A stretch of 64,000 bases of DNA. Source: Orenia marismortui DSM 5156 (lineage in GTDB: Bacteria; Bacillota; Halanaerobiia; Halobacteroidales; Halobacteroidaceae). The stretch covers positions 168,504-232,503 of the forward strand of contig NZ_KB900617.1 in assembly GCF_000379025.1 (NCBI RefSeq), read 5' to 3'. A model generated the notes under the pieces. The model was given only the letters and a program-made list of their open reading frames with translations. It was not told the DNA's origin and did no database searches. Below, piece after piece: positions 1 to 64,000 of the stretch; within the stretch, counting starts at the first letter, position 1, and every line of letters begins with the position of its first letter. The position numbers and the translations under genes are program-made.

Positions 1-7
1 ACCTCCG
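1..7 (-). promoter_or_regulatory. Ribosome binding site of the next, off-window gene
   Basis: On the minus strand these bases read CGGAGGT, a strong Shine-Dalgarno sequence 30 bases after the stop of the sugar-binding protein. It implies a co-transcribed gene, most likely an ABC permease, starting a few bases outside the window. Confidence 0.6.
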
Positions 8-38
8 TTAAATTATAAAATCAATCTTTCTAAAGGTT

Positions 39-1361
39 TTATTTAAGGTATTTATCTGCTATATCTTGAATGTTATTAAAGCTTCTTTCTATATTTCTTT
101 CACTAACAAATTCATTAATAACATCATCTAAAGCTACCATAAAATTTTCTGGAGCTGCAGAACCATGAGCAATTGATGGAGTTAATATGTTATTTGAAAA
201 ATCATCTATTGCTTCTTTCATATATAAGTCATACTTGTTTTTATCAACATCAATTCTAGAAGGAATTGAACCCTTGATTTGATTGAAAACATCTTGTCCT
301 TCACGTGAAGCTATGACTTTTAACCATGATTTTGTACTTTCAGGATTAGCAGCTTCTTTAGGTAATCCAAAACTATCAACAATTACCATAAAACTTCCTT
401 TAGTCCCAGGAAAGTTTGACCATCCAAATTCTTGATCTGCCTCCCAGCCTAAAGCTTTAAAATAACCTTCCTCCCAATCACCCATGATATTAAATACAGC
501 CTTTCCTTCATACAAACGCCTAGCTGAATCTTGCCAACTCAAGGCTGCATGATCTTGATTAGTATATCTTAATATTTCATTAAATCTAACTAAAGCTTCT
601 TTAACCTTAGGATTACTAAAGCTTGTCTTGCCATTCCATAAACCATTATAAGCTTTTGGACCTAAAGTTGATAAAAGCAGTGATTCAAAAATATGAGTTG
701 CAGGCCAGCGGTCCTTATCTCCTAATGATAATGGAGTTATTCCTTGCTTTGATAATTCTTCTAAACTACTTAGAAAAGAAGAAAAGTTAGTAGGAGGCTT
801 GAGATTATATTTTTTCAGAAGTGATTTATTATACCACAGTATATTTCCACGATGTACTGCTAGAGGGATTGCATAGACTTCCCCTTGATAACTACACATC
901 TCCAGTATCTCTTGGTTAAACTTATCCTTAATCCCCAATTCATTAATCAAGTTTGTAATAGGCTCCATTACACCAGCTCTAACATAAGTATCTATAAGTT
1001 CTGAACCACCATGAACTTGAAAAGAATCTGGAGGATTTCCGCCAAGCATTCTAGTTTTTAATACTGCTTTAGCACTAGAACCGCCACCTCCTGATATAGC
1101 AGCATTAATAATTTCCATATCTGAATTCTTTTGATTAAAAATCTCAAATAAAGCTTCTAATCCTTGTGCCTCTCCTCCACCAGTCCACCAACTAAAAATT
1201 TCTAATTCTTCTTCTTTTAGAATTTTATCTTCCTTAGACTTAGAAAAATTAATAGTAATCTCTCCAGTTTTATACATGAATAAAAAAGAACCTACCACTA
1301 TCGCCGATGATATACCTATCAACAGAGTTAAAACCATAATAACCTTTTTAAAGTTACTCAT
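39..1361 (-). CDS. Sugar ABC transporter substrate-binding protein
   Basis: 440 aa, family 1 extracellular solute-binding protein, closest in feel to glucose/mannose-binding GtsA-type proteins. The N-terminus has one hydrophobic segment (about residues 7-29) and no lipobox Cys, so it is probably anchored by an uncleaved segment or cleaved by signal peptidase I. The motif FSWWTGGGEAQGL opens the mature domain; GNPPDSFQVHGG and SFGLPK follow as in the family. The start is ATG behind GGAGGGGAAGT. It would deliver a sugar to membrane permeases that are not in this window: the bases 1-7 read as a CGGAGGT ribosome binding site on the minus strand, so the next gene of the operon begins just outside. 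Expression is probably controlled by the antiterminator-like leader upstream. The substrate cannot be read from sequence alone. Confidence 0.85.
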   Translation of the reverse strand: MSNFKKVIMVLTLLIGISSAIVVGSFLFMYKTGEITINFSKSKEDKILKEEELEIFSWWTGGGEAQGLEALFEIFNQKNSDMEIINAAISGGGGSSAKAVLKTRMLGGNPPDSFQVHGGSELIDTYVRAGVMEPITNLINELGIKDKFNQEILEMCSYQGEVYAIPLAVHRGNILWYNKSLLKKYNLKPPTNFSSFLSSLEELSKQGITPLSLGDKDRWPATHIFESLLLSTLGPKAYNGLWNGKTSFSNPKVKEALVRFNEILRYTNQDHAALSWQDSARRLYEGKAVFNIMGDWEEGYFKALGWEADQEFGWSNFPGTKGSFMVIVDSFGLPKEAANPESTKSWLKVIASREGQDVFNQIKGSIPSRIDVDKNKYDLYMKEAIDDFSNNILTPSIAHGSAAPENFMVALDDVINEFVSERNIERSFNNIQDIADKYLK

Positions 1362-1422
1362 ACTTCCCCTCCCATACTAATCATTTTAGCCATCATTAAT
1401 AAATTATAATTTCCTAGATAAG

Positions 1423-1518
1423 AAAAATAAAAAAAGCTAGAAAAAATCTAATTATAGTTAATACTATAACCTAAGATTTTCCCTAGCTAATGCCTGTACT
1501 CCCAACAGTAACACGCTA
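1423..1518 (-). promoter_or_regulatory. RAT-like antiterminator overlapping a leader terminator
   Basis: On the minus strand 1518-1484 forms a stem with outer arms TAGC/GCTA and the inner signature TGTTACTG ... CAGGCA, the conserved core of ribonucleic antiterminators bound by BglG/LicT/SacY proteins. Its 3' arm (1488-1484, AGCTA) is also the start of a rho-independent terminator: AGCTAGGGAAAATCT pairs with AGATTTTTTCTAGCT around an inner hairpin (GTTATAGT/ACTATAAT), followed by a T-rich run at 1435-1423. Mutual exclusion of the two structures is the classical antitermination arrangement. It lies between the promoter at 1614-1642 and the sugar-binding protein gene. Confidence 0.6.
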
Positions 1519-1613
1519 ATTTTATTTTTTATTTTAATATATCCAAAAACTATTAAAACAAGCTTTTTTATGAAGATAATTGGAAAACACAATTAAAAAT
1601 TATATTATTATCC

Positions 1614-1642
1614 ATTATATGATATTTTTATGACTCTGTCAA
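1614..1642 (-). promoter_or_regulatory. Sigma-A promoter for the sugar-binding protein
   Basis: Minus strand TTGACA (1642-1637), 17-base spacer, TATAAT (1619-1614). Consensus hexamers with ideal spacing. The leader to the start codon would be about 245 nt and contains the antiterminator/terminator pair. The rest of 1643-1867, up to glgC, shows nothing else I recognise. Confidence 0.75.
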
Positions 1643-1867
1643 TAATAACTAATATAAATTTATTCTATAATATCCTTCTCCACTTCGAAGATAATACTTT
1701 AAATATAATTGCAATTTGTTTAATTAATAATAATTTTAATTCATCAATCATCTAAAATTGGTAAGATTTTTAAGACTTAATTCTATTTCATTCTTGTCTT
1801 ATCTCTAAGCTTTATTAAGAAATAATTAAATTATCACTTGCCTTTGATATATATAATCTAAAATAAA

Positions 1868-3157
1868 CTAATTAGCAAGATCTATTATATATTTTTGGAG
1901 ATTCTCATGGTCTGACCTAATAGTACTTCCACTTGGAATATTCTTATCTTCAAAATCATTCTCTAAAACCCCCGATAAAATTCTACAATTACGACCAATT
2001 TGAGTATTATCTGGTACTATAACATTTCTTCCAATAATATTTAGCCCATTAGTTAGTAGTGATGGCTTTTCATCACTAGGAGTCATCTCATTACTGAAAC
2101 CTATATGAGAATTAATTCCTATTTTAGCATTCTTATCTATAATACTCTTGCAAACTATTGAATCTTTTTTGATTACAGTATTATTCAAAATTACTGAATC
2201 CCTAACTATTGCTCCCTCTTCTATAACTACTCCTGGAGAAAGAACACTATTTTCTACAATACCATTAATTATACATCCATTTGATACTAAACTCTTAATC
2301 GCTTGACCTTTTTGCCCAAACTTAACTGGTGGCTTCTCTTCACTTCTTGTATGTATCTTCCAATTATCATCATATAAATTCAATTCTGGTAAAGGATCTG
2401 TTAAAGCTAAGTTTGCTTCCCAAAAAGATTTAAGAGTTCCCACATCTCTCCAATAACCAGCATACTCATAAGCAAAAACATCATTGTTATTGATCATTTC
2501 TGGAATAATATGATGGCCAAAATCTGAATTCTCTTGATTACACAGAGCTTCTAACTTTTCGATCAAAACATCAGTTGTAAAGACATATATTCCCATTGAG
2601 GCTAAATTACTTGGTGGATCTTCTGGTTTCTCAACGAAATTCATAATCTGCATATCCTCATTTGAATCTAAGATACCAAATTGATTAGCATTTTCCCAAG
2701 CTACCCGTTGAGTCGCAATAGTTAAATCAGCACCTTTTTGCTCATGATAAGATACCATTTCAGAATAATTCATCTTATACACATGATCTCCAGAAAGAAT
2801 TACTACATATTTAGGATTATGCTGTTTTATATAAGAGAGATTCTGGTAAACAGCATGAGCAGTACCTTTATACCAGCCACCTTGCCTTCCAGTATAAGGC
2901 TGCAATATAGTAACACCACCTATACGCCTATCTAAATCCCAAGGCTTTCCTATCTTAATATGATCATTTAAGGATAAAGGTAAATATTGAGTTAAAACTC
3001 CTATATCATAAATACCTGAATTAACACAATTACTCAAAGCAAAATCAATCAACCTAAACTTTCCCCCAAAGGGTACACTTGGTTTTGCTCTATGCTCAGA
3101 TAAAACATCTAATCTCGTTCCTCTACCTCCAGCTAAAATTAATGCTAATATCTTCAT
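1868..3157 (-). CDS. glgC: Glucose-1-phosphate adenylyltransferase (ADP-glucose pyrophosphorylase)
   Basis: 429 aa, the normal length for GlgC. It makes ADP-glucose from glucose-1-phosphate and ATP, the committed step of glycogen synthesis. The N-terminal nucleotidyltransferase domain shows LALILAGGRGTRL, the KPSVPFGGKFRLIDF segment and SGDHVYKMNY; the C-terminal third is a left-handed beta-helix rich in I/V hexapeptides (about residues 290-410). ATG start behind GGAGGG. It lies 201 bases upstream of the preceding glgA on the same strand, so the two form a glycogen unit. No branching enzyme or phosphorylase is in the window. Confidence 0.96.
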   Translation of the reverse strand: MKILALILAGGRGTRLDVLSEHRAKPSVPFGGKFRLIDFALSNCVNSGIYDIGVLTQYLPLSLNDHIKIGKPWDLDRRIGGVTILQPYTGRQGGWYKGTAHAVYQNLSYIKQHNPKYVVILSGDHVYKMNYSEMVSYHEQKGADLTIATQRVAWENANQFGILDSNEDMQIMNFVEKPEDPPSNLASMGIYVFTTDVLIEKLEALCNQENSDFGHHIIPEMINNNDVFAYEYAGYWRDVGTLKSFWEANLALTDPLPELNLYDDNWKIHTRSEEKPPVKFGQKGQAIKSLVSNGCIINGIVENSVLSPGVVIEEGAIVRDSVILNNTVIKKDSIVCKSIIDKNAKIGINSHIGFSNEMTPSDEKPSLLTNGLNIIGRNVIVPDNTQIGRNCRILSGVLENDFEDKNIPSGSTIRSDHENLQKYIIDLAN

Positions 3158-3358
3158 CTATTAACCCTCCTATTTTATTAATAATTTAAAGTTTAAAAAT
3201 AATTTAACTATCTATACCTCTTCTAAAAAATTATCTTTTATCTCTATATCAGCAGAAATATAAGTTGATTTATCACCTCCCAAAGATAATAACTTACTTC
3301 CATATGTTATTTAGATCTAAGAAATTAATTATCTTTTTCTCATCTAATGTAAAGCAGT

Positions 3359-4804
3359 TTATTTTTCTAATAACTTATAATATAATTTTATATATTCTTT
3401 TGCTGAATTCTTCCAACTAAAATTACTCTTCATTGCTCTTCTTACTAGCTTAGTCCAAATATCCTTTTGTTGATAAAGGCTAATTGCTCTCTTAATAGTA
3501 GATAACATCTCATTAGCATCATAACTAGCAAAAGTGAAACCATTTCCTTCACCACTTATCTCATCATAAGCTTGAATAGTATCCTTTAGCCCCCCTGTTT
3601 CTCTTACGATAGGTATGCTTCCATACCTTAAACTAAATAATTGGCTTAAACCACATGGTTCATATTTGGATGGCATCAAGAAGATATCACTGCCTGCATA
3701 TATTTTTTGGGCTAAAGTAGCATCATATTTAATATTTGCAGCAATCTTAGTAGGATAAGACCTCGCTGTCTCTTTAAATCTTTCTTCATAGTAACTATCT
3801 CCAGTTCCTAAGATAATAAATTGGATCTCTTCTTCCATTAGTTTATCAATAACAGAAACAATTAAATCTAAACCTTTTTGATCTACTAGCCTTGAAATTA
3901 GAGCTATCACAGGAAGATCAGACCTTTGGGCTAAGCCCATATCTTCTTGTAATCTTCTTTTGTTCTCATACTTACCTCTTAGCTTTTCAACACTGTAATT
4001 ACTATAAATTCTATCATCATTACTAGGATTATTATCTTCATAACTAATTCCATTAATAATCCCATATAAATCATCATCATTCATTCGCATAGCATAATCT
4101 AAACCTTCACCAAATTCAGGAGTTTTAATCTCTTGAGCATAAGTCCTGCTTACAGTAGTAACTATATCAGACATTTCAATCCCCATCTTCATATAATTGA
4201 CACAATTATCATGATGAACCACTCCCAAATCCCAATATTTATCAGGTAGACTTAAAGCATCTTGAAGAACTTCTCTTCCAAATACACCTTGATAACGTAA
4301 ATTGTGAATTGTATAAACTGTTTTAATATCTTTATAGAAGCTATATTTTTGATAATTTTCTTTAAGCATAATACTTAATGCTCCTGTCTGCCAATCATTA
4401 CAATGAATAATATCTGCTTTAAAGTCTATCTGCGCTAACATCTCCAAAACTGCTTGGCAAAAATAAGCAAATTGAAGATGTTTATCATCATTCTCATAAA
4501 GATTAGGTCGATCAAAATAACTCTTATTATCTATAAAATAACTTATCACCCCTCTGTTCTCTAATTTATTTACCCCAACATAATTGTCTCTCCATCCTAG
4601 CTTAGTTCTAAAATGGAGCAGATGTTCTGCCTGCTGCAGATATTCTAAGGCAATTTGCCTATATTCAGGAATAACTAATCTGATATCATGGCCCATTTCT
4701 TTAATTGCTTGAGGCAGAGAACCAGCCACATCTGCTAATCCCCCTGTTTTAACGAAAGGAGTTGCCTCAGAAGCAACGAATAATATTTTCAGTTTTTCTG
4801 TCAT
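3359..4804 (-). CDS. glgA: Glycogen synthase (ADP-glucose type, GT5)
   Basis: 481 aa, full length. It elongates alpha-1,4-glucan with ADP-glucose in the cytoplasm. The signature KTGGLADV is at residues 19-26, binding ADP-glucose, and the C-terminal GT-B motif EPCGLSQLFSLRYG with the ETGGLKDT segment is present. ATG start behind AAGGAGAGA. It is transcribed before glgC. The 834 bases between its start and the nhaC stop hold no convincing ORF; I see only AT-rich sequence and the nhaC terminator. Confidence 0.96.
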   Translation of the reverse strand: MTEKLKILFVASEATPFVKTGGLADVAGSLPQAIKEMGHDIRLVIPEYRQIALEYLQQAEHLLHFRTKLGWRDNYVGVNKLENRGVISYFIDNKSYFDRPNLYENDDKHLQFAYFCQAVLEMLAQIDFKADIIHCNDWQTGALSIMLKENYQKYSFYKDIKTVYTIHNLRYQGVFGREVLQDALSLPDKYWDLGVVHHDNCVNYMKMGIEMSDIVTTVSRTYAQEIKTPEFGEGLDYAMRMNDDDLYGIINGISYEDNNPSNDDRIYSNYSVEKLRGKYENKRRLQEDMGLAQRSDLPVIALISRLVDQKGLDLIVSVIDKLMEEEIQFIILGTGDSYYEERFKETARSYPTKIAANIKYDATLAQKIYAGSDIFLMPSKYEPCGLSQLFSLRYGSIPIVRETGGLKDTIQAYDEISGEGNGFTFASYDANEMLSTIKRAISLYQQKDIWTKLVRRAMKSNFSWKNSAKEYIKLYYKLLEK

Positions 4805-5581
4805 TAGAATCTCTCCTTAATTTACTTGAAGTTATTTTTCTTATCTGATAGTAAATTATCTGAAATAATCAATATAGTACACAAATATACTACTTTATAA
4901 ATTTCACTATGATATTCTATCTATAGCTTTGTAGGAAATGCTTAGACTCTATTATGAATTTTAACCTGATATATAGCAATACCATTATTCTATGAAACTA
5001 TGGTAGAAATTATTTCTAAAATCAAAAATATATTACAAATAATAATTTAGCCTTTGCTAATCCTTATTAAGATTAATATGGAAGTTAAAAAATGATTTAC
5101 AACTGCTTTGACTTTATGCTCTATATTTTGAATAAGTTCTTATAAAGTAGTATCCAATATATATTAAATGCAAAACAATTTCCAAAAATAAGAAATTATT
5201 TACTTTTAATTGAAAAATAAAGCATGGTTGACTTAAGTAGATATTAAGCAAGAATTATAGGGTTAGTTTAAATAAATCATAGATAATAGTGATTAATAAA
5301 TAATAATCAAATAAACCACTCTATCCACTATCTTTAAATATTACCATCTAAAAATATTTAAAATATCCTCTGATATTTTTTACCAAAGTGATTGATAAAA
5401 TTTACCAGTTAGGTTCTGCCGTATTCTTATATGAATTTATTAATGCTTAAAAAAGTAAAGTAATGATTTAAAATTAAAAAATAAGCAAAAAGCAAGATGA
5501 ACTTATTTTAATTCTTCTATAAACAACAATTAAAACTATTCTACCCCAAATTATTTTGGTAAATATTATCAAGCAAATAAA

Positions 5582-5614
5582 AAAAACTGCTATCCTAAGG
5601 ATAGCAGTTTTCTA
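5582..5614 (-). terminator. Terminator of nhaC
   Basis: AAAACTGCTATCC and GGATAGCAGTTTT form a 13-bp perfect stem with a 3-base loop, followed on the minus strand by T-rich sequence, 25 bases after the nhaC stop. Confidence 0.85.
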
Positions 5615-5637
5615 TCTAGATCTTATTCTAAAGCAAT

Positions 5638-6951
5638 CTATTTTTCACTCAATCTAAATTTATCAGCCTTATTTAATAAGATCAATCCAATCACAAATAT
5701 ACCTAAAATAAATTGATAATACAATGTAGGGATTATCTCTAAAGGAGAGATTTTGGCCAATGATCCTGCCAATAATACCTGTGCTCCATAAGGAATAACT
5801 CCCTGCCAAACACAAGAGAAAATATCTAATAAACTTGCCGAGGTAGCTTTAGGTACATTATGCTTAGCAGCAATATCTTTAGCTAAAGGTCCAGCTAAAA
5901 TAATAGCAACAGTATTGTTAGCAGTACATATATCAGCTACACTAACTAAAGATAAAATTCCTAACTCTGCCCCACGTTTAGTATTTATCTTCTTACTAAT
6001 TAAATTAAGCAAATAATTAATTCCACCTTCTACTCTAATCATCTCTGCTAAACCACCAGTAAAGAGGGATAATAGGAATATCTCTTGCATTCCTGTAAAA
6101 CCTTCATAAATAAGATTAGCAATCTCTAATAATGTAAAACCACCACTAACTAGTCCAAGAACCCCAGTAAATAGAATTCCTATACCTAATACAACAAAGA
6201 CATTAACCCCTAATAATGCTAAAGTCAAAACTAACAAATAAGGAACAACATTAATTAAACTATAAGTAAACTCACCATCTATTACAACATCCCCACCAAT
6301 AAAAACTAAAATAATTAAAGTAAGTATCGCAGCAGGTAAAACCAATAATAAGTTGGCCTTAAACTTATCCTTCATAGAACATCCTTGAGTCTTAGTTGCT
6401 GCAATAGTTGTATCTGAAATCATAGATAGATTATCACCAAACATGGCTCCACCTACAACAGCTCCTATAGTTAAAGCCAATGATATCCCAGATTTACTAG
6501 CCATTCCAATAGCAATCGGTGCTACAGCACTAATTGTTCCCATAGAAGTACCCATTGCTGTAGCAATGAAAGCTGAAATCAAAAATAGCCCTGGCATAAT
6601 TAAACTGGAAGGAATAAGGGATAAGCCCAAATTAACTGTAGCATCTACACCACCAGTCTTATCTGCTAAATGAGCAAAAGCTCCTGCAAAAAGATAGATC
6701 ATACACATAATAATAATATTACTATTTCCTGCACCACGTATGAATTGATTCATCTTCTCTTCTATACTACTTTTACTAATTAGAAAAGCTACTACTACCC
6801 CCACTAAAGCTGCTACTGGAGATGGCAACTTATAAAAAGCATAATCAACACCCTGAAAATGTAGGTATAGACCTGTTCCCAAAAATAAAGCTAAAAATAC
6901 AATCAGAGGCAATAAATCTAAAAATCTCCCCTTCTTTTCTACTTCTTTCAT
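5638..6951 (-). CDS. nhaC: Na+/H+ antiporter, NhaC family
   Basis: 437 aa with about 11 hydrophobic segments, an NhaC-family secondary transporter exchanging Na+ for H+ (some family members exchange malate/lactate, so the substrate is inferred). The conserved loop GAVVGGAMFGDNLSMISDTTIAA is clear near the middle, as is the later ADICTANNTVAI segment. The start is the ATG at 6951 behind AAGGAGAGATTTTG; the TTG just before it is not needed. It is monocistronic with its own promoter and terminator, and fits a salt-adapted cell along with the Mrp antiporter at 59-64 kb. Confidence 0.88.
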   Translation of the reverse strand: MKEVEKKGRFLDLLPLIVFLALFLGTGLYLHFQGVDYAFYKLPSPVAALVGVVVAFLISKSSIEEKMNQFIRGAGNSNIIIMCMIYLFAGAFAHLADKTGGVDATVNLGLSLIPSSLIMPGLFLISAFIATAMGTSMGTISAVAPIAIGMASKSGISLALTIGAVVGGAMFGDNLSMISDTTIAATKTQGCSMKDKFKANLLLVLPAAILTLIILVFIGGDVVIDGEFTYSLINVVPYLLVLTLALLGVNVFVVLGIGILFTGVLGLVSGGFTLLEIANLIYEGFTGMQEIFLLSLFTGGLAEMIRVEGGINYLLNLISKKINTKRGAELGILSLVSVADICTANNTVAIILAGPLAKDIAAKHNVPKATSASLLDIFSCVWQGVIPYGAQVLLAGSLAKISPLEIIPTLYYQFILGIFVIGLILLNKADKFRLSEK

Positions 6952-7023
6952 CAAAATCTCTCCTTCTACCCATCTTTTTTATTCAAATTTTAAATTTATA
7001 ATTAAATAAACAAAATCAGAACT

Positions 7024-7052
7024 AATTTATCAAAAATCACAGCAAAAGTCAA
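7024..7052 (-). promoter_or_regulatory. Candidate promoter of nhaC
   Basis: Minus strand TTGACT (7052-7047), 17-base spacer, TAAATT (7029-7024), about 73 bases upstream of the nhaC start. Confidence 0.5.
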
Positions 7053-7091
7053 TAAAATAACTTGACTTACTGTGAATTAAAAAAGTTAACA

Positions 7092-7142
7092 TAACTAATA
7101 GATTTTAGCTTCTAGATTCTAGTTAATAGCCAATAGTTCAAT
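7092..7142. repeat. Heptad-repeat tract
   Basis: AG recurs at exactly 7-base steps over six units (for example TTTTAGC, TTCTAGA, TTCTAGT). It has the same period and word type as the core of the palindromic repeat family seen at 8015, 16845, 38452 and 56983, but no recognisable flanks. Confidence 0.6.
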
Positions 7143-7237
7143 TTTTAATTAGATTTATGTATTTTATAATTATTTTATAGCCAAAATAAAAAAGAAGCAA
7201 ATTTCAATTCTTTACTAAAAGAGGTGATCTTATAATT

Positions 7238-7477
7238 ATGGAAATGCATCGTAAAATTGCAGTTGATGGTAGTTTAGCAAATATTAAAAAACGTCTAAAT
7301 GAATATGGTTACGAAATTGATGATCTCAATATGGACAATTTAGAAGAAGTTTCTGCAGTTATTACTAATGGACAATATGATATATCAACCCTCCAAAATA
7401 TGAATGCCCCAGTAATCAATGCAGAAGGCCACTCTGCAGAAGAGTTAAAAAATATGATTGAAAGTGGACTCTTTTAA
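7238..7477 (+). CDS. UPF0180 family small protein
   Basis: 79 aa, of unknown function, resembling Bacillus YkuS. The pattern is a short alpha/beta fold: IAVDGSLANIKKRLNEYGYEI, then a variable middle and APVINAEGHSAEELKNMIE, matching the family's closing TASGLTADE-type helix. The ATG at 7238 sits 13 bases after GAGG, slightly far. The gene at 7708 is a paralogue; each has its own upstream region with a repeat element between them. The Bacillus homologue is often mentioned as a small uncharacterised protein; no function is claimed here. Confidence 0.75.
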   Translation: MEMHRKIAVDGSLANIKKRLNEYGYEIDDLNMDNLEEVSAVITNGQYDISTLQNMNAPVINAEGHSAEELKNMIESGLF

Positions 7478-7507
7478 AATTATAACTATTTAGATAGACA
7501 AAAAACT

Positions 7508-7672
7508 ATAAGCTGATAACTCTAGAGTGAACTTTAAAACTAAAGTTATATAAACTTACAATATTCCAGTAATAAATAAGCAATAAACAAATTAGCTTGT
7601 CCCCTGTTACTAGTCACTCGTTAATGTCACCTTATAATCATTAAGTTTCACTATAGAGTTTTTAGCTACATT
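7508..7672. repeat. Palindromic heptad-repeat element, copy between the UPF0180 genes
   Basis: The left flank has AACTCTAGAGTGAACTTTAA and the right flank AATGTCACC then CATTAAGTTTCACT, related to the consensus right flank. The core has GTTACTA, GTCACTC, GTTAATG in 7-base register. Confidence 0.5.
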
Positions 7673-7707
7673 ATTAAAAATAATAATTAAAAAGGTGGTA
7701 TCAAACT

Positions 7708-7950
7708 ATGAAAAGAAAGATTGCAATAGAAGATAGTTTATCTAATCTTGCCAAAGAATTAAAAAAAGATGGTTTTGAAGTAGCTACTTTAAATAACAAT
7801 AATCTTCAAAATGTTGATGCCGTTGTTTTAAGTGGAGAAGATAACAATATGATGAACATGTCTGATATTCAAACCAAAGCCCAAGTTATTAATGCAAAAG
7901 GTCTTTCTGCCCAAGAATTAAAAGAAAGACTGAATAATCAATTAGTATAG
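7708..7950 (+). CDS. UPF0180 family small protein (second paralogue)
   Basis: 80 aa, unknown function, YkuS-like. It keeps the family plan better than its neighbour: KRKIAIEDSLSNLAKELKKDGFEV, the VDAVVLSGEDNNMMNMSD segment, then QVINAKGLSAQELKERL. The start ATG follows AGGTGG. It is followed at once by a strong terminator, so it is a single-gene unit. The two paralogues share the same ends but differ in the middle, which suggests an older duplication. Confidence 0.78.
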   Translation: MKRKIAIEDSLSNLAKELKKDGFEVATLNNNNLQNVDAVVLSGEDNNMMNMSDIQTKAQVINAKGLSAQELKERLNNQLV

Positions 7951-7953
7951 TAG

Positions 7954-7980
7954 AAAACCGCCAATCTCGGCGGTTTTTTT
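7954..7980 (+). terminator. Terminator after the second UPF0180 gene
   Basis: AAAACCGCC, 6-base loop, GGCGGTTTTTTT. Canonical GC stem plus T-run, three bases after the stop. Confidence 0.93.
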
Positions 7981-8014
7981 CATTAGAATTAAGTTTTAAA
8001 ATCTCTTAGATCTA

Positions 8015-8216
8015 TAGCTGTTAAAGTTTAGAATAAAATTTAATCTGCCGTTATAGAAAGAGATTGCGACAGTTTGGGAATTAGGCGTTAGGATATAGGT
8101 TCTAGGAGCTAGGTAAGCCCTAATGCCTATAACCTAACTCCTATTACCTATCACCTAGCACCTAAAAGTGTCTCTTTATACCTATTAAATTTTACTTTAG
8201 TATTCTATACATACAA
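8015..8216. repeat. Palindromic heptad-repeat element (best-preserved copy)
   Basis: Left flank AAAGTTTAGAATAAAATTTA, inner left box GAGATTGCGACAGTTT; right boxes AAAAGTGTCTC and CCTATTAAATTTTACTTTAG. The core has TAGG at exactly 7-base steps, five units on the left arm (TTAGGCG, TTAGGAT, ATAGGTT...) and six on the right arm read in reverse complement, so the whole can fold as one long imperfect hairpin. It is non-coding. Confidence 0.75.
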
Positions 8217-8322
8217 AGTCTTGTTAGCTAGAACAATTAATTCATACTATTTTCTTAAAGTAAACTATTATTTATGTTAAAATAAAAAATATAGAAATCT
8301 ACAATTTAAAAGGAGTAATAGT

Positions 8323-9078
8323 ATGATCACACCAAAGCAGATACTAAATATTGCCGCTTATGCCGGTGATATTATTTTAAGTAATGGAGGAGAGATATAT
8401 CGAACCGAGGATACAATTAGCCGTATCTGTCAGGCCTATGGTATGAAATACGTACAAAGCCTAGTTACACCGACAGGTATCTTCATCTCTATAGATGATG
8501 GAGATGGAGGTTCTGAGACTATTGTCCGCAGAATACATAGTAGAGAGATTAATTTGACTAAAATAAGTAAAGTGAATGATTTTTCAAGAAGCCTACAAAC
8601 AGAAGTTTTAAAACATCAAGCAGCAATGGAAGAATTGGCTTCTATAGAATATGGAAATCCGAAATCAAAATTAACACTTGGCTTATTCTTAATTTCTTTT
8701 GGAGTTTCTATGAATGTAATCTTAATGAATGAAAATTATATTAATATTATTCCCGCTATCTTAGCCAGCTTAGGAGCCCAAATCGCTGTAAAAAAGATGG
8801 GTTTTTTAAAGGATATAAACTTCATTCCTGAAATTGTTGCTGGCTTTATCGCTGGATCCATCTCACTATTCTCACTTCAACAAGGTTTAGGAGATAATCT
8901 GGCAATTATAGTTGTAAGTGGGATACTTCCTTTTGTTCCTGGAGTAGCTATAACCAACTCTATTCGTGATGCTATTAGTGGGGACCTTATCTCTTCTACT
9001 AGTCGCAGTATAGAAGCAGCCTTAATTGCAATTAGTCTTGCTGTAGGGGTCGCTTTATCTTTGGGGGTGTTCTATTAA
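8323..9078 (+). CDS. Threonine/serine exporter family protein, N-terminal (ThrE/YjjP) half
   Basis: 251 aa. A cytoplasmic N-terminal domain (about residues 1-115, with GGEIYRTEDTISRICQAYG and the VRRIHSREINLTKI segment) is followed by about five membrane segments. This is the PF06738-type half of the ThrE exporter, which is split into two proteins here as in E. coli YjjP/YjjB. Its stop overlaps the next start (TAATG). The substrate may be threonine/serine or succinate; sequence does not decide. ATG behind AAAGGAG. Confidence 0.85.
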   Translation: MITPKQILNIAAYAGDIILSNGGEIYRTEDTISRICQAYGMKYVQSLVTPTGIFISIDDGDGGSETIVRRIHSREINLTKISKVNDFSRSLQTEVLKHQAAMEELASIEYGNPKSKLTLGLFLISFGVSMNVILMNENYINIIPAILASLGAQIAVKKMGFLKDINFIPEIVAGFIAGSISLFSLQQGLGDNLAIIVVSGILPFVPGVAITNSIRDAISGDLISSTSRSIEAALIAISLAVGVALSLGVFY

Positions 9079-9518
9079 TGGCAATTATATTAGAATTAAT
9101 TGCAGCCTTTATCTTAGTGATAACCTTTGGTTCTGTATTTCAAGCTCCTAAAAAAAGTCTATTCTTATTAGGAGTTACTGGAGCTCTTTGCTGGGGAAGC
9201 TTTATTATGGCAAAATATTTTACTGATAATCTAGTTATTGCTTCCTTTCTTGCATCAATAGTAGTTGGAATTTGTGGGGAAGTATTTGCTAGGATAATGA
9301 AGTTACCTGTAACTGTATTTGTTATCGCAGGAATAATTCCTTTAGTACCTGGAGTTCCAGCTTATGATACCATGCTATTTTTAATCCAAGGTGAATATAT
9401 TCAAGGTGTAGAAAAGGGGATCACTACTTTAATGATCGCTGCAGCCATCGCTTTTGCTATAGCTATTGTTAGTGCTGGGGCAAGGTATTACAAGGAGATT
9501 AAAGCACATCAAGGCTAA
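9078..9518 (+). CDS. Threonine/serine exporter family protein, C-terminal (YjjB-like) half
   Basis: 146 aa, four to five membrane segments, matching the small ThrE_2/DUF3815 half of the exporter. Visible signatures are GALCWGSFIMAKYF and the PLVPGVPAYDTM loop, the counterpart of LPFVPGVAITNSIRD in the first half. Translationally coupled to the upstream gene by a one-base overlap; the two should form one complex. Confidence 0.85.
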   Translation: MAIILELIAAFILVITFGSVFQAPKKSLFLLGVTGALCWGSFIMAKYFTDNLVIASFLASIVVGICGEVFARIMKLPVTVFVIAGIIPLVPGVPAYDTMLFLIQGEYIQGVEKGITTLMIAAAIAFAIAIVSAGARYYKEIKAHQG

Positions 9519-9543
9519 AATTATTGATTATAATTAACTTCTT

Positions 9544-9573
9544 TAAATAAAAAAAGGAGAAATAAATTCTCCT
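9544..9573 (-). terminator. Terminator at the end of the Lon-like protease gene
   Basis: AGGAGAA (9555-9561) and TTCTCCT (9567-9573) flank a 5-base loop; on the minus strand a T-run follows. The stem includes the last base pairs of the stop codon. Confidence 0.8.
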
Positions 9574-11962
9574 AATCATCTTTACTGTCACTATTATTAT
9601 TAAACTCTTCTATTCTCTTTTGAACTAAGTAATTAATAGTATCAGCTGGATATTCTCCTTCTTTATTCTTCTTACCAGCTTTCTTAGCAGTTAAAATTTC
9701 CATTCCTTCTTCAACATGACTAATAGCATAAATATGAAACTTTGAATCCGCTACAGCTGCTATCAGATCATCAGATAGCATTAAATCATCAACATTCTGT
9801 ATTGGTATAATTACTCCTTGCTCACCTGTTAATCCTCTACTTTTACAAAGTTTAAAGAAAGCTTCTATCTTTTCGTTTACACCACCAATTGGCTGAATCT
9901 CTCCTTTTTGATTGATAGAACCTGTTACTGCTATATTCTGTTTCAACGGAAGGTCTGCTAAAGCCGATAATAATACATATAACTCTGTACTAGAAGCACT
10001 ATCACCATCAACTCCTGAATAAAGCTGCTCAAAACAGAGACTAGCTGATAATGATAAAGGTACTTGCTGTGCATATTTGTCACCTAGATATGAAGTTAAG
10101 ATCAGTAAGCCTTTATTATGAACCTTACCACTTAATTTACTTTCTCTTTCAATATTAATTACTCCCCTATTTCCTTGATAAACTGTAGCTGTTATTTTCA
10201 CCGGTTTACCAAAGGCATATTCTCCAAAATCCAAGACTGATAATCCATTAACCTGCCCCACTCTTCTTCCTCTTGTATCAATCAAAAGCTTATTAGATTC
10301 ATACAATTCATGTAATCTTTCTTCATAATGAGATAAACGTTTTATCTTCTCTTTAATAGTTCTTTCTATCTCTTTGCTGCTAATTAGATCTTTATTATCT
10401 ACACTAGCCCAGCTATCTGCTTCACATAATAGATCTGTTATAATACCTAACTTAGTAGTTAATTTTTTCTGGCTGTCAACTTTCCGACAAAGATATTCAA
10501 TAATTCTAGCTACTGCTCCTTGATCTAATGGCCTAAGGCTATGCTCTTTACATTGTCGGCTTATATACTTAACTATTCTACTTAGATTACCTTGATTCAA
10601 CTCCATCTCTGCATTGAAATCAGCTTTAATTTTAAATAAATCCTTAAATTCTTCATCATATTGATATAATAGATAATACAAATTGACACTTCCCATTATA
10701 ATCACCTTTAAATCAATAGGAATAGCCTCTGCTTCCAATCCTGCTAAAGGAATTTTATCAAATTCTTCTCCTAAATTCTCCATCTTCAACTTACCTGATT
10801 TCAAAACCCTCTTAATTAACTGCCAAGACTTAAAATTATTTAATATATCCTTAGCCTCCAAGATTAAATATCCTCCATTAGCTCGATGCAAGGAACCTGC
10901 TTTAATATGAGTATAATCTGTTGCCAATTCACCAGATTTATTACTATATTCTATTCTACCCATTAGATTATAATAGGTCGGATTAGTTTCAATAACTACT
11001 GGTGCACCCTCTACTTTGCTATTATCAACCAGTAGATTAACTTGATATTTATTAAATTTATCAACTGAATCATCTCCACCCAAAAGTAATAGAGCATTTG
11101 AATCATTCTCATCTTCTTTAAAATCATCTAAATTATGTAGTATGTCTTCTTTTACTTCTTTTAAATAATCTATTATCGCATTTGATTCAAGATATTTTTG
11201 ATATAAACCATCTAAATAATAATTAATTATTTCTGCCGCTAATCCATAGTCTAAATCAATTATCTTCTCATTATATTCTTCATTTAATTGGTCAATTTCA
11301 GAAAATAAGTGATCTAACATCTCTTGGATCATCTCAGTATCTTGGTCTATCTCTTCTTGCTCTTCTTTAGATAATTTTTTATAATCCTCCTCTTTCATTG
11401 GATCACCATTATCTTGAATTGGAATAATTGCAAAACCATTATTCTCTCTTTCTAAAATATAACCTATATCCTTAACCTTAGATTTTAATTGATTAAATAA
11501 ATTAGTACTTAGTTTCTGATATCTACCTTTAATCTCTCTCTTCTTCTTAATATACTTTTCACCAAGAAATAACTCTTTAAGATCTTCCTCAACACTGTTT
11601 ATAAAAGCTTCCATCTCTTCTTTAAATACTATTCCCAAACCTGAAGGCAACTTTAAAAATCTAGGCTGACTAGGATCCTCAAAATTATAAATATAACACC
11701 AATCAAAAGATCCTTTTCTTTGACAAGCCTTTTCACTAACTAAAGATCTAATATATTCTAATTCTTTTCTACCAGAAAAGTTAACAATAAATAGATTATA
11801 ACCAGGATGATCTATATCTAAGCCAAAATTTATGGCTTTAACCGCTTCTTCTTGCCCAATTATCTCTTCTGAAGGTTCAACCTCTTCAGTTGTAGTAAAA
11901 TCAAAGTTGCCTAAAGTACATCTATGCTTCAAATCTTGAACCGCTAATCTATACTTCTCCAT
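9572..11962 (-). CDS. Lon-like protease (AAA_32/S16, LonB-H type)
   Basis: 796 aa from the ATG at 11962, chosen because a perfect AGAAAGGAGGG site precedes it; the longer ORF to 12019 has none. The C-terminal Lon protease domain holds the catalytic Ser in GVDGDSASS (about residue 657) and Lys in GGVNEKIEAF (about residue 696). The middle is AAA-like with a long coiled helical insert (about 150-270). The expected P-loop is degenerate: the position reads NLFIVNFSGRKELEY rather than GPPGTGRT, so ATP hydrolysis may be lost. Family members degrade proteins in the cytoplasm, and substrates are unknown. It is a single gene with its own terminator. Confidence 0.88.
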   Translation of the reverse strand: MEKYRLAVQDLKHRCTLGNFDFTTTEEVEPSEEIIGQEEAVKAINFGLDIDHPGYNLFIVNFSGRKELEYIRSLVSEKACQRKGSFDWCYIYNFEDPSQPRFLKLPSGLGIVFKEEMEAFINSVEEDLKELFLGEKYIKKKREIKGRYQKLSTNLFNQLKSKVKDIGYILERENNGFAIIPIQDNGDPMKEEDYKKLSKEEQEEIDQDTEMIQEMLDHLFSEIDQLNEEYNEKIIDLDYGLAAEIINYYLDGLYQKYLESNAIIDYLKEVKEDILHNLDDFKEDENDSNALLLLGGDDSVDKFNKYQVNLLVDNSKVEGAPVVIETNPTYYNLMGRIEYSNKSGELATDYTHIKAGSLHRANGGYLILEAKDILNNFKSWQLIKRVLKSGKLKMENLGEEFDKIPLAGLEAEAIPIDLKVIIMGSVNLYYLLYQYDEEFKDLFKIKADFNAEMELNQGNLSRIVKYISRQCKEHSLRPLDQGAVARIIEYLCRKVDSQKKLTTKLGIITDLLCEADSWASVDNKDLISSKEIERTIKEKIKRLSHYEERLHELYESNKLLIDTRGRRVGQVNGLSVLDFGEYAFGKPVKITATVYQGNRGVINIERESKLSGKVHNKGLLILTSYLGDKYAQQVPLSLSASLCFEQLYSGVDGDSASSTELYVLLSALADLPLKQNIAVTGSINQKGEIQPIGGVNEKIEAFFKLCKSRGLTGEQGVIIPIQNVDDLMLSDDLIAAVADSKFHIYAISHVEEGMEILTAKKAGKKNKEGEYPADTINYLVQKRIEEFNNNSDSKDD

Positions 11963-12039
11963 TATTTTCCCTCCTTTCTGATAATAGTATATTTTAACAG
12001 TATCATTTTTGATAATCATATTTATAATTAATTCTTCAA

Positions 12040-12080
12040 AAATAAAAATAACCAGGAGCTAGAATAATTCTAACCCCTGG
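12040..12080 (-). terminator. Terminator of the K+ channel gene
   Basis: CCAGGGGTTAGAAT and ATTCTAGCTCCTGG form the stem on the minus strand, followed by TTATTTTTATTTTT. Confidence 0.85.
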
Positions 12081-12086
12081 CCAGCT

Positions 12087-13103
12087 TTATTTTTTCTTTT
12101 TATTTGCTATATAAATCAATTTGTCCGCTTCTTTTATCATTTCATTGTTATTTGGATTGGTGATAATTTGATCTTCTCTTTTTATACCAATTAATATTAT
12201 ATTGTCTCTTTCTTTATATTTAGTAAACAAGTCTAAAAAACTTTTATTTATATCTTCTTTATTACTAGCAAACATATAAATTTCATTACCAGTCTCATTA
12301 GATAATAGTTCACCTATAATTTGAGAGGTCCCACTATAGATAGCAGATCGTACTAACAGCTGACTATTAAGCTCATTATTTACTACTATCTCATCAACAT
12401 TGGCATTTTTTAAATGAATTTTGTTCTCACTATGAGTTATTTCAGCAATCGTATATATACTTGGGTTTAAACTTTCAACAGTTAACACAGCTAATATAGT
12501 AGTAGCATCATTCTCATCTTCATTCAAAATAATAGCCGTTTTCGCTTTCATAACTCCTGCTTTCTTAAGAGCCTCTTCCTCTGTTATTGCCCCTCTAACA
12601 AAGTGTACCAACTTATTGTCAGGAAAAGGATCACGTTCAATATTAGCAATTAATACAAGCTGTTTATTATTAAGATCTTCATTTAAAACCTGCTCTATAA
12701 TCTCTCTAGTTTTACTACTCCAACCACAAACTATTATATGATTCTTATATTCAGCCTTCAATTCCCCTAACTCCCTCCTTCTCTTAAATTCAATAAAGAT
12801 ATCAGCAAGCTTAGCAGTAATTCCACCAACCATTCCAATCCCTAATAACATAACTATAATAGAGATTATTCTTCCTGCTAAGGTTACTGCATATTTATCA
12901 CCATAACCTACAGTAGTTACAGTTACAATCGCCCACCATAAAGCATCTACAAAGTTATTAAACTGATCATTAGGCTCAACGATCATAATCAAAATTGCAC
13001 TTGAAATTAAAATTATAACTACAACTAAGATTAACCAATGAAAGGTATGGCGATCTAATTTAAACTTAAACTTCTTAAAATATTCAACTAACACATTAAA
13101 CAT
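12087..13103 (-). CDS. Potassium channel with RCK/TrkA-N domain
   Basis: 338 aa. The selectivity filter TVTTVGYGD (about residues 61-69) lies between two membrane helices, after a first hydrophobic segment at 24-44. A cytoplasmic RCK/TrkA-N domain (HIIVCGWSSKTREII onward) and a TrkA-C-like tail follow. It is a ligand-gated K+ pore in the inner membrane. It closes the minus-strand cluster DUF4178-pspA-DUF4247-aminopropyltransferase-channel, 41 bases after the aminopropyltransferase stop, and so is probably co-regulated with envelope stress. Confidence 0.92.
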   Translation of the reverse strand: MFNVLVEYFKKFKFKLDRHTFHWLILVVVIILISSAILIMIVEPNDQFNNFVDALWWAIVTVTTVGYGDKYAVTLAGRIISIIVMLLGIGMVGGITAKLADIFIEFKRRRELGELKAEYKNHIIVCGWSSKTREIIEQVLNEDLNNKQLVLIANIERDPFPDNKLVHFVRGAITEEEALKKAGVMKAKTAIILNEDENDATTILAVLTVESLNPSIYTIAEITHSENKIHLKNANVDEIVVNNELNSQLLVRSAIYSGTSQIIGELLSNETGNEIYMFASNKEDINKSFLDLFTKYKERDNIILIGIKREDQIITNPNNNEMIKEADKLIYIANKKKK

Positions 13104-13144
13104 TTCTTAATTTACCCCCTCAAAACACTCTAAATATCACTATC

Positions 13145-14680
13145 TTAATAATCCTCCCAAGCCCGATTATACTCTCTAATTAATCTAGGTCTAGTTAATG
13201 TATTTACCCCTACTTCTTCTTTAACTTCTAAGATATCTTGTCCAAACTCAAAGAGACTTGCTACCTGTCTAGTAGTCAAAAACTTAGTAGCTACTTCTAC
13301 CTTTAATTCCAAAGGATTAAAGCGAAATCCTTTAGTTCCTAGGTTAAATCCCCAGTCACCAAAAGAAGCAAGATAAGTATGATATGGAAGAGTGTAAAAC
13401 CCTGAAGATTTAATTGTATGATGAATCATCCAAAAAGACTTAGTTGCAAAATAAGGAGAGGTTGATTGTACAACTACTACTCCTTTATCTCCTAAATGAT
13501 CATAGATCAGATGATAAAAATTGCTAGTATAGAGCTTATTTAAACTTTCATCATTGGGATCAGGTAAATCTACTATCACTACATCATATTTTTTTGAACT
13601 TTCTTCTAAATATTGATAGGCATCTTGGTTATAAATACTAACCTTTTCATTCTGTAAGGAATTTTGATTAAGCTCTACTAAATAATCCAAGTTTTGAGCC
13701 AAGTCTGTCATCCTTTGATCTAGATCAACTAAATCTATCATTTCTATTGTGGAATATTTTAGCAACTCCCGAACTGCTAAACCATCACCACCACCTAATA
13801 TTAAGACTCTACTTTTGTTCTTAGCTAAACTCATAGCTGGATGAACTAGAGACTCATGATATCGGTATTCATCATGAGAAGAAAATTGAATATTTCCATT
13901 TAAGAACAAACGAATATCATCCTTTTTCTTAGTTACAACAATCTTTTGATATTTTGTCTGTTCTGAATAAATAACTTTATCCTGATATAACTTCTGTTCT
14001 ATATAAGCCTCAGTATCTTTAACATTTGTTATTCCAATTATTAAAATGATAATAACAAATGTTAAAATCATACCTATAGTTTTAGATAAATTTAATCTTT
14101 TATGATATTTAATATAAACTATAGCCGCTACAACTAAATTTAAAATCCCCATAATATAACTGCTTTGAATAAAACCAAAGTTAGGTAATAATATAATAGG
14201 AAATAAAATTGAGCCAATTAGTCCACCAATATAATCAACTGAAAAGACATTGGCTAAGGTTATTTTTAAATCCTCATATTTCTCTATAATTCTAGTTAAT
14301 AGAGGGAGTTCTAAGCCTGTCAAGGAACCTATCACCAAAATTAAGCCATACATTACCACTAAATAAATATCAGATAACGCATAACTATAAAATAATAAAA
14401 ACCCCGAAATACCTCCCACTAATCCTAATAAAGTTTCAATTATCATAAACTTACCCATCAAATTAACTTCTATATACTTTGAGACTAATGATCCTAAGCC
14501 CATAGAAGTCATAAATAAACCAATGGTTATAGAAAATTGATAAATACTATTTCCCAATAAATAAGATGATATTCCTCCAATAATTAACTGATATACAATT
14601 CCAGATATAGCTACAAAAAAGGTACAAAACATTAATGGAGCAACTATTTTTATATCTTCTAATTTCTTTTCTTTCACCAC
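13145..14680 (-). CDS. Membrane-anchored spermidine synthase-like aminopropyltransferase
   Basis: 511 aa. Residues 1-215 are about seven membrane segments; residues 230-511 are a spermidine-synthase fold with the AdoMet-analogue site LILGGGDGLAVRELL, DLVDLDQRM, and the catalytic-region VIVDLPDPND. Such fusions transfer, or are thought to transfer, aminopropyl groups at the membrane; the acceptor is unknown. GTG start at 14680 behind AGGAG with a 7-base spacer. No AdoMet decarboxylase is adjacent, so it is not a standard polyamine operon. In other bacteria this protein sits with PspA, DUF4178 and DUF4247 as here. Confidence 0.85.
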   Translation of the reverse strand: MVKEKKLEDIKIVAPLMFCTFFVAISGIVYQLIIGGISSYLLGNSIYQFSITIGLFMTSMGLGSLVSKYIEVNLMGKFMIIETLLGLVGGISGFLLFYSYALSDIYLVVMYGLILVIGSLTGLELPLLTRIIEKYEDLKITLANVFSVDYIGGLIGSILFPIILLPNFGFIQSSYIMGILNLVVAAIVYIKYHKRLNLSKTIGMILTFVIIILIIGITNVKDTEAYIEQKLYQDKVIYSEQTKYQKIVVTKKKDDIRLFLNGNIQFSSHDEYRYHESLVHPAMSLAKNKSRVLILGGGDGLAVRELLKYSTIEMIDLVDLDQRMTDLAQNLDYLVELNQNSLQNEKVSIYNQDAYQYLEESSKKYDVVIVDLPDPNDESLNKLYTSNFYHLIYDHLGDKGVVVVQSTSPYFATKSFWMIHHTIKSSGFYTLPYHTYLASFGDWGFNLGTKGFRFNPLELKVEVATKFLTTRQVASLFEFGQDILEVKEEVGVNTLTRPRLIREYNRAWEDY

Positions 14681-14702
14681 AAATACACTCCTAATATAAT
14701 TT

Positions 14703-14760
14703 AATTGTCAGTTATTAATTGTTGCTTATTGATTACTAACTAATAGCTACTAATCATTCA
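14703..14760. repeat. Loose heptad tract
   Basis: Words such as ACTAACT, AATAGCT, ACTAATC, ATTCATT follow an approximate 7-base step between the aminopropyltransferase and the DUF4247 gene. No flanks of the palindromic family are visible, so the relationship is inferred. Confidence 0.4.
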
Positions 14761-15189
14761 TTACTTTCCAAATCCAAATCCTCCACCTCGACTAGAAGGA
14801 CGCCCTATACTACCATTACGCAAATTACCACCCCAATAATTAACTATTGGACCATGATAACGATTATAAGCTTTTTGATGCCTCATTACTTCAATTTGAG
14901 TAGCAGATCCTTTAGGTGTTAAGACCACAATATAATCTTCATATAACATAAAATTCTTCCCAGAAGAGTCTACACGTACATCATAAGGATTTTTCAAATC
15001 TCTTACTTTCCTAAAAGTGCTATTAACACTTTGAGATGAATTATAAATCGCCATACCATTAGCTTTAGCATCTAGTTTAAAGCTATCATCAATTCTCTTG
15101 GCAATACTTGCACTAGGAAATAAAGCCATACCAATCACAACCATAATTATTAATGTAATAACCCCAATTGTAAAAGTTTCATTAAACAC
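14761..15189 (-). CDS. DUF4247-like membrane-anchored protein
   Basis: 142 aa. One N-terminal membrane helix (about residues 8-28), an extracytoplasmic domain with the SFKLDAKANGMAIYNSS and VVLTPKGSATQIEVM segments, and a Gly/Ser/Arg-rich tail ending GRPSSRGGGFGFGK. I assign DUF4247 from this plan and from its position between PspA and the aminopropyltransferase. GTG start at 15189 behind AGGAG. Function unknown; probably the envelope-facing part of the stress system. Confidence 0.6.
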   Translation of the reverse strand: MFNETFTIGVITLIIMVVIGMALFPSASIAKRIDDSFKLDAKANGMAIYNSSQSVNSTFRKVRDLKNPYDVRVDSSGKNFMLYEDYIVVLTPKGSATQIEVMRHQKAYNRYHGPIVNYWGGNLRNGSIGRPSSRGGGFGFGK

Positions 15190-15363
15190 AAGATATCACT
15201 CCTTTATTTAGTTTTGATAAAATTTTATTAAAAGTCGTAGATAAGGAAAAATAGTCAAACAACTATAGACAAGATATATAGACCTAAAAACTAAATTTAG
15301 CTATAAGATCAAGTTTTTATAAAACCAAAATAATTATATTAAATATTCATTAAAAATTAAAAT

Positions 15364-15393
15364 ATTCTAACACTATTATCTTCAAAAGTTCAA
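15364..15393 (-). promoter_or_regulatory. Weak candidate promoter inside the Psp cluster
   Basis: Minus strand TTGAAC (15393-15388), 18-base spacer, TAGAAT (15369-15364), in the 358-base gap between pspA and the DUF4247 gene. The gap otherwise holds the stem at 15491-15527 and no ORF. Confidence 0.35.
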
Positions 15394-15490
15394 TTTGGCT
15401 AGTAATCAAATCGAATTACATATAACTAAAATAAGTAACTATACTTCATCTATAGATCAATTCTATCTATATTATCTAATTAACGTGAAA

Positions 15491-15527
15491 GAAGGAGCTA
15501 AAATAAATTATTCTAGCTCCTATACTA
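15491..15527 (-). terminator. Stem-loop after pspA
   Basis: AGGAGCTA and TAGCTCCT arms with an ATAATTTATT centre, followed on the minus strand by TCTTTC. The T-run is poor, so it may be a partial terminator or an RNA-stabilising stem. Confidence 0.6.
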
Positions 15528-15547
15528 GTATTTTTATGATAATTTTA

Positions 15548-16228
15548 TTATTTTTTATCCATTTCAGCTTTTAACTTAGCTAACTCATCATCTACAGAAC
15601 CACTTTTATTTAATTCTTCAAACTCAGATTCTAGGTCATCCTTCTCTATTTCATCATATAATTCATTGCTCGCCTCTGCTCTAGCCTTCATCTTATCAAC
15701 CTTAGATGACAATCTATCCAGATCTTCTGCAGCACTTGACTTACCTAAACCACTTAAAGTCTCGTTAATTTCAGTAGTTGCTTTAGCATTTTCAGCTTCA
15801 GCGATCAATTGATCTTGTTTATCTTCAGCCTCTTCAATTCTTGCTCGCAAATCTTCTAACTTCTTCTTATGTAAATCAGCAGTTTTTCTTCTAGCTTTAG
15901 CCTGTTCTTTATACTTATTGTAATTTGTCTCAGCCGTTTGTTTCTTCTCTAAAGCTTTACGTGCTAAATCTTCTTTACTAGCTTCTAAAGCTTGCTTAGC
16001 ACGATTAGTCCAATGTTCCATCTCTTCTTTAGCATCATCACGCTTAGCTTCTACCTCTTTAACTAAAGTAATTGATTTATTTACTGCACTCTTAGCTTGA
16101 CGATATTCATCCTTCATCTTTCTAATCTCTTCTTTAACAACAACTTCAATATTCTTATCTTCCCATTTATCAACAGCCTCATTTGCCTTTCCACTTACTA
16201 TAGTCTTAATACGATCAAATAATCCCAT
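15548..16228 (-). CDS. pspA: PspA/IM30 family phage-shock protein
   Basis: 226 aa, nearly all coiled-coil alpha-helix, with the family start MGLFDRIKTIVSGKANEAVDKWEDK and the KALEKKQTAETNYNKYKEQAKARRKTADLHKKKLEDL core. It is an ESCRT-III-related protein that assembles on damaged inner membrane. Located 57 bases after the DUF4178 gene. In this group PspA typically partners DUF4178 and membrane aminopropyltransferases rather than the PspBC/F system. ATG behind GGAGG. Confidence 0.93.
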   Translation of the reverse strand: MGLFDRIKTIVSGKANEAVDKWEDKNIEVVVKEEIRKMKDEYRQAKSAVNKSITLVKEVEAKRDDAKEEMEHWTNRAKQALEASKEDLARKALEKKQTAETNYNKYKEQAKARRKTADLHKKKLEDLRARIEEAEDKQDQLIAEAENAKATTEINETLSGLGKSSAAEDLDRLSSKVDKMKARAEASNELYDEIEKDDLESEFEELNKSGSVDDELAKLKAEMDKK

Positions 16229-16285
16229 TTTAACTCCTCCTATACTCTTATTAATAGTAAAATTTTAAAAAATAACTACTATGTA

Positions 16286-16807
16286 CTATTTACCTGGATA
16301 ATACTCTAATAGACTCTTTTTAACCTCTTGACCTATACTAATTTCTAACTCATTAACCCACTTCTCTACAGAAACCTGCTCACCATTGCTTGCTTCATAA
16401 TCCCAATACCTAATCCTTTGGCCAGTCTTGGCTCCTACCTGACCTTCAACCATAATATTAGCATTTCCTTCTTCGATCAAAGAATATGCTTGATTATTAA
16501 AAGTTATTTTATTTGGAATTTTTTCTTGCAACTTAGAATAAAGTTCATCTCCTGAATCTAATTTTTTAAATAGCCCTACCTCTAATTCATCATCTTCTTC
16601 AGCAGATAGCCATAAATTATTTTTCCCATCAGAAATATGATAATCATACCATTTATAGCCACCTTCTTCATAATATATCTTTCCTATAACCTTATATTCT
16701 ATTAAGTCATACTCTACAATGTCTCCTATTTGTAGATTAAGAGGTGTTCGAGCTACAATCTTATCTTCTTTTTCTTCCTTTGATTTAAAAAAATCAAAAA
16801 AACCCAC
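16286..16807 (-). CDS. DUF4178 domain protein (PspA partner)
   Basis: 173 aa, mostly beta-strands. LQIGDIVEYDLIEYKVIGKIYYEEGGYKWYDYHISDGKNNLWLSAEED is the DUF4178 signature. A Lys/Glu-rich amphipathic start (MGFFDFFKSKEEKEDK) may touch the membrane. GTG start at 16807 behind GGAGGG. First gene of the minus-strand Psp-type cluster. Biochemical function is not known. Confidence 0.82.
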   Translation of the reverse strand: MGFFDFFKSKEEKEDKIVARTPLNLQIGDIVEYDLIEYKVIGKIYYEEGGYKWYDYHISDGKNNLWLSAEEDDELEVGLFKKLDSGDELYSKLQEKIPNKITFNNQAYSLIEEGNANIMVEGQVGAKTGQRIRYWDYEASNGEQVSVEKWVNELEISIGQEVKKSLLEYYPGK

Positions 16808-16844
16808 TTTAAATCCCTCCTTTATATATAATCATCCAACTTTA

Positions 16845-17030
16845 GAATAAAACCTAAATATCTCTTTATAGATAGAGATTACGACAGTTTTAGCTGCTGG
16901 CTGTTGGCTACTAGCCGCTGGCTTAGAGCTTATAAAAACAATAATAATAGCTAGAGGCTAACAGCTAAAAGCTAGTAGCAAAAGCATCTCAATATATCCA
17001 TTAAATTTCACTTTAAACTTGAATATCTAT
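16845..17030. repeat. Palindromic heptad-repeat element
   Basis: Left flank CAACTTTAGAATAAAACC, then GAGATTACGACAGTTT; right flank CATCTCAATATATCC and ATTAAATTTCACTTTAA. The core has GC at exactly 7-base steps, six units on the left (TTAGCTG, CTGGCTG, TTGGCTA) and five on the right arm in reverse complement. The rest of the gap up to 17328 shows an AATAATAGAAAG hairpin near 17118 and no ORF. Confidence 0.7.
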
Positions 17031-17328
17031 AAGTCCAAATTCTACTTTATTATCTATATTATTATTGAAATATCTTTTGAATAACTTTTGTAAGTAGCTG
17101 ACAAAAGGTAAATAATAGAAAGCTTTCTTTTTATTATTCTATCTCACTATTATAACTCCTTCTTTTGGATGACTTAAAGTGAATAAATTCTTATCCGCTT
17201 TCTAGATTATTTTGTTCCTAGTTATTTTATTTTATACAAATTATATTAACATAAAAATTGATATAACTGTTAAAACTAAAAGAAGCATAAGCTAAATTTA
17301 ATCATTTTGCAAGGAGGAAAAGAGCCAT

Positions 17329-18546
17329 ATGAAAAAACAATATAAGTTAATGGTAGCAGCCTTTGCTACAGTTCCTTTTTTGATGGTTTTAGGAAATTCT
17401 ATGTTAATTCCTGAATTCCCTAAAATTAAATCTTCCCTAAATATTAGTCAATTTCAAGTTGGATTGATGATAACTCTTTTTTCCGCTTCAGCAGGATTAG
17501 CTATCCCTATTCTAGGCTATTTATCAGATAGATATGGACGAAAAAAAATTATTATTCCCTCCTTAATCACTTATGGAATCGGAGGAGTAATTTCAGGACT
17601 AGCAGCTGCAATGCTTAAAGATAAAGGATATTATATTATTCTAGCTGGCCGTATTGTTCAAGGGATAGGAGCAGCAGGTACTTATCCAATTGTAATAGCT
17701 TTAGTTGGGGATATATTCCAATCTAATGAAAGAAGTTCTGCCTTAGGTACTATTGAAGCTGCTAATGGTTTAGGAAAAGTTATGAGTCCGCTATTAGGAG
17801 CAGCAGTAGCACTAATCTCTTGGTATGCTATCTTCTTCTCTTATGCTATCTTAACTATTCATATTACTTTAGCTATATTCTTTATTATCAAAGAACCAGA
17901 AGGTAATACCAAAGAACAGAAATTAAAAGATTATATTAATGAGATTAAAAAGATCTTTAGTGAAAAAGGAGCTTCTTTATTTTTTAGTCTTTTAGCAGGA
18001 ATAACTGTCCTTTTTCTTCTTTTTGGAGTATTATCCCATATTTCTGATATTCTTGAAAGTAAATATCATATTAAAGGCTTAAAAAAAGGATTATTGATTT
18101 CACTTCCTATACTTCTAATGTCTACAAGTTCTTATCTTTCAGGCTTATATCTTAAGAAGCAAGGAAAAAACTTTAAAAAAGTAATGGCACTAGGACTATT
18201 AATAGATTGTATTTCTTTGGCTATCCTACCTTTTTTAGATGGCTTAACTCTTTATCTAGTCTTACTTGCTTTTTTAGGAGTGGGAAATGGAATAGTATTA
18301 CCTGCTTTAAATACTCTAGTTACTAGTGCTGCTGGTAGTGGACAAAGAGGAGGTATAACCTCCATTTATGGTAGTGTGCGATTTCTAGGAGTTGCCGCTG
18401 GACCTCCTATCTTTAGTTTACTCAATGAAATTAGTAAGACAGTAATGTTTTTAACTGCCTCAGCAATAGCTTTAATTGTATCTATTTTAGCTTATCTATT
18501 AATTAAAGAAGAAATCTTATTATCTAAAGGCACAGATAAAGGTTAA
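17329..18546 (+). CDS. MFS transporter, drug/efflux type
   Basis: 405 aa, 12 membrane segments. The MFS loop 2-3 motif is clear (GYLSDRYGRKKI, about residues 62-73), and the segment GRIVQGIGAAGTYP marks helix 4-5 as in H+-driven drug antiporters of the Bcr/CflA or tetracycline-efflux type. Inner membrane. ATG behind AAGGAGG. It is a single gene, convergent with the tiny membrane ORF at 18543. Substrate unknown. Confidence 0.9.
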   Translation: MKKQYKLMVAAFATVPFLMVLGNSMLIPEFPKIKSSLNISQFQVGLMITLFSASAGLAIPILGYLSDRYGRKKIIIPSLITYGIGGVISGLAAAMLKDKGYYIILAGRIVQGIGAAGTYPIVIALVGDIFQSNERSSALGTIEAANGLGKVMSPLLGAAVALISWYAIFFSYAILTIHITLAIFFIIKEPEGNTKEQKLKDYINEIKKIFSEKGASLFFSLLAGITVLFLLFGVLSHISDILESKYHIKGLKKGLLISLPILLMSTSSYLSGLYLKKQGKNFKKVMALGLLIDCISLAILPFLDGLTLYLVLLAFLGVGNGIVLPALNTLVTSAAGSGQRGGITSIYGSVRFLGVAAGPPIFSLLNEISKTVMFLTASAIALIVSILAYLLIKEEILLSKGTDKG

Positions 18547-18570
18547 TTATCTCTGCCTTTATCTTTTTTC
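18526..18570 (+). terminator. Terminator overlapping the end of the MFS gene
   Basis: AAAGGCACAGATAA pairs with TTATCTCTGCCTTT, then ATCTTTTTT. The stem spans the stop codons of both convergent genes. Confidence 0.85.
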
Positions 18571-18713
18571 TTTAGTTTATCCTTTTTATTTATATCTAAA
18601 TATCTACTTATATAATAGCTATAATTATCGAATATCTTAAAATTCGATTTAGTTGGATGCCTTTTAATAAGCCAAAATAATAATAAAACTAATATAGTCC
18701 AAATCCAAAACAT
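18543..18713 (-). CDS. Small 56-aa single-pass membrane protein
   Basis: Begins MFWIWTILVLLLFWLIKRHP and ends in a Lys/Asp-rich tail. One membrane helix (about residues 2-17) and a basic cytoplasmic tail. The ATG at 18713 is preceded by AGGAGGTGATTATA, one of the best ribosome binding sites in the window, which is the main evidence that it is real. It overlaps the MFS stop by three bases in convergent orientation and follows the DUF441 gene by 12 bases. Function unknown. Confidence 0.7.
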   Translation of the reverse strand: MFWIWTILVLLLFWLIKRHPTKSNFKIFDNYSYYISRYLDINKKDKLKKKDKGRDN

Positions 18714-18725
18714 TATAATCACCTC

Positions 18726-19184
18726 CTAATTAATAACTAAAGAATATAAATGGTAAAAAATAGCAGTTAAGCCTGCTGCTAATAATGGGCCTACAGGTAC
18801 TCCACCAAAAAAAACAATACCTATAATTGAACCAAATAGCATCCCAATAATTAACTGTGGCTCTTCATCTAACAATCCTATTCCTGCTCCAACAACTTTA
18901 GTAGCTAATATCCCACTAATCAAAGCAAAAAAGGATAAAATTGATTTGTAGCTCTTAATAATCTCTTTAATTGATAAACTCTCATCTATGAGAGGAACTA
19001 ATACTGATAAAAGTAAAAATACCAAGCCAATCTTTAAGCCTAAGTTATCTAATATGACCAATGCATTATCTAACTTAGTTAGCTTTAAAAAGAACAAAAT
19101 TATACTTGCTATAACTAATAAATCTGATTTAGATAATAAGCCTATTGAAAAAATTATAAAAAGAAAGATATAGCCTGTTTTCAT
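18726..19184 (-). CDS. DUF441/UPF0756 family membrane protein
   Basis: 152 aa, four to five membrane segments, with the family-like ILATKVVGAGIGLLDEEPQLIIGMLFGSIIGIVFFGGVPVGPLLAAG end. Resembles B. subtilis YtwI. Function unknown. ATG at 19184 behind AAGGGG. Forms a two-gene unit with the 56-aa ORF. The 689 bases upstream hold no gene on either strand apart from the protease promoter and leader. Confidence 0.85.
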   Translation of the reverse strand: MKTGYIFLFIIFSIGLLSKSDLLVIASIILFFLKLTKLDNALVILDNLGLKIGLVFLLLSVLVPLIDESLSIKEIIKSYKSILSFFALISGILATKVVGAGIGLLDEEPQLIIGMLFGSIIGIVFFGGVPVGPLLAAGLTAIFYHLYSLVIN

Positions 19185-19562
19185 TCAACCAACCCCTTAT
19201 CTCTATCGCCTAATTATTAAAAGTTTATGCTCTATAATCAAATAATAGAATAAGTCTATAATCTAATTAAAACTACCAGAACAATTAGATTGTCTTATCT
19301 TTGAGAGTTATTACTTTTCAATCTATTAAAAACTTATAAATCACTTTACTTCCCTAGCCTTTTATGCTCCTCATAATTAGAAGAAGATATTTTACCATCT
19401 GATATCGATTTTAAAATAACTTATAATATTTTCAAATAAATATTATAGTTTTTAACACTCTACTCATTAGTTCACTAGCTTTAATCAAAGAATTTATTCA
19501 CTATATTCCCAATATAATTTAAAATCTAAATTCAATTAAATTGCTAGTAAATAATCCTTTTT

Positions 19563-19590
19563 TTACATGGTGGTAATTAATCCCATGTAA
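19563..19590 (+). promoter_or_regulatory. Inverted repeat upstream of the subtilase promoter
   Basis: TTACATGG and CCCATGTAA arms around an 11-base centre, 20 bases upstream of the -35. A possible regulator site; no family is recognised. Confidence 0.4.
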
Positions 19591-19609
19591 TTTTTTATCA
19601 AAAAATACA

Positions 19610-19639
19610 TTGACATCCTTTTGGCAGATGTCTTATAAT
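19610..19639 (+). promoter_or_regulatory. Promoter of the secreted subtilase
   Basis: TTGACA (19610-19615), 18-base spacer, TATAAT (19634-19639), then AAAGTTATATTTTTCCTTTA. The same hexamers, spacing and downstream sequence occur before the C25 protease at 22304. The 235-nt leader has two further AGGAGG/AAAGGAGGTGAT sites with no usable start codon after them. Confidence 0.8.
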
Positions 19640-19873
19640 TAACTAAAGTTATATTTTTCCTTTAAATTCTATAAAAAGGATTGTTTTGGTTTTGTTATTT
19701 TTATTTCTTGTGATGGAAATATCATCAAATTTTACTTCTTATAAAAATTAAAATTCAGGAGGTAAAAAAGACAAATACAATATAAAGGAGGTGATACTAT
19801 ATACTGAATATTATTTTTTATAGATTTAAGGGTTTAAAGATTTAAAGTAAAATAAGAAAACAGGAGGAGAATT

Positions 19874-22036
19874 ATGAAAAAAAATACATATTTAATGTTG
19901 ATAATGATGGTTGCGATGGTTTTATGTTCAGGCTTTTATTCTTTGGAAGTTAACGCTTATGGTACAATAGATTCAAATGATTATGTAGAAGGACAATTGG
20001 TAATCTCCCTTCAGGAACCTGCCGAATTTTCAATACAAAACACTGACATTATAGCTCTAAGTCAAATCTCTACTATGGAGCAAAATAACTTTAAAGTAAT
20101 TGATTCTATTTTACCTGCTCAAAACAATTATGAAGATGAATTTAAAGCAAAAGTAATTAAGAATATGGGATTTGTCTACCTTGTAGAATATTCAACTGCA
20201 ATTGACTCTATAGATCAAGCAATAAAAGAGTTAGAAGGATCTTTAAAAAATAGTGGCTTAAAGATTAGATTTATTGAACCAAATTATAAATATAAGTTTA
20301 TAAATACTGTTAGCGATAAGAAAGAATTTACTCCTACTAGTATGCATAATAATCAAAAATGGAATTATGAGATGATAAAAGCTCCTAAAGCCTGGGAAAT
20401 AACCACAGGTTCTCAAGCTGTTAAAGTGGCAATTTTAGATTCAGGAATTGATCCAGATCATATTAACTTAGAAAATATCTTGGATAAAAACTTAAGAAAA
20501 AACTTTAGTAGTGGACCAGATGAAGATTTAGTTGGTCATGGTACTCATGTTGGTGGTACAGTAGCAAGTTATGGTGAAGTTTCTGGTGTTATGCAGGATG
20601 TTAGTCTGATTAGTGTGAAAGTAGGTTGTACTAGCGGTCCTGAAGAATTTGCAATTATAAAAGGATTAACATATGCAGCAGAGATTGATGCTGATGTAGT
20701 TAATATGTCTTTTAGTGGTCCTTACAATCAAGGAATAGAAGAAGCAGCTACACTTGCTTATAACGATGGTACAATCCTTGTAGCTGCCGCCGGAAATAGC
20801 AATAGTTCTAATATTAGATATCCAGCAGCTTATCCTAATATAATTGCCGTGGGTGCAGTGGATTCCACTAGGGAAAAAGCACCTTTTTCTAACTATGGTG
20901 AAAAATTAGAGCTTATGGCTCCTGGAGTAGATATCTATAGTACTATCCCTGATGATTTATATGCTTTAAAATCAGGAACATCTATGTCATCGCCACATGT
21001 TGTAGGAGTGGCAGGATTGATGAGAGCTGTTAATCCAGATATCACTCCAGAAGAGGCTAGAGAAATCTTAAAAAATACAGCTCAAGAAGCTGGTGATAAA
21101 TATTATTATGGTTATGGCATTGTAGATGCTTATGAAGCAGTAAAAGCGTCTAAAGATCTCAATACTCCTCAATCAAACTATGAGCAGGTATACTTCAGAG
21201 GTACACCAAATTCCTGGGATACAACTGCAATGGAGCTTGTAGATGATTATACTTGGGAAACAACAATTACTTTTACTGATAATAGTAGATTTAAATTTGA
21301 TATTTATGGAGATTGGAGTTTGAACTTTGGTGATAATGAACCACGAGACGGATATGCTGATCAAAATGGAGCAGATATCTATGTATATGATGGCGGAACC
21401 TATAAGCTAACTTTCAATGACAATACAAAACAATATAGCTTAAGCAAAAATCAAATTAAAAGTTCAGCTACAATATCATATACAATTAATACAGGATCTC
21501 TTGAAGAACTACTATACTCTAAAATAAAGTTAAAGAAAGATGGAGTATATTATGGAGAATATATCATAGGAAATAATTCTAACGCTATAGCTAGAACAAT
21601 AATAAATGATTTACCAGTAGGAAATTATGAAGCTATTTTAGATTTAGTAAAAGAAGGTTATAAGTATACAGGAAATGTAGCTTTTAACATCACAGCAGGT
21701 GGCCAAATATTAGAAGAGAATATGGCAGTCACTAAAGAAGAATACCAAAATTATCAAAGTAACTACGATCAAGTCTACTTTAGAGGTACTCCAAACTCTT
21801 GGGATAATCAAGCAATGGAACTTGTAGCAGACCATACATGGGAAACTACAGTTACTTTTGCAGCCAATAGTAGATTTAAATTTGATATCTACGGAGATTG
21901 GAGTTTGAACTTTGGGGATAATAATAAAGATGGATATGCCGACCAAGATGGAGATGATATCTATGTCTATGATGCAGGTACCTATAAAGTAACCTTCTAT
22001 GATGATACAAAACAATATATTTTGGTAAAACAATAA
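19874..22036 (+). CDS. Secreted subtilisin-like serine protease (S8) with C-terminal starch-binding-like modules
   Basis: 720 aa. Signal peptide 1-29, propeptide to about 160, then the S8 domain with Asp189 (AILDSGID), His222 (GHGTHVGG), oxyanion Asn308 (AAAGNSN) and Ser370 (SGTSMSSPH), all intact. From 433 on come two about 85-residue beta modules starting VYFRGTPNSWD and ending FNDNTKQY, with a different 100-residue beta domain between them (527-630). The modules resemble carbohydrate-binding X25/CBM-type sandwiches; ligand unproven. The last 616 bases are almost identical to the end of the next gene. Starts at ATG behind CAGGAGGAG. Confidence 0.93.
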   Translation: MKKNTYLMLIMMVAMVLCSGFYSLEVNAYGTIDSNDYVEGQLVISLQEPAEFSIQNTDIIALSQISTMEQNNFKVIDSILPAQNNYEDEFKAKVIKNMGFVYLVEYSTAIDSIDQAIKELEGSLKNSGLKIRFIEPNYKYKFINTVSDKKEFTPTSMHNNQKWNYEMIKAPKAWEITTGSQAVKVAILDSGIDPDHINLENILDKNLRKNFSSGPDEDLVGHGTHVGGTVASYGEVSGVMQDVSLISVKVGCTSGPEEFAIIKGLTYAAEIDADVVNMSFSGPYNQGIEEAATLAYNDGTILVAAAGNSNSSNIRYPAAYPNIIAVGAVDSTREKAPFSNYGEKLELMAPGVDIYSTIPDDLYALKSGTSMSSPHVVGVAGLMRAVNPDITPEEAREILKNTAQEAGDKYYYGYGIVDAYEAVKASKDLNTPQSNYEQVYFRGTPNSWDTTAMELVDDYTWETTITFTDNSRFKFDIYGDWSLNFGDNEPRDGYADQNGADIYVYDGGTYKLTFNDNTKQYSLSKNQIKSSATISYTINTGSLEELLYSKIKLKKDGVYYGEYIIGNNSNAIARTIINDLPVGNYEAILDLVKEGYKYTGNVAFNITAGGQILEENMAVTKEEYQNYQSNYDQVYFRGTPNSWDNQAMELVADHTWETTVTFAANSRFKFDIYGDWSLNFGDNNKDGYADQDGDDIYVYDAGTYKVTFYDDTKQYILVKQ
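21421..22036 (+). repeat. Near-identical 616-bp tail, copy 1
   Basis: Aligns without gaps to 24985-25600 (offset 3564). By eye there are seven mismatches, with none in a stretch of over 450 bases from about 21510. It encodes the middle beta domain and the last binding module. Confidence 0.9.
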
Positions 22037-22082
22037 TTATTGATTTTACAAATCAAGTAAATTATAAAGTTAAGATTTAAGA

Positions 22083-22119
22083 AAAAGCTTAGTCTTGAAA
22101 ATTCAAGACTAAGCTTTTG
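22083..22119 (+). terminator. Terminator of the subtilase gene
   Basis: Perfect 17-bp stem AAAAGCTTAGTCTTGAA / TTCAAGACTAAGCTTTT with an AA loop. The outer 11 bases of each arm are the same as in the palindrome at 25839. Confidence 0.8.
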
Positions 22120-22280
22120 TCATTAAAAATATATATTAGATTAATATCTACTTTAGTAATCTAATTAAATTTCACCTACCCTTGATTAAAAGCTTAAATT
22201 ATTTTTAATAATAAATTTCATTGTTGAATTACTAATATTAATCTATTCACCAATTTTTTTAAGAATAGAAAATTAGATAA

Positions 22281-22296
22281 TGTGATTTTTATCACG
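22281..22296 (+). promoter_or_regulatory. CRP/FNR-like palindrome upstream of the C25 protease promoter
   Basis: TGTGATTTTTATCACG fits TGTGA-N6-TCACN, centred about 51 bases before the predicted transcription start. Single site, so tentative. Confidence 0.4.
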
Positions 22297-22303
22297 AAAG
22301 CTA

Positions 22304-22333
22304 TTGACAAGCTTTTGCCTAATACCTTATAAT
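22304..22333 (+). promoter_or_regulatory. Promoter of the C25 protease
   Basis: TTGACA (22304-22309), 18-base spacer, TATAAT (22328-22333), then AAAGTTATATTTTACCTTTA, matching the subtilase promoter region in hexamers, spacing and leader. Confidence 0.8.
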
Positions 22334-22468
22334 GGAATCAAAGTTATATTTTACCTTTAATTTCCATAGAAAGGAGGATATTTGATATTTTTGGTTATTT
22401 TGTTGGAGGAATTGGCACTAGCTTTTAAAACCATAAGTAGATAAGTATTTTATAAGGAGGAGTTAATA

Positions 22469-25400
22469 ATGAAAAAATTACATATTTATTTAATTATCTT
22501 GTTGTTAGTAACATTCTTTTCAATTAATGTTTTTGCATCTTCTGAGTGGGTATCTCTAGATAAAACCAATGATAGTACTTCTAAAAATCCTCAAATCGAA
22601 AGTAAATTAATAAAAGATCCAGATAATCAAGCAAATACTAACTACACTATTAATATTAAATTATCAGGCTTTTTTTAAACTTTAAAAGAAGTAGAAAATG
22701 AAGAATTTTCTCTAATCAATATTCCCAGTTGGGAAACTCAAACAGAAGCAGGTAAACCAGCAATCCCTATCCAGCAATTAATGTTTAAAATCCCAGATAA
22801 CACAACCCCAGAAGTTAGTATAGTTAATAAAACTGAAAAAACTTTTAATAATATAAATATCTTCCCTACTCAACCCTTCCCTTCAGATGAAGTCGGTAAC
22901 TATAGTAATCCTCCCTTTACTAAAGATGAAGTCACTTATAATAGTGATAAATTTTTCCCTAAAAGTAATATCTTTAATACATCAATTGTTTGGATGAGAA
23001 ATCATAAGGTTTTAGTTGTAGATATTGCTCCAATTAGAGTAAATACTGCCAAGAAACTATTAGTTGTTAATCCAAGCCTTGAATTAAAGATAACATTAAA
23101 AGAAAACCTTGATAGTAATTCATCTTCTGACTCAAAAGATGAATTAAAAAGTCTAGAATATGATCAATCAATGAGTTCAATGATTAATGGATTTAATAAT
23201 TTCCAAGATTCAATTGATACTCTTCAAAACAATAATAATTTAAGCAAATATTTAATTTTAATGGATGATCAGTTTGCAGAAAATAATACTTTAAATCAAT
23301 TTATCACTTGGAAGAAAGAAACAGGTAATAATGTAAGAGTAATCAAAACATCTCAAGTACCTGCAGCTATTACAGGTGCACCAACCCATGAGGAAGTTCT
23401 CTCTTATTTAAGAGGTTTATCAGATCAAGAGTATCCTGAATATCTCTTACTTATTGGTGATGAAGATGAGGAAAATGGAGTAGCAGCCAAAAGCTTTAGT
23501 ACTTTAAACGGTGGCTATACTGACTTATATCTATCTTGTCGTACAGATACAGACTATATACCTGATTTATTTATTGGAAGATTGCCTGCATCTACTAACG
23601 AAGAATTAACATCTATGCTTAGTAAAGTATTAGAAATGGAAAAAAATCCACCTAAAAGTCCGATGTATGATAAGATTCTTGTAGCTGGTCAAATACAAGA
23701 TCGCGATCACAATAATAAGGCAGATCGTTTATTCTGCGAAACCGCTGATGCAATTGCCACATATTTTGAAAATGACTTAGATGGTTTTGATTATACAGTT
23801 AGCAGGGCTATTGTTAATCCAAATAATATAACTTCTACTGGTACATTTAATAATTATTCATCATGGGGGATACTATGGAAAAATTCTAATGATGAAGATG
23901 CAACACTTGGTTCACGCATCTATAATACTTTCTCTTCTAACTCTGATGCAAGATATAAAATTAATCAAAATATAAATCAAGGTGTAGCTATAGTACAGCA
24001 TCGAGATCATGGTGGAAGAACTCTTTGGGGAGACCCACGCTATACTTCTTATGATGTTAAAAATCTAGAAAATGGAAGTAATAGACCATTATTATTATCA
24101 TTCAACTGTCTAACTGGTAGTTATTTCTATTCAAATAACTTTGTTGATGCCTGGTTAAATCATAATAATGGTGGGGCCTATGCAGCTATTGCTGCTACCG
24201 ATGTTAGTTTTTCTGGACCTAATGATTGGTTTACTCATGGAATTTACTCAGCCTTTTTGCCAAGTTATAGAGACTTTATAAATACCTCTACAAATCCAGA
24301 CTGGTATAACTCATTACCAGAACCTAACTTTGCTCAAGAAGGAAATTCTAAGAAGCTTGGTCAAATTATAAACTTCGGTAAAAATTATGTTTATCAAGTA
24401 TATGGTGGTAGCAATTCAGCAAAATATGTCTATCAATTATTCCATCTATTTGGAGATCCTGAAGCATATATTCAATTACACAACCCAGAAAAATTAACTA
24501 TAAGCCATCCTACTACTACTACAGATTCTACAGTTACAGTTACTACAGGTGAGGATAATCTTAAAGTAACATTATATAGCGAAAAATTAGGAATTCACCA
24601 AAGCAAGCTGAGTTCTGATGGTAGTGCTACTTTTAATATAAACCCATCTACGGAAGGAATAATAAATGTTACAGTTACAGGTTATGGTAAGCGACCATAT
24701 AAAGGAACAATAAACTTCGCTTCAAACTCAAGTACTAAATCAAATTATGATCAAGTCTATTTTAGAGGTACACCAAATTCCTGGGATACAACTGCAATGA
24801 AACTTGTAGACGATTATACTTGGGAAACAACGGTTACTTTTACTGATAATAGTAGATTTAAATTTGATATTTATGGAGATTGGAGTTTAAATTTCGGAGA
24901 TAATGATAATGATGGCTATGGAGATGAAAATGGATCAGATATCTACGTTTATGATGCAGGAACTTATAAGGTAACTTTCAATGACAATACAAAACAATAT
25001 ACCTTAAGCAAAAATCAAATTAAAAGTTCAGCTACAATATCATATACAATTAATACAGGATCTCTTGAAGAAATACTATACTCTAAAATAAAGTTAAAGA
25101 AAGATGGAGTATATTATGGAGAATATATCATAGGAAATAATTCTAACGCTATAGCTAGAACAATAATAAATGATTTACCAGTAGGAAATTATGAAGCTAT
25201 TTTAGATTTAGTAAAAGAAGGTTATAAGTATACAGGAAATGTAGCTTTTAACATCACAGCAGGTGGCCAAATATTAGAAGAGAATATGGCAGTCACTAAA
25301 GAAGAATACCAAAATTATCAAAGTAACTACGATCAAGTCTACTTTAGAGGTACTCCAAACTCTTGGGATAATCAAGCAATGGAACTTGTAGCAGACCATA

Positions 25401-25600
25401 CATGGGAAACTACAGTTACTTTTGCAGCCAATAGTAGATTTAAATTTGATATCTACGGAGATTGGAGTTTGAACTTTGGGGATAATAATAAAGATGGATA
25501 TGCCGACCAAGATGGAGATGATATCTACGTTTATGATGCAGGTACCTATAAAGTAACCTTCTATGATGATACAAAACAATATGTTTTAACAAAACAATAA
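22469..25600 (+). pseudogene. Secreted gingipain-like cysteine protease (C25) interrupted by one in-frame stop
   Basis: The ATG at 22469 (behind AAGGAGGAG) starts a signal peptide (MKKLHIYLIILLLVTFFSINVFAS) and 69 codons that end at TAA 22676-22678. The same frame then stays open to 25600; codons 22679-22780 read on as a normal C25 propeptide (TLKEVENEEFSLINIPSWET...), so a single nonsense codon, not a frameshift, splits the gene. The C25 domain has His in VQHRDHGGRTLWG and Cys in SFNCLTGSYF, both intact. The tail has the same two binding modules as the subtilase. Without the first 69 codons there is no signal peptide. Readthrough, recent mutation or sequencing error are all possible. Confidence 0.85.
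24985..25600 (+). repeat. Near-identical 616-bp tail, copy 2
   Basis: Second copy of the block at 21421-22036, in the C25 protease gene. Upstream of it the first binding modules of the two genes are also clearly related but less identical, so the boundary of recent exchange lies near 24985. Confidence 0.9.
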
Positions 25601-25740
25601 AGTGACTTCTTAGTTTCAAAGTGAGCTTATGCCAAGTCGATTCGGTAGTACCAGGATCAACATTGCGTAATTAAAATTGAAAAAGCAGTGTTAGAGTCGC
25701 TTAGATATCGGATAAATTATTGCTTTTTAAAATCAAATAA
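25601..25740 (+). other. Non-coding, relatively GC-rich stretch after the C25 protease
   Basis: No ORF. The part around 25620-25670 is richer in G and C than its surroundings. AAAAAGCA near 25681 and TGCTTTTT near 25730 could form a long-loop stem acting as a terminator. I do not recognise an RNA family. Confidence 0.4.
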
Positions 25741-25838
25741 TCTAAATAAACTTACACATATCCAATTAAAGTATAACTTATGAATCTAAGAATTTTATTG
25801 TTATTAGAAAAGATTCTCCTTCCAGTAAAAATTGAAAT

Positions 25839-25882
25839 AAATAAAAGCTTAGTATGGGATATCCCATACTAAGCTTTTATTT
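25839..25882. terminator. Bidirectional terminator, 44-bp perfect palindrome
   Basis: Centre at 25860/25861; arms contain AAAAGCTTAGTATGGGAT. Lies between the C25 protease and comB, whose stop is next to it on the minus strand. Confidence 0.9.
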
Positions 25883-26573
25883 TGCCTTTATTGTATATTG
25901 GAACAATATCCATTTTTTCAGAAGTTAAAATATAATCTATATCAACTTCTCTTCCTAATTTAATAAGATTCTTTCCACTCTTTGATGATTTAATTACACT
26001 CGCCAGATTATCCTTGTTTTGTAAATAGGTATTGTAAGCTACCAAAGCTCTATCACTTAACTCTATCCCACCATAGTTCAGCAAAATACTTATAGCTTTT
26101 CCAGCAGTGATAAAATCATCTAAAGCAAACTCCCCTCTAGTTCCTGCACAACAAAATACAATATCATTTTTTTCCTTCAAATAATTAATTATTGCCTTCA
26201 AATTTAATAATGAAAATACTATAACCTCTTGAGCTAAACCTAATCTTACAAAACATTTGGTTCCATTAGTAGTAGTTAAAATAATTTTTCTATTTTCTAC
26301 TACATCTTTGCTATAGTCTAAAGGAGAATTTCCTAAATCAAATCCTTCCACCTTAATTCCATCTCTCTCTCCTGTTAATAAACAATTATCCTCTTTAGTT
26401 GCTAAATCTTTGGCCTCTTCTATATTAACTACTGGTATAACCTTTTTAGCCCCATTAGCTAAAGCTGTTACAATCGTACTTGTTGCTCTTAAAGTATCAA
26501 TTACAATTGCAGTCTTACCCTTTATTTCACCTTCTTTAATTCTATCTGCAGAAAAAATCACATCTATTTTCAT
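25869..26573 (-). CDS. comB: 2-phosphosulfolactate phosphatase (ComB)
   Basis: 234 aa from the ATG at 26573 (MKIDVIFSAD), the usual ComB start, behind GGAG; the longer ORF upstream has no site. Removes phosphate from 2-phospho-3-sulfolactate to give sulfolactate. Family motifs are TAIVIDTLRATSTIVTAL, LLTGERDG, GFDLGNSP and TTTNGTKCF. It follows the comA gene on the same strand by 262 bases that hold no ORF. Confidence 0.92.
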   Translation of the reverse strand: MKIDVIFSADRIKEGEIKGKTAIVIDTLRATSTIVTALANGAKKVIPVVNIEEAKDLATKEDNCLLTGERDGIKVEGFDLGNSPLDYSKDVVENRKIILTTTNGTKCFVRLGLAQEVIVFSLLNLKAIINYLKEKNDIVFCCAGTRGEFALDDFITAGKAISILLNYGGIELSDRALVAYNTYLQNKDNLASVIKSSKSGKNLIKLGREVDIDYILTSEKMDIVPIYNKGKIKA

Positions 26574-26835
26574 CAAATCACACTCCAACTTATTGATATT
26601 GTAATTACAATTAGATTTTTTATTATTCTTAGTAGTAATATGCTTCAATACTAAACTTTGTGATCAAAGATAATATTAATTACAAGAAAAGTATAAAGCT
26701 TAAGATATATTTAAAGATTAAAAATGACTATTCATCCCAAGAATATTTTCTCAAAAAGATTACCTTCAAAATATCGTGATATAAGAAATCAATTCTTAGT
26801 AACACTATATACCATTAATCATTATCTTGCAACTA

Positions 26836-27675
26836 TTAAAGATCCATTTCAATAATTGTATCTGAATTATGTTTAATATCTAAGGTTCTTTTAAATGTAT
26901 CTCCGCGCAACCCAGTTCTTAATGACTCTAAAGCTATAATATCTCCAGAATTAATGTTACCTAAATTAACATTGTTACCTAACATATTAATAAAATAAAC
27001 CTGTTGTTTTTTTAAAGGGGCTTCCCAGATAATATCTGTTGGGTGAGGCGCTTCTAATAATAATTTTTTGAGTTTGAACTCATCAGCTTCTCCACTATCA
27101 TCATAAATAGAAACACCTTTTCCCGATTCTCGAGCCTCAATAATCACCTTATATGCTCCATCTGCTATATCTCTTTTTAACTGTTTAATCATTTGATGAG
27201 TTTTAAATTCTTCTTCCTTATCTTTCTTTCCAATTTCAGTAAAGACTTTAAAACCTAAATTTTTGGCTTTTTTTATAATTATACTTCTTAAATTAGAGGT
27301 TAAATCTATTGTCCCATCAGAAACTTCTATTGCAGTAAACCCTAAATCTTTAGCCTTATATAAATATTCTTCCCACTTATCTTGAACAATTGCTACTTCT
27401 AAAAATGTACCACCTGGATAAATATCTAATCCATATCCTCTAACAAGATCTATCTTCTTTTGCAGTAATTTTTTAGGATATAAAGCTGATGTACCAAAAC
27501 TTAGCTTTAAAAAATCAATATAATCTGCTGCTATTTCAAGTAAATCCTCTGTTTGATAGATCCCAAGTCCTTTATCTAAGACCATAGTTAATCCATTTCT
27601 TCGTGGTTTATCTTCTCGACCTACTAAAGGAAATTCAATATCTAAATCCCATCCATTCTTAAATGATCTATCCAT
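26836..27675 (-). CDS. comA: Phosphosulfolactate synthase (ComA)
   Basis: 279 aa, TIM-barrel ComA family. It adds sulfite to phosphoenolpyruvate to give phosphosulfolactate. Visible segments are RNGLTMVLDKGLGIYQTEDLLEIAADYIDFLKLSFGTSALY, PGGTFLEVA, EVSDGTIDL and IIEARESGKGVSIYDDSGE. With ComB it makes sulfolactate; in methanogens this leads to coenzyme M, while in Bacillus the YitD/YitC-type pair belongs to sporulation. No ComC or later gene is nearby, so sulfolactate is the likely end product here. ATG behind AAAGGTG. Confidence 0.92.
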   Translation of the reverse strand: MDRSFKNGWDLDIEFPLVGREDKPRRNGLTMVLDKGLGIYQTEDLLEIAADYIDFLKLSFGTSALYPKKLLQKKIDLVRGYGLDIYPGGTFLEVAIVQDKWEEYLYKAKDLGFTAIEVSDGTIDLTSNLRSIIIKKAKNLGFKVFTEIGKKDKEEEFKTHQMIKQLKRDIADGAYKVIIEARESGKGVSIYDDSGEADEFKLKKLLLEAPHPTDIIWEAPLKKQQVYFINMLGNNVNLGNINSGDIIALESLRTGLRGDTFKRTLDIKHNSDTIIEMDL

Positions 27676-27792
27676 TATATCACACCTTTATCTTTTATTT
27701 TTATTATCTAACTTTAGATAGTTAAAGATTTAACAATCTAAAGTTTCTTAAACAACATTATTTAAATAAAAATCTATTCTAAATAAAATAAT

Positions 27793-28065
27793 TTACAATT
27801 TCATTCCTATAAAGATTAATGTAACCCCAAGAATAATAACCGACATTTGTAATAAGGAAAACTTTCCTGCTAATCCAATCAAACCTAGACTAGTTACCAA
27901 AATCATTACAGTAGGACCCACTAATGCCAAGAATGAATTAATTTGAAAGGCAGTTTCCCTAGAATTGAATTTAAACATTAATAATGCCGCTGTAAATTCA
28001 ATCATTCCAGAGATAAATCTAATCATTGACATCCCTAGGACAATCCTATCTTTTATAATGAACAT
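27793..28065 (-). CDS. YqhV-like DUF2619 membrane protein
   Basis: 90 aa from the ATG at 28065 behind GGAGG, the better start; the longer ORF to 28110 lacks one. Three membrane segments, with MIRFISGMIEFTAALLMFKFNSRETAFQINSFLALVGPTVMILVTSLGL matching YqhV (DUF2619) of sporulating Firmicutes. Function unknown. Monocistronic. Confidence 0.82.
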   Translation of the reverse strand: MFIIKDRIVLGMSMIRFISGMIEFTAALLMFKFNSRETAFQINSFLALVGPTVMILVTSLGLIGLAGKFSLLQMSVIILGVTLIFIGMKL

Positions 28066-28134
28066 TTTAATCCTCCATATTATATATTTAATTAATATAT
28101 GTATACTCAAGAAAAAAAGAAAATATGAAATCCA

Positions 28135-28165
28135 AAAAATAAAAAAGCCAGATACTAAGTATCTG
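28135..28165 (-). terminator. Terminator downstream of recQ
   Basis: CAGATACT-A-AGTATCTG stem (28149-28165) followed on the minus strand by GGCTTTTTTATTTTTT. It lies about 170 bases after the recQ stop, beyond a repeat element. Confidence 0.75.
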
Positions 28166-28186
28166 ACAAAAATAATAACTACAGCT

Positions 28187-28336
28187 TAACAACTCTAAAG
28201 TAAAACTTAAAGTTGATAAAGCGACAATTTCGGCGCTGGGAAATAGAGATAAATTTTAGAAAAAACTAGCTCCTAATAACTAAAGCCAAAAAAACGTTGG
28301 ATATCTAATGAACCCTAGACATCCTTCTATTAAATT
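28187..28336. repeat. Palindromic repeat element, diverged copy
   Basis: Left flank CAACTCTAAAGTAAAACTTA and AGCGACAATTT; right flank ATCCTTCTATTAAATTTCAA next to the recQ stop. The heptads are largely lost; GGATATCTA / TAGACATCC forms an inner hairpin at about 28300-28325. Confidence 0.5.
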
Positions 28337-30715
28337 TCAACTTATCTTATACTTTGCTACTACAAGTCCAATCTCTTCATAACTAACATCATCATCTAAT
28401 TTCTCTTTAATAGTTTTTAGTTTTTCATAGCCTACCTCTTCTATAGCTTGAATTATCTTTATTTTATTATTTTGAGATATAAACTTGTCTAAATCAACTT
28501 TTCTACCATCTTCTATCAACCTAATTAAATGATCTACTATAGTACCAACAGCTAAATCTCTTTTCTTAGCTATCTCTTCTAAAGACAATCCTTGTTGGTA
28601 TAATAAGAAAGTCTCATTATAAGTAGAACTTAAATAACTGCCTTTTTTCTCTTTTAAAAGAGGATATAAATTCAAAAATTCATTTATTTCTTTCAAAAAT
28701 TTTTCGCCGTAACGGTTATATATCACAGGACCAAAACCATTTACTCTTAAAATCTGCTCTTTATTCTGTGGCAATCTAACTACAAGCTCTTCTAAGGTCT
28801 TGTCATGAGCAATCATAAAGGGAGGCTTAGATTCTAATTGAGCTAAATTACTTCGCAATTTTTTTAATTTAGATAGCAACTTTGTTCTTGCCTTAGTAGT
28901 TAAATTATTTACTTCTTTTGCTTCTAATTTTAAATCCCAATTTAAATTATATGGTTGATGTAATATCTTATATCCAGCCTTACTAATCTTAACTGTAGGA
29001 TATCTTCCCTTCTCTTGAATAAGATACCCAGAGTTAATTAGTTCTTTTATTATTTTAATAACCTCATCATAAGTATAATCATTTATAATAGCATAAGTAG
29101 ATACTTTATCTAAACCTCTATTTAGGATTTTTTTAGACTTTGATCCTAATAATACCTTAACAACTGTAGTAATTCCAAATCTACCACCTAATTTAATCAC
29201 ACAACTTAGTATCTTTTGTACTACTATACCTAATTCTTTAGTTATTACCATCTTCTGCATAGATTCATTACAATTATCACAGCCAGGGCAATATCTTAAC
29301 CCATCTTCATCTCCAAAATAATTAAGAATATAATTATGGCGGCATTGACTAGTTTCAATATAACCTTTTAATTCTATTAATTTATTATATTTATTCTCTT
29401 TTAGCTTATAAAGTTTATAATAATCAATATCTAAAGATTTAGGGTCTACCCGCTCTAAGATCTTAAAGCTTATCTCTCCATCTTTTCCCTTAATCCTCTT
29501 TAAATATCCTTCTCTTCTCAATAATCGTAAAGAAGCCTCTAAAGATAATCTACTAGAGATCATATTTAAATTCATATACATATGATCTAAATTAACTAGA
29601 ATTTCATCTTTATTCTCCCTTAAACAATAACTGTAAACCGATTCTACCACTCTTCTTTCTGGATAATCACTCTCAATAAAAAACTGTCTCAAATCAATAT
29701 CATCTTGATGATATAACAAAATACATTTACTAGCATAACCATCTCTTCCCGCTCGTCCTGCTTCTTGATAATAAGCTTCTAAGGTACCTGGTAGTTCATA
29801 ATGAATAACTAGCCTAATATTAGATTTATCTACTCCCATACCAAAAGCATTAGTAGCAACTACAACCTCTCTTTTACCTTTCATAAACAATTCTTGAGCC
29901 CGTTTTCTAGCTTTGGCATTCATACCACCATGGTAACCTATGACTGAAAATTTATCTTTCAATAACATTACTATCTCTTCTACTCTATTTCTAGTCCCTA
30001 CATAAATAACAACTGGTAAAGAAGACCTCGTAACCATCTCTAGCAACTCTTTCTTTTTATCTGCTTCATTCTTAACATCTTTTACTTCTAAATATAGGTT
30101 TCTCCTATCAAATCCTTTTACTAATAGTTTGAAGTCTCTTAATTCTAATCCATTAATAATATCTTCCCTGACCTCAGGCGTAGCTGTGGCTGTTAATGCT
30201 ATTAATCTAGGGTTATCTAATTTCTGTCTTATTACCCCTAGCTTCATATAACTCGGTCGAAAATCATGCCCCCACTCTGAAATACAATGAGCCTCATCTA
30301 TTGCAAATAAGTCTACCTTAACTTTAGTAATTGTCTTTACAAAATTATCAGATTCAAAACGCTCAGGAGCGACATAAATGATATCATAGTAACCTTGCAA
30401 TATTTTATTTAGCCTATTTCTCTGTTCTAGCAAAGTTAGTGAGCTGTTAATATAGGTTGCTTTGATCTTTCGCTTATTTAAACTATCTACTTGATCTTTC
30501 ATCAAAGCTATTAAAGGAGAAACTACAATAACTAAACCTGATAGATATGTTGCAGGTAGCTGATAGCAAAGTGATTTCCCACTCCCTGTAGGTAAAATAG
30601 CCAAAATATCATTCCCAGCAAATAAATTCTCTAGGACTTCTTTTTGCCTAGGTCGTAGATTCTTATAACCAAAATATTTTTTTAAATTTCGATAAAGAAC
30701 ATCAGGTAAGACCAT
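28337..30715 (-). CDS. recQ: ATP-dependent DNA helicase RecQ
   Basis: 792 aa, longer than the usual about 600. Walker A LPTGSGKS (41-48), DEAH (140-143), helicase C with QEAGRAGRDG, zinc-binding Cys cluster CRHNYILNYFGDEDGLRYCPGCDNC, winged helix, HRDC domain (about 620-700) and an extra C-terminal HTH-like region (LYQQGLSLEEIAKKRDLAVGTIVDHL, about 715-740) typical of Firmicute RecQ. A 3'-5' helicase in recombination and fork repair. ATG behind AAAGGGG. Single gene. Confidence 0.95.
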   Translation of the reverse strand: MVLPDVLYRNLKKYFGYKNLRPRQKEVLENLFAGNDILAILPTGSGKSLCYQLPATYLSGLVIVVSPLIALMKDQVDSLNKRKIKATYINSSLTLLEQRNRLNKILQGYYDIIYVAPERFESDNFVKTITKVKVDLFAIDEAHCISEWGHDFRPSYMKLGVIRQKLDNPRLIALTATATPEVREDIINGLELRDFKLLVKGFDRRNLYLEVKDVKNEADKKKELLEMVTRSSLPVVIYVGTRNRVEEIVMLLKDKFSVIGYHGGMNAKARKRAQELFMKGKREVVVATNAFGMGVDKSNIRLVIHYELPGTLEAYYQEAGRAGRDGYASKCILLYHQDDIDLRQFFIESDYPERRVVESVYSYCLRENKDEILVNLDHMYMNLNMISSRLSLEASLRLLRREGYLKRIKGKDGEISFKILERVDPKSLDIDYYKLYKLKENKYNKLIELKGYIETSQCRHNYILNYFGDEDGLRYCPGCDNCNESMQKMVITKELGIVVQKILSCVIKLGGRFGITTVVKVLLGSKSKKILNRGLDKVSTYAIINDYTYDEVIKIIKELINSGYLIQEKGRYPTVKISKAGYKILHQPYNLNWDLKLEAKEVNNLTTKARTKLLSKLKKLRSNLAQLESKPPFMIAHDKTLEELVVRLPQNKEQILRVNGFGPVIYNRYGEKFLKEINEFLNLYPLLKEKKGSYLSSTYNETFLLYQQGLSLEEIAKKRDLAVGTIVDHLIRLIEDGRKVDLDKFISQNNKIKIIQAIEEVGYEKLKTIKEKLDDDVSYEEIGLVVAKYKIS

Positions 30716-30802
30716 TGTTATTCCCCTTTTTTAAGATATTTATAAACTAAATAAATTATATCATCTAAGTTGATAGTATTCAATTTACTAAAAATTTAAT
30801 AA

Positions 30803-30835
30803 AAATAAAAAGTCAAGTATAATAAATACTCGACT
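30803..30835 (-). terminator. Terminator of the hsp20 gene
   Basis: AGTCGAGTAT / ATACTTGACT stem on the minus strand followed by TTTTTATTTTTATT. Confidence 0.85.
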
Positions 30836-30868
30836 TAATTAAGCTAATTTATCTTTAATTGTAATAGT

Positions 30869-31210
30869 CTACTTATCTATTTTGGGAACAACAATTTTAA
30901 TAATACCTTCTTCTATTTCAGTATCAGCCTCTTGAGCTTTAACTTTAATGGGTAAAGAAAGACTTTTTATTACATTAGTTCTATCTCTTGATTGAATTAA
31001 AATACTCTCTTCACTAATTAAAACTTCAGTATCTTCTAGATTGCTTTGTGGCATACTCACCTTAATATTTATTTTATCTTCTTCTTCATAAATATTAACT
31101 GAAGGATCTGCCATCTTACTATACTCAATTAGACTTTCATCAGTAAATTTATTAATCTGATCTCTTAAGGTATTAATTTCACTAAAAGGATACCAAGAAT
31201 TTGCTTCCAT
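30869..31210 (-). CDS. Small heat-shock protein, Hsp20/alpha-crystallin family
   Basis: 113 aa. Short N-terminus, then the alpha-crystallin beta-sandwich from about residue 35 (DPSVNIYEEEDKINIKVSMPQSNLEDTEVLISEESILIQ) to the end (IEEGIIKIVVPKIDK). The final IXI anchor is not obvious. An ATP-independent holdase in the cytoplasm. It is shorter than typical Hsp20 (about 150), mainly by the N-terminal arm. ATG behind GGAGG. Confidence 0.8.
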   Translation of the reverse strand: MEANSWYPFSEINTLRDQINKFTDESLIEYSKMADPSVNIYEEEDKINIKVSMPQSNLEDTEVLISEESILIQSRDRTNVIKSLSLPIKVKAQEADTEIEEGIIKIVVPKIDK

Positions 31211-31312
31211 TTAACTTCCTCCTTATCTATATTCTTTCCTTTATATAATAATCTATACAGTTATATTTAATTAAATCTAGAAGATCCTTTCTAATCTGAT
31301 AGTAAGTAAATT

Positions 31313-31696
31313 TTATTTTTTCATTTCTACCATAATACACTCATCTACTATTGCATTTATTCCTAATTCATCACAATATTCTTCTGCTGTTTCAAAGTTA
31401 GATCCTGGTTGCATCCACACATACTTTATGCCTAATTTAGCACTTTGCTCTACTACTTGTTTAGCAATCTTTGGGGGAACAACAGTTACAACTACATCAA
31501 TTGCTTTATCAACTTCTTCTAATTTACTATAGCATTTTACTCCATCTAACATTTCAATTTTTGGATTGATAGGATAAGTCTCTAATCCACGATCTTTTAA
31601 AAATTTGAAAACCTTATAACCAAACTTATCCTTATTTTCTGAAGCTCCAACTACTGCATATATCTTTTGATTTAAAGCTGATATCATATTATTCAT
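31313..31696 (-). CDS. CoA-binding domain protein (YccU-like)
   Basis: 127 aa from the ATG at 31696 behind GAGGAGG. Rossmann-type CoA_binding_2 fold: IYAVVGASENKDKFGYKVFKFLKDRGLETYPINPK, DVVVTVVPP, KYVWMQPGS, NAIVDECIMVE. Family members bind CoA; the reaction is unknown. Single gene. Confidence 0.88.
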   Translation of the reverse strand: MNNMISALNQKIYAVVGASENKDKFGYKVFKFLKDRGLETYPINPKIEMLDGVKCYSKLEEVDKAIDVVVTVVPPKIAKQVVEQSAKLGIKYVWMQPGSNFETAEEYCDELGINAIVDECIMVEMKK

Positions 31697-31918
31697 CCAT
31701 CTTCCTCCTCTTTTCTCTATCAAAAATAAGTAAGGCTAATTAATAGATTAAGCAATTTATAACAAGTTTGATATAGCAATAATTACAATTCTTGTAATGG
31801 TTATAAATCTAAAAAGATCTATTTTTATTATAATCTTTCATTTATTATTAGTATACTTAGCCTTCATAAAACTTATAATAATTAATAATAAAATAATTTT
31901 CTAAAAAGGTGAGAAAAT

Positions 31919-32377
31919 ATGAAGTTAAAATTATCAATTATCTTTTTTTTAATTTTATTCATATTCATAAATCCTGTATTTGCAAAAAATCAACAAGACG
32001 AAGAAAATAATATTTACTTTAATAAAGCAGAAGACCTCTATTTATTAGCTAAAATAATTCATGCTGAAGCAAGAGGGGAACCTTTTATTGGAAAAGTAGC
32101 TGTAGGAGCTGTTATTATTAATCGAGTTAACAGCAATAAATTCCCAAATGAAATCTTAGAAGTTATTCAAGAACCTTTAGCTTTTACAGCAGTTAATGAT
32201 GGCCAATTTAATCTAGAACCAGATCATCAATCTTATCAAGCAGCTATTTTAGCATTACAAGGTAATGATCCTACAAATGATGCTCTGTTCTATTATAATC
32301 CAATCAAAACCACCTCTAACTGGATCTATAATAGGCCAGTTGTAGCTCAAATAGGAAAGCATATCTTTGCAAAATAA
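31919..32377 (+). CDS. SleB/CwlJ-like cell wall hydrolase
   Basis: 152 aa. Signal peptide (1-23), then the Hydrolase_2 domain: LLAKIIHAEARGEPFIGKVAVGAVIINRVNSNKFPNEILEVI with the catalytic Glu in HAEARGE, then FTAVNDGQFN and ALFYYNP. Related to spore-cortex lytic enzymes; it lacks the N-terminal peptidoglycan-binding domain of SleB. It is probably a peptidoglycan transglycosylase outside the inner membrane, consistent with, but not proof of, sporulation. ATG behind AAAAAGGTGAG. Confidence 0.87.
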   Translation: MKLKLSIIFFLILFIFINPVFAKNQQDEENNIYFNKAEDLYLLAKIIHAEARGEPFIGKVAVGAVIINRVNSNKFPNEILEVIQEPLAFTAVNDGQFNLEPDHQSYQAAILALQGNDPTNDALFYYNPIKTTSNWIYNRPVVAQIGKHIFAK

Positions 32378-32409
32378 TATACACTTATTATGGACAAATT
32401 AATTAAAAT

Positions 32410-32457
32410 ATATAAAGTAAAAGTTGGAAGTAGCTACTTCCAACTTTTACTTTATAT
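32410..32457. terminator. Bidirectional terminator, 48-bp perfect palindrome
   Basis: Arms of 24 bases (AGTAAAAGTTGGAAGTAG in the left arm), no loop beyond the centre. Shared by the SleB-like gene and pgsA; includes the pgsA stop. Confidence 0.9.
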
Positions 32458-32979
32458 ATCCTGTTCCTTTAAGAAGAATACAAAGGCTTCAATACAATAA
32501 TGAACACCAGAGATAACAGTTAATGGAATTGCAATAAATATAATATATTTGCCAAAAGAAAGATTGAGAATATAAGCAGCTGCAGTTATATATAATAAAA
32601 ATGTCGCAGTCTTGCCAAATTTACTAGGACTTATAATATCTGCTTTATTAAAATAAACTAAAAATGAACCAAATAATATGATAGTCTCCCTAATTAAGAT
32701 AATCAAAATAATCTCTAAAGGGATTAAATCCTTAATAGCTAAGGATATAAATACCGATATCATAGTTAATTTATCTGCTAATGGGTCTAATAATCTACCC
32801 AATTGTGAAACCTGATTATACTTCCTGGCTATATAACCATCTAATAAGTCAGTCAAAGCTGACACAACAAATATTATACCAGCAATTATAAGACCATTAC
32901 TACTATTACTAAAAAAGAAGACCATAAAAATGGGTAGAAGTATAATTCGACTTAAAGTTAAGACATTAGCAGTGTTCAT
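32452..32979 (-). CDS. pgsA: CDP-diacylglycerol-glycerol-3-phosphate phosphatidyltransferase
   Basis: 175 aa, four to five membrane helices. The CDP-alcohol phosphotransferase signature DG-X2-AR-X8-G-X3-D-X3-D is complete in LLDGYIARKYNQVSQLGRLLDPLADK. It makes phosphatidylglycerophosphate for phosphatidylglycerol and cardiolipin at the inner membrane. ATG behind GGAGG. The related phosphatidylserine or choline enzymes cannot be fully excluded. Confidence 0.9.
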   Translation of the reverse strand: MNTANVLTLSRIILLPIFMVFFFSNSSNGLIIAGIIFVVSALTDLLDGYIARKYNQVSQLGRLLDPLADKLTMISVFISLAIKDLIPLEIILIILIRETIILFGSFLVYFNKADIISPSKFGKTATFLLYITAAAYILNLSFGKYIIFIAIPLTVISGVHYCIEAFVFFLKEQDI

Positions 32980-33084
32980 TTTTTATCCTCCCACAAACTT
33001 TTTCCATTCTTTATAAAATATATTTTAAAGAGATTAATAAAATAACTAAGTTATCTGCTTTTTAAAATTGATTTAAAAGAATAA

Positions 33085-33402
33085 CTAATTACTTCTATGT
33101 TTATCTTCTTCAGATAAAAACTTTCCTCCTATCAACCTGCTATTGATTTGATTTAGATTATTATCATATTCTATCCTTAATTTAATACTTTGATAACAAC
33201 CAGGACATACTAATTGTTTATTAATTAAATATTTCCAGTCCTCATCTCCATAATTAATTTGTAAATCATAGTTTTTTCTAAAGACTGAATTTATCTCTTC
33301 CTCACATTTATTACACCCTATAGCTATTTCAATTATATTATTACTATTCACTCTATTATTATTTAAATTGAATATCTCCTTTAGCTTAGATAATAGCCCC
33401 AT
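33085..33402 (-). CDS. Small zinc-ribbon-like protein
   Basis: 105 aa, unrecognised. CNKCEE near residue 30 and CPGC near 68 form a two-CxxC zinc ribbon; the region between is hydrophilic. ATG behind TTTGAGGTG. It follows the acylphosphatase stop by 18 bases on the same strand, so likely co-transcribed. Function unknown. Confidence 0.65.
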   Translation of the reverse strand: MGLLSKLKEIFNLNNNRVNSNNIIEIAIGCNKCEEEINSVFRKNYDLQINYGDEDWKYLINKQLVCPGCYQSIKLRIEYDNNLNQINSRLIGGKFLSEEDKHRSN

Positions 33403-33420
33403 CTTATTTCACCTCAAAGA

Positions 33421-33708
33421 TTAATACTTAATTGCAAATCTAATATGATCTCCTGTAGCCTCAATCCACTCAGATTCAAATTTTTCAATTTCAGCACCAG
33501 AAGGACCAACCTTTAAAAATTCAATTAATTCTTTTAAATCATCTTCTTTTCCCTCTGCTACTAACTCAACTTTATTACCTGCAGTATTTCTAATATAACC
33601 TGTAATTCCCAACTGAGTAGCTCTTTTATGAGTATTTGCTCTATAACCAACTCCCTGAATCCTACCCTTCACAGCAGCTTTTATTGCTTTAAGATCTTTA
33701 TTAGACAT
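33421..33708 (-). CDS. acyP: Acylphosphatase
   Basis: 95 aa, from the ATG at 33708 behind AGGAGG. Signature KGRIQGVGYRANTHKRATQLGITGYIRNTAGNKVELVAEG contains the phosphate loop and catalytic Arg and Asn (GYIRN). Hydrolyses acyl phosphates in the cytoplasm. In front of a small zinc-ribbon gene. Confidence 0.95.
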   Translation of the reverse strand: MSNKDLKAIKAAVKGRIQGVGYRANTHKRATQLGITGYIRNTAGNKVELVAEGKEDDLKELIEFLKVGPSGAEIEKFESEWIEATGDHIRFAIKY

Positions 33709-34107
33709 CAAATTCCTCCTATTATTTTAAATGATCATAACCAATTTTACATACTTAGATACTTCTACAATATAACACTAACTATATAATAAAATAATTT
33801 CACCTTCTATTATACATTTCTCTAAAAAAACATCTTTCCCTTTATATTGATAAAAAAATTTGATATAATTATTGATTTGTTTTGATAATTAATCCAAAAA
33901 TACTTCTTCTACATAATTATCATTGATTTTTTTATTCAAATTTATACATCAAAACCTAATTTCAACAACTACTACGATTAAATAATTAAAAACCAGTTGG
34001 TCTATTAATAGACCAACTGGTTTTTAATTTTGAGTTAAAATAACTAGTATTTAAATTAAGTATTTATCTAAATTAAAATTTATAACATAAGCTGTAACAA
34101 TAATAAT
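33709..34107. other. Gene-free stretch
   Basis: 399 bases of AT-rich sequence between acyP and cheY; besides the palindromic cheY terminator I see nothing. Confidence 0.6.
33984..34029 (-). terminator. Terminator of cheY, 46-bp perfect palindrome
   Basis: Arms include AAAAACCAGTTGGTCTATT; T-run on the minus strand. Downstream of cheY. Confidence 0.88.
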
Positions 34108-34470
34108 TTATCCTAATAATTTATTTAATGTTTCTTTAACTTTTTCTGGTTTAATAGGCTTTACTATAAAGTCTTTAGCTCCCGCTTCAATAGCCTCTAA
34201 TACCATAGGCTTTTGCCCCATAGCACTACATACAACAATTTTAGCATTAGGGTCAACTTCGATAATACCTTTAGTAGCTTCAATTCCGTCCATACCAGGC
34301 ATTGTAATATCCATAGTTACTAGATCTGGTTTTAACTCTTTATATTTTTGAATTGCTACCTCTCCATTTTCAGCAGTCCCTACTACTTCGTATCCATTTT
34401 CTTCAACTATCTTAGCTAGCATTGTTCTCATGAAATTAGCATCATCAGTAATTAAAATTCTTTTTGCCAT
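34108..34470 (-). CDS. cheY: CheY-like single-domain response regulator
   Basis: 120 aa receiver only. Asp9/Asp10 (ITDDANFMR), phosphorylatable Asp54 (TMDITMPGMDG), switch Ser in VVCSAMGQ, Lys in FIVKPIKP. The sequence is close to the chemotaxis CheY of deep-branching bacteria, so it likely signals to the flagellar motor, but no other chemotaxis gene is near. ATG behind AGGAGGGG. Confidence 0.88.
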   Translation of the reverse strand: MAKRILITDDANFMRTMLAKIVEENGYEVVGTAENGEVAIQKYKELKPDLVTMDITMPGMDGIEATKGIIEVDPNAKIVVCSAMGQKPMVLEAIEAGAKDFIVKPIKPEKVKETLNKLLG

Positions 34471-34632
34471 TCTCTACCCCTCCTAAAATTATTTATGCAA
34501 AATACTAAATTATTTTTTTAATTGTTAGTATCTTTACCTACTTACTTCTTTATAGACATATATATTTTATTATATTAAGAAAGAAAAATCAAGATTAAGC
34601 TAGGAAATTAATTAACTATAATCAAACTTTAA

Positions 34633-35160
34633 TTAACTTTCTTCATTCAAAACATCATCTACAATACTCAAATAATCTAAAAAAATTAACCCTCTACTTC
34701 TTATCTTATATCTATCCTTAGCAATCATATCATAGGGAATACTTTTCCTACCTCCCGATAACATATTCGTCCAAAATTCATCCAATATTTCAAAAGGCAA
34801 ATAATAACTCTCATCTAAATTAGTAAACTGAATGATCAAAAAAGAAATACCTCCACTTTCTGACCAATTTTTTAGATAATAATACTGATGTTCTTTGACA
34901 TTACTCAAGTCAAAGCGTGTATTTACACTAGTTTCCTTAGCATCAAAAGCAATGGAAACTCCTTGAAAAACACCAATATAATCTACAGTTGATTTCTTAT
35001 CATAGAACCCATTAGTAATTCTTCCAGTCCTGTTATTAACATTCAACACCTTAACTGGAGTTGGTATCTTTTGAATTACCGCTATTTGTTGCAAAGAATA
35101 TTGTTTATTAGATTCTTCAATCATTTGTTCTAATAGTTGTCCTCGACCACCATAATACAC
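34633..35160 (-). CDS. recU: Holliday junction resolvase RecU
   Basis: 175 aa. Starts at GTG 35160 behind AGGAGGATATT, whose bases also encode the end of the upstream small gene, so translation is coupled. GGRGQLLEQMIEESNKQY, DYIGVFQGVSIAFDAKET (active-site acidic residues and Lys), HQYYYLKNW and GGISFLIIQF are RecU hallmarks. Cleaves Holliday junctions. Shorter than B. subtilis RecU (206), mostly at the N-terminus. Confidence 0.93.
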   Translation of the reverse strand: MYYGGRGQLLEQMIEESNKQYSLQQIAVIQKIPTPVKVLNVNNRTGRITNGFYDKKSTVDYIGVFQGVSIAFDAKETSVNTRFDLSNVKEHQYYYLKNWSESGGISFLIIQFTNLDESYYLPFEILDEFWTNMLSGGRKSIPYDMIAKDRYKIRSRGLIFLDYLSIVDDVLNEES

Positions 35161-35161
35161 T

Positions 35162-35380
35162 TTATAATATCCTCCTTAATAACAGACTACCTATCTTCAA
35201 GCTAAACCAAACAATAGCTAATATAATAAGAAAATTGATGATCTTGCCCCACAACTTTAATAATTTAGAAAATATAAAATTAGCAAAAGACTTATTGCGC
35301 CCTTTCTTTCTATAAAAAACAAATAAAATAATTAATATACATACTATTAAAACTCCTAATTCAAACAACTCTAGTTTCAT
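35162..35380 (-). CDS. Small membrane protein upstream of recU
   Basis: 72 aa, two hydrophobic segments (about 6-24 and 47-66) with a basic loop between them. ATG behind GAGGAGG; its stop is two bases before the recU start. Not recognised; the recU context is the only hint. Confidence 0.6.
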   Translation of the reverse strand: MKLELFELGVLIVCILIILFVFYRKKGRNKSFANFIFSKLLKLWGKIINFLIILAIVWFSLKIGSLLLRRIL

Positions 35381-35429
35381 TACTCCTCCTCTTATTACTA
35401 TAAAAAAGCTGTCACTTTTACTTAGCTTG

Positions 35430-36977
35430 TTAATAATTAACTACAACTATGTTATTTTCTGTTGATTTAATCGATGATGTTATTAAATATATCTTCTTTT
35501 TCTTATTATCTACAGCTATGTGATGTAAATAATTTTTAAATTTAATATTATTCTTTAAATTATAATCTTCGGTAGAAAAAATAGAAATAGTTTTATTATC
35601 AGAAATTATAAATAATAGTTTTTCTATCTCATCTATATAGAAATCTTTTGGGTATGCCTGAGTTACAAAGGTATTTTTTAACTTTAAATCAAGATTTGCT
35701 TTGAGAACGAACTCTTTTACATAATCAAGATATTCATTTATATTGTATAGATAATAGTTATCGTTAACTTTTAGTCCTACAATACTCTGAATAGAATCAA
35801 TTGCTAAATTTTTAATTGGCTGATCAAAATCATTTAATTCATATAATAAAACATCACCAAAAATTTCATCAACCACTAAATACTCATCCCCAATAGCTTT
35901 TATATCTTCACCATTAACTAATTCTTCTCTTCTTCTAAGCTTAAATTTCCCTTCAACTTTTCCAGTTAGAATATTAAACTTAATTAAATTATAAGCACCT
36001 TCAGTATTTAAATAAATATAGTTATCACTAATTGTTATATCTTTGATTTGATTATTAAAAAAGTGACTTTTTTTGGTATAATTATTTAAATTAACTTGTA
36101 GTAAATTCTTACTTTTGGAAGATATTAAGAAAAGAAAATTATTATCTTTACTTAAAAACATCTTCTTAGGACTTATTGATAATTTAATTTCTTTAATGAT
36201 TTTCTCCTTATTGCTATCTAAAACTAATAATTTATTATTGCTCATATCACTAACATAAACCTTTGGTCTAATAGGATCAGTAAGAATATCCGAAAGTAAA
36301 TTCCTAGTCTCAATCTCCTTTACACCAGCTTGCCAAGTCTTTAGAACCTTTTCATTGCTCAAAGAAAAATATCCATACCTATTAATTACCATGATTTGAT
36401 AAGTATATACTTGAGATGGATCAACTTCATAATCTATATAAGAATGTTGTCCTTGTGAATCAATTTCAGCAATAACCTGAGGCTTATCATCTATATATGT
36501 ATTCTTACTTCTGAATATCTTATATGCATAAAAATCATTCTCCAAATATTTTGACCACTCTATCTTAATTCCTGACTCTACAGATTTAGTGGTTATTTCC
36601 TTCAATACAACCCTCTCAGGATAAGCCCCTTTTACAGAAAACGGAAAATTATAAGTGCTTTGGTTTCCTAACTTATCACTTATAACTACATTAATATTGT
36701 AGTCTCCTGGAGTTTGTGGAGAATAATAGACAGCCTCATTCCCATCTTGTGATAAAAATTGGCCTCCATTTGTAGTCCATTGATATCTTATATTCTGACT
36801 AAAATTTTGGGCTAATTTAATCTTAAATTTCACTCTACTATTGCCTATAAGATAACCCCTTTGATGATAAAATTCTGAATCAACTATAAAATCACCTACA
36901 ACCAAAGGATCTCTACATCCTAAGATAAATATTAAAACTAATAAAATTATAAGTAACTTTTGATTACTTCTGTTCAT
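35430..36977 (-). CDS. Lipoprotein with Ig-like, fibronectin III and beta-propeller regions
   Basis: 515 aa. Lipobox IFILGC (Cys about residue 21). A PKD/Ig-like domain (about 30-115; IRYQWTTNGGQF, YSPQTPGDYNINVVISDKLGNQ), a fibronectin type III domain (about 125-215; IKIEWSKYLENDFYAYKIFRS), then a YncE-like repeat of beta blades (about 220-515; KVYVSDMSNNKLLVLDSNKEKIIKEIKL). A surface or periplasmic binding protein; ligand unknown. Start ATG at 36977. Confidence 0.75.
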   Translation of the reverse strand: MNRSNQKLLIILLVLIFILGCRDPLVVGDFIVDSEFYHQRGYLIGNSRVKFKIKLAQNFSQNIRYQWTTNGGQFLSQDGNEAVYYSPQTPGDYNINVVISDKLGNQSTYNFPFSVKGAYPERVVLKEITTKSVESGIKIEWSKYLENDFYAYKIFRSKNTYIDDKPQVIAEIDSQGQHSYIDYEVDPSQVYTYQIMVINRYGYFSLSNEKVLKTWQAGVKEIETRNLLSDILTDPIRPKVYVSDMSNNKLLVLDSNKEKIIKEIKLSISPKKMFLSKDNNFLFLISSKSKNLLQVNLNNYTKKSHFFNNQIKDITISDNYIYLNTEGAYNLIKFNILTGKVEGKFKLRRREELVNGEDIKAIGDEYLVVDEIFGDVLLYELNDFDQPIKNLAIDSIQSIVGLKVNDNYYLYNINEYLDYVKEFVLKANLDLKLKNTFVTQAYPKDFYIDEIEKLLFIISDNKTISIFSTEDYNLKNNIKFKNYLHHIAVDNKKKKIYLITSSIKSTENNIVVVNY

Positions 36978-37056
36978 CAAAATAATACCTGCCCTTATTA
37001 ATATATTCTACTTTCTTATTTATTCTATATTCTTTTTAATTTTCCTTTAAATTTAC

Positions 37057-37944
37057 TTATTTATCTTCAGAAACGCTTTCTGGATCAATATGTACTAATA
37101 CCTCTTTTACACTCGGGTGTACTTTTTTTATCTCATCTTGCACTTTAACACTAACTTGATGCCCTTCTACAACTGTTAAATCATCAGGAACTACTACTGC
37201 TAGATCAACAAATAATCTTGGTCCATAAGCCCTTAATTTAATATCACCGACTTTGATTACGTTTTCTAAATCAGAAACTTGTTTTTTTATCCTTTGCATT
37301 TTCCCTTGACTAGGAACAGCATCCATTAATTCATCTATCGCATCTAAGAGTATTTCAAATCCAACTTTAATAATAAAAATAGCAACTATTAACCCTGCTA
37401 TAGGATCCAAAATAGGATATCCCATCCTTGCACCAGCAGCACCAATTAAGGCTGCAATCGAAGAAATAGCATCAGATCTATGATGATGAGCATCAGCAAT
37501 CAACGCTTTGCTTTCTATCTTTTTCCCTATCCTGACTGTATATTGATATAATAATTCTTTTACAACTATAGAGATTATAGCCACCCACAAAACTTGTTGA
37601 CCTGGAATATCAATCTTAGCAGAAATTATATTATTTACTGTACTTTTAGCCAAAGCAAAACCTGTCATAATTAGAATTATACCTAACAATTTAGTCCCAA
37701 TTGATTCTGCTTTGCCATGACCATATGGATGTTCTTCATCAGGTGGTTGCTGGGATATCTTAATACTAAATAGTACTATTGCCGTAGAAGCCACATCAGA
37801 TATAGAATGAAAACCATCAGCTACTAAAGCTTTACTTTTAAAAAGAAATCCAACTATAACTTTTATAACTGATAAAATAACATTCAAAAACAAACCAATA
37901 AAGCTGACCTTTTTACTTATATCATACCTATTACCATATTCCAT
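37057..37944 (-). CDS. Cation diffusion facilitator (CDF) metal transporter
   Basis: 295 aa. Six membrane segments with HxxxD sites in KALVADGFHSISDV and ALIADAHHHRSDAISS, then a cytoplasmic domain with conserved HIDPE. Exports Zn2+, Fe2+ or Mn2+ against H+. The start is the ATG at 37944 behind GAGGTGAAGTG. Single gene. Metal not decided. Confidence 0.93.
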   Translation of the reverse strand: MEYGNRYDISKKVSFIGLFLNVILSVIKVIVGFLFKSKALVADGFHSISDVASTAIVLFSIKISQQPPDEEHPYGHGKAESIGTKLLGIILIMTGFALAKSTVNNIISAKIDIPGQQVLWVAIISIVVKELLYQYTVRIGKKIESKALIADAHHHRSDAISSIAALIGAAGARMGYPILDPIAGLIVAIFIIKVGFEILLDAIDELMDAVPSQGKMQRIKKQVSDLENVIKVGDIKLRAYGPRLFVDLAVVVPDDLTVVEGHQVSVKVQDEIKKVHPSVKEVLVHIDPESVSEDK

Positions 37945-38395
37945 CACTTCACCTCATTTATTTACTATATAATAATACTTATAATTTATTAAAGTACTAA
38001 CTATTTACAATCTATAGAAAAGTAATTTTTAACTTTATATTTAAGATATCACAATTACTATTCTTTATCAATATTTTAGTAAAAAAGCAGGTTTACAGTT
38101 TTATGGAATTAAATCCCTCATGACTAACCTCCTTAATAAGATCAATTAGAAATTTAAGATAATATATTTTTGATTAGCACTAAGAACTATTGTCTCTAGA
38201 TTATTGCTATTAGAAATACATTTTTAGATAACAGTAGATTTATCACAACAATCCTTTTTGAAGAGATAAAAAATAATAAGGAGCAGATAAAATATCTAAG
38301 TATTTAAACTAACCACTCTAGAGATATTATACTTTATTAAGTACATAGCTTTATTAACTTGCTGAGATAATATAAATATAGATAATGAATTAACT

Positions 38396-38430
38396 TTATC
38401 ATATTTGGTTGCCAAGAAGAAATATGATAA
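38396..38430. promoter_or_regulatory. Perfect inverted repeat upstream of murB
   Basis: TTATCATATTT (38396-38406) and AAATATGATAA (38420-38430), 11-bp arms around 13 bases. Too few T after it for a clear terminator; may be an operator. Confidence 0.45.
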
Positions 38431-38451
38431 AATAGATATAATAATATTTTA

Positions 38452-38610
38452 TGTATATATTGTGACCTTTTTAGGTGGTAGGAGTTAGGTTATAGGGAGT
38501 AGTAAGGTCTTCCTACCTCCCATTCCCTAACGCCTAACTCCGAAAGTGTCGTTTCATCTTCCCTTAAAGACATATTTAAAGTTTATTCTAGAGTTAAATG
38601 ACTATAATTT
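38452..38610. repeat. Palindromic heptad-repeat element upstream of murB
   Basis: Left TGTGACC, right GAAAGTGTCG and ACATATTTAAAGTTTATTCT. The core has AGG at exactly 7-base steps, four units then AGT (GTAGGAG, TTAGGTT, ATAGGGA), with complementary CCTAA words on the right arm. The gap 37945-38645 otherwise shows only the inverted repeat at 38396. Confidence 0.7.
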
Positions 38611-38645
38611 AAATAATAAATATAAAGGAGGCTTATTCTTATAAA

Positions 38646-39563
38646 ATGCTAAATCAAAACTTAAAAGCCAGTTTAGAAGAGATTAAAGGCTTAGATATAC
38701 AATTTAATGAACCACTCAAAAAACATACCACCTTTAAAATTGGTGGACCTGCTGATATTTTTATAACACCCCATAATATCGAAAATTTACAAAAAGTACT
38801 AAGAAAAACTAAAGATTATGATTTAGAAATGTTTATTTTAGGAAAAGGTAGTAATGTTATAGTAGGTGATAAAGGCTTTAGAGGGTTAGTGATTAATACA
38901 GAAAAGCTAAATAAAATAGAAGTAGAAGAAACTACTATCATCTCAGAAACAGGAATTCTATTATCTGACGTATCCGAAAAAGCTTTTGAAGCTGGATTAA
39001 CAGGTTTAGAATTTGCTAGTGGTATCCCTGGGAGTTTAGGTGGAGCAATCTATATGAATGCAGGTGCTTATGGTGGAATGATTAAAGATGTTATTAGTGA
39101 AGTAACCTGTGTCAACCATAATGGAGAAATAGTAGTACTTTCTAAAGAAGAGTTAAAACTCTCTTATAGACATAGTATCTTACAAGAAGAAAATTTAATA
39201 GCTGTTAAAGCAAAGATTAATTTAAAGTTTGGTAATAAAGAAGAAATTAAAGATATTATAAATGATTTAACTGATAAAAGATGGACTAAACAACCTATGG
39301 AAATGCCTAGTGCAGGTAGCATCTTTAAACGTCCTGAAAATCACTACGCTAGTGCATTAATTGATGAAGCAGGATTAAAAGGAACTAGAGTTGGTGATGC
39401 TCAAGTATCTAAGAAACATGCTGGCTTTATTGTTAATTTAGGCAATGCCTCAGCTGAAGATGTAAAAAATTTAATTAATTTAGTCCAAGAGAAGATATAT
39501 AAGAAAAATAATATAAAATTAGAAGTAGAACCTAAATTTATCGGCGAATTTCATAAACATTAA
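38646..39563 (+). CDS. murB: UDP-N-acetylenolpyruvoylglucosamine reductase
   Basis: 305 aa, MurB of the short (type II) kind. FAD-binding TTFKIGGPADIF and GKGSNVIVGD; active-site Ser in AGSIFKRP and the Glu near the end; GIPGSLGGAIYMNAGAYGG. Reduces UDP-GlcNAc-enolpyruvate to UDP-MurNAc. AGGAGG lies 14 bases before the ATG, unusually far. Single gene, with a shared terminator. Confidence 0.96.
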   Translation: MLNQNLKASLEEIKGLDIQFNEPLKKHTTFKIGGPADIFITPHNIENLQKVLRKTKDYDLEMFILGKGSNVIVGDKGFRGLVINTEKLNKIEVEETTIISETGILLSDVSEKAFEAGLTGLEFASGIPGSLGGAIYMNAGAYGGMIKDVISEVTCVNHNGEIVVLSKEELKLSYRHSILQEENLIAVKAKINLKFGNKEEIKDIINDLTDKRWTKQPMEMPSAGSIFKRPENHYASALIDEAGLKGTRVGDAQVSKKHAGFIVNLGNASAEDVKNLINLVQEKIYKKNNIKLEVEPKFIGEFHKH

Positions 39564-39603
39564 TAAAGAAGGTGGATTATTCAAATAATCCACCTTCTTT
39601 ATT
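39562..39603. terminator. Bidirectional terminator between murB and the glycosyltransferase
   Basis: 20-bp arms (AATAAAGAAGGTGGATTATT), CA loop; includes both stop codons. Confidence 0.92.
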
Positions 39604-40270
39604 TCATTACTGTATTTATATGGTTATAATTTAAATTATTCCTTCTAAAATAGTCAAAGACTTGCCAATACATCTTCATTCTAGAAATAAAACCTTTAAT
39701 TAAGCCTCTTTTCTCCTCTTTTGTTCTATGAGTTAGTCCTTTTAAAATAACCTTCTTCACCTTTAAAGACTTCTCTATAGCAATCTTAGTCAAAAACAAT
39801 TCTGCACCAAATTTAGATGACTTTAAATCAGCACAACAATCCAATACATCTCTTTTTAAAGCTCTCTGACCTGTTAACCAAGGCGTTATTTTTTGAGCAA
39901 AATCTGTAGAATCTCTACCTTCAATAAAGACACCACAACTCATATCAAAGTCATCTAACAAAATAGGTTTGACTAACTCTTTAATATGATTGACTTCTAA
40001 GTTGACTAAATCTCCATCTAAAAATACTATTATCTCCGAAGTAGTATTATCTATACCTACAGACATCGCAGCACCCTTACCTATATTACTTGGTAAAGCA
40101 ATAGTTTTAACATTATAATTTAATGCTTTTTGAACTGTACCATCTGTAGAACCATCACTAACTACTACTATTTCATTAAAAATATCACTTTTTTTAGCTG
40201 TTTTTATTACTTGACCAATTGTTTCTACTTCATTATAAGCCGGTATGATTAGTGAAATTTTTTTATTCAT
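39599..40270 (-). CDS. Family 2 glycosyltransferase
   Basis: 223 aa, GT-A fold: KISLIIPAYNEVETIGQVI, VVSDGSTDGT, and the metal-binding IVFLDGDLVN. No membrane segments, so a soluble enzyme, of the glucosyl-phosphoglycerate/dolichol-phosphate transferase style; acceptor unknown. It is upstream of nothing on its strand; htrA ends 107 bases before its start on the same strand. Confidence 0.85.
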   Translation of the reverse strand: MNKKISLIIPAYNEVETIGQVIKTAKKSDIFNEIVVVSDGSTDGTVQKALNYNVKTIALPSNIGKGAAMSVGIDNTTSEIIVFLDGDLVNLEVNHIKELVKPILLDDFDMSCGVFIEGRDSTDFAQKITPWLTGQRALKRDVLDCCADLKSSKFGAELFLTKIAIEKSLKVKKVILKGLTHRTKEEKRGLIKGFISRMKMYWQVFDYFRRNNLNYNHINTVMK

Positions 40271-40377
40271 TAAAAAGACATCACTCCTTTTTAAGTAATA
40301 TATTAAACTGCCACCCTTATTAATAATTGAAAAGGATGACAGCCAATATTGACCTTCAAAAAGATCAAATACTTATT

Positions 40378-41496
40378 TTAATTATTTTCTGTCTTCATTT
40401 CTTCTAATTTAACTGTAATTGGTTTTAAATTGCCTTCGTTATCCATAATTAATAATTTCAATTTTGAATTAATACCTTTTTTATTAATTATCTCTTGCAA
40501 ATCACTCATATCTTTTATCTTTTGATGATCAGCTTCAATAATAATATTATTATTAGATAATCCTGCTTTATCGGCTGGACTATCCATAATAACTCTAGCA
40601 ATTAATACACCATGTTCTACTGGCAGATTATAATAATTAATAATCTCTTTTGTTAATTTGCTACCATAAATTCCCAACCAAGGCCTTTTAACTCTACCAT
40701 ATTCAATTAAGTCACCAATTATATCTTTAGCTTTATTAACTGGAATTGAAAAACCAATTCCCTGAGCATCTCCAATAATAGCAGTATTAATACCAATTAC
40801 TCTCCCTTGGCTATCTAATAATGGTCCACCACTGTTCCCTGGATTAATAGAGGCATCAGTTTGAATCAAATTCTCTAAAATATGACCTCTCTTACCAGTT
40901 CTAATCTCTCTACCTAAAGCACTTACAACTCCTGTAGTAACAGTATTACTAAACTCGATACCATAGGGACTACCAATAGCAATAGTCAACTGACCTACCT
41001 CTAACTTATCTGAATCACCCAATTTAGCTACTGGTAAGTCCTTACCTTCAATCTTAATTACTGCCAAATCATTTCTTGGATCTGACCCAATTAATTTAGC
41101 TTTAAATTTGCGTCCATCTGATAACAATACTTTTATCTTATCGGCATTATCAATAACATGATGATTAGTCAAAATATAACCTTCTTTATCTATAATAACC
41201 CCTGAACCAAGCCCCTTTCTTTCTTGAGGAACTGGATTATAAAAGAAATCTCGAACAATTTCAACATCCCGGGTCATAATACTAACCACCGCAGGTCCAA
41301 CTTTTTTAACTGCCCTTTTAACAGCTTCTTCTTGTGGAATAATAATTTTATTTCTAACATCCTTATCTTGCTGAATTTCTTCTTTATCATTATTCCAAAA
41401 AGCATTAGCTGAATTATTAAATAAAGTAGTACCTAATAAAATGACAATTAGTAGTAAACAACTAGTAATTAATATAGATCTTCTTAAATTTTTCAT
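40378..41496 (-). CDS. htrA: HtrA/DegP-like serine protease
   Basis: 372 aa. One N-terminal membrane helix (about 8-24), protease domain with His113 (TNHHVID), Asp143 (RNDLAVIKI) and Ser222 (GNSGGP), one PDZ domain (about 270-365). Degrades misfolded proteins at the outer face of the inner membrane. Located directly downstream of a two-component system; its promoter carries direct repeats that fit that regulator. ATG behind AGGAGG. Confidence 0.95.
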   Translation of the reverse strand: MKNLRRSILITSCLLLIVILLGTTLFNNSANAFWNNDKEEIQQDKDVRNKIIIPQEEAVKRAVKKVGPAVVSIMTRDVEIVRDFFYNPVPQERKGLGSGVIIDKEGYILTNHHVIDNADKIKVLLSDGRKFKAKLIGSDPRNDLAVIKIEGKDLPVAKLGDSDKLEVGQLTIAIGSPYGIEFSNTVTTGVVSALGREIRTGKRGHILENLIQTDASINPGNSGGPLLDSQGRVIGINTAIIGDAQGIGFSIPVNKAKDIIGDLIEYGRVKRPWLGIYGSKLTKEIINYYNLPVEHGVLIARVIMDSPADKAGLSNNNIIIEADHQKIKDMSDLQEIINKKGINSKLKLLIMDNEGNLKPITVKLEEMKTENN

Positions 41497-41540
41497 AATT
41501 TAAGATACCTCCTATTTTCATATTTATTACTATTACAATT

Positions 41541-41575
41541 ATTATAAGAAGTATTCTTGACGAAAATATGACGAA
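41541..41575 (-). promoter_or_regulatory. htrA promoter with two response-regulator boxes
   Basis: TATAAT at 41546-41541 on the minus strand; no good -35. Instead TTCGTCA occurs twice (41575-41569 and 41564-41558) exactly 11 bases apart, overlapping the -35 region. Direct repeats with a one-turn step are the usual binding pattern of OmpR-type regulators, such as the one at 43018. Confidence 0.65.
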
Positions 41576-41600
41576 TACAATAAATTTTAGAGTTTAATTT

Positions 41601-43040
41601 TTAATCATCAGCTAAAAGGCTAAAACCAAATATTGACCCTTCGCCTATCTTACTTTCTACCCAAACTTCTCCCTGGTGTTGACGAATTATCTCTCTAACA
41701 ATAGATAATCCAAGCCCTGTTCCACCTCTATCTCTAGTCCGGGCCTTATCAACTTTATGAAACCTATTCCAAATATCATCTATTTCACCTTTAGGAATTC
41801 CTGGACCATTATCCTCAATCATCACTAAAACTCTATCATCTTTTAACTCCGAAGAAATTTTTATCTCTTCACCTTTAGGGGTAAAGTCAATTGCATTACT
41901 TACTAAATTAATCAATACTTGTTCCACTCTATCTCTATCTGCCAATACTAAGGGTAAATCTTTAGATAAATCAATTCTTATCTTTAGATCTTTTTCTTTG
42001 ATTCTAGGTAATAAGTTTCTAATAGAACGCCTTATAACAGCTTTTAAATCCAATCTTTTTATATCCATTTTAATTTGGCCTAATTCAATTTGAGATAAAT
42101 TTAATAAATCATTAACCAGTCTAATTAACCTTTTTACCTCTGTTAATACAATCTGATAATATTCTTCCTTATCAGCTTTGCTATCATACACTCCATCTCT
42201 TAAAGCCTTAACAAAGCCTTGTATTGAAGTTAAAGGTGTTCTTAATTCATGGGAAACATCTGCTACAAACCTACGCTGTAACTCCTCTTTATTTTGCAGG
42301 GAAGCAATGGTCTCTTGTAGTTTATCTGCTAAGTAATTAAAGGATGAAGCTAATTGCCCCACCTCATCATTAGAATTTATTTTTACTCTCTCATCAAAGT
42401 CACCATGAGCCATATTCAAAGATATCTTCTGCATCTTTTTTAATGGCTTAGAAAAACTTTTAGATAGGGTAAAGCTTAAAAGCAAAGTCAATATAATAGC
42501 AATAAAAGCTGCATATTGGATTAAATCTTTTAGATCACTTAAGGTGGATGTAATACCAGCTAAAGGAGAATAAACAAATACAGCTCCAATAACTTTCTTT
42601 GAAAATATAATTGGTACTGCCACAAATAGTACAGGCTCATCAAAGTAATTAGAAAAGCCTCGCTTTTTAACTATCTTACCCTGAAAAACCTGTTTTACCT
42701 CCTCTTTATTCAATCTAACTCCTTGTAATTCTTTCTGTTGAGTAGTTGCTAAAATTAAACCTTTAGAATCTACAATCCAGACATTACCTTCAAAAAAACG
42801 TTGTGAATTCCTTAAAAATGAGATGGTTTCATCATAATTTCCTTCATAAAGAGATTTCTGTACTAATTTAGATATCTTATTACCCTGATCAATAAATTTT
42901 TTCTCTGTACTATCATAATAATAACCTTTAACTAAATATGATAATAACCCTCCCAAAATAAATAGTGTAAATAAAATAATAATAGTAAATAGTATCATTA
43001 ATTTACCTGATATTGTATTAATCCTCTTTAATAATTTCAA
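41601..43040 (-). CDS. Sensor histidine kinase
   Basis: 479 aa. Two membrane segments (about 14-36 and 172-192) around an extracytoplasmic sensor, HAMP (about 192-245), HisKA with His264 (DVSHELRTPL), and HATPase_c with LINLVSNAI, IEDNGPGIP, GGTGLGLSIV. The start is TTG at 43040, overlapping the regulator gene by 23 bases; a second Met (residue 15) is possible. With the regulator it forms a VicK/CssS-like pair placed before htrA. Confidence 0.92.
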   Translation of the reverse strand: MKLLKRINTISGKLMILFTIIILFTLFILGGLLSYLVKGYYYDSTEKKFIDQGNKISKLVQKSLYEGNYDETISFLRNSQRFFEGNVWIVDSKGLILATTQQKELQGVRLNKEEVKQVFQGKIVKKRGFSNYFDEPVLFVAVPIIFSKKVIGAVFVYSPLAGITSTLSDLKDLIQYAAFIAIILTLLLSFTLSKSFSKPLKKMQKISLNMAHGDFDERVKINSNDEVGQLASSFNYLADKLQETIASLQNKEELQRRFVADVSHELRTPLTSIQGFVKALRDGVYDSKADKEEYYQIVLTEVKRLIRLVNDLLNLSQIELGQIKMDIKRLDLKAVIRRSIRNLLPRIKEKDLKIRIDLSKDLPLVLADRDRVEQVLINLVSNAIDFTPKGEEIKISSELKDDRVLVMIEDNGPGIPKGEIDDIWNRFHKVDKARTRDRGGTGLGLSIVREIIRQHQGEVWVESKIGEGSIFGFSLLADD

Positions 43041-43710
43041 ATTTGTATCCCACTCCCCAAACTGTATGAAAATATTTATACTTATCTAACTGCTCATCAA
43101 TCTTCTTTCTTAACCTTTTAATATGTGTATCTACTGTTCTAATATCACCTATAAAATCAAACCCCCATACTCTATCTAATAAATGTTCTCTACTAAATAC
43201 CTGCTTCTCATGCTTTGATAAAAAATAAAGCAAATCATACTCTTTGGGCGCTAATTCTAACTCTTGACCTTTTAAAATTACTTGATGTTTTTTATTATTT
43301 ATCTTGAGGTTAGGAAAAACCAGATTTTCTCCATCCCTTTTTATATTTCCTGCTCTTCTTAAAATTGCTTTAACTCTAGCTACTAATTCATCTGGGTCAA
43401 AAGGCTTAGTTACATAATCATCTGCACCTATTCCTAAACCTTTTAATTTATCATCTTTTTCACCTTTAGCAGTTAACATTAATATAGGGATATTTGACTG
43501 TTTTCTAATCTCTTGGCAAACTTCCCACCCATTCATCTTAGGTAACATAATATCCAATATAATCAAATGTGGATTTTCTTCATGGAATTTATCTATTGCT
43601 TCTTGACCATTATTTACTACGATTACTTTATATTTCTCCTTTTTTAAGTAGACCTCCATTAGTCTACATAGATTTTTATCATCATCTACTACTAAAATCT
43701 TAAGTTCCAT
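43018..43710 (-). CDS. OmpR-family response regulator
   Basis: 230 aa. Receiver with Asp53 (IILDIMLPKMNG), Lys in YVTKPFD, and a C-terminal winged helix (ELAPKEYDLLYFLSKHEKQVFSREHLLDRVWGFDFIGDIRTVDTHIKRLRKKI). Cognate of the overlapping kinase; likely target is the htrA promoter. ATG behind GGGAGG. Confidence 0.95.
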   Translation of the reverse strand: MELKILVVDDDKNLCRLMEVYLKKEKYKVIVVNNGQEAIDKFHEENPHLIILDIMLPKMNGWEVCQEIRKQSNIPILMLTAKGEKDDKLKGLGIGADDYVTKPFDPDELVARVKAILRRAGNIKRDGENLVFPNLKINNKKHQVILKGQELELAPKEYDLLYFLSKHEKQVFSREHLLDRVWGFDFIGDIRTVDTHIKRLRKKIDEQLDKYKYFHTVWGVGYKFEIIKED

Positions 43711-43798
43711 AATCTACCTCCCATATCTATTCTTTCATTTTTATTATATACAAGACGCTACCCTAGATGCAATAAAAGTATTCATCTCCATTAGCAAA

Positions 43799-43836
43799 AA
43801 TAAGAAGAGGCTCCTATTAGGAGCCTCTTCTTATTT
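43799..43836. terminator. Terminator after the inositol phosphatase gene
   Basis: 18-bp arms, AAGAAGAGGCTCCTA / TAGGAGCCTCTTCTT, with T-rich sequence on both sides. Confidence 0.92.
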
Positions 43837-44601
43837 TTTTATTTTTTCCATTAATGTGGTAGATAATATCTTATTAGCTGCTATTATGGTAAGCTTAGCT
43901 TCTTTAGAAAAAGTAATAACTCTTCCTCCAGCCTCTTCAATAATTAAAGATCCTGCTGCTATATCCCAAGGTTTTAACTCTAATTCCCAAAAACAATCTA
44001 AACTTCCTTCTGCTATACAACATAGATCTAATGCCGCACTACCAGTTTTACGCACCCCTCTTACCTCTTTAATTATTTTATTGAAATAATTAATATTTTC
44101 ATCTGGATCTTTATCTCTATAATAAGAAAGATCAGTAATCAATAAGGATTCATCTAAGTGCTTAGTTGTGGATACCTCTAATCTTTTCTGCCCTACAAAA
44201 GCCCCTTCTCCTTTAAGAGCATAATATAATTTTTTTAAACTTGGCAAATAAACTACTCCTACAATAGTATCACCTTTATGTTTTAAAGCTACAGATATAG
44301 CAAATAAGGAAAAACCATGAGCATAATTAGTTGTTCCATCTAAAGGGTCTATGATCCATTTATACTTTGAGTCTCTCTCTTTAACACCACTCTCTTCAGA
44401 TAAAATTGAATGATCAGGATATTCCTGATTTATATAATCCATCAATATTTCTTCTGATAGTTCATCTACTTCTGTAACTAAATCATTCTTATTTGACTTT
44501 GTTCTAACCTTTAGATTATCATTCAATTTTTCTAGTTGTAATTCTCCTACTTCTCGCACCCATTTTTTTACTTTCTTTAATACCTCTTCTCTATCTATAA
44601 T
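43831..44601 (-). CDS. Inositol monophosphatase family protein (probable ATT start)
   Basis: 256 aa if begun at the ATT at 44601. Metal sites VTEVDELSEE, LSEESG, WIIDPLDGTTNYAHG and LKPWDIAAG are complete. A GGAGGA site lies 6 bases before ATT, and the extra IIDREEVLKKVKKW residues supply the expected first helix; the only standard start is GTG at 44559, with no ribosome binding site and 14 residues shorter. It dephosphorylates inositol-1-phosphate or a similar substrate (possibly FBP or 3'-phosphoadenylate). Confidence 0.9.
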   Translation of the reverse strand: MIDREEVLKKVKKWVREVGELQLEKLNDNLKVRTKSNKNDLVTEVDELSEEILMDYINQEYPDHSILSEESGVKERDSKYKWIIDPLDGTTNYAHGFSLFAISVALKHKGDTIVGVVYLPSLKKLYYALKGEGAFVGQKRLEVSTTKHLDESLLITDLSYYRDKDPDENINYFNKIIKEVRGVRKTGSAALDLCCIAEGSLDCFWELELKPWDIAAGSLIIEEAGGRVITFSKEAKLTIIAANKILSTTLMEKIKK

Positions 44602-44649
44602 TTCACTTCCTCCTTTCAGAAACTTGAGATCTATTAATCAAATTTGAAA

Positions 44650-45360
44650 TTAATCTTCTACTTTCTGATTATAAACAGGGGAAGAATCTTTTAAATCTAT
44701 ATACAAGAAACCATCAGTATTTAAGCTTGCTAACATAACTTTAGAAATATCATTTATTCCAGATTTTCTAAGTTCATTATATAGCCACTTAAAATCTAAG
44801 TTATTCTGCTTTAAATTCTGCTCTAATACTTCACCATCTTTAATGATCTCTGTAGCTATTCCCTTGTAACTTGTCTCCAAATTCAGATCAGTCGGTGTTA
44901 CAGGAACAAAGGGGGTCTTCTTTAAAACACTTAACTTACCGGTAGATTCTAAAATAGCAAATTCTACTTCATTTAAATTAAAAACTCCTTTGTCCCTTAA
45001 TTGCATTTCTAAATGGTCTAAGTTATATCTAGCCTTTAGCATATTCTTTTCTAGTATCTTTCCATTCTGAATTATCACTACCGGTTCCCCTTCGATTAAT
45101 TTTCTAATTCTTAAACTCTTAATTGTTAGATAACTAAGCCCAATAGTAGATATAGCTAATACAACTGGTGCTAATAGAACCCAAATACCTCTAATTGCAT
45201 TTACAATATAAGCACCAGCTACTGTACCTATTGTCACTCCAGTTACAAATTCAAAAAAAGTAATTTGTGATAATAATTTACGACCAATCAATCTGGTTAA
45301 TACTGCTAATAAAAGAAAGACAACTACTGATCTCCAAATAGCTTCCAAATATTCTGACAT
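44650..45360 (-). CDS. DUF421 (YetF-type) membrane protein
   Basis: 236 aa. Three N-terminal membrane segments, then a cytoplasmic DUF421 domain with RKLIEGEPVVIIQNGKILEKNMLKARYNLDHLEMQLRDKGVFNLNEVEFAILESTGKLSVLKK, the classic family signature. Function unknown; family members occur in sporulating Firmicutes. Precedes the inositol phosphatase gene on the strand by 48 bases. Confidence 0.92.
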   Translation of the reverse strand: MSEYLEAIWRSVVVFLLLAVLTRLIGRKLLSQITFFEFVTGVTIGTVAGAYIVNAIRGIWVLLAPVVLAISTIGLSYLTIKSLRIRKLIEGEPVVIIQNGKILEKNMLKARYNLDHLEMQLRDKGVFNLNEVEFAILESTGKLSVLKKTPFVPVTPTDLNLETSYKGIATEIIKDGEVLEQNLKQNNLDFKWLYNELRKSGINDISKVMLASLNTDGFLYIDLKDSSPVYNQKVED

Positions 45361-45431
45361 TAAAAACTCACCTTATTCATTTCTTTTTAATTATTATTTG
45401 CTTAATTTCTATTTCCTATTATTTTACTTAT

Positions 45432-45481
45432 ATATAAATCAAAGCAGGTGATAGTTAACTATCACCTGCTTTGATTTATAT
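45432..45481 (-). terminator. Terminator, 50-bp perfect palindrome after comFB
   Basis: Centre at 45456/45457; arm core AAATCAAAGCAGGTGATAG. It follows the ComFB stop on the minus strand. Confidence 0.9.
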
Positions 45482-45494
45482 TAGCTTCATAATT

Positions 45495-45770
45495 CTATTC
45501 TCTATTATGATGTGGTCTTTCACTTACTGCTTTAGCCGCATTAATAACCACTCGATAAACATCCATCTTAGTTTGTGTACTAGAAATATCTACACTATCA
45601 ATTACAACACTACCATTCTCACTACCTGCATACCGTGGTCTCAGATTATTAAGAGCTAATGCTATAATATCATTTTGACATTGTTCACAGTCACATAAGT
45701 CTTCTCTTTCACTTAACAACTCTTTAACCATACTTTTGACTTCTGCTTCTACTAAATTTTTACTTGCCAA
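45495..45770 (-). CDS. ComFB family protein
   Basis: 91 aa. LVEAEVKSMVKELLSEREDLCDCEQCQNDIIALALNNLRPRYAGSENG is the ComFB core with its CxCxxC motif (Cys 26, 28 and 31), probably zinc-binding. ComFB proteins of other bacteria have been reported to bind cyclic dinucleotides. Starts at TTG 45770 behind GGAGG. Single gene. Confidence 0.88.
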   Translation of the reverse strand: MASKNLVEAEVKSMVKELLSEREDLCDCEQCQNDIIALALNNLRPRYAGSENGSVVIDSVDISSTQTKMDVYRVVINAAKAVSERPHHNRE

Positions 45771-45897
45771 TTTTAAATCCTCCCTCTCATCAATTATTAC
45801 TTGTTTATATTATTTAGATCTCATTTAAATTAATATCATTTCATTATTAATATTTCTAGATTATTATTCAAAGCCCTTTACTCAAAAATAAAAAATC

Positions 45898-46000
45898 TAC
45901 TTTAAGTATAAAGCGACAGAACAAGTTACTAGTTACTGAAGTGTAACTTTATTATCCTATAGATACATATTTAGATTTCATTCTAAAGTTGGATAACTAT
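45898..46000. repeat. Palindromic repeat element upstream of the barrel protein
   Basis: Left AAAGCGACAG, core GTTACTA, GTTACTG (7-base step), right GAAGTGTAAC, and ATTTCATTCTAAAGTTGGAT. The rest of 45771-46187 shows only an AT-rich leader. Confidence 0.6.
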
Positions 46001-46187
46001 AAAGATTCCTATATTACTACTCCATATTGCAAAACTTAAACTACTTTAATCTAAGAATAATATGTCATCTTATTTAAATATATTTATTTATTAATAAAGA
46101 ATACATAGATGCTGATAATTAACAAGAGGATTTGCTAATTATTTTTAGAAGTTAATAAGTTGAGAACAAATTAGAAAGGAGTATCAA

Positions 46188-46874
46188 ATGAAGAAATTAA
46201 TCGTAGCATTAGTCGCACTAGTATTTATCACAACTATAGCAACAACAAGTTTTGCAGAAAATTCTATATCCTTTGAAATTTTAGAGTCTGATACATCTTA
46301 CAAATCCTTGGGTGGAGAGTTTATGATAAAAGATCATTGGTCTTTTTTAGGAGACTATACTTTTAGCAGAATCGATCAATATAGTATAGGACTCCGAATT
46401 AATAAGTTAAATCTATCCATAATGAATAATATATTTAATAGTGAAAAATTATCTGCTCAATTAGGTTTAGGATATAGTTATGGTTCAGCAAATTTATCTT
46501 CTAATTACTTTCCAGATATGAATGTTTCTTCTCGGGAACATGGATTAATTTTAGCCGGAAATGCTGAAGTAGACTTAGATGATAGATTATCTCTATTTGG
46601 AAAAATAAATTATATTCCAAAAGCTAAGTTAGAAGGAAAAATAGAAAATAACGAAACCGTCGATGAAATTTCAGATAGTATTAAAAAGTATGAAGCAAAA
46701 ATAGGACTAAAATCAAAACTTGCCGAAAACCTAACAGCAAGACTAGGGTATAATTTTACTCGATATCTAGATAATATTAATTCAGGTTATGTAGATCCAA
46801 ATAATTTAAAACTAAAAGAAAATTTCAATCATAATCAATCTGGGATATTCCTAGGATTAGAAAGCAATTTTTAG
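46188..46874 (+). CDS. Outer-membrane beta-barrel protein
   Basis: 228 aa. Signal peptide MKKLIVALVALVFITTIATTSFA, then alternating amphipathic strands rich in aromatic residues (LGLGYSYGSANL, ARLGYNFTRYLDN) and a C-terminal Phe (GIFLGLESNF), the usual barrel assembly signal. Eight-stranded OMP_b-brl-type. It implies an outer membrane in this otherwise Firmicute-like genome. No conserved neighbour; ligand unknown. ATG behind AAAGGAG. Confidence 0.82.
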   Translation: MKKLIVALVALVFITTIATTSFAENSISFEILESDTSYKSLGGEFMIKDHWSFLGDYTFSRIDQYSIGLRINKLNLSIMNNIFNSEKLSAQLGLGYSYGSANLSSNYFPDMNVSSREHGLILAGNAEVDLDDRLSLFGKINYIPKAKLEGKIENNETVDEISDSIKKYEAKIGLKSKLAENLTARLGYNFTRYLDNINSGYVDPNNLKLKENFNHNQSGIFLGLESNF

Positions 46875-46928
46875 GCTCACAAAAACATTTGCAATCCAGG
46901 CTTTCTAACTATATAACTCATTTACTAA

Positions 46929-46960
46929 AAAAGTATCTACCTTCAGAGGTAGATACTTTT
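46929..46960. terminator. Terminator between the barrel gene and rbsB
   Basis: AAAAGTATCTACCT-TCAG-AGGTAGATACTTTT; works for both convergent genes. Confidence 0.9.
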
Positions 46961-46974
46961 AGTATATATGCTTA

Positions 46975-47874
46975 TTATTTAACTAATTTTAACGGAACTT
47001 TAATAAAGTCTTCTACTTCTTTTTGATCAGCAATTTTCTGAGCTGTCTCTACTGCCATCTCTCCAATTAAGCTTGGTTGCTGAGCAACAGTGGCATCTAT
47101 CTTGCCATCTTTAACAGCTTGTACTGCATCATCAATAGCATCAAATCCTACTATGATAATATCTCTTCCTGTAGCTTCAATTGCTTCCATAGCACCTAAA
47201 GCCATTGAATCATTATGAGCAAATACTGCATCAATATCTCTTTGTGATTGTAAGATATTTTCCATAACTGTCATACCCTTAGCCCTATTAAAATCAGCAG
47301 GCTGACTAGCTACAACTTCTATATTGTTATATTTATCAATTCCTTGATTAAATCCTTTTCCTCTATCCCGGGCAGCAGATGTTCCTGCAATACCTTCTAA
47401 CTCTACTACTTTTCCTGCTTTATTAATCTTTTCAGCTATAAAGTCAGCTGCCATTTCTCCTCCTGCTACATTATCAGAAGCAATATGAGCAGTAATCTCA
47501 CCACCATTAGCACCTCTATCAACTGTAATGACTGGAATATTACTATTATTAGCTGATTCAATTGCAGTTACTACTGCGTCACCATCTACTGGGTTAACTA
47601 CCAATACATCAATACCTTTCATAATTAAATCTTCAATACTACTTAATTGTTTAGCTGCATCATCTTGAGCATCTACAGTTAATACATCAAAATCTAATTC
47701 TTCTGCTTTAGCTTCTAATCCTTTTTTCATATCCACAAAGAAAGGGTTATTCTGAGTAGAGACTGCAAAGCCTATTTTTAACTTACCATCATCTTTAGCT
47801 CCATTCTTAGCACACCCAAACAATCCCATAGCCATCAAAAGTACTAATCCTAATGTTACTAATTTCTTAAACAT
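46975..47874 (-). CDS. rbsB: Ribose ABC transporter substrate-binding lipoprotein
   Basis: 299 aa. Lipobox MGLFGC (Cys about 21). IGFAVSTQNNPFFVDMKKGLE, VDAQDD, VNPVDGDAV, TVDRGANGG and GFDAIDDAVQAV are RbsB features. It is the last gene of the rbs operon in map order, but an IS30 element now separates it from rbsC and takes the space just upstream of its ribosome binding site. Its expression may have been cut off from the main promoter. Confidence 0.93.
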   Translation of the reverse strand: MFKKLVTLGLVLLMAMGLFGCAKNGAKDDGKLKIGFAVSTQNNPFFVDMKKGLEAKAEELDFDVLTVDAQDDAAKQLSSIEDLIMKGIDVLVVNPVDGDAVVTAIESANNSNIPVITVDRGANGGEITAHIASDNVAGGEMAADFIAEKINKAGKVVELEGIAGTSAARDRGKGFNQGIDKYNNIEVVASQPADFNRAKGMTVMENILQSQRDIDAVFAHNDSMALGAMEAIEATGRDIIIVGFDAIDDAVQAVKDGKIDATVAQQPSLIGEMAVETAQKIADQKEVEDFIKVPLKLVK

Positions 47875-47916
47875 TAATTATAACCCCCTTGAAATATTTT
47901 GTAATTATATTTTTAT

Positions 47917-49124
47917 GCTTCATTGTAAAATCAAATTGAACAAAATAAAAATAGCCATAGGGCACCAAACTGTAATATAATTAAATCACCACAAAGTAAC
48001 CAATTACAGGAGGGTGCACACTATGACTTACTTAAATGATACACCAAAATCCCGAAAAAATAAACACTTAAATGCTTATGAACGTGGTCAAATTGCATTA
48101 TTACATTCCGAAGGAATGAATCCAAATGCTATTGCAAAACGTTTAGGTAGAGCTTCTAATACGATTAGAAACGAGCTAAAACGTGGTACAGTTTCTCAAA
48201 TTAAAGCTAATAAAAAGGTTATGGCTTATTATCCTGACACTGGTCAAAGAGTTTATGAATCTAATCGCAAAAATTGTGGTCCTAAGTTTAAGCTTTTACA
48301 ATGTGAATACTTTATTGACTATGTTGTGGAACAATTCTACCAAAAAGGACATTCTCTTGATGCTATATGTGGTGCAGCAAAACTTCATAATAAATTTTCA
48401 AAGTCAGAAATGGTGTCTACTAAGACGCTGTATAACTATGTTAACGCTGGATTATTGACAATCAAAAACATTGATTTACCCTTAAAGCTTAAACGCTCTT
48501 CAAAAACAAATCGTACTAAAAATAATAAAAAGAAGCTTGGTATAAGTATAGATCAACGCCCTGAAAGTATTAATAATCGTAGTGAGTTTGGTCACTGGGA
48601 AATTGACACTATGATAGGCAAAAAGACTAAAAATGAATCAGTTTTACTTACTATGACAGAACGTATGACTCGTAAAGAAATTATTCGTAAAATCCCTGCC
48701 AAGACTGCTCAAGCAGTTCAAGATGCTATTTTAAAGCTCGTTAATGAAGCAGGAGATTGTTTTCCAAAAGTATTTAAAAGCTTCACTTGTGATAATGGCT
48801 CTGAGTTTGCTCAAATGTCATTTTTAGAGCAAATTAGTGATACTAAAGTATACTTTGCACATCCATATTCATCATGGGAAAGAGGAACTAATGAGCGTCA
48901 TAATGGTCTTATAAGACGCTTTATCCCTAAAGGTAATAGTCTAAACCAATTCTCTATTGAATCTATTGCTAGAGTCCAAAACTGGTGCAATACTTTACCA
49001 AGAAAAATCTTAGATTACCTAACCCCTGATGAAATATTTGAAGATAAATTAAAACAAATTCTTTATGACTAAATAACCAAATTATTACAGTTTAAAAATG
49101 TTCAATTTATTATTGCAATTTAAG
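47917..49124. mobile_element. IS30-family insertion sequence between rbsC and rbsB
   Basis: About 1208 bp. Imperfect terminal inverted repeats: left 47918-47942 and right 49099-49124 share AAATTGAACA at the inner end and CTT...ATTG at the outer end. A 13-base direct repeat (ATTATATTTTTAT at 47904-47916 and 49125-49137) flanks it and may be the target duplication, though AT-richness makes chance possible. One intact transposase on the plus strand, opposite the rbs operon. Confidence 0.85.
48023..49072 (+). CDS. IS30-family transposase
   Basis: 349 aa from the ATG at 48023 behind AGGAGGG. HTH region KHLNAYERGQIALLHSEGMNPNAIAKRLGRASNTIRNEL, then the DDE catalytic core: Asp in GHWEIDTMIGKK, Asp in FTCDNGSEFA, Glu in WERGTNERHNGLIRRF. 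Reading frame whole, so the element may be active. Confidence 0.95.
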   Translation: MTYLNDTPKSRKNKHLNAYERGQIALLHSEGMNPNAIAKRLGRASNTIRNELKRGTVSQIKANKKVMAYYPDTGQRVYESNRKNCGPKFKLLQCEYFIDYVVEQFYQKGHSLDAICGAAKLHNKFSKSEMVSTKTLYNYVNAGLLTIKNIDLPLKLKRSSKTNRTKNNKKKLGISIDQRPESINNRSEFGHWEIDTMIGKKTKNESVLLTMTERMTRKEIIRKIPAKTAQAVQDAILKLVNEAGDCFPKVFKSFTCDNGSEFAQMSFLEQISDTKVYFAHPYSSWERGTNERHNGLIRRFIPKGNSLNQFSIESIARVQNWCNTLPRKILDYLTPDEIFEDKLKQILYD

Positions 49125-49139
49125 ATTATATTTTTATTT

Positions 49140-49166
49140 AAAAAGAGATTAATTTAATCTCTTTTT
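49140..49166 (-). terminator. Stem-loop at the end of rbsC
   Basis: AAAAAGAGATTAA and TTAATCTCTTTTT arms include the rbsC stop. It can terminate in either direction; with the IS beyond it, it would limit rbsB transcription from upstream. Confidence 0.75.
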
Positions 49167-50107
49167 TGACTTCTTGTATCTAAGAAGATTGCAATCAGAA
49201 TTACTGCACCTTTAGCAACTAACTGGTAAAATGAAGATACATTCAATAGATTCAATCCATTATTTAAAATTCCAATGATTAAAGCACCGATAATCGTACC
49301 AACAATTCCACCTTGACCTCCTGCTAAGCTAGTCCCACCTAACACTACAGCTGCAATAGCATCTAACTCATAACCTGTACCTGCTGTAGGTTGTGCAGAA
49401 TTCAAACGAGAAGCTAGAATAATACCACTAACTGATGCTAAGAAACCACTAATAGCATAAACTCCAATTTTAATCTTATCAGTATTTATCCCAGATAATT
49501 CAGTCGCTTTCTCATTACCACCAATAGCATAGACATATCTACCAAAAGGAGTCTTCTTTAAAACAACATAACTAACTGCTAATAAAGCAAACATAATAAT
49601 TACTGGTACTGGAACCCCTAAAAGATGCCCAGTTCCTAAGAACCTAAAAGCTTTATCAAAACCCGAAATTGGTCTACCATTAGAATAAATCAAAGTCAAA
49701 CCTCTAGCAATAGTCATCATCCCCAAAGTAACTATAAAGGGTTGCATCTTGCCTTTAGCTACTAATATACCATTTAATAAGCCTAATAATGTCCCTACAC
49801 CAATGCCAACAATTAAAACTAAGGCAATATTCATTCCACTAGACATTAATCCTGCTGTAATTACTGATGATAAAGCCAAGACTGAACCTACAGATAAATC
49901 AATTCCACCAGTTAAGATTACAAAAGTCATTCCTAATGCCAAAACTGCATTTATAGAGACCTGTCTAGTCACATTCATTAAATTATGAACTGTTAAGAAA
50001 TATTCACTTAAAAAACTCATTACAATTATAAGACCTATAAGTCCAATAGCTGACTTAAATTTAGCAGCTAGCTTGATTATTTGAGATTCTTTACTCTTTG
50101 CTGTCAA
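49154..50107 (-). CDS. rbsC: Ribose ABC transporter permease
   Basis: 317 aa, 8-10 membrane segments, BPD_transp_2 family. NVTRQVSINAVLALGMTFVILTGGIDLSVGS and the loop AIAAVVLGGTSLAGGQG are typical. TTG start at 50107 behind GGGGGG. It follows rbsA by one base. Inner-membrane channel of the transporter. Confidence 0.94.
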   Translation of the reverse strand: MTAKSKESQIIKLAAKFKSAIGLIGLIIVMSFLSEYFLTVHNLMNVTRQVSINAVLALGMTFVILTGGIDLSVGSVLALSSVITAGLMSSGMNIALVLIVGIGVGTLLGLLNGILVAKGKMQPFIVTLGMMTIARGLTLIYSNGRPISGFDKAFRFLGTGHLLGVPVPVIIMFALLAVSYVVLKKTPFGRYVYAIGGNEKATELSGINTDKIKIGVYAISGFLASVSGIILASRLNSAQPTAGTGYELDAIAAVVLGGTSLAGGQGGIVGTIIGALIIGILNNGLNLLNVSSFYQLVAKGAVILIAIFLDTRSQKRD

Positions 50108-50108
50108 T

Positions 50109-51602
50109 TTAAATCCCCCCTGTAGCCAATTTCATTACTTTCTCTTGTGTTGCATCCTTTGCATCAATTTCTCCCATAATCTGATTTTCTCCCATAGCCA
50201 AGATTCGATTACTTAAGTTTAGTACTTCTGGTAATTGTGATGAGATCAAAATCACTGCAGATCCATCATTGACCAGATGAGAAATCAATTCATAAATCTC
50301 TTTTTTAGCCCCTACATCGATTCCCCTAGTAGGCTCATCTAAGATAATAATATCTGGCTTAGTACTTAATAATTTAGAGATAACTACCTTCTGTTGATTT
50401 CCCCCACTTAAGTTCTTAACTTTCTGCTTAATATGAGGAGTCTTAACTTTTAAACCTTGAACATACTTTTTAGCCAATTTTTCTTCTTCTTTGTTATCAA
50501 TCAAAGCAAACTTAGTAATTTTATTAAGAATAGATAAGGATGTATTCTCTTCTACACTCATTCCAAGAACTAAGCCCTCATCCTTACGACTCTCACTTAA
50601 ATAATATATTCCTAAACCTATAGCCTCTTTAGGAGAATTTATATTAACTTTCTCTCCTTTAACATATATCTCTCCCTCACTAGGCTTAAATAAACCAAAG
50701 ATCGTTTTAGCCAATTCTGTTCTACCTGAACCCATTAATCCTGCTATTCCTAATACCTCTCCTTTGTATAATTCAAAGGAGGCTTTTTCTACTTTACCTG
50801 GCACTACTAAATCTTTCACTTCTAATATCTTATCTGATGGTCTATGCTTAATCTCTGGAAATCTACTCTCCAATTTACGACCTACCATCATATTAATCAA
50901 TTCATCTTCATTAGTATCCTCTACCTGAACTTCACCAATGTATTTACCATCTCTTAATACTGTAACCTTATCACAGATTCCAAATATTTCTTCCATTCTG
51001 TGAGAGATGAATACAATAGCTATCCCTTTATTCTTCAATCTCTCAATCAAATCAGCTAGAATATCTATCTCTGTGGGTGTTAGCGAAGATGTAGGTTCAT
51101 CCATAATAATAATATTAGCATTTTGAGATAAAGCCTTAGCTATCTCTATCATCTGTTGATTACCAATATTCAAATCTCCAACTTTAGAACGTGGATCTAT
51201 ATCTACCCCTAATCTATCTATAACCTCTTGAGTTCTTTTAATCAACTCTTTGAAATCAACTAAAAATCCTTTACGAGGTTCACGACCTAAAAATATATTC
51301 TCTGCTACTGTCAGCTCTGGAACCAACTCCAATTCCTGATGGATAATTGCCAATCCTGCTTTTTGAGCTTCTTTGGGATTTTGAAACTCTACCTTTTCAC
51401 CATTTAAATAGATCTCTCCACCATTTCTTTTGTGAATACCATTCATAACCTTCATTAAAGTCGACTTTCCAGCACCATTTTCTCCTAACAGAGCATGAAC
51501 CTCACCCTTATAAAGCTTCAAATTAACACCATCAAGGGCCCTAACTCCAGGAAAAGTTTTGACTATATCCTTCATCTCTAAGATTAGTTCCTTTTCTGCC
51601 AT
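50109..51602 (-). CDS. rbsA: Ribose ABC transporter ATPase (double domain)
   Basis: 497 aa, two ABC domains as usual for RbsA. First: [11 protein letters not shown] Walker A and [10 protein letters not shown]; second: [10 protein letters not shown] degenerate Walker [14 protein letters not shown] and [16 protein letters not shown] overlaps the rbsD stop by one base, so the genes are coupled. Confidence 0.95.
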
Positions 51603-51997
51603 TAAAAATCAACTCCTGAAATTAGAATAATATTAGCATATGGAGTAACTTCACCAGTTCTAATAATTCCTTTAGATTTCTGACTTGACTTTTTAAACTC
51701 TTCATGGGAAGTAAACTCAATAGTAATATCTCCTAAAGCCTCCTTTACTTCTTTTAATAATTCTGGACTTATCTCCTTAATCTCTTCAGCTAAAATTGCT
51801 TTTTCTACCACCATCTCATCCAAAATAGTCTTTAAAACTTCTATAAATTTAGGTGTACCTGCCTTTAATGCTAAATCAATCCTATTAACATCCTGAGGTA
51901 TAGGTAAACCAGCATCACAAATTACTAATTTATCAGTATGTCCTAGCTCTGCAATCGTCTTTGAAATAGGAAGATTTAAAACACCTCTTTTTTTCAT
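51602..51997 (-). CDS. rbsD: D-ribose pyranase
   Basis: 131 aa. [30 protein letters not shown] with the catalytic His, and a C-terminal [18 protein letters not shown]. Converts beta-pyranose to beta-furanose ribose. One base from rbsK, so the operon is tight. Confidence 0.96.
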
Positions 51998-51998
51998 C

Positions 51999-52916
51999 TT
52001 ATAAACCCCTTTCTGCTTGGAATTTAGCTACATCCTCTTTTGTAGGCAAAGAGCTTTGTGCACCTAGTTTAGTTACTGATAAAGCTGCTACAGAATTAGC
52101 ATATCTAATAGCTTCTCCTTCAGTCCATCCTTTTTGTAAGCCATAAGCAAAAGCTCCTGCAAAAGAATCACCAGCTGCTGTAGTATCGACTACATCTACT
52201 TTAAGTGCATCATAGTTCTCTTCTCTACCATTACTGTAAATAGTAATCCCATCTCCACCTTGAGTGAGTAGAATCTGCTTTACTCCTAAATCTAATAATA
52301 ATTCTACCTTCTCTTGCAAAGTATTAACCTCATAGTCTTCTAATAATAAATCTAGTTCACCTTCATTAGGAAGTAAATAATCAATCATACTATAAAGCTT
52401 TTCAGGTAACTTTACAGCTGGAGCTGGGTCTAAAACAACAATAGTATCATATTTATTAGCAAGCTCAATCGCTTTACTTACACTTTCTAAAGGAATTTCT
52501 AATTGAAGTAATAATATTTTAGCTGCTTTAATCTTAGATTCAAAGCTTTCAATAGCCTCTGGAGTAATCTTAGAATTTGCTCCAGCAACTACAATAATTC
52601 GATTATCACCATCATCTTCAATGGTAATATTGGCAATTCCTGAACTCCCCTCTACTCGTAGTACATCATCTATATTTACTCCACCTGTTTTGAGACTATC
52701 TAATAATTCATCTCCAAAAGCATCCTGTCCACAGCATCCTATAAAGTTAACTTCCCCACCTAATTTTCCTGCTGTTAGAGCCTGATTGGCTCCTTTTCCA
52801 CCAGGGATTTGACTAAAATCACTTCCCATAATGGTCTCACCTTTTTTAGGTGCTCTAGGAGTTTGTACTACTAAATCCATATTCATACTACCAATTACTA
52901 AAATATCATCACTCAT
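51999..52916 (-). CDS. rbsK: Ribokinase
   Basis: 305 aa, PfkB family. [16 protein letters not shown] and [18 protein letters not shown] (catalytic Asp) are clear. Phosphorylates ribose at O5. The ATG at 52916 (MSDDILV) is preferred because AGGGGG lies 8 bases before it; an ATG at 52922 also exists but is too close to that site. The start overlaps the rbsR stop. Confidence 0.94.
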
Positions 52917-53922
52917 CTTCATACCCCCTTGTAGAATCCCTAATTATTAACTTAGGATTTAAGATGATATCTTCATCATCAACCTCTTCCTTGCTATCTA
53001 TCTTAGCAATCAACATATCAGCAGCAGCCTGTCCTAATTTATATTTAGACTGAGTCATAGTAGTTAACCCTGGCTTAATAATAGAAGCTATCTCAATATC
53101 ATCATAACCTACCACAGATATATCCTCTGGTATCCCTAATCCCATTTCAAAAATTGCTTCATAAGCTCCAATTGCCATCAGATCATTAGCTATAAACACT
53201 GCTTTAGGTCTATCTTTTAATCTTAATAACTTCTTCATCGCCTGATAGCCTGACTCTTTGCTAAAATCACCTTCAACAATCCACTCTTCCTTATAATTAA
53301 GATCAAAATTAGCTATAGCTTTCTTGAAACCTTCCAGTCTATCTTGACCGGTCTGAATTTCTAAATCCCCTGTTACATGAGCTATCTTTGTATGCCCCAA
53401 TTCTACTAGATGAGAGGTTGCATTATAAGCTCCTAAAGTATTATCAATTACAACTGCTTGATAATTAGAATCTGGAATCTTCCTATCTATCTGTACTACG
53501 TCAAAATTCTTTTCTTCTAATTTATAAAGTTCTTCTTTATTGCTAATAGATAGAGATAATATTATTCCATCTACATGCTTACTCTTCATTAAAGCAATAG
53601 CCTCTTTCTCTCTTTCCTTATCATTATCTGTATTACAGAAGATAACGGAATAATTTAATTCTCTAGCCCTATCTTCTACACCCTTTGCTACCTCTGGAAA
53701 GAAAGGATTACTTATATCGGGAATAATCAGCCCAATAGTATGAGTCTTTTGTAGGACCAATCCTCTTGCAATACCATTAGGATTATAGCCTAACTTATCT
53801 ATAACCTTTTGAATCTTCTTCTTAGTTGCTTCACTAACATCTGGTTTATCATTTAATACTCTAGAAACTGTAGTAGTAGAAACACCTGCTTCCTTAGCAA
53901 TATCCTTAATTGTAACTTTAAT
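52909..53922 (-). CDS. rbsR: LacI-family ribose operon repressor (probable ATT start)
   Basis: 337 aa from ATT at 53922. The first residues then read (M)[24 protein letters not shown], the classical LacI start, and GGAGG lies 8 bases before. The only alternatives, TTG at 53937 and GTG at 53931, fall in or before that Shine-Dalgarno sequence. HTH (about 4-24) and RbsB-like sensor domain follow. First gene of rbsR-K-D-A-C-B; probably binds the two palindromes upstream and releases them with ribose. Confidence 0.92.
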
Positions 53923-54043
53923 CTTTAGCACCTCCAAACAAAATCAAACTAATATCATATAGACTTTTATAACTAAAATTGTTAATCAAATAACTTTTTA
54001 ACTATATTTCGCTATAAATTTAAACTAAATACTTATCATTGTA

Positions 54044-54067
54044 ATCGATACCGGTAACGTTTCCGGA
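54044..54067. promoter_or_regulatory. LacI-type operator, proximal
   Basis: ATCGATACCGGTAACG then TTTCCGGA. CCGGTAACGTTTCCGG (54051-54066) is a near-palindrome centred on AACGTT, the usual LacI-family core. One base differs from the second copy at 54190. Confidence 0.75.
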
Positions 54068-54074
54068 GGGCTTA

Positions 54075-54135
54075 ATAAAAAAGAACCCACCAATACCTAA
54101 TAAAGAATACTCTTCATCAAGTAAAGTGGGTTCTT
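54075..54135 (-). terminator. Terminator in the leader upstream of rbsR
   Basis: Minus strand AAGAACCCAC and GTGGGTTCTT, 35-base loop, then TTTTTATTAAG. Placed between the two operators, about 110-170 bases after the strong promoter; it would end a short leader RNA there unless read through. Confidence 0.7.
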
Positions 54136-54189
54136 ATAGCCTTATAGTTTTATAACCACTTAATATTCAGTTATAGTTTTAGCTCCGTT

Positions 54190-54213
54190 ATCGATACCGG
54201 TAACGCTTCCGGA
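54190..54213. promoter_or_regulatory. LacI-type operator, distal
   Basis: ATCGATACCGGTAACG then CTTCCGGA; 23 of 24 bases equal the proximal operator. Lies about 40 bases downstream of the -10 at 54254. Confidence 0.75.
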
Positions 54214-54253
54214 AATGTTTATAAAAATAATTTTATTGTTATCTTATGGTTAA

Positions 54254-54282
54254 ATTATAACCCATTTTATTTTAGTTGTCAA
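54254..54282 (-). promoter_or_regulatory. Sigma-A promoter of the rbs region
   Basis: TTGACA (54282-54277), 17-base spacer, TATAAT (54259-54254) on the minus strand. Consensus. Both operators lie downstream of it. Confidence 0.8.
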
Positions 54283-54354
54283 TAAATTTTATTGTTTTTT
54301 ATAAAATTTTATAATTCACACTTATTCTCTTAAATAATTTTTTATAAAAAATTA

Positions 54355-54575
54355 TTTAAGAGAATAGTTATATTGCGGCAATTTTGAAAAGTAAAGAATT
54401 AAAACCTATCACACCTCCCTCTAACTTTCTCCTAAGATTAGGAGAAGCTGATTTTGCACGAAGAGTCTCGCTTTTTAGACTCGTGGGGCTGGGAGATGAG
54501 GTGTAAGATTTTGAATTTAACTATCAACTGTACACTGTAAATTGATATGAAATCATCTCAATATCTATTCAATAC
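54355..54575. repeat. Palindromic repeat element with branched fold
   Basis: Left ATATTGCGGCAATTTTG, right ATGAAATCATCTCAATATCT. Outer stem ACACCTC/GAGGTGT, hairpin TTCTCCTA/TAGGAGAA, then the inner hairpin at 54447-54488 that matches one at 57078-57118. Near the right end CTATCAACTGTACACTGTAA has 7-base steps. Confidence 0.6.
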
Positions 54576-54580
54576 CTAAT

Positions 54581-55297
54581 TTATGAAAATAAGCCTGCTA
54601 CATAAGCACAAGATGGGTTATTGATTATATTTTTGGCCTTACCTTGCTGAACAATCTCACCATCTCTTAAAACAACTATCTTATCAGCTATATTGATAGC
54701 ATCATCTTTATCATGTGAAACAAAGATTGCAGTCACTCCACTCTTTTTAATAATAGCTTTTAGCTCTTCTCTAATTCTAGATTGCAAACTAGCATCAAGA
54801 TTACTAAAAGGTTCATCCATCAATATTAATGAAGGTTCTATTGCCAAAGCTCTTGCTAAAGCTACTCGCTGTTGTTGTCCTCCACTGATCTGATAAGGAT
54901 ACCTATCCTTTAGTTCCTCTAGCCCTACCAATTTTAATAATTCACTTATTTTTTCCTTTTTATACTCTTTATCATTCTTCTTTACACCAAATAATATATT
55001 CTCTGCAACTGACATATGAGGAAATAAGGCGTAATCCTGAAAAACCATCCCAATCCCCCTTTTCTCAGGTAAGATAAAAGTATCATTATCAACTATTATC
55101 TTGCTACCAATCTTGATCAGACCTTCATCTGGCTCCTCAAGACCTGAAAGCAAACGTAAAACTGTACTTTTTCCACTTCCACTTTCCCCTAGTAGACAGA
55201 CTATTTCACCAGTATCTACAGCAAGATTAAAATCATTTAAGGTATCGACCTTAGAGTTCTTATATCTAAAATCCAAATCTTTAATTTCAATTAACAT
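54581..55297 (-). CDS. fbpC: Ferric iron ABC transporter ATPase
   Basis: 238 aa from ATG 55297 behind AGAGGGGGG. Walker A GESGSGKST, ISGGQQQRVALARALA signature, ILMDEPFSNLDA Walker B. No extended C-terminal domain, as in the short FbpC/SfuC group. Overlaps the permease gene end by 11 bases. Drives Fe3+ import (spermidine and thiamine transport ATPases are similar, but the neighbours fit iron). Confidence 0.88.
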   Translation of the reverse strand: MLIEIKDLDFRYKNSKVDTLNDFNLAVDTGEIVCLLGESGSGKSTVLRLLSGLEEPDEGLIKIGSKIIVDNDTFILPEKRGIGMVFQDYALFPHMSVAENILFGVKKNDKEYKKEKISELLKLVGLEELKDRYPYQISGGQQQRVALARALAIEPSLILMDEPFSNLDASLQSRIREELKAIIKKSGVTAIFVSHDKDDAINIADKIVVLRDGEIVQQGKAKNIINNPSCAYVAGLFS

Positions 55298-56912
55298 TTT
55301 TAGCCCCCCTCTTAACACTCAGCTTATGAATCCCATATATAGCTAGACTACAGATAAATATTATAATTATAGATGAAATAGCAGCTTCATGTATCATTTC
55401 GTCACTTGCATATTCAAAGGCTTTAGTAGCCAATGTATCAAAGTTAAAAGGCCTTAAGATTAAAGTTAGTGGTAACTCTTTAAGTATTTCAATTAAAGCA
55501 AGTAGAAAAGCACTGCTGATAGCTGGTTTAATCATTGGTAAATCAACCTTAAAGAAGGTTTCAGTAATACCTATACCTAAAGTACGAGAAGCTTCAAAAA
55601 AACTTTTACCCACTTTATCAAAGCCAGATTCTACAGAATTATAACCAATAGCTAAAAATCTAATAATATAAGCAAAAACAAGCATTAAAATAGTTGAAGT
55701 TAAGACTAGGTTACCAGAATATATAATATTATCTAATCCTAGGAAAAATAATAGAACACCTACTGCTATAACCGCTCCTGGAATCGAATAACCTAATATC
55801 GCTATCTTAGAATAGATTTTAGAAAAGATATTATCACTAATTCTCACAGTATTAGCTACGATTATTGAAATAACTACAATTAGTATCGAAGTAAATAATG
55901 CTACAAAGATTGAATTAAAGGACAAAATCAAGAAATCTATATCCAAAACCTTAGCATAACTTAACCAAACCCAATGAAGCAATTGTGCTGTAGGTATTAA
56001 AAACCCAATAGCAAAGATAGATGAACATAAAGCTGATACTAAAAAAGCTTTTATACCTGATAGTTTGATTCTAGAGATAGGTCTAACCTTAGTGGTACTA
56101 TAACTGTACCTCTTTCCTCCCCGCGAAAAATTCTCTATTAGAAGAACTCCAAAAACAAAGACCATTAATAAAGCAGATAACCTTACTGCTGAATTTAAAT
56201 CTCCCATTGAAAACCAAGTCTTAAAAATAGCTGTACTAAAGGTTGGGATACCAAAGTATTTTACAACACCATAATCATTTAGCACTTCTAAGATTACTAG
56301 ACTGACTCCTGCCACTATAGCTCCTCTAGAAATCGGTAAAATAACATGCCAGAAAATCTGTAAAGGTCCTTTTCCCAAAGTTCTAGCAGCCTCTACTAAA
56401 GAAGCACTTTGTTTTGATAAAAATGACCTTGTAATAATATAGACATACGGAAACAAAAAGATTGTATAAATAAATATTGCTCCAGAACTATTCATAATAT
56501 CAAAATAAGCTGGATTTACACTTATCCCCATACTCCTTAAAGTAGTCTGTAGGATTCCTGTATAATTTAACATCCCATTATAGGTGTAAGCTCCAATATA
56601 AGGTGGTATTGCTAAAGGTAAGATCAATGCCCATTTAAAGAAATCACGAAATGGGAATTCATATTGACTAATTAACCAGGCAGGTATTAAGCCGATTAAA
56701 ATAGAAAAAATCCCCGTAAAGAGAACTAGAATAGTTGAGTTGACTATATAATCTTGTAATAAGTATTCTTTAATATGATTCCAATTTTCATTTACTGGTT
56801 CAAAAATATTTAATAAAATATTAGCATTTGGGATTAGAACCAACATAATAATGATAAAGCTTGAAACTGACCAGATATTAAACAAAGATTTTAAATTTCT
56901 GCTCTTTAACAA
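55287..56912 (-). CDS. fbpB: Ferric iron ABC transporter permease (two fused halves)
   Basis: 541 aa, about 12 membrane segments in two homologous halves, each with the EAA loop (EAARTLGKGPLQIFWHVILPISRGAI; EASRTLGIGITETFFKVDLPMIKPAI). SfuB/FbpB type. Start is TTG 56912 behind AGGTG. Preceded by a partial terminator that may lower expression relative to fbpA. Confidence 0.9.
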   Translation of the reverse strand: MLKSRNLKSLFNIWSVSSFIIIMLVLIPNANILLNIFEPVNENWNHIKEYLLQDYIVNSTILVLFTGIFSILIGLIPAWLISQYEFPFRDFFKWALILPLAIPPYIGAYTYNGMLNYTGILQTTLRSMGISVNPAYFDIMNSSGAIFIYTIFLFPYVYIITRSFLSKQSASLVEAARTLGKGPLQIFWHVILPISRGAIVAGVSLVILEVLNDYGVVKYFGIPTFSTAIFKTWFSMGDLNSAVRLSALLMVFVFGVLLIENFSRGGKRYSYSTTKVRPISRIKLSGIKAFLVSALCSSIFAIGFLIPTAQLLHWVWLSYAKVLDIDFLILSFNSIFVALFTSILIVVISIIVANTVRISDNIFSKIYSKIAILGYSIPGAVIAVGVLLFFLGLDNIIYSGNLVLTSTILMLVFAYIIRFLAIGYNSVESGFDKVGKSFFEASRTLGIGITETFFKVDLPMIKPAISSAFLLALIEILKELPLTLILRPFNFDTLATKAFEYASDEMIHEAAISSIIIIFICSLAIYGIHKLSVKRGAKNVN

Positions 56913-56950
56913 TTTTATTCACCTAACTTGTTATAATTTTTTTATAAAGA

Positions 56951-56973
56951 AAGGCAGCCCCTTTGGCTGCCTT
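56951..56973 (-). terminator. Stem between fbpA and fbpB
   Basis: AAGGCAGCC / GGCTGCCTT with a short loop, followed on the minus strand by TCTTTAT. An attenuating stem rather than a strong terminator. Confidence 0.6.
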
Positions 56974-56982
56974 AGATATAGA

Positions 56983-57200
56983 GCTTAAAGTGTAACTTAA
57001 GATAGAGATTGCGACAGTTTCTATTAGCTGCTAGCTACTGGCTTCTAGGCTTTAGCTTTTAAGGTCTTAGCTAATAGCAGATTTATCACGAAGGGTTTAT
57101 GATTTTCGAACCCGTAGGAACAGCTAAAAGCTAGTAGCAAAAGTGTTACATTATACCTATATAATGATATACTTAAATCCTACTCTAAAGCTACACATTT
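56983..57200. repeat. Palindromic heptad-repeat element within the fbp operon
   Basis: Left GTGTAACTTA and GAGATTGCGACAGTTT; right AAAAGTGTTAC, TATACCTATATAATG and CCTACTCTAAAGCT. The core has 7-base units with TAGC (ATTAGCT, GCTAGCT, ACTGGCT), one slip of a base, then the inner hairpin at 57078-57118 and complementary AGCTAAAAGC. Lies between fbpA and fbpB, so it is probably transcribed. Confidence 0.75.
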
Positions 57201-57212
57201 AGTTTAAATAGA

Positions 57213-58256
57213 TTATTGCCATCCTATTTCATTAAAAATTTCAACTGCTTTCTGATTAAATTCTCCTAATTTAGTTAGGTTGATATCTTGAGTTTCAAAA
57301 TCTCCCCATGAGTTCAACAATGCTGAAGGCTCTACATTTGGATTTGCTGGATACTCATAATTAGCTTCAGCAAAGAATTTTTGAGCTTTTTTACTTGCTA
57401 AAAATTCAATTAACTTAATAGCATTCTCTTTATTTTTAGCATGCTTAGTAAGTCCAATCCCACTTACATTAACATGTGTTGGTTCTAAGAAACGTACTCC
57501 TACTTGCTTAGCTACTTTTACTTCTTCTGGATTAGAAGAGTTTAACATCTTTCCAATATAGTAAGTATTCATAATCGCTAAGTCACCAGTTCCTGCTGCA
57601 ACTGCTGTAGCTTGAGCTCTATCGTTACCTTTAGGCCTTCTTGCCATATTATTCAAAACACCTTCTGCCCATGCTCTTGCATACTGTTCACCCTTTGTAG
57701 CAATCAGTGAAGCTAGTAACGATTGATTATAAATATTTGATGAAGATCTTACTAAAATTTTATCATCCCATTTTTCATTTGCCAAGTCTCCATATGTATT
57801 GATATCTAAAGGATTTACTCTATCTTTAGCATATACAACAACTCTTCCTCTTACAGTTAACCCAACCCATTGATTATCTTCATCCCTTAAATTTTCTGGA
57901 ATATTGTTTAATACCATTTCACTATCTATAGTCTGCAATAAACCTTTTGTTTTAGCTCTATGTAATCTACCTGCATCAGCTGTAATTAACAGATCAGCCT
58001 GTGTACTTTCACCTTCTCTATCAATTCTTTCAATTAATTCATCAGAACCACCTTTTAAGACATTTACCTTGATTCCTGTTTCTTCTTCAAATTGTTTAAG
58101 TAATTCTTCATCAGTATCGTAATGCCTATTAGTATAAAGGTTAACCTCTCCATTGTCCTCTCCTAATAAGAAATCAAAGAACCCAGCCGAAGCTGTTGAA
58201 ACTGAAACTACTGTTAACACTAAAGCCATCGATAATACAAATAATGATTTTTTCAT
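57213..58256 (-). CDS. fbpA: Ferric iron-binding periplasmic protein
   Basis: 347 aa. Signal peptide ending ASA-G (no lipobox, so soluble periplasmic in a diderm). NLYTNRHYDTDEELLKQFEEETGIKVNVL opens the fold; the iron-binding adjacent Tyr232-Tyr233 (MNTYYIGKM) is present, as is the RSSSNIYNQSLLASLIA segment. FutA/FbpA family. First gene of the operon behind a Fur-type promoter. ATG behind AGGAGG. Confidence 0.92.
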   Translation of the reverse strand: MKKSLFVLSMALVLTVVSVSTASAGFFDFLLGEDNGEVNLYTNRHYDTDEELLKQFEEETGIKVNVLKGGSDELIERIDREGESTQADLLITADAGRLHRAKTKGLLQTIDSEMVLNNIPENLRDEDNQWVGLTVRGRVVVYAKDRVNPLDINTYGDLANEKWDDKILVRSSSNIYNQSLLASLIATKGEQYARAWAEGVLNNMARRPKGNDRAQATAVAAGTGDLAIMNTYYIGKMLNSSNPEEVKVAKQVGVRFLEPTHVNVSGIGLTKHAKNKENAIKLIEFLASKKAQKFFAEANYEYPANPNVEPSALLNSWGDFETQDINLTKLGEFNQKAVEIFNEIGWQ

Positions 58257-58432
58257 AATTATAATCTCCTCCTAGTTTAACTTTTTTATTTTTTCTTTCT
58301 AATAATTATTGACCTTATATTAATTTAAACAAATACTCAATATGTAAAATTTAATATAAACTTATATTATAGCTTGATAAGATAACTTTACAAAATAACT
58401 TTAACTTAATCTCCCTCCCTTTTTAAATTGTT

Positions 58433-58451
58433 GAAAATGAAAGTAATTATC
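58433..58451. promoter_or_regulatory. Fur box
   Basis: Read on the minus strand as GATAATTACTTTCATTTTC; I count 14 of 19 matches to GATAATGATAATCATTATC. It lies just downstream of the -10, where a repressor would block initiation. Confidence 0.65.
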
Positions 58452-58464
58452 ACTCTCGAAACAA

Positions 58465-58493
58465 ATTATAATAAAATCTATATGTTTTGTCAA
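58465..58493 (-). promoter_or_regulatory. Promoter of fbpA
   Basis: TTGACA (58493-58488), 17-base spacer, TATAAT (58470-58465) on the minus strand. Confidence 0.8.
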
Positions 58494-58572
58494 GTATAGT
58501 TTTATTTTTAAATTAAAACATTATCTATTTATTGTAAATAAAGACAAAATATCATTTACTATTAATCTATCA

Positions 58573-58604
58573 AATAAAAAACTCCTACCATCAGGTAGAA
58601 GTTT
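58573..58604 (-). terminator. Terminator of the Mrp operon
   Basis: AACTTCTACC-TGAT-GGTAGGAGTT then TTTTATTTG on the minus strand. About 290 bases after the last Mrp stop. Confidence 0.7.
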
Positions 58605-58605
58605 A

Positions 58606-58810
58606 TATATAGAGAAACCGATAAAGGTTTCATATTATATACCTAAAATTTAAATTTTATAATATTTTAAGAACTAAAAATCAAAATAATTTATTAGGCA
58701 GCAGCGCTGTGAGAGGAATTATTTTCTCCTCGATCAAGTACTCTTAGGGGATTTACACAGGTCTTTTAGCTATTGGCTATTAGATAATAAATAAGGTCAG
58801 AACTTAATCA
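58606..58810. repeat. Probable diverged palindromic repeat element
   Basis: AAAGGTTTCATATTATATACC at the left, TTTTAGC, TATTGGC, TATTAGA in 7-base steps at the right, and a GAGAGGA/TCCTC hairpin between. The flanks are weak. The rest of 58257-58893 shows the fbp promoter and Mrp terminator only. Confidence 0.45.
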
Positions 58811-58893
58811 GATTTTAATCAGCGTCAAAAGAAAGGTTGACTTCAATTTGTTTCTAAGTAAATTCAAATTATTTCTCATGTTCTATATAGTTA

Positions 58894-60450
58894 TTAAATT
58901 AAAAATTTCACTAACAAAAATATCAACGTACTTATCAACCATAGCATATATCTGCTTAAATCCCCATTATGTAATTCACTTAATTTCATACTTAAATAAT
59001 TAATAACTTTCCCAAAATAAGGGTAAATATCAAAATTATTTTCTTGGTGGGAGTGAGGTTCTATCAAATCATGGGCTAGCTTAAAAATTACTAGAGCTAA
59101 AATTATAGGCTGCAAAGATTTCCAGATATAATGTAATGAATAGAATTTGACCTCATATTCAAAATTAAAAAATATTTTAATAATACTAGGTTTAACCCCA
59201 ATCAATATAATTAAAGCTGTGATCATCCCCATACTTAATAACATCGATTTTGGAGGTCTTCTTTTAATTTCTACCTCCTCTTCTCTTCCTTTAAAGAAAG
59301 CAAAGTAAATTACTTTTAAGAAAGATAGAGCAGTTCCAATTCCTGCAATATATAATCCCCATCTCAAAATAGGATCATCGATACCCTTTTTAATTAATAA
59401 CTTACTAACATGTCCACTAAAGAAAGGAACTCCTGCAATCGATAAAGCCGCTACTAGAGCATAAAAAGTAATTATCGGTAACCTTTTAAAGAGTCCGCCT
59501 AAATCAATCAAATCCTCTTTTTCTGTAGTATAGATAACTACACCTATTACCATAAACAATAACCCTTTATATAAAACATTGTTAATCAGATGCAATACTC
59601 CACCTGCTAACCCTAAACTATTTCCAGCTCCAATTGCAGTAATCATATACCCAATCTGGCTAATAATATGATACGATAATAACTTTCTTACTTGGGTCTG
59701 TCTTAGAGCTAAAAAGACACCTACTATAGCAGTAATAATCCCTGCATAACCTAAATTAATTCCACCTAATAACCTATATAAAGCATAAACTCCAACTTTG
59801 GTCGTATAAGCCGATAATAATACACTAATATAAAATGGAACATTAGCATAATTTTGTGGTAGCCACGTATGTAAGCCGATAAAAGCTAGTTTAATACCAA
59901 CCGCCAGCAGAAAGAAGGGAATACCATACTCTACATTTGCTAATAAGATACTTCCTGTTCCATTATATTGCAATAATATTCCCCATAATAAACTAATTGC
60001 TCCCACCATATGCATCATAAAGTAATAATAACTCGTCTGCTTAGTAATAGGCTTTTTATTAGTAAAAATCAAGAAGTAGGAGCTTATAGTCATCATTTCC
60101 CATAAAACATAAAAGGAAAATAAATCTCCTACAAAAAGGATAGCTATAGAACTCCCAATATAAATATTCGCTAAAAGATAATATTTTTTATCTGCTAGCT
60201 TTAGAGCATAAATTGTACTACATAAAGCAAAAAAGGAAAATATCAGAGCAATCAACTTACCTATATGATCTACTTTTAATAGCACTAAATTAAAATCTAG
60301 AAAAGGAAGTGCTATTTGCTGATCAGGTGATAACTTATAAATTATTATTAATGCAAAGATAGAAGTAAGAACAGAGATAACCTGCCTCAGTCTATCTTTA
60401 CTAAAGTATAATATTATAGCACTAAAAAAATAGATGACTCCAGGATTCAT
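58894..60450 (-). CDS. ND4/ND5-like antiporter subunit (Mrp D/A-related), third copy
   Basis: 518 aa, about 14 membrane segments. Glu in FYVLWEMMTISSYF (helix 5), Lys in GIKLAFIGLHTWLP (helix 7), QIGYMITAIGAG later. An ion-translocating subunit like those of complex I and Mrp. It diverges from the two upstream copies and has extra C-terminal helices, so it could belong to the A-type. Last gene of the operon, 7 bases after the previous one. ATG behind AAGGAGG. Confidence 0.87.
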   Translation of the reverse strand: MNPGVIYFFSAIILYFSKDRLRQVISVLTSIFALIIIYKLSPDQQIALPFLDFNLVLLKVDHIGKLIALIFSFFALCSTIYALKLADKKYYLLANIYIGSSIAILFVGDLFSFYVLWEMMTISSYFLIFTNKKPITKQTSYYYFMMHMVGAISLLWGILLQYNGTGSILLANVEYGIPFFLLAVGIKLAFIGLHTWLPQNYANVPFYISVLLSAYTTKVGVYALYRLLGGINLGYAGIITAIVGVFLALRQTQVRKLLSYHIISQIGYMITAIGAGNSLGLAGGVLHLINNVLYKGLLFMVIGVVIYTTEKEDLIDLGGLFKRLPIITFYALVAALSIAGVPFFSGHVSKLLIKKGIDDPILRWGLYIAGIGTALSFLKVIYFAFFKGREEEVEIKRRPPKSMLLSMGMITALIILIGVKPSIIKIFFNFEYEVKFYSLHYIWKSLQPIILALVIFKLAHDLIEPHSHQENNFDIYPYFGKVINYLSMKLSELHNGDLSRYMLWLISTLIFLLVKFLI

Positions 60451-60457
60451 TTTTAAC

Positions 60458-61930
60458 TTACCTCCTTAGTAAAAGATTAATATAATTACTTCTATAAATT
60501 AAAAATTGGGGCAATTTTTCTAGGAAGCTAGAAGCTAAATTAGGTAATAAAGTTAATAGTAAAGAGAATATTCCCAGAATTAGAGTTGGCAACTTTAAGA
60601 TTAGAGGCTCTTTAAATAAAGTTCTTTCTATATCAGATTTAGAATATATCTTTTTAATCACCTTTAGATAATAAGTTAATGATAACAGACTTCCAATCAA
60701 AATTAAAAAGGCAGGTATAAGGTACTTGGTCTCTAAAAGCCCTTCTATTATTAACCACTTACTAATAAAAGCATTAAAGGGTGGTAAACCGATAATAGCC
60801 AAAGAAGCTAACGTAAAAATAAAAGAAGAATAAGGTAAATCGAATCCTAAACCTTTAAGATCAGTTATCTTGTCACTTCTAATATTATAAATAAATATAC
60901 CTATAGCTAAAAATAAAGCTCCTTTGATTATTATATGATTAATTAGATGGTAGCTTCCTGCTATAATTCCTCCCTCACTTCCTAAAGCAAAAGCAATGAT
61001 AATATATCCCATATTTGCAATACTAGAATATCCTAGCAACCTTTTAAGGCTCTTTTGTTGATAGGCCAATAAATGAGCTACCATAAAAGTAATTGTCCCC
61101 CAATAGATTAAAATCTCTTTTAATCCAATACCCACAATAAATTCAACTCCAAATAATATATAAAGAATTCTAATTAAAGCATATAAAGAACTTTTAATTA
61201 CTATACCTGAAGATAAGGCATTAAAAGTAACTGTAGCTTTAGTATAAGCATCTGCTAACCAACTATGTAAAGGTACTAAAGCAAATTTACTAGCAAATCC
61301 AATTATATAAAAGCATAAAATTATAAGCTTTAGCTTAGGTGCTACTTCTTTAAATTCAATAGCAGCCTGGGCAAGGTTTAGTGTTCCAGTACTTCTATAA
61401 GTTAAGATAATAGCTAATAAGATAAATATTCCAGCCACCGAACCTAATGCTAAATATTTAAAAGAAGCTTCAAAAGACTCTTTCTCCTTAGTAAAAGCAG
61501 TTAATGCGTATGAGGTAATCGAAATTATTTCAAAGAATACATATAGATTGAATAAATCTCCTGTAACAATCATTCCTATAGCTCCGCTGAGTAAAAGTGA
61601 AGTTAGTAGATTATATTTCACCTTATTTTTAGTAATATATTTGATAGAATAAAGAGTTACAAAATAGGATAAAGTTATAATTGCCAAAAGAAAAAAAGCT
61701 GCAAAGCTATCTATAACTAAATTAATACCTAATAATGAATTCCAGCTTCCTACACTATAGACTATAGGTTCTTTAATAGCTTGATTAACGACTAAACAAG
61801 CTAGAATCAAATGCACTGTAGAGCTAATTATTATAATTAAGTTTAAATATCTTTTAAAGTATAATTTTAGCAAAGCTAAACTAAAGGCTATCAATAAAGG
61901 CAATATAATTAAGTAAATAACCCTATCCAT
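60458..61930 (-). CDS. Mrp-type Na+/H+ antiporter subunit D-like, second copy
   Basis: 490 aa, about 14 membrane segments. DLFNLYVFFEIISITSYAL (Glu), FASKFALVPLHSWLADAYTKA (Lys), SSIANMGYIIIAFAL. Overlaps the previous gene by 22 bases. Similar to the first copy over most of the length, so a tandem duplication. Confidence 0.9.
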   Translation of the reverse strand: MDRVIYLIILPLLIAFSLALLKLYFKRYLNLIIIISSTVHLILACLVVNQAIKEPIVYSVGSWNSLLGINLVIDSFAAFFLLAIITLSYFVTLYSIKYITKNKVKYNLLTSLLLSGAIGMIVTGDLFNLYVFFEIISITSYALTAFTKEKESFEASFKYLALGSVAGIFILLAIILTYRSTGTLNLAQAAIEFKEVAPKLKLIILCFYIIGFASKFALVPLHSWLADAYTKATVTFNALSSGIVIKSSLYALIRILYILFGVEFIVGIGLKEILIYWGTITFMVAHLLAYQQKSLKRLLGYSSIANMGYIIIAFALGSEGGIIAGSYHLINHIIIKGALFLAIGIFIYNIRSDKITDLKGLGFDLPYSSFIFTLASLAIIGLPPFNAFISKWLIIEGLLETKYLIPAFLILIGSLLSLTYYLKVIKKIYSKSDIERTLFKEPLILKLPTLILGIFSLLLTLLPNLASSFLEKLPQFLIYRSNYINLLLRR

Positions 61931-63405
61931 TCTTCCCCTCCCAATAATATATTCTGATAATTAATAGCTTCCAATAAAAAAGTTGCTACTTCTTGAATAA
62001 AGGATAATAAAAAATTTGGAAACATAGATAAAAAAGGATACAGAAGCGACAAAATTACTATAGGCAATTTTAGTTTTCCAGATACTAAGATATTATCAAT
62101 CTTATCCTCTGATTTGCTATATAATGAGATAACCACCCTCAAATAATAGCTTAAAGATATTATACTACCGATAAAGATAGACATAGCAGGTATTATAAAA
62201 CCACTCTTTAAAGCAGCAGTAGTTAATAGCCATTTACTAATAAAAGAATTTAAAGGTGGCAGACCTATAATATTTAAAGCAGAAATAGTAAAAATAAAAG
62301 AAGTAAGTGGTAAACTATAGCCTAATCCTGTCAAATTACAGATATTAGTCTTTCCAGTTTTAGAAATAAAGATACCAACAGTCATAAATAAAACAGCCTT
62401 AACAATAGAATGGTTAATAATGTGATAAATAGCACCTTCTAGACCTGCTGAATTCATCAATCCTATACCAATTATTATATAACCCACTTGAGCAATAGTA
62501 GAATAAGCTAATAACCTCTTTAACTCCTCCTGTTGATAAGCTAATAAATGTCCTATCAACAAGGTAATTACTCCTAAATATGTTAGTAAAATATCTAAAT
62601 CTAAAGATAATAGTTCTTGAACATTAAATAATAAAAATAAAATCCTAATCAAAGCATAGATATAGACCTTAATTACAACTCCAGAAAGAATAGCACTAAT
62701 AGGAGAAGGAGCTGCTGGATGGGCATCAGCCAACCAAGTATGTAAAGGAGTTATAGCAAACTTAGTCCCAAACCCAATTATCAATAAGGCTAAAATTAAT
62801 CTTTTCGTAATTAAAGAAATCACTTGGCTTTGAGTAACTAGTTGAGCTAGATTAAGTGTTCCAGTACTTTGATAAACTAATATAATAGCTAATAATACTA
62901 AAGCACCACTAACAGAACCCATAATTAAATATTTAAAACTTGCTTCAAAAGATATATCCTTCTTAGCAAAAGCTACTAGAGCATAGGAAGTAATTGAAGT
63001 TATCTCAACAAAGACATATAAATTGAATAAATCAGCTGTTGATACTAAACCTAACATTCCTGTAATTAATAAAAAAAGCAATAGATAATATTTACTTTGA
63101 TTTTTAGTAATATAGTCCAAAGAGTAATAAATTATTGCAAAAGATATAAGATTAACCAAAACTATCATCAAAGCACTTAAAGGATCTATAACTAAATTAA
63201 TACCTAGCCTAGAACCCCAAGCACCTAAATTATATACCAGTGGCTGCTCTATAGCTCTTAATAAGATATGAACAGCTACTAGTAAATTAGCTATCCCACT
63301 GATTATTACTATAATCCTCATTAATTTATTAGAGTATTGGCTAATCAAAGGTAGGATAAAAGCAGTTATTAAAGGAATTAATATTATCCAAATTGCTTCT
63401 ATCAT
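61909..63405 (-). CDS. Mrp-type Na+/H+ antiporter subunit D-like, first copy
   Basis: 498 aa, about 14 membrane segments. DLFNLYVFVEITSITSYAL and FGTKFAITPLHTWLADAHPAAPSPISAILSG, the full proton-transloc signature with PAAPSP, best match to MrpD/MnhD. Start ATG 63405 overlaps mrpC by 4 bases. Couples Na+ and H+ movement at the inner membrane. Confidence 0.92.
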   Translation of the reverse strand: MIEAIWIILIPLITAFILPLISQYSNKLMRIIVIISGIANLLVAVHILLRAIEQPLVYNLGAWGSRLGINLVIDPLSALMIVLVNLISFAIIYYSLDYITKNQSKYYLLLFLLITGMLGLVSTADLFNLYVFVEITSITSYALVAFAKKDISFEASFKYLIMGSVSGALVLLAIILVYQSTGTLNLAQLVTQSQVISLITKRLILALLIIGFGTKFAITPLHTWLADAHPAAPSPISAILSGVVIKVYIYALIRILFLLFNVQELLSLDLDILLTYLGVITLLIGHLLAYQQEELKRLLAYSTIAQVGYIIIGIGLMNSAGLEGAIYHIINHSIVKAVLFMTVGIFISKTGKTNICNLTGLGYSLPLTSFIFTISALNIIGLPPLNSFISKWLLTTAALKSGFIIPAMSIFIGSIISLSYYLRVVISLYSKSEDKIDNILVSGKLKLPIVILSLLYPFLSMFPNFLLSFIQEVATFLLEAINYQNILLGGEEWIGLFT

Positions 63406-63737
63406 CCCTTTAGCCTCCTAATTTCACTAATATCTAAGGTCTGATACTTTTTATTCAGCTTAATAGTTAAAAATAACATTAAAGCTGTAATACTTGCTCC
63501 AATTACAATTGCAGTTAAAGCTAAAGATTGAGGGATAGGATCAACAATAACCTTATAATTACTATTAAGAATTGGAGCAGTTCCTTCTACTTTATAGCCT
63601 ATATTAATTAATAATAAAATCAAAGAATATTCCATAATATTAATTCCAATAATTATTTTAATTAAATTTTTGTAAGTTAAAACTGTATATAAACCTAAAG
63701 AAAATAGAATAATTACTATCAAATAAATAATACTCAC
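63402..63737 (-). CDS. mrpC: Mrp-type antiporter subunit C (NuoK-like)
   Basis: 111 aa, three membrane segments: LYTVLTYKNLIKIIIGINIMEYSLILLLINIG and DPIPQSLALTAIVIGASITALMLFL, the MnhC signature. GTG start at 63737 behind AGGAGG. Between mrpB and the first D subunit. Confidence 0.93.
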   Translation of the reverse strand: MSIIYLIVIILFSLGLYTVLTYKNLIKIIIGINIMEYSLILLLINIGYKVEGTAPILNSNYKVIVDPIPQSLALTAIVIGASITALMLFLTIKLNKKYQTLDISEIRRLKG

Positions 63738-63738
63738 C

Positions 63739-64000
63739 TTATTCCTCCTTTACTAAACGATTAAATATAATAGATAATCCAGCACCTACCTTAATTCCCG
63801 TAAACAGACTTAAAATCGGAATGATTCCAGCACTTAATAATTCCCCAGGGCTTCCTAAATTAAAGCCACCTTGTCCATTAGCCAAAAACTTACTTCCAAA
63901 TAAGATTCCTAAAATTCCTGTACTAAGCAATCCAACTGCACCTAAGTTCTCAATCAATGCTTTCTTCTTTAAAACCTCTTCTTCTTTAGAGTATCTAATT
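63739..64000 (-). CDS. mrpB: Mrp-type antiporter subunit B, C-terminal part (window-edge partial)
   Basis: The frame is open to the window edge (IRYSKEEEVLKKKALIENLGAVGLLSTGILG...), so the TTG at 63957 is not a true start. ENLGAVGLLSTGILGILFGSKFL and SAGIIPILSLFTGIKVGAGL are MnhB-domain signatures. The operon continues beyond 64000, probably with further Mrp subunits. Confidence 0.85.
   Translation of the reverse strand, partial: IRYSKEEEVLKKKALIENLGAVGLLSTGILGILFGSKFLANGQGGFNLGSPGELLSAGIIPILSLFTGIKVGAGLSIIFNRLVKEE

Follow-up and report, generated by a model that had tools for sequence, protein, structure and literature searches.

Nested palindromic repeats of Orenia with an inherited frame and replaced, word-periodic hairpin centres

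The index element occupies positions 8015-8216 of the window, the whole 64-kb stretch (64,000 nucleotides) that was analysed, which lies in a 3.46-Mb genome (G000) of the same genus as Orenia metallireducens MSL40 (G002). Two adjacent UPF0180 genes on the same strand precede it (7238-7477 and 7708-7950), and one such element follows each of them. Read on the forward strand, the index element consists of a left outer arm (8012-8049), which is a weak match to the outer arm TATAGNTATCCAACTTTAGAATGAAATTTAA and is conserved in the related genome G001 and in G002, a left inner box, GAGATTGCGACAGTTT (8060-8075), a heptad arm in which TAGG occurs five times at exact 7-base steps (8082-8113), a second heptad arm of seven CCTA words, the reverse complement of TAGG, again at exact 7-base steps (8119-8164), a right inner box, AAAAGTGTCTCTTTAT (8164-8179), and a right outer arm (8180-8209). 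The first-pass annotation had counted five units on one arm and six on the other; the five stand, but the second arm carries seven. No open reading frame of at least 80 aa was found over 8012-8209.

The index element is a member of a high-copy family of intergenic nested palindromes in this Orenia genome, and scores of such hairpin-shaped intergenic repeats occur in these salt-loving bacteria. Aligned copies, ~185-235 bp in size, display three nested layers in which outer inverted arms enclose an inner inverted box, which in turn encloses a centre hairpin. The outer arms are imperfect inverted repeats (TATAGNTATCCAACTTTAGAATGAAATTTAA... paired with ...TTAAGTTTCACTTTAGACTTGGATATCTATA); several further arm types exist, and in many copies the arms have decayed. 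The inner box is conserved (GCGACASTTT ... AAASTGTC), reading approximately ATATTGCGACACTTTT/AAAAGTGTCGCAATAT in O. metallireducens and ATAAAGCGACAGTTT/AAAAGTGTCTCTTTAT in G000, and the box pattern returned 100 exact matches in G002 compared with 6 for the reversed control. The arms of the centre hairpin are degenerate tandem words repeated every 6, 7 or 8 bases. The layers are also found separately: some arms lack a heptad centre, some centres sit between decayed arms, and some heptad tracts have no box. All 30 copies that were checked are intergenic, and 22 of them are flanked by co-directional neighbour genes.

The heptad element reported at first pass is real. Exact tracts of four TAGSNNN units number 195 in G000, against 1 for the reversed control pattern, and a DNA search with the index core gave 44 matches (40 places with E<=1e-11), which together exclude chance; the counts for G000 rest on searches and sampled stretches, with the copy census made by BLAST. 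In the intergenic DNA of the window the 7-base autocorrelation that had been put forward as a check does stand out, with a lag-7 excess of z=5.2 for matches and z=5.5 for runs of four (lag 14, z=2.9-3.4). The signal is nearly gone, however, when the named sites are removed (z=1.0 and 2.1), indicating that the periodicity is carried by the elements and not by intergenic DNA generally, and a general intergenic period-7 bias was therefore rejected. A feature common to the Halanaerobiia was likewise rejected, as among the 59 genomes searched for exact heptad tracts these exceed the control mainly in five genomes of the family (G000-G004); one TAGG-repeat contig was also present in a less complete genome. 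A search of the PLSDB plasmid collection returned no match, and spread by plasmids was rejected.

The other copies proposed for the window fared differently. The flank GAGATTGCGACAGTTT recurs exactly at 8060 and near 56999, and is varied at 16875 (GAGATTACGACAGTTT), within a TAGC-word element with outer arms (16825-17033, forward strand); G001 has no element here, and the gap in G002 contains just a different remnant, a left half at another position. The copy at 38452 is a related TAGG-word element (38455-38606), but it lies on the reverse strand, opposite in orientation to the index, and has a different box. A further TAGC-word element (56974-57195, forward) holds a small hairpin module inside arm 2. 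The supposedly diverged copies at 7508 and 45898 have outer arms or boxes but no full heptad centre: the first is an outer-arm element without a heptad centre (7518-7668, forward), absent from G001 and G002, and in the second a box and outer arms surround a very short centre (45893-46002, forward; GTTACTAGTTACTG). A decayed copy does lie at 28187-28345 (forward; AAAGCGACAATTTCGGCGCTGGG), whereas 54355 has another kind of centre and 58606 was not confirmed. Both flankless heptad tracts, placed at 7092 and 14703, were seen, the former as a single-arm TAG heptad tract without boxes (7104-7140, forward) and the latter as a degenerate tract (14700-14757, forward), in a gap where G001 has a two-armed AGTTTAC heptad hairpin and G002 about two units. 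The window also encodes an IS30 family transposase (48014-49072; ends near 47896-48040 and 49037-49159), the ends of which occur alone many times in G001 and G002. IS30 was rejected as the source of the element ends, because the IS30 of the window has other ends.

Parsing of the family yielded 133 copies in 37 centre clusters, some copies entering in both orientations or through overlapping loci, and centres with differing words and periods cannot go into one alignment. In many centres the arms are periodic; wherever the periodicity is significant in both, the two agree in period and word, confirming the earlier statement that the two arms of a copy use the same word. The kinds of centre include TAGG and TAGC centres of period 7, centres of period 8 built on TAGG-like words, and centres of period 6, and across subfamilies the words are TAGG, TAGC, TAAG, ACAATT and GGAATC. 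The constant period of 7 claimed at first pass thus holds in G000 but not in the genus, as O. metallireducens has 6- and 8-base versions. Within arms the lag-7 match is 0.92 for the 4-base word and 0.37 for the 3-base spacer (combined p ~1e-12, with arms trimmed by eye and related arms not all independent); hand-cut units give 0.91 and 0.34, chance being 0.31-0.37, and the other three positions of the heptad do vary, as had been noted. Centre lengths step mostly by multiples of 7 (80/87/94/115, 76/83 and 115/122/136) and single-base changes are rare, which indicates that slippage acts. Young arrays in which whole units are still identical occur at G000:C1:270929 and in L151, the latter a single-arm array of ~14 perfect units; together with the length steps, they are what slippage would produce. 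The former (G000:C1:270929-271030, L162:13929-14030) is a single-arm TAGG array of ~14 units that has a higher-order repeat of 28 bases, lacks an inverted arm and is apparently a young expansion. The loss of spacer identity beside retained words, however, needs selection or a pairing-dependent process, and not slippage alone. Thus, the templated slippage suggested at first pass accounts for length changes that are mostly multiples of 7 and for the word and period shared by the arms, but it leaves unexplained both the spacers at chance level and the replaced centres at orthologous sites described below.

Orthologous gaps were compared through the synteny of G000 with G001 and G002. At 56983 of the window the gap measures 300 bp in G000 and 58/59 bp in G001/G002, where the site is empty. 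A second empty site corresponds to G000:C5:114220 (230 bp compared with 45/45 bp in G001/G002), beside ATACCGATCGGTAT; both junctions of the element read TATA beside the CGGTATA of the empty site, the flanks being strongly diverged. At two orthologous sites, the only ones of this kind found, we show that the frame was inherited and the centre replaced, and thus that these repeats can be rewritten in place. At G000:C1:258792 and its counterpart in G002:C4 the flanks and boxes align (z=6.7 on the left and 14.8 on the right, where 65/72 positions are identical), whereas the centres are unrelated (z=-0.8), comprising TAGG heptads in G000 and ACAATT heptads in G002. For G000:C5:129299 and G002:C5 the flank scores are z=8.1 on the left and a weak 3.5 on the right, and the score of the centres, TAGG versus GGAATC heptads, is z=0.9. 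These z values derive from shuffled scores, which were used for the centres because their gapped identities are not meaningful. Two further comparisons are suggestive only. At the index site a hexad hairpin stands in G002, with AATATACCCAATTAA after it, while G001 retains a decayed remnant; in L006/L102 the elements of two species occupy one gap in opposite orientation, indicating that repeated insertion into the same gaps also occurs. The pair L018/L049 was rejected as orthologous, as only the type-2 outer arms and the box align and not the surrounding DNA. L162 B2@257712, the 270929 array and L074 have no usable orthologous gap. DNA identity between the Orenia species is ~74-80% (coding DNA differs by ~20-26%), such that intermediate steps are unseen and single events untraceable.

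Within one genome, it is the centres that are shared. In 23 TAGG copies at unrelated sites of G000 the centre is 98% identical and the next 8 bp 93%, declining to 81-85% at 9-16 bp, 55-63% at 17-32 bp and 39% beyond 33 bp, against a background of 32%. Similarly, the centres of nine TAGC copies in G002 are 97% identical, compared with 60-82% for the box. The near-identical block spans ~103 bp and has inverted ends, and an 83-bp centre is identical in five G000 copies that have different outer flanks. A transposon moving as a unit is expected to be uniform up to a sharp end; the identity around these centres fades at varying points and not at one base. Chimeric centres, which point to recombination, were also identified: the left side of L117 is 100% type A and its right side 100% type B2, while L072 and L077 join A2 to A. 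The TAGG centre was not found in G001 or G002, where database matches cover mainly arms and boxes.

We propose, with a probability of roughly 60%, that the family is built on a frame of MITE-like character, in which recombination among dispersed copies writes over the hairpin centre; slippage and arm matching form part of this reading. The frame (outer arms plus box) enters new sites whole, in the manner of a MITE, as the presence and absence of elements at orthologous gaps shows. Replication slippage adds whole units to the arms or removes them, as the length steps show. The centre is replaced in place with sequence from other copies of that genome by recombination or gene conversion, the route probably being homologous recombination or a switch of replication template from one copy to another, and each species is consequently dominated by its own current centres. 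Overwriting is shown by the orthologous frames with unrelated centres, by the greater uniformity of centres than of frames, and by the chimeras. The arms probably stay complementary through hairpin-templated repair (template switching) and/or selection for the hairpin; published work supports template switching as a means of homogenizing inverted-repeat arms (PMC8604942) and as a process by which hairpins are created and maintained (PMC8794818). Counting against this reading are the shortness of the boxes (~13-25 bp), which provide little homology for RecA-type conversion, the small number of sites with replaced centres, and the opposite orientations in L006/L102. As a MITE-like whole unit, as first suggested, the element has nested inverted repeats, no open reading frame, an intergenic position and empty orthologous sites, but no cognate transposase with matching ends was found (box pairs in G002 lie at most ~430 bp apart), nor any clear target duplication for the frame. 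In L066 (G002:C29:1-190), at a contig end, the left box runs into sequence resembling an insertion-sequence end.

It could be argued that the uniform centres reflect mobility of a smaller unit, and some insertion sequences and REPs are indeed known to insert specifically into palindromes. The centre with its inner box (~105 bp) would then itself be mobile, transposing specifically into the middle of existing frame palindromes, an explanation that we consider unlikely, although less so than the other alternatives. The ~103-bp block with inverted ends would fit such an element, REP dimers sitting inside longer palindromes provide a precedent (PMC3733652), and G000 contains a single-copy RAYT-like gene (L172:937-1443, G000:C1:1069287-1069682; 168 aa). 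However, the frames examined included none in which the box was intact but empty, the identity lacks a single-base end, and the chimeric centres favour recombination. The RAYT-like gene matches Pfam Y1_Tnp at 27.9 bits and NCBIfam REP_Tyr_transpos at 61 bits, below the cut-off of 80, and it has no flanking boxes or heptads within the 2.4 kb read. Its coding region contains a GTAG palindrome, GTAGGGAATGGTCGCGACCATTCCCTAC; in L086 similar palindromes serve as centres, and L087 also contains such palindromes. Alternatively, whole units might transpose as an ordinary MITE, the centre being uniform merely through stronger constraint than the arms. The inverted arms, small size, lack of an open reading frame, intergenic position and empty orthologous sites all accord with this, but the centres are unconstrained between subfamilies and the two inherited frames carry unrelated centres, so that this explanation was already disfavoured. 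Moreover, the ends of a transposon are normally its best conserved part, whereas here they are the least conserved, and we regard an ordinary MITE as decidedly improbable.

Selection offers a different explanation for word retention, in which the element is a functional structured RNA or protein-binding array and a ligand reads the 4-base word at fixed pitch. Words that are kept while spacers have drifted to chance, and folding far better than that of shuffled sequences (z -4.0 to -9.6), would suit such a role, a structured RNA having been among the first-pass suggestions. The folding is, however, strong on either strand, orientation relative to genes shows no bias (13 with, 9 against), and no Rfam match reached the gathering score in the window; a dedicated RNA gene is thus not favoured. 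As word (TAGG, TAGC, TAAG) and pitch (6, 7, 8) also vary among copies of one genome, with complete turnover between species, selection by a ligand appears improbable, if slightly less so than an ordinary MITE. Finally, the elements could be plain products of slippage, heptad microsatellites with occasional inverted copies and no mobile frame. Single-arm arrays do exist, as at G000:C1:270929 and in L151, and heptamers outnumber other repeats of this kind in many bacteria, according to work cited in PMC4679880. The dozens of unrelated sites that share conserved boxes and outer arms nevertheless refute slippage as the whole story and, with centres identical across sites, make this by far the least credible account.

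The first-pass annotation knew of no named family like this one, which is correct for the present combination, and in the open-access literature we found no description of a frame that carries exchangeable centres made of periodic words. Published precedents for its parts are the paired heptads of Xanthomonas, the modular BOX elements and REPs lying within palindromes, and it is the combination that is new. The Xanthomonas (GGGANTN)n repeats (Rehm et al. 2015) include 70-75 cases of two inverted arrays close together and are mostly intergenic and not conserved in place between close species (PMC4692102). Both systems share heptamer units with fixed and free positions and inverted array pairs. 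In contrast to Orenia, however, no conserved frame or box is reported for Xanthomonas, which has one word per genome and no swapped centres, and its word contains G-tracts of at least 3 and is G-quadruplex-capable, whereas the Orenia words contain only GG. REPs tagged with GTAG or CGTC are nested in long palindromes in Anabaena variabilis, T. roseum and H. neapolitanus (Di Nocera et al. 2013, PMC3733652), a survey of GTAG repeats in which Firmicutes are not listed. The Orenia elements are likewise small hairpins in long palindromes, high in copy number and intergenic, but a nested REP centre is GTAG- or CGTC-tagged and 20-40 bp long, and an Orenia centre has word-periodic arms. The GTAG tag is absent from the Orenia box and heptad centre, separate GTAG palindromes occurring elsewhere (for example L086, L087 and L172), and no linkage of the frame to the one RAYT-like gene was found in the 2.4 kb read. 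The pneumococcal BOX element, boxA-(boxB)n-boxC, combines constant ends with a variable number of internal modules (PMC3049150). By its description it shares with Orenia strong folding, insertion of elements into one another and suspected trans-mobilization; its internal module is one fixed-length sequence, however, while in Orenia neither the words nor their period are constant and centres have been replaced. STAR elements of Staphylococcus aureus carry a fixed motif at regular steps, with variable spacers and changes in unit number (PMC3532100), but form a single direct array without inverted arms, and their authors found no spacer transfer between loci, whereas Orenia centres are common to several. 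The STRR heptamers and TAACTGA repeats of cyanobacteria resemble the Orenia arrays in being seven-base, intergenic and probably subject to slippage; they differ in being essentially direct repeats without a frame, the published account giving 169 direct sets to one inverted (PMC4679880).

A stronger version of our reading, which we advance only tentatively as it is doubtful, is that an active process in Orenia rewrites hairpin centres within a fixed palindromic frame, such that a new word with period 6, 7 or 8 arises in both arms of a single copy and then spreads across frames, giving each species its own set of centres at inherited sites. If true, this would be a repeat family with inherited frame and exchanged content. 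The co-evolution of inverted-repeat arms and the bacterial excess of 7-base repeats are old puzzles, for which mechanisms (template switching, polymerase slippage) have been proposed and natural test systems are few. Orenia provides dozens of comparable copies in one genus, with several words and periods, empty sites, chimeras and replaced centres. With such copies it can be asked how arms stay matched, why the word outlasts the spacers, and how short repeats are homogenized across a chromosome.

Several minor observations concern other centres and modules. Long centres of ~270-430 bp between the same boxes share a GTTTGAACGAAGCAAAAATTGAG...AAAAGTAAC core in L065, L069, L132, L145 and L148-L150 of G002 and in L051 of G001. 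In another genus of the same family (L054 and L056, from G007 and G006), closed box palindromes (GATATAAAGTGGCAAAGTGCCACTTTATATC; ACAATATTGTGGCACTTTCAGTGCCACAATATT) flank, and do not enclose, an ACAGTTN heptad hairpin. The window region ~46974-57990 is 82-95% identical to O. metallireducens contigs, compared with ~74-77% for the remaining window, which suggests transfer or a mobile region. The small hairpin module, (GGATTTATC)ACGAAG-[variable stem-loop]-CGTAGG, sits inside heptad arms and other centres, at 57076-57122 of the window and in L107, L111, L129, L142, L148, L149 and L174:873; its ends are constant and its stem varies (GGGTT/AACCC, GAGTCT/AGACTC, GAGTTTTT/AAAAACTC). In L174 the module splits a transposase gene of the IS200 type and has GTAG on either side.

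Follow-up and report, generated by a model that had tools for sequence, protein, structure and literature searches.

Two adjacent genes of Orenia marismortui DSM 5156 encode proteases of unrelated classes, a serine subtilase and a gingipain-like cysteine protease, and have both ends in common but not their middles. They are located in a window of 64,000 nucleotides, the whole stretch of DNA that was analysed. The common tail probably targets both proteases to α-glucan, with its linker and second module recently converted between the genes. Binding to α-glucan is putative and suggested by the predicted fold of the tail modules, by their conserved residues and by the enzymes on which relatives of the module occur. 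The targeting role and the conversion mechanism are likewise what we infer from these comparisons.

The two protease genes and their common ends

The subtilase gene (19874..22036, + strand) encodes 720 residues comprising a signal peptide, a propeptide, the S8 domain, a module M1, a linker and a second module M2. The S8 domain matches PF00082 with an E-value of 1.6e-52 (179.1 bits, cut-off 21.8), and the motifs DSGID, HGTHV and GTSMSSPH, contributing Asp, His and Ser, are present at positions 189, 222 and 368. Subtilisin BPN' is matched by the protein with an E-value of 4.3e-52. A stem-loop with a T-run at 22081..22120 (+ strand; -22.6 kcal/mol for 22080-22125) is a probable terminator; it is missing from the list of the consensus terminator scan.

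The second gene (22469..25600, + strand) is composed of a signal peptide, a propeptide, the C25 domain, an Ig domain, M1, the linker and M2. Peptidase_C25 is matched with an E-value of 4.9e-53 (181.1 bits, cut-off 23), and Peptidase_C25_C was also reported. The motifs RDHGG and NCLTG, which we take to be the His and Cys active-site motifs of this family, are found at 408 and 442 of the open reading frame from 22781. The two catalytic domains are thus unrelated, as the preliminary description had stated. The C-terminus is formed by M2, and a type IX C-terminal sorting domain was not reported in Pfam and NCBIfam scans at E-values up to 1. The C25 and comB genes converge on a terminator with a 20-bp stem (25839..25882).

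Upstream, the genes share a promoter and leader. The promoter TTGACA-18-TATAAT is present at 19610-19639 for the S8 gene (promoter and leader 19592..19680, + strand) and at 22304-22333 for the C25 gene (22286..22375, + strand). Both promoters have 12 of 12 consensus bases and are the sole promoter-like sites of this quality in the region. When the 500 bases upstream of each start were compared, 70 of 90 columns were identical with a score of 76; the maximum was 45 in 1000 dinucleotide shuffles and 43 in 490 comparisons with other segments of the window. With up to 3 mismatches, a 25-base core of the leader occurs twice in the 3.46-Mb genome, both times here, while a reversed-pattern control gave 0 occurrences. 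A search of Rfam (positions 16000-28000, E-values up to 1) reported no riboswitch or known RNA in the common leader.

At the other end, the copies 21421-22036 and 24985-25600 (616 bp, offset 3564) align without gaps. The preliminary description had counted about seven mismatches; there are eight, at 21438, 21509, 21964, 21967, 22019 and 22024-22026 in S8 coordinates. The longest exact run is 454 bp (21510-21963), in line with the more than 450 identical bases given there. The homology extends beyond the 616 bp and includes M1 (~91 residues), an Ig-like linker (~104 residues) and M2 (91 residues). M1 of the S8 protein (21176..21448) and of the C25 protein (24743..25012), all tail elements being on the + strand, are identical in 238 of 270 nucleotides (88%), and exact runs inside this pair are patchy. 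The linkers (21449..21760 and 25013..25324) agree in 311 of 312 nucleotides and the M2 copies (21761..22033 and 25325..25597) in 267 of 273. M1 and M2 represent the same module in two copies, with 80% protein identity within the S8 protein. Identity stops at the common stop codon: the 60 nucleotides 3' of it are 30% identical, which is background, and the 60 nucleotides 5' of the tail are 28% identical.

In the C25 gene the precursor is interrupted. The start at 22469 is preceded by AGGAGG, but an in-frame TAA in the propeptide region (22676..22678, + strand) separates the signal peptide and the first propeptide residues from the rest. This stop may reflect decay, a base-call error or read-through, and the C25 product may be lost in the sequenced strain. 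It argues against a functioning protease pair. The C25 gene might be decaying, with the tail identity as a by-product of two nearby direct repeats. In favor of this, the next ATG (22781) lacks a signal peptide. Propeptide homology picks up directly 3' of the TAA (profile positions 42-177, 60.9 bits). On the other hand, the remaining 939 codons are open, the active-site motifs are kept, and the promoter and start region appear intact. A single base-call error would give the same picture. We regard this reading, in which there is no working pair, as unlikely.

Predicted fold and ligand of the tail module

A structure model of M2 was built from four sequences with a pLDDT of 91.1. The model of the full tail is of low confidence (pLDDT 62.6) and was used for the linker alone, for which it predicts, with medium confidence, an Ig/CnaB-like fold (Z-score of 10.4 to 4q1z). 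The best 10 of 995 chains aligned to the M2 model (Z-scores of 12.6 to 8.1) are all starch-type proteins. These are SusF (4fe9, 12.6), SusE with maltoheptaose and with α-cyclodextrin (11.2 each), X25-2 of Sca5 (7rpy, 11.1), a Bacillus pullulanase (2wan, 9.4), domains of the amylase Amy703 (8.8 and 8.2) and a Klebsiella amylase (8.3 to 8.1). They are followed at rank 11 by the CBM69 domain of AmyP (5x5s), with a Z-score of 6.8 and 24% identity over 90 residues; the module profile did not retrieve this domain by sequence at E-values up to 1. At lower ranks (Z-scores of 5 to 6), AMPK-β is mixed with unrelated Hsp70 domains, and these matches are no evidence by themselves. Foldseek without re-alignment also places SusF, SusE and X25 at the top, with a best E-value of 3.7e-3. 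From these comparisons, a SusE/SusF/X25-type starch-binding fold is predicted with high confidence for the 91-residue module.

The putative binding residues point in the same direction. An 11-row profile of the module matches the glycogen-binding domain of AMPK-β (1z0n) with an E-value of 7.8e-4 and pullulanase with 1.8e-3. Trp14, Lys40 and Trp47 of the module, conserved in 10, 11 and 11 of the 11 copies, align with Trp100, Lys126 and Trp133 of AMPK-β, which are described as contacting β-cyclodextrin (PMC9788615). Two matching tryptophans of a plant CBM48 protein are reported to be required for starch binding (PMC4339375).

Assignment to an established family is less clear. The CBM53 profile PF16760 remains under its cut-off of 27.6 bits in both proteins (22.7 bits for S8, 12.5 for C25). 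For proteins of the window at E-values up to 1, neither the X25 profile PF22058 nor the CBM48 profiles PF02922 and PF16561 were reported; PF22058 reaches 13.5 and 14.3 bits (cut-off 27) in relatives of the module. According to PMC9112005, single X25 lobes of Sca5 do not bind without their partner, so the fold by itself is no proof of binding.

The genome carries four copies of the module, all within the two protease genes. A profile search for the module in all genomes had been proposed; carried out on 398 genomes of the phylum, it matched one, the own genome. With linker and M2 as the query, 2 of 61 genomes matched, namely the own genome and one with a remote, weak match (E-value 6.8e-4, 28% identity). 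The module was found by tblastn in 3 of 72,556 records of a plasmid collection, and a pattern scan of genome contigs yielded one relative; the strict peptide patterns of that scan lead to an underestimate of how widely the module occurs. A phage origin was considered and rejected: there was no phage match, and none of 24 pattern stretches in viral contigs was confirmed. Four other records contain 13 module matches in eight open frames, of which five are GH13 enzymes, one is a GDE_C protein (a weak match, E-value 3.6e-6) and one a glucose/sorbosone dehydrogenase (GSDH), which is no α-glucan enzyme. The eighth is a frame of 184 residues without a domain scan. Most relatives of the module elsewhere are therefore on α-glucan enzymes. 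In the own genome, 24 frames account for 33 GH13 matches, and the module is absent from its GH13 proteins.

Alternatively, the tail could be a surface anchor whose modules hold the proteases on a polysaccharide of the producer's own envelope or matrix instead of a food polymer. A carbohydrate-binding fold has no fixed ligand. When N-termini were inspected by eye for what we take to be the lipobox motif, neither protease had one, whereas clustered GH13 proteins show lipoprotein-like N-termini. In addition, the adhesin regions of RgpA and Kgp are described as keeping fragments cell-associated (PMC10319874). However, the nearest folds and most of the sequence relatives are starch-directed, and the absence of the module from all others of the 398 phylum genomes, like the one weak remote match of linker and M2 among the 61, would be odd for an envelope ligand common to relatives. 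An anchoring function is thus improbable. A domain for peptidoglycan or LPXTG/SLH-type anchoring was also sought and not found in the Pfam and NCBIfam scans. A weak aRib match in the tail (20.6 of 27 bits) was observed. Concerning the preliminary description, which had suggested a module for surface or polysaccharide attachment, a polysaccharide, putatively α-glucan, is favored, while peptidoglycan or the cell surface receives no specific support.

If α-glucan is the ligand, the tail would consist of a starch-binding-type module, an Ig-like spacer and another starch-binding-type module. Through its two modules the enzyme would stay attached to material rich in starch or glycogen, or to a glycoprotein bearing α-glucan, and proteolysis would then take place there, beside the many GH13 enzymes of the organism. 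Against targeting count the PF16760 scores below cut-off, the GSDH relative, the Foldseek E-value and the own GH13 proteins without the module.

Silent-site divergence within the tail

Between the genes, dS (Nei-Gojobori, scripted) is 0.46 for M1, 0 for the linker and 0.054 for M2, with 19.7 of 57, 0 of 72 and 3 of 57 silent sites differing, respectively. M1 and M2 within one gene differ with a dS of ~1. Linker and M2 thus form a low-dS block with sharp limits relative to M1, which is the signature of gene conversion. When the 39 mismatches were shuffled over the 855 aligned columns, none of 20000 trials reached a run of 454 bp, the longest being 302. The uneven dS points to an older common tail in which linker and M2 were homogenised recently, by gene conversion or copying. 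The recent copying or conversion of the C-terminal modules that had been proposed is supported in this respect. Gene conversion between the tandem genes would be the simplest known mechanism for the identity of linker and M2. Probably, promoters and tails were similar at the outset; linker and M2 would then have become nearly identical through later conversion or recopying between the direct repeats, which are spaced 3.56 kb apart. The locus would thus be a compact natural example of gene conversion in a pair of genes with catalytic domains of separate ancestry.

The identity had also been considered a possible artefact of a collapsed or copied repeat. The window contains no N. Differences between the two loci are found within the tail and on either side of it; both tails therefore exist. 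Part of the near-identity could still be an assembly effect if, in the middle of the 454-bp run, both copies had been given the same consensus. This run is longer than common short reads, and identical repeats of hagA, rgpA and kgp are reported to have defeated automated assembly (PMC5266723). The genome sequence, in which one 16S is complete and another partial, has the appearance of a scaffolded assembly whose repeats, including those of the rRNA, were left unresolved. The partial 16S match (C1:586203-586822; ~6204-6823 of the extracted locus L040) contains a 100-N gap. The mismatches within the tail, the distinct M1 copies and the different flanks nevertheless belong to two real tails, and near-identity is also found in the sequence adjoining the mismatches. 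An assembly contribution is quite improbable. Copying of the complete tail in one recent step, with M1 evolving faster and no later conversion, would need only one event and fits the tail as one contiguous block, but is very unlikely, since silent sites are uneven in a way that protein selection does not explain and the patchy exact runs of M1 suggest repeated exchange.

Origin of the locus and comparison with known systems

Both proteases lie in a segment (19185..25868) between a DUF441 gene and comB. In two other genomes of the genus, the flanks, with MFS and DUF441 genes on one side and comB and comA on the other, are colinear, and nothing at this place matches either protease in either genome. 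The protease pair was therefore either inserted in this lineage or lost on two occasions. The adjoining comB and comA genes (25869-27675) are of the sulfolactate/coenzyme M type. At the empty site of one of these genomes (~4630-4770 of the extracted locus), a GC-richer, repeat-like stretch is present, which could represent a small mobile element or a repeat.

When 13 genomes were searched with the S8 part, the closest relatives were two proteins of 51% and 48% identity from other genera of the same family. Their catalytic part ends at the same place and is followed by RicinB_lectin_2 (E-value 7e-24) and F5_F8_type_C (3.6e-13), respectively. The remaining matches outside the query gene have at most 43% identity. 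Upstream of nine S8 relatives and at two empty-site loci (11 loci), no counterpart of the leader with a local score of 40 or more was detected. C25 is present in two of the 61 relatives and in two of the 398 genomes of the phylum, the own genome counted in each, and no C25 relative was found on plasmids at E-values up to 1e-5. The sole other C25 of the phylum set carries fn3-CBM25 repeats (CBM_25, E-value 1e-56). CBM25 is a starch-binding family. In this other C25, as in the present protein, the starch-type modules are C-terminal and accompanied by Ig-like spacers, but the module family is unrelated; no second protease was recognised by eye among its neighbouring reading frames. Its repeats are near-identical within the one protein, likely by recent internal duplication. 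Tandem CBM25 modules are treated in PMC5715617.

These arrangements could indicate a cassette that flanks protease cores of unrelated classes with the same promoter-leader and starch-binding tail. C25 would also have been combined with starch-binding modules on two or more separate occasions, the modules being of different families. We put this forward tentatively and consider it doubtful. If true, a starch specialist would direct proteases of both the serine and the cysteine type to α-glucan particles.

The module shares the predicted fold over its full 91 residues with SusE/SusF and X25 (4fe9 of B. thetaiotaomicron, 7rpy of R. bromii, 2wan of B. acidopullulyticus), and modules are paired there and here. 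Here, in contrast, they are on proteases, binding is predicted and PF22058 is unreported. CBM69 is located on a marine α-amylase (PMC5355875), and the flanking cysteines of AmyP are absent from the present modules. With the gingipains RgpA and Kgp of P. gingivalis, the locus has in common a C25 domain, an Ig-like domain and repeats shared by protease genes, which in P. gingivalis are described as recombining (PMC5266723). Both gingipains, however, are C25 enzymes and their repeats are cleaved adhesins, while here one enzyme is a subtilase and the modules are of the starch-binding type.

Proteases with carbohydrate-binding modules are also represented by M60-like mucinases and by S08A enzymes with CBM32 or CBM5_12. 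Such modules have been proposed to target glycans (PMC3267712), and CBM32 is reported to be required for extended mucins (PMC13003899). That survey of peptidases (PMC3267712) tested CBM5_12, CBM32 and CBM51 alone, and its main text contains neither C25 nor starch. Our literature search for starch-binding domains on subtilases or other proteases yielded nothing beyond one paper on a yeast genome. Most known proteases with carbohydrate-binding modules are mucin-degrading or chitin-type cases. The present locus combines starch-binding-type modules with two classes of protease simultaneously, its genome is rich in GH13 enzymes, and a C25-CBM25 parallel exists elsewhere. The species-level insertion would thus encode secreted proteases of two unrelated classes with one α-glucan-binding tail, plausibly a new use of known parts and not a new kind of system. 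If binding is true, starch users would target proteolysis to α-glucan, perhaps stripping protein off granules.

In a separate region of the genome (C1:804956-834162), 10 of 11 listed reading frames were scanned; seven of these carry GH13 and another carries CBM26. The N-termini of the GH13 proteins in this cluster (C1 ~804-836 kb) resemble lipoprotein signals, and it is a probable surface α-glucan system. A lipoprotein-like protein with Big_4 Ig repeats is located inside the cluster (3258-4913 of the extracted locus L075).
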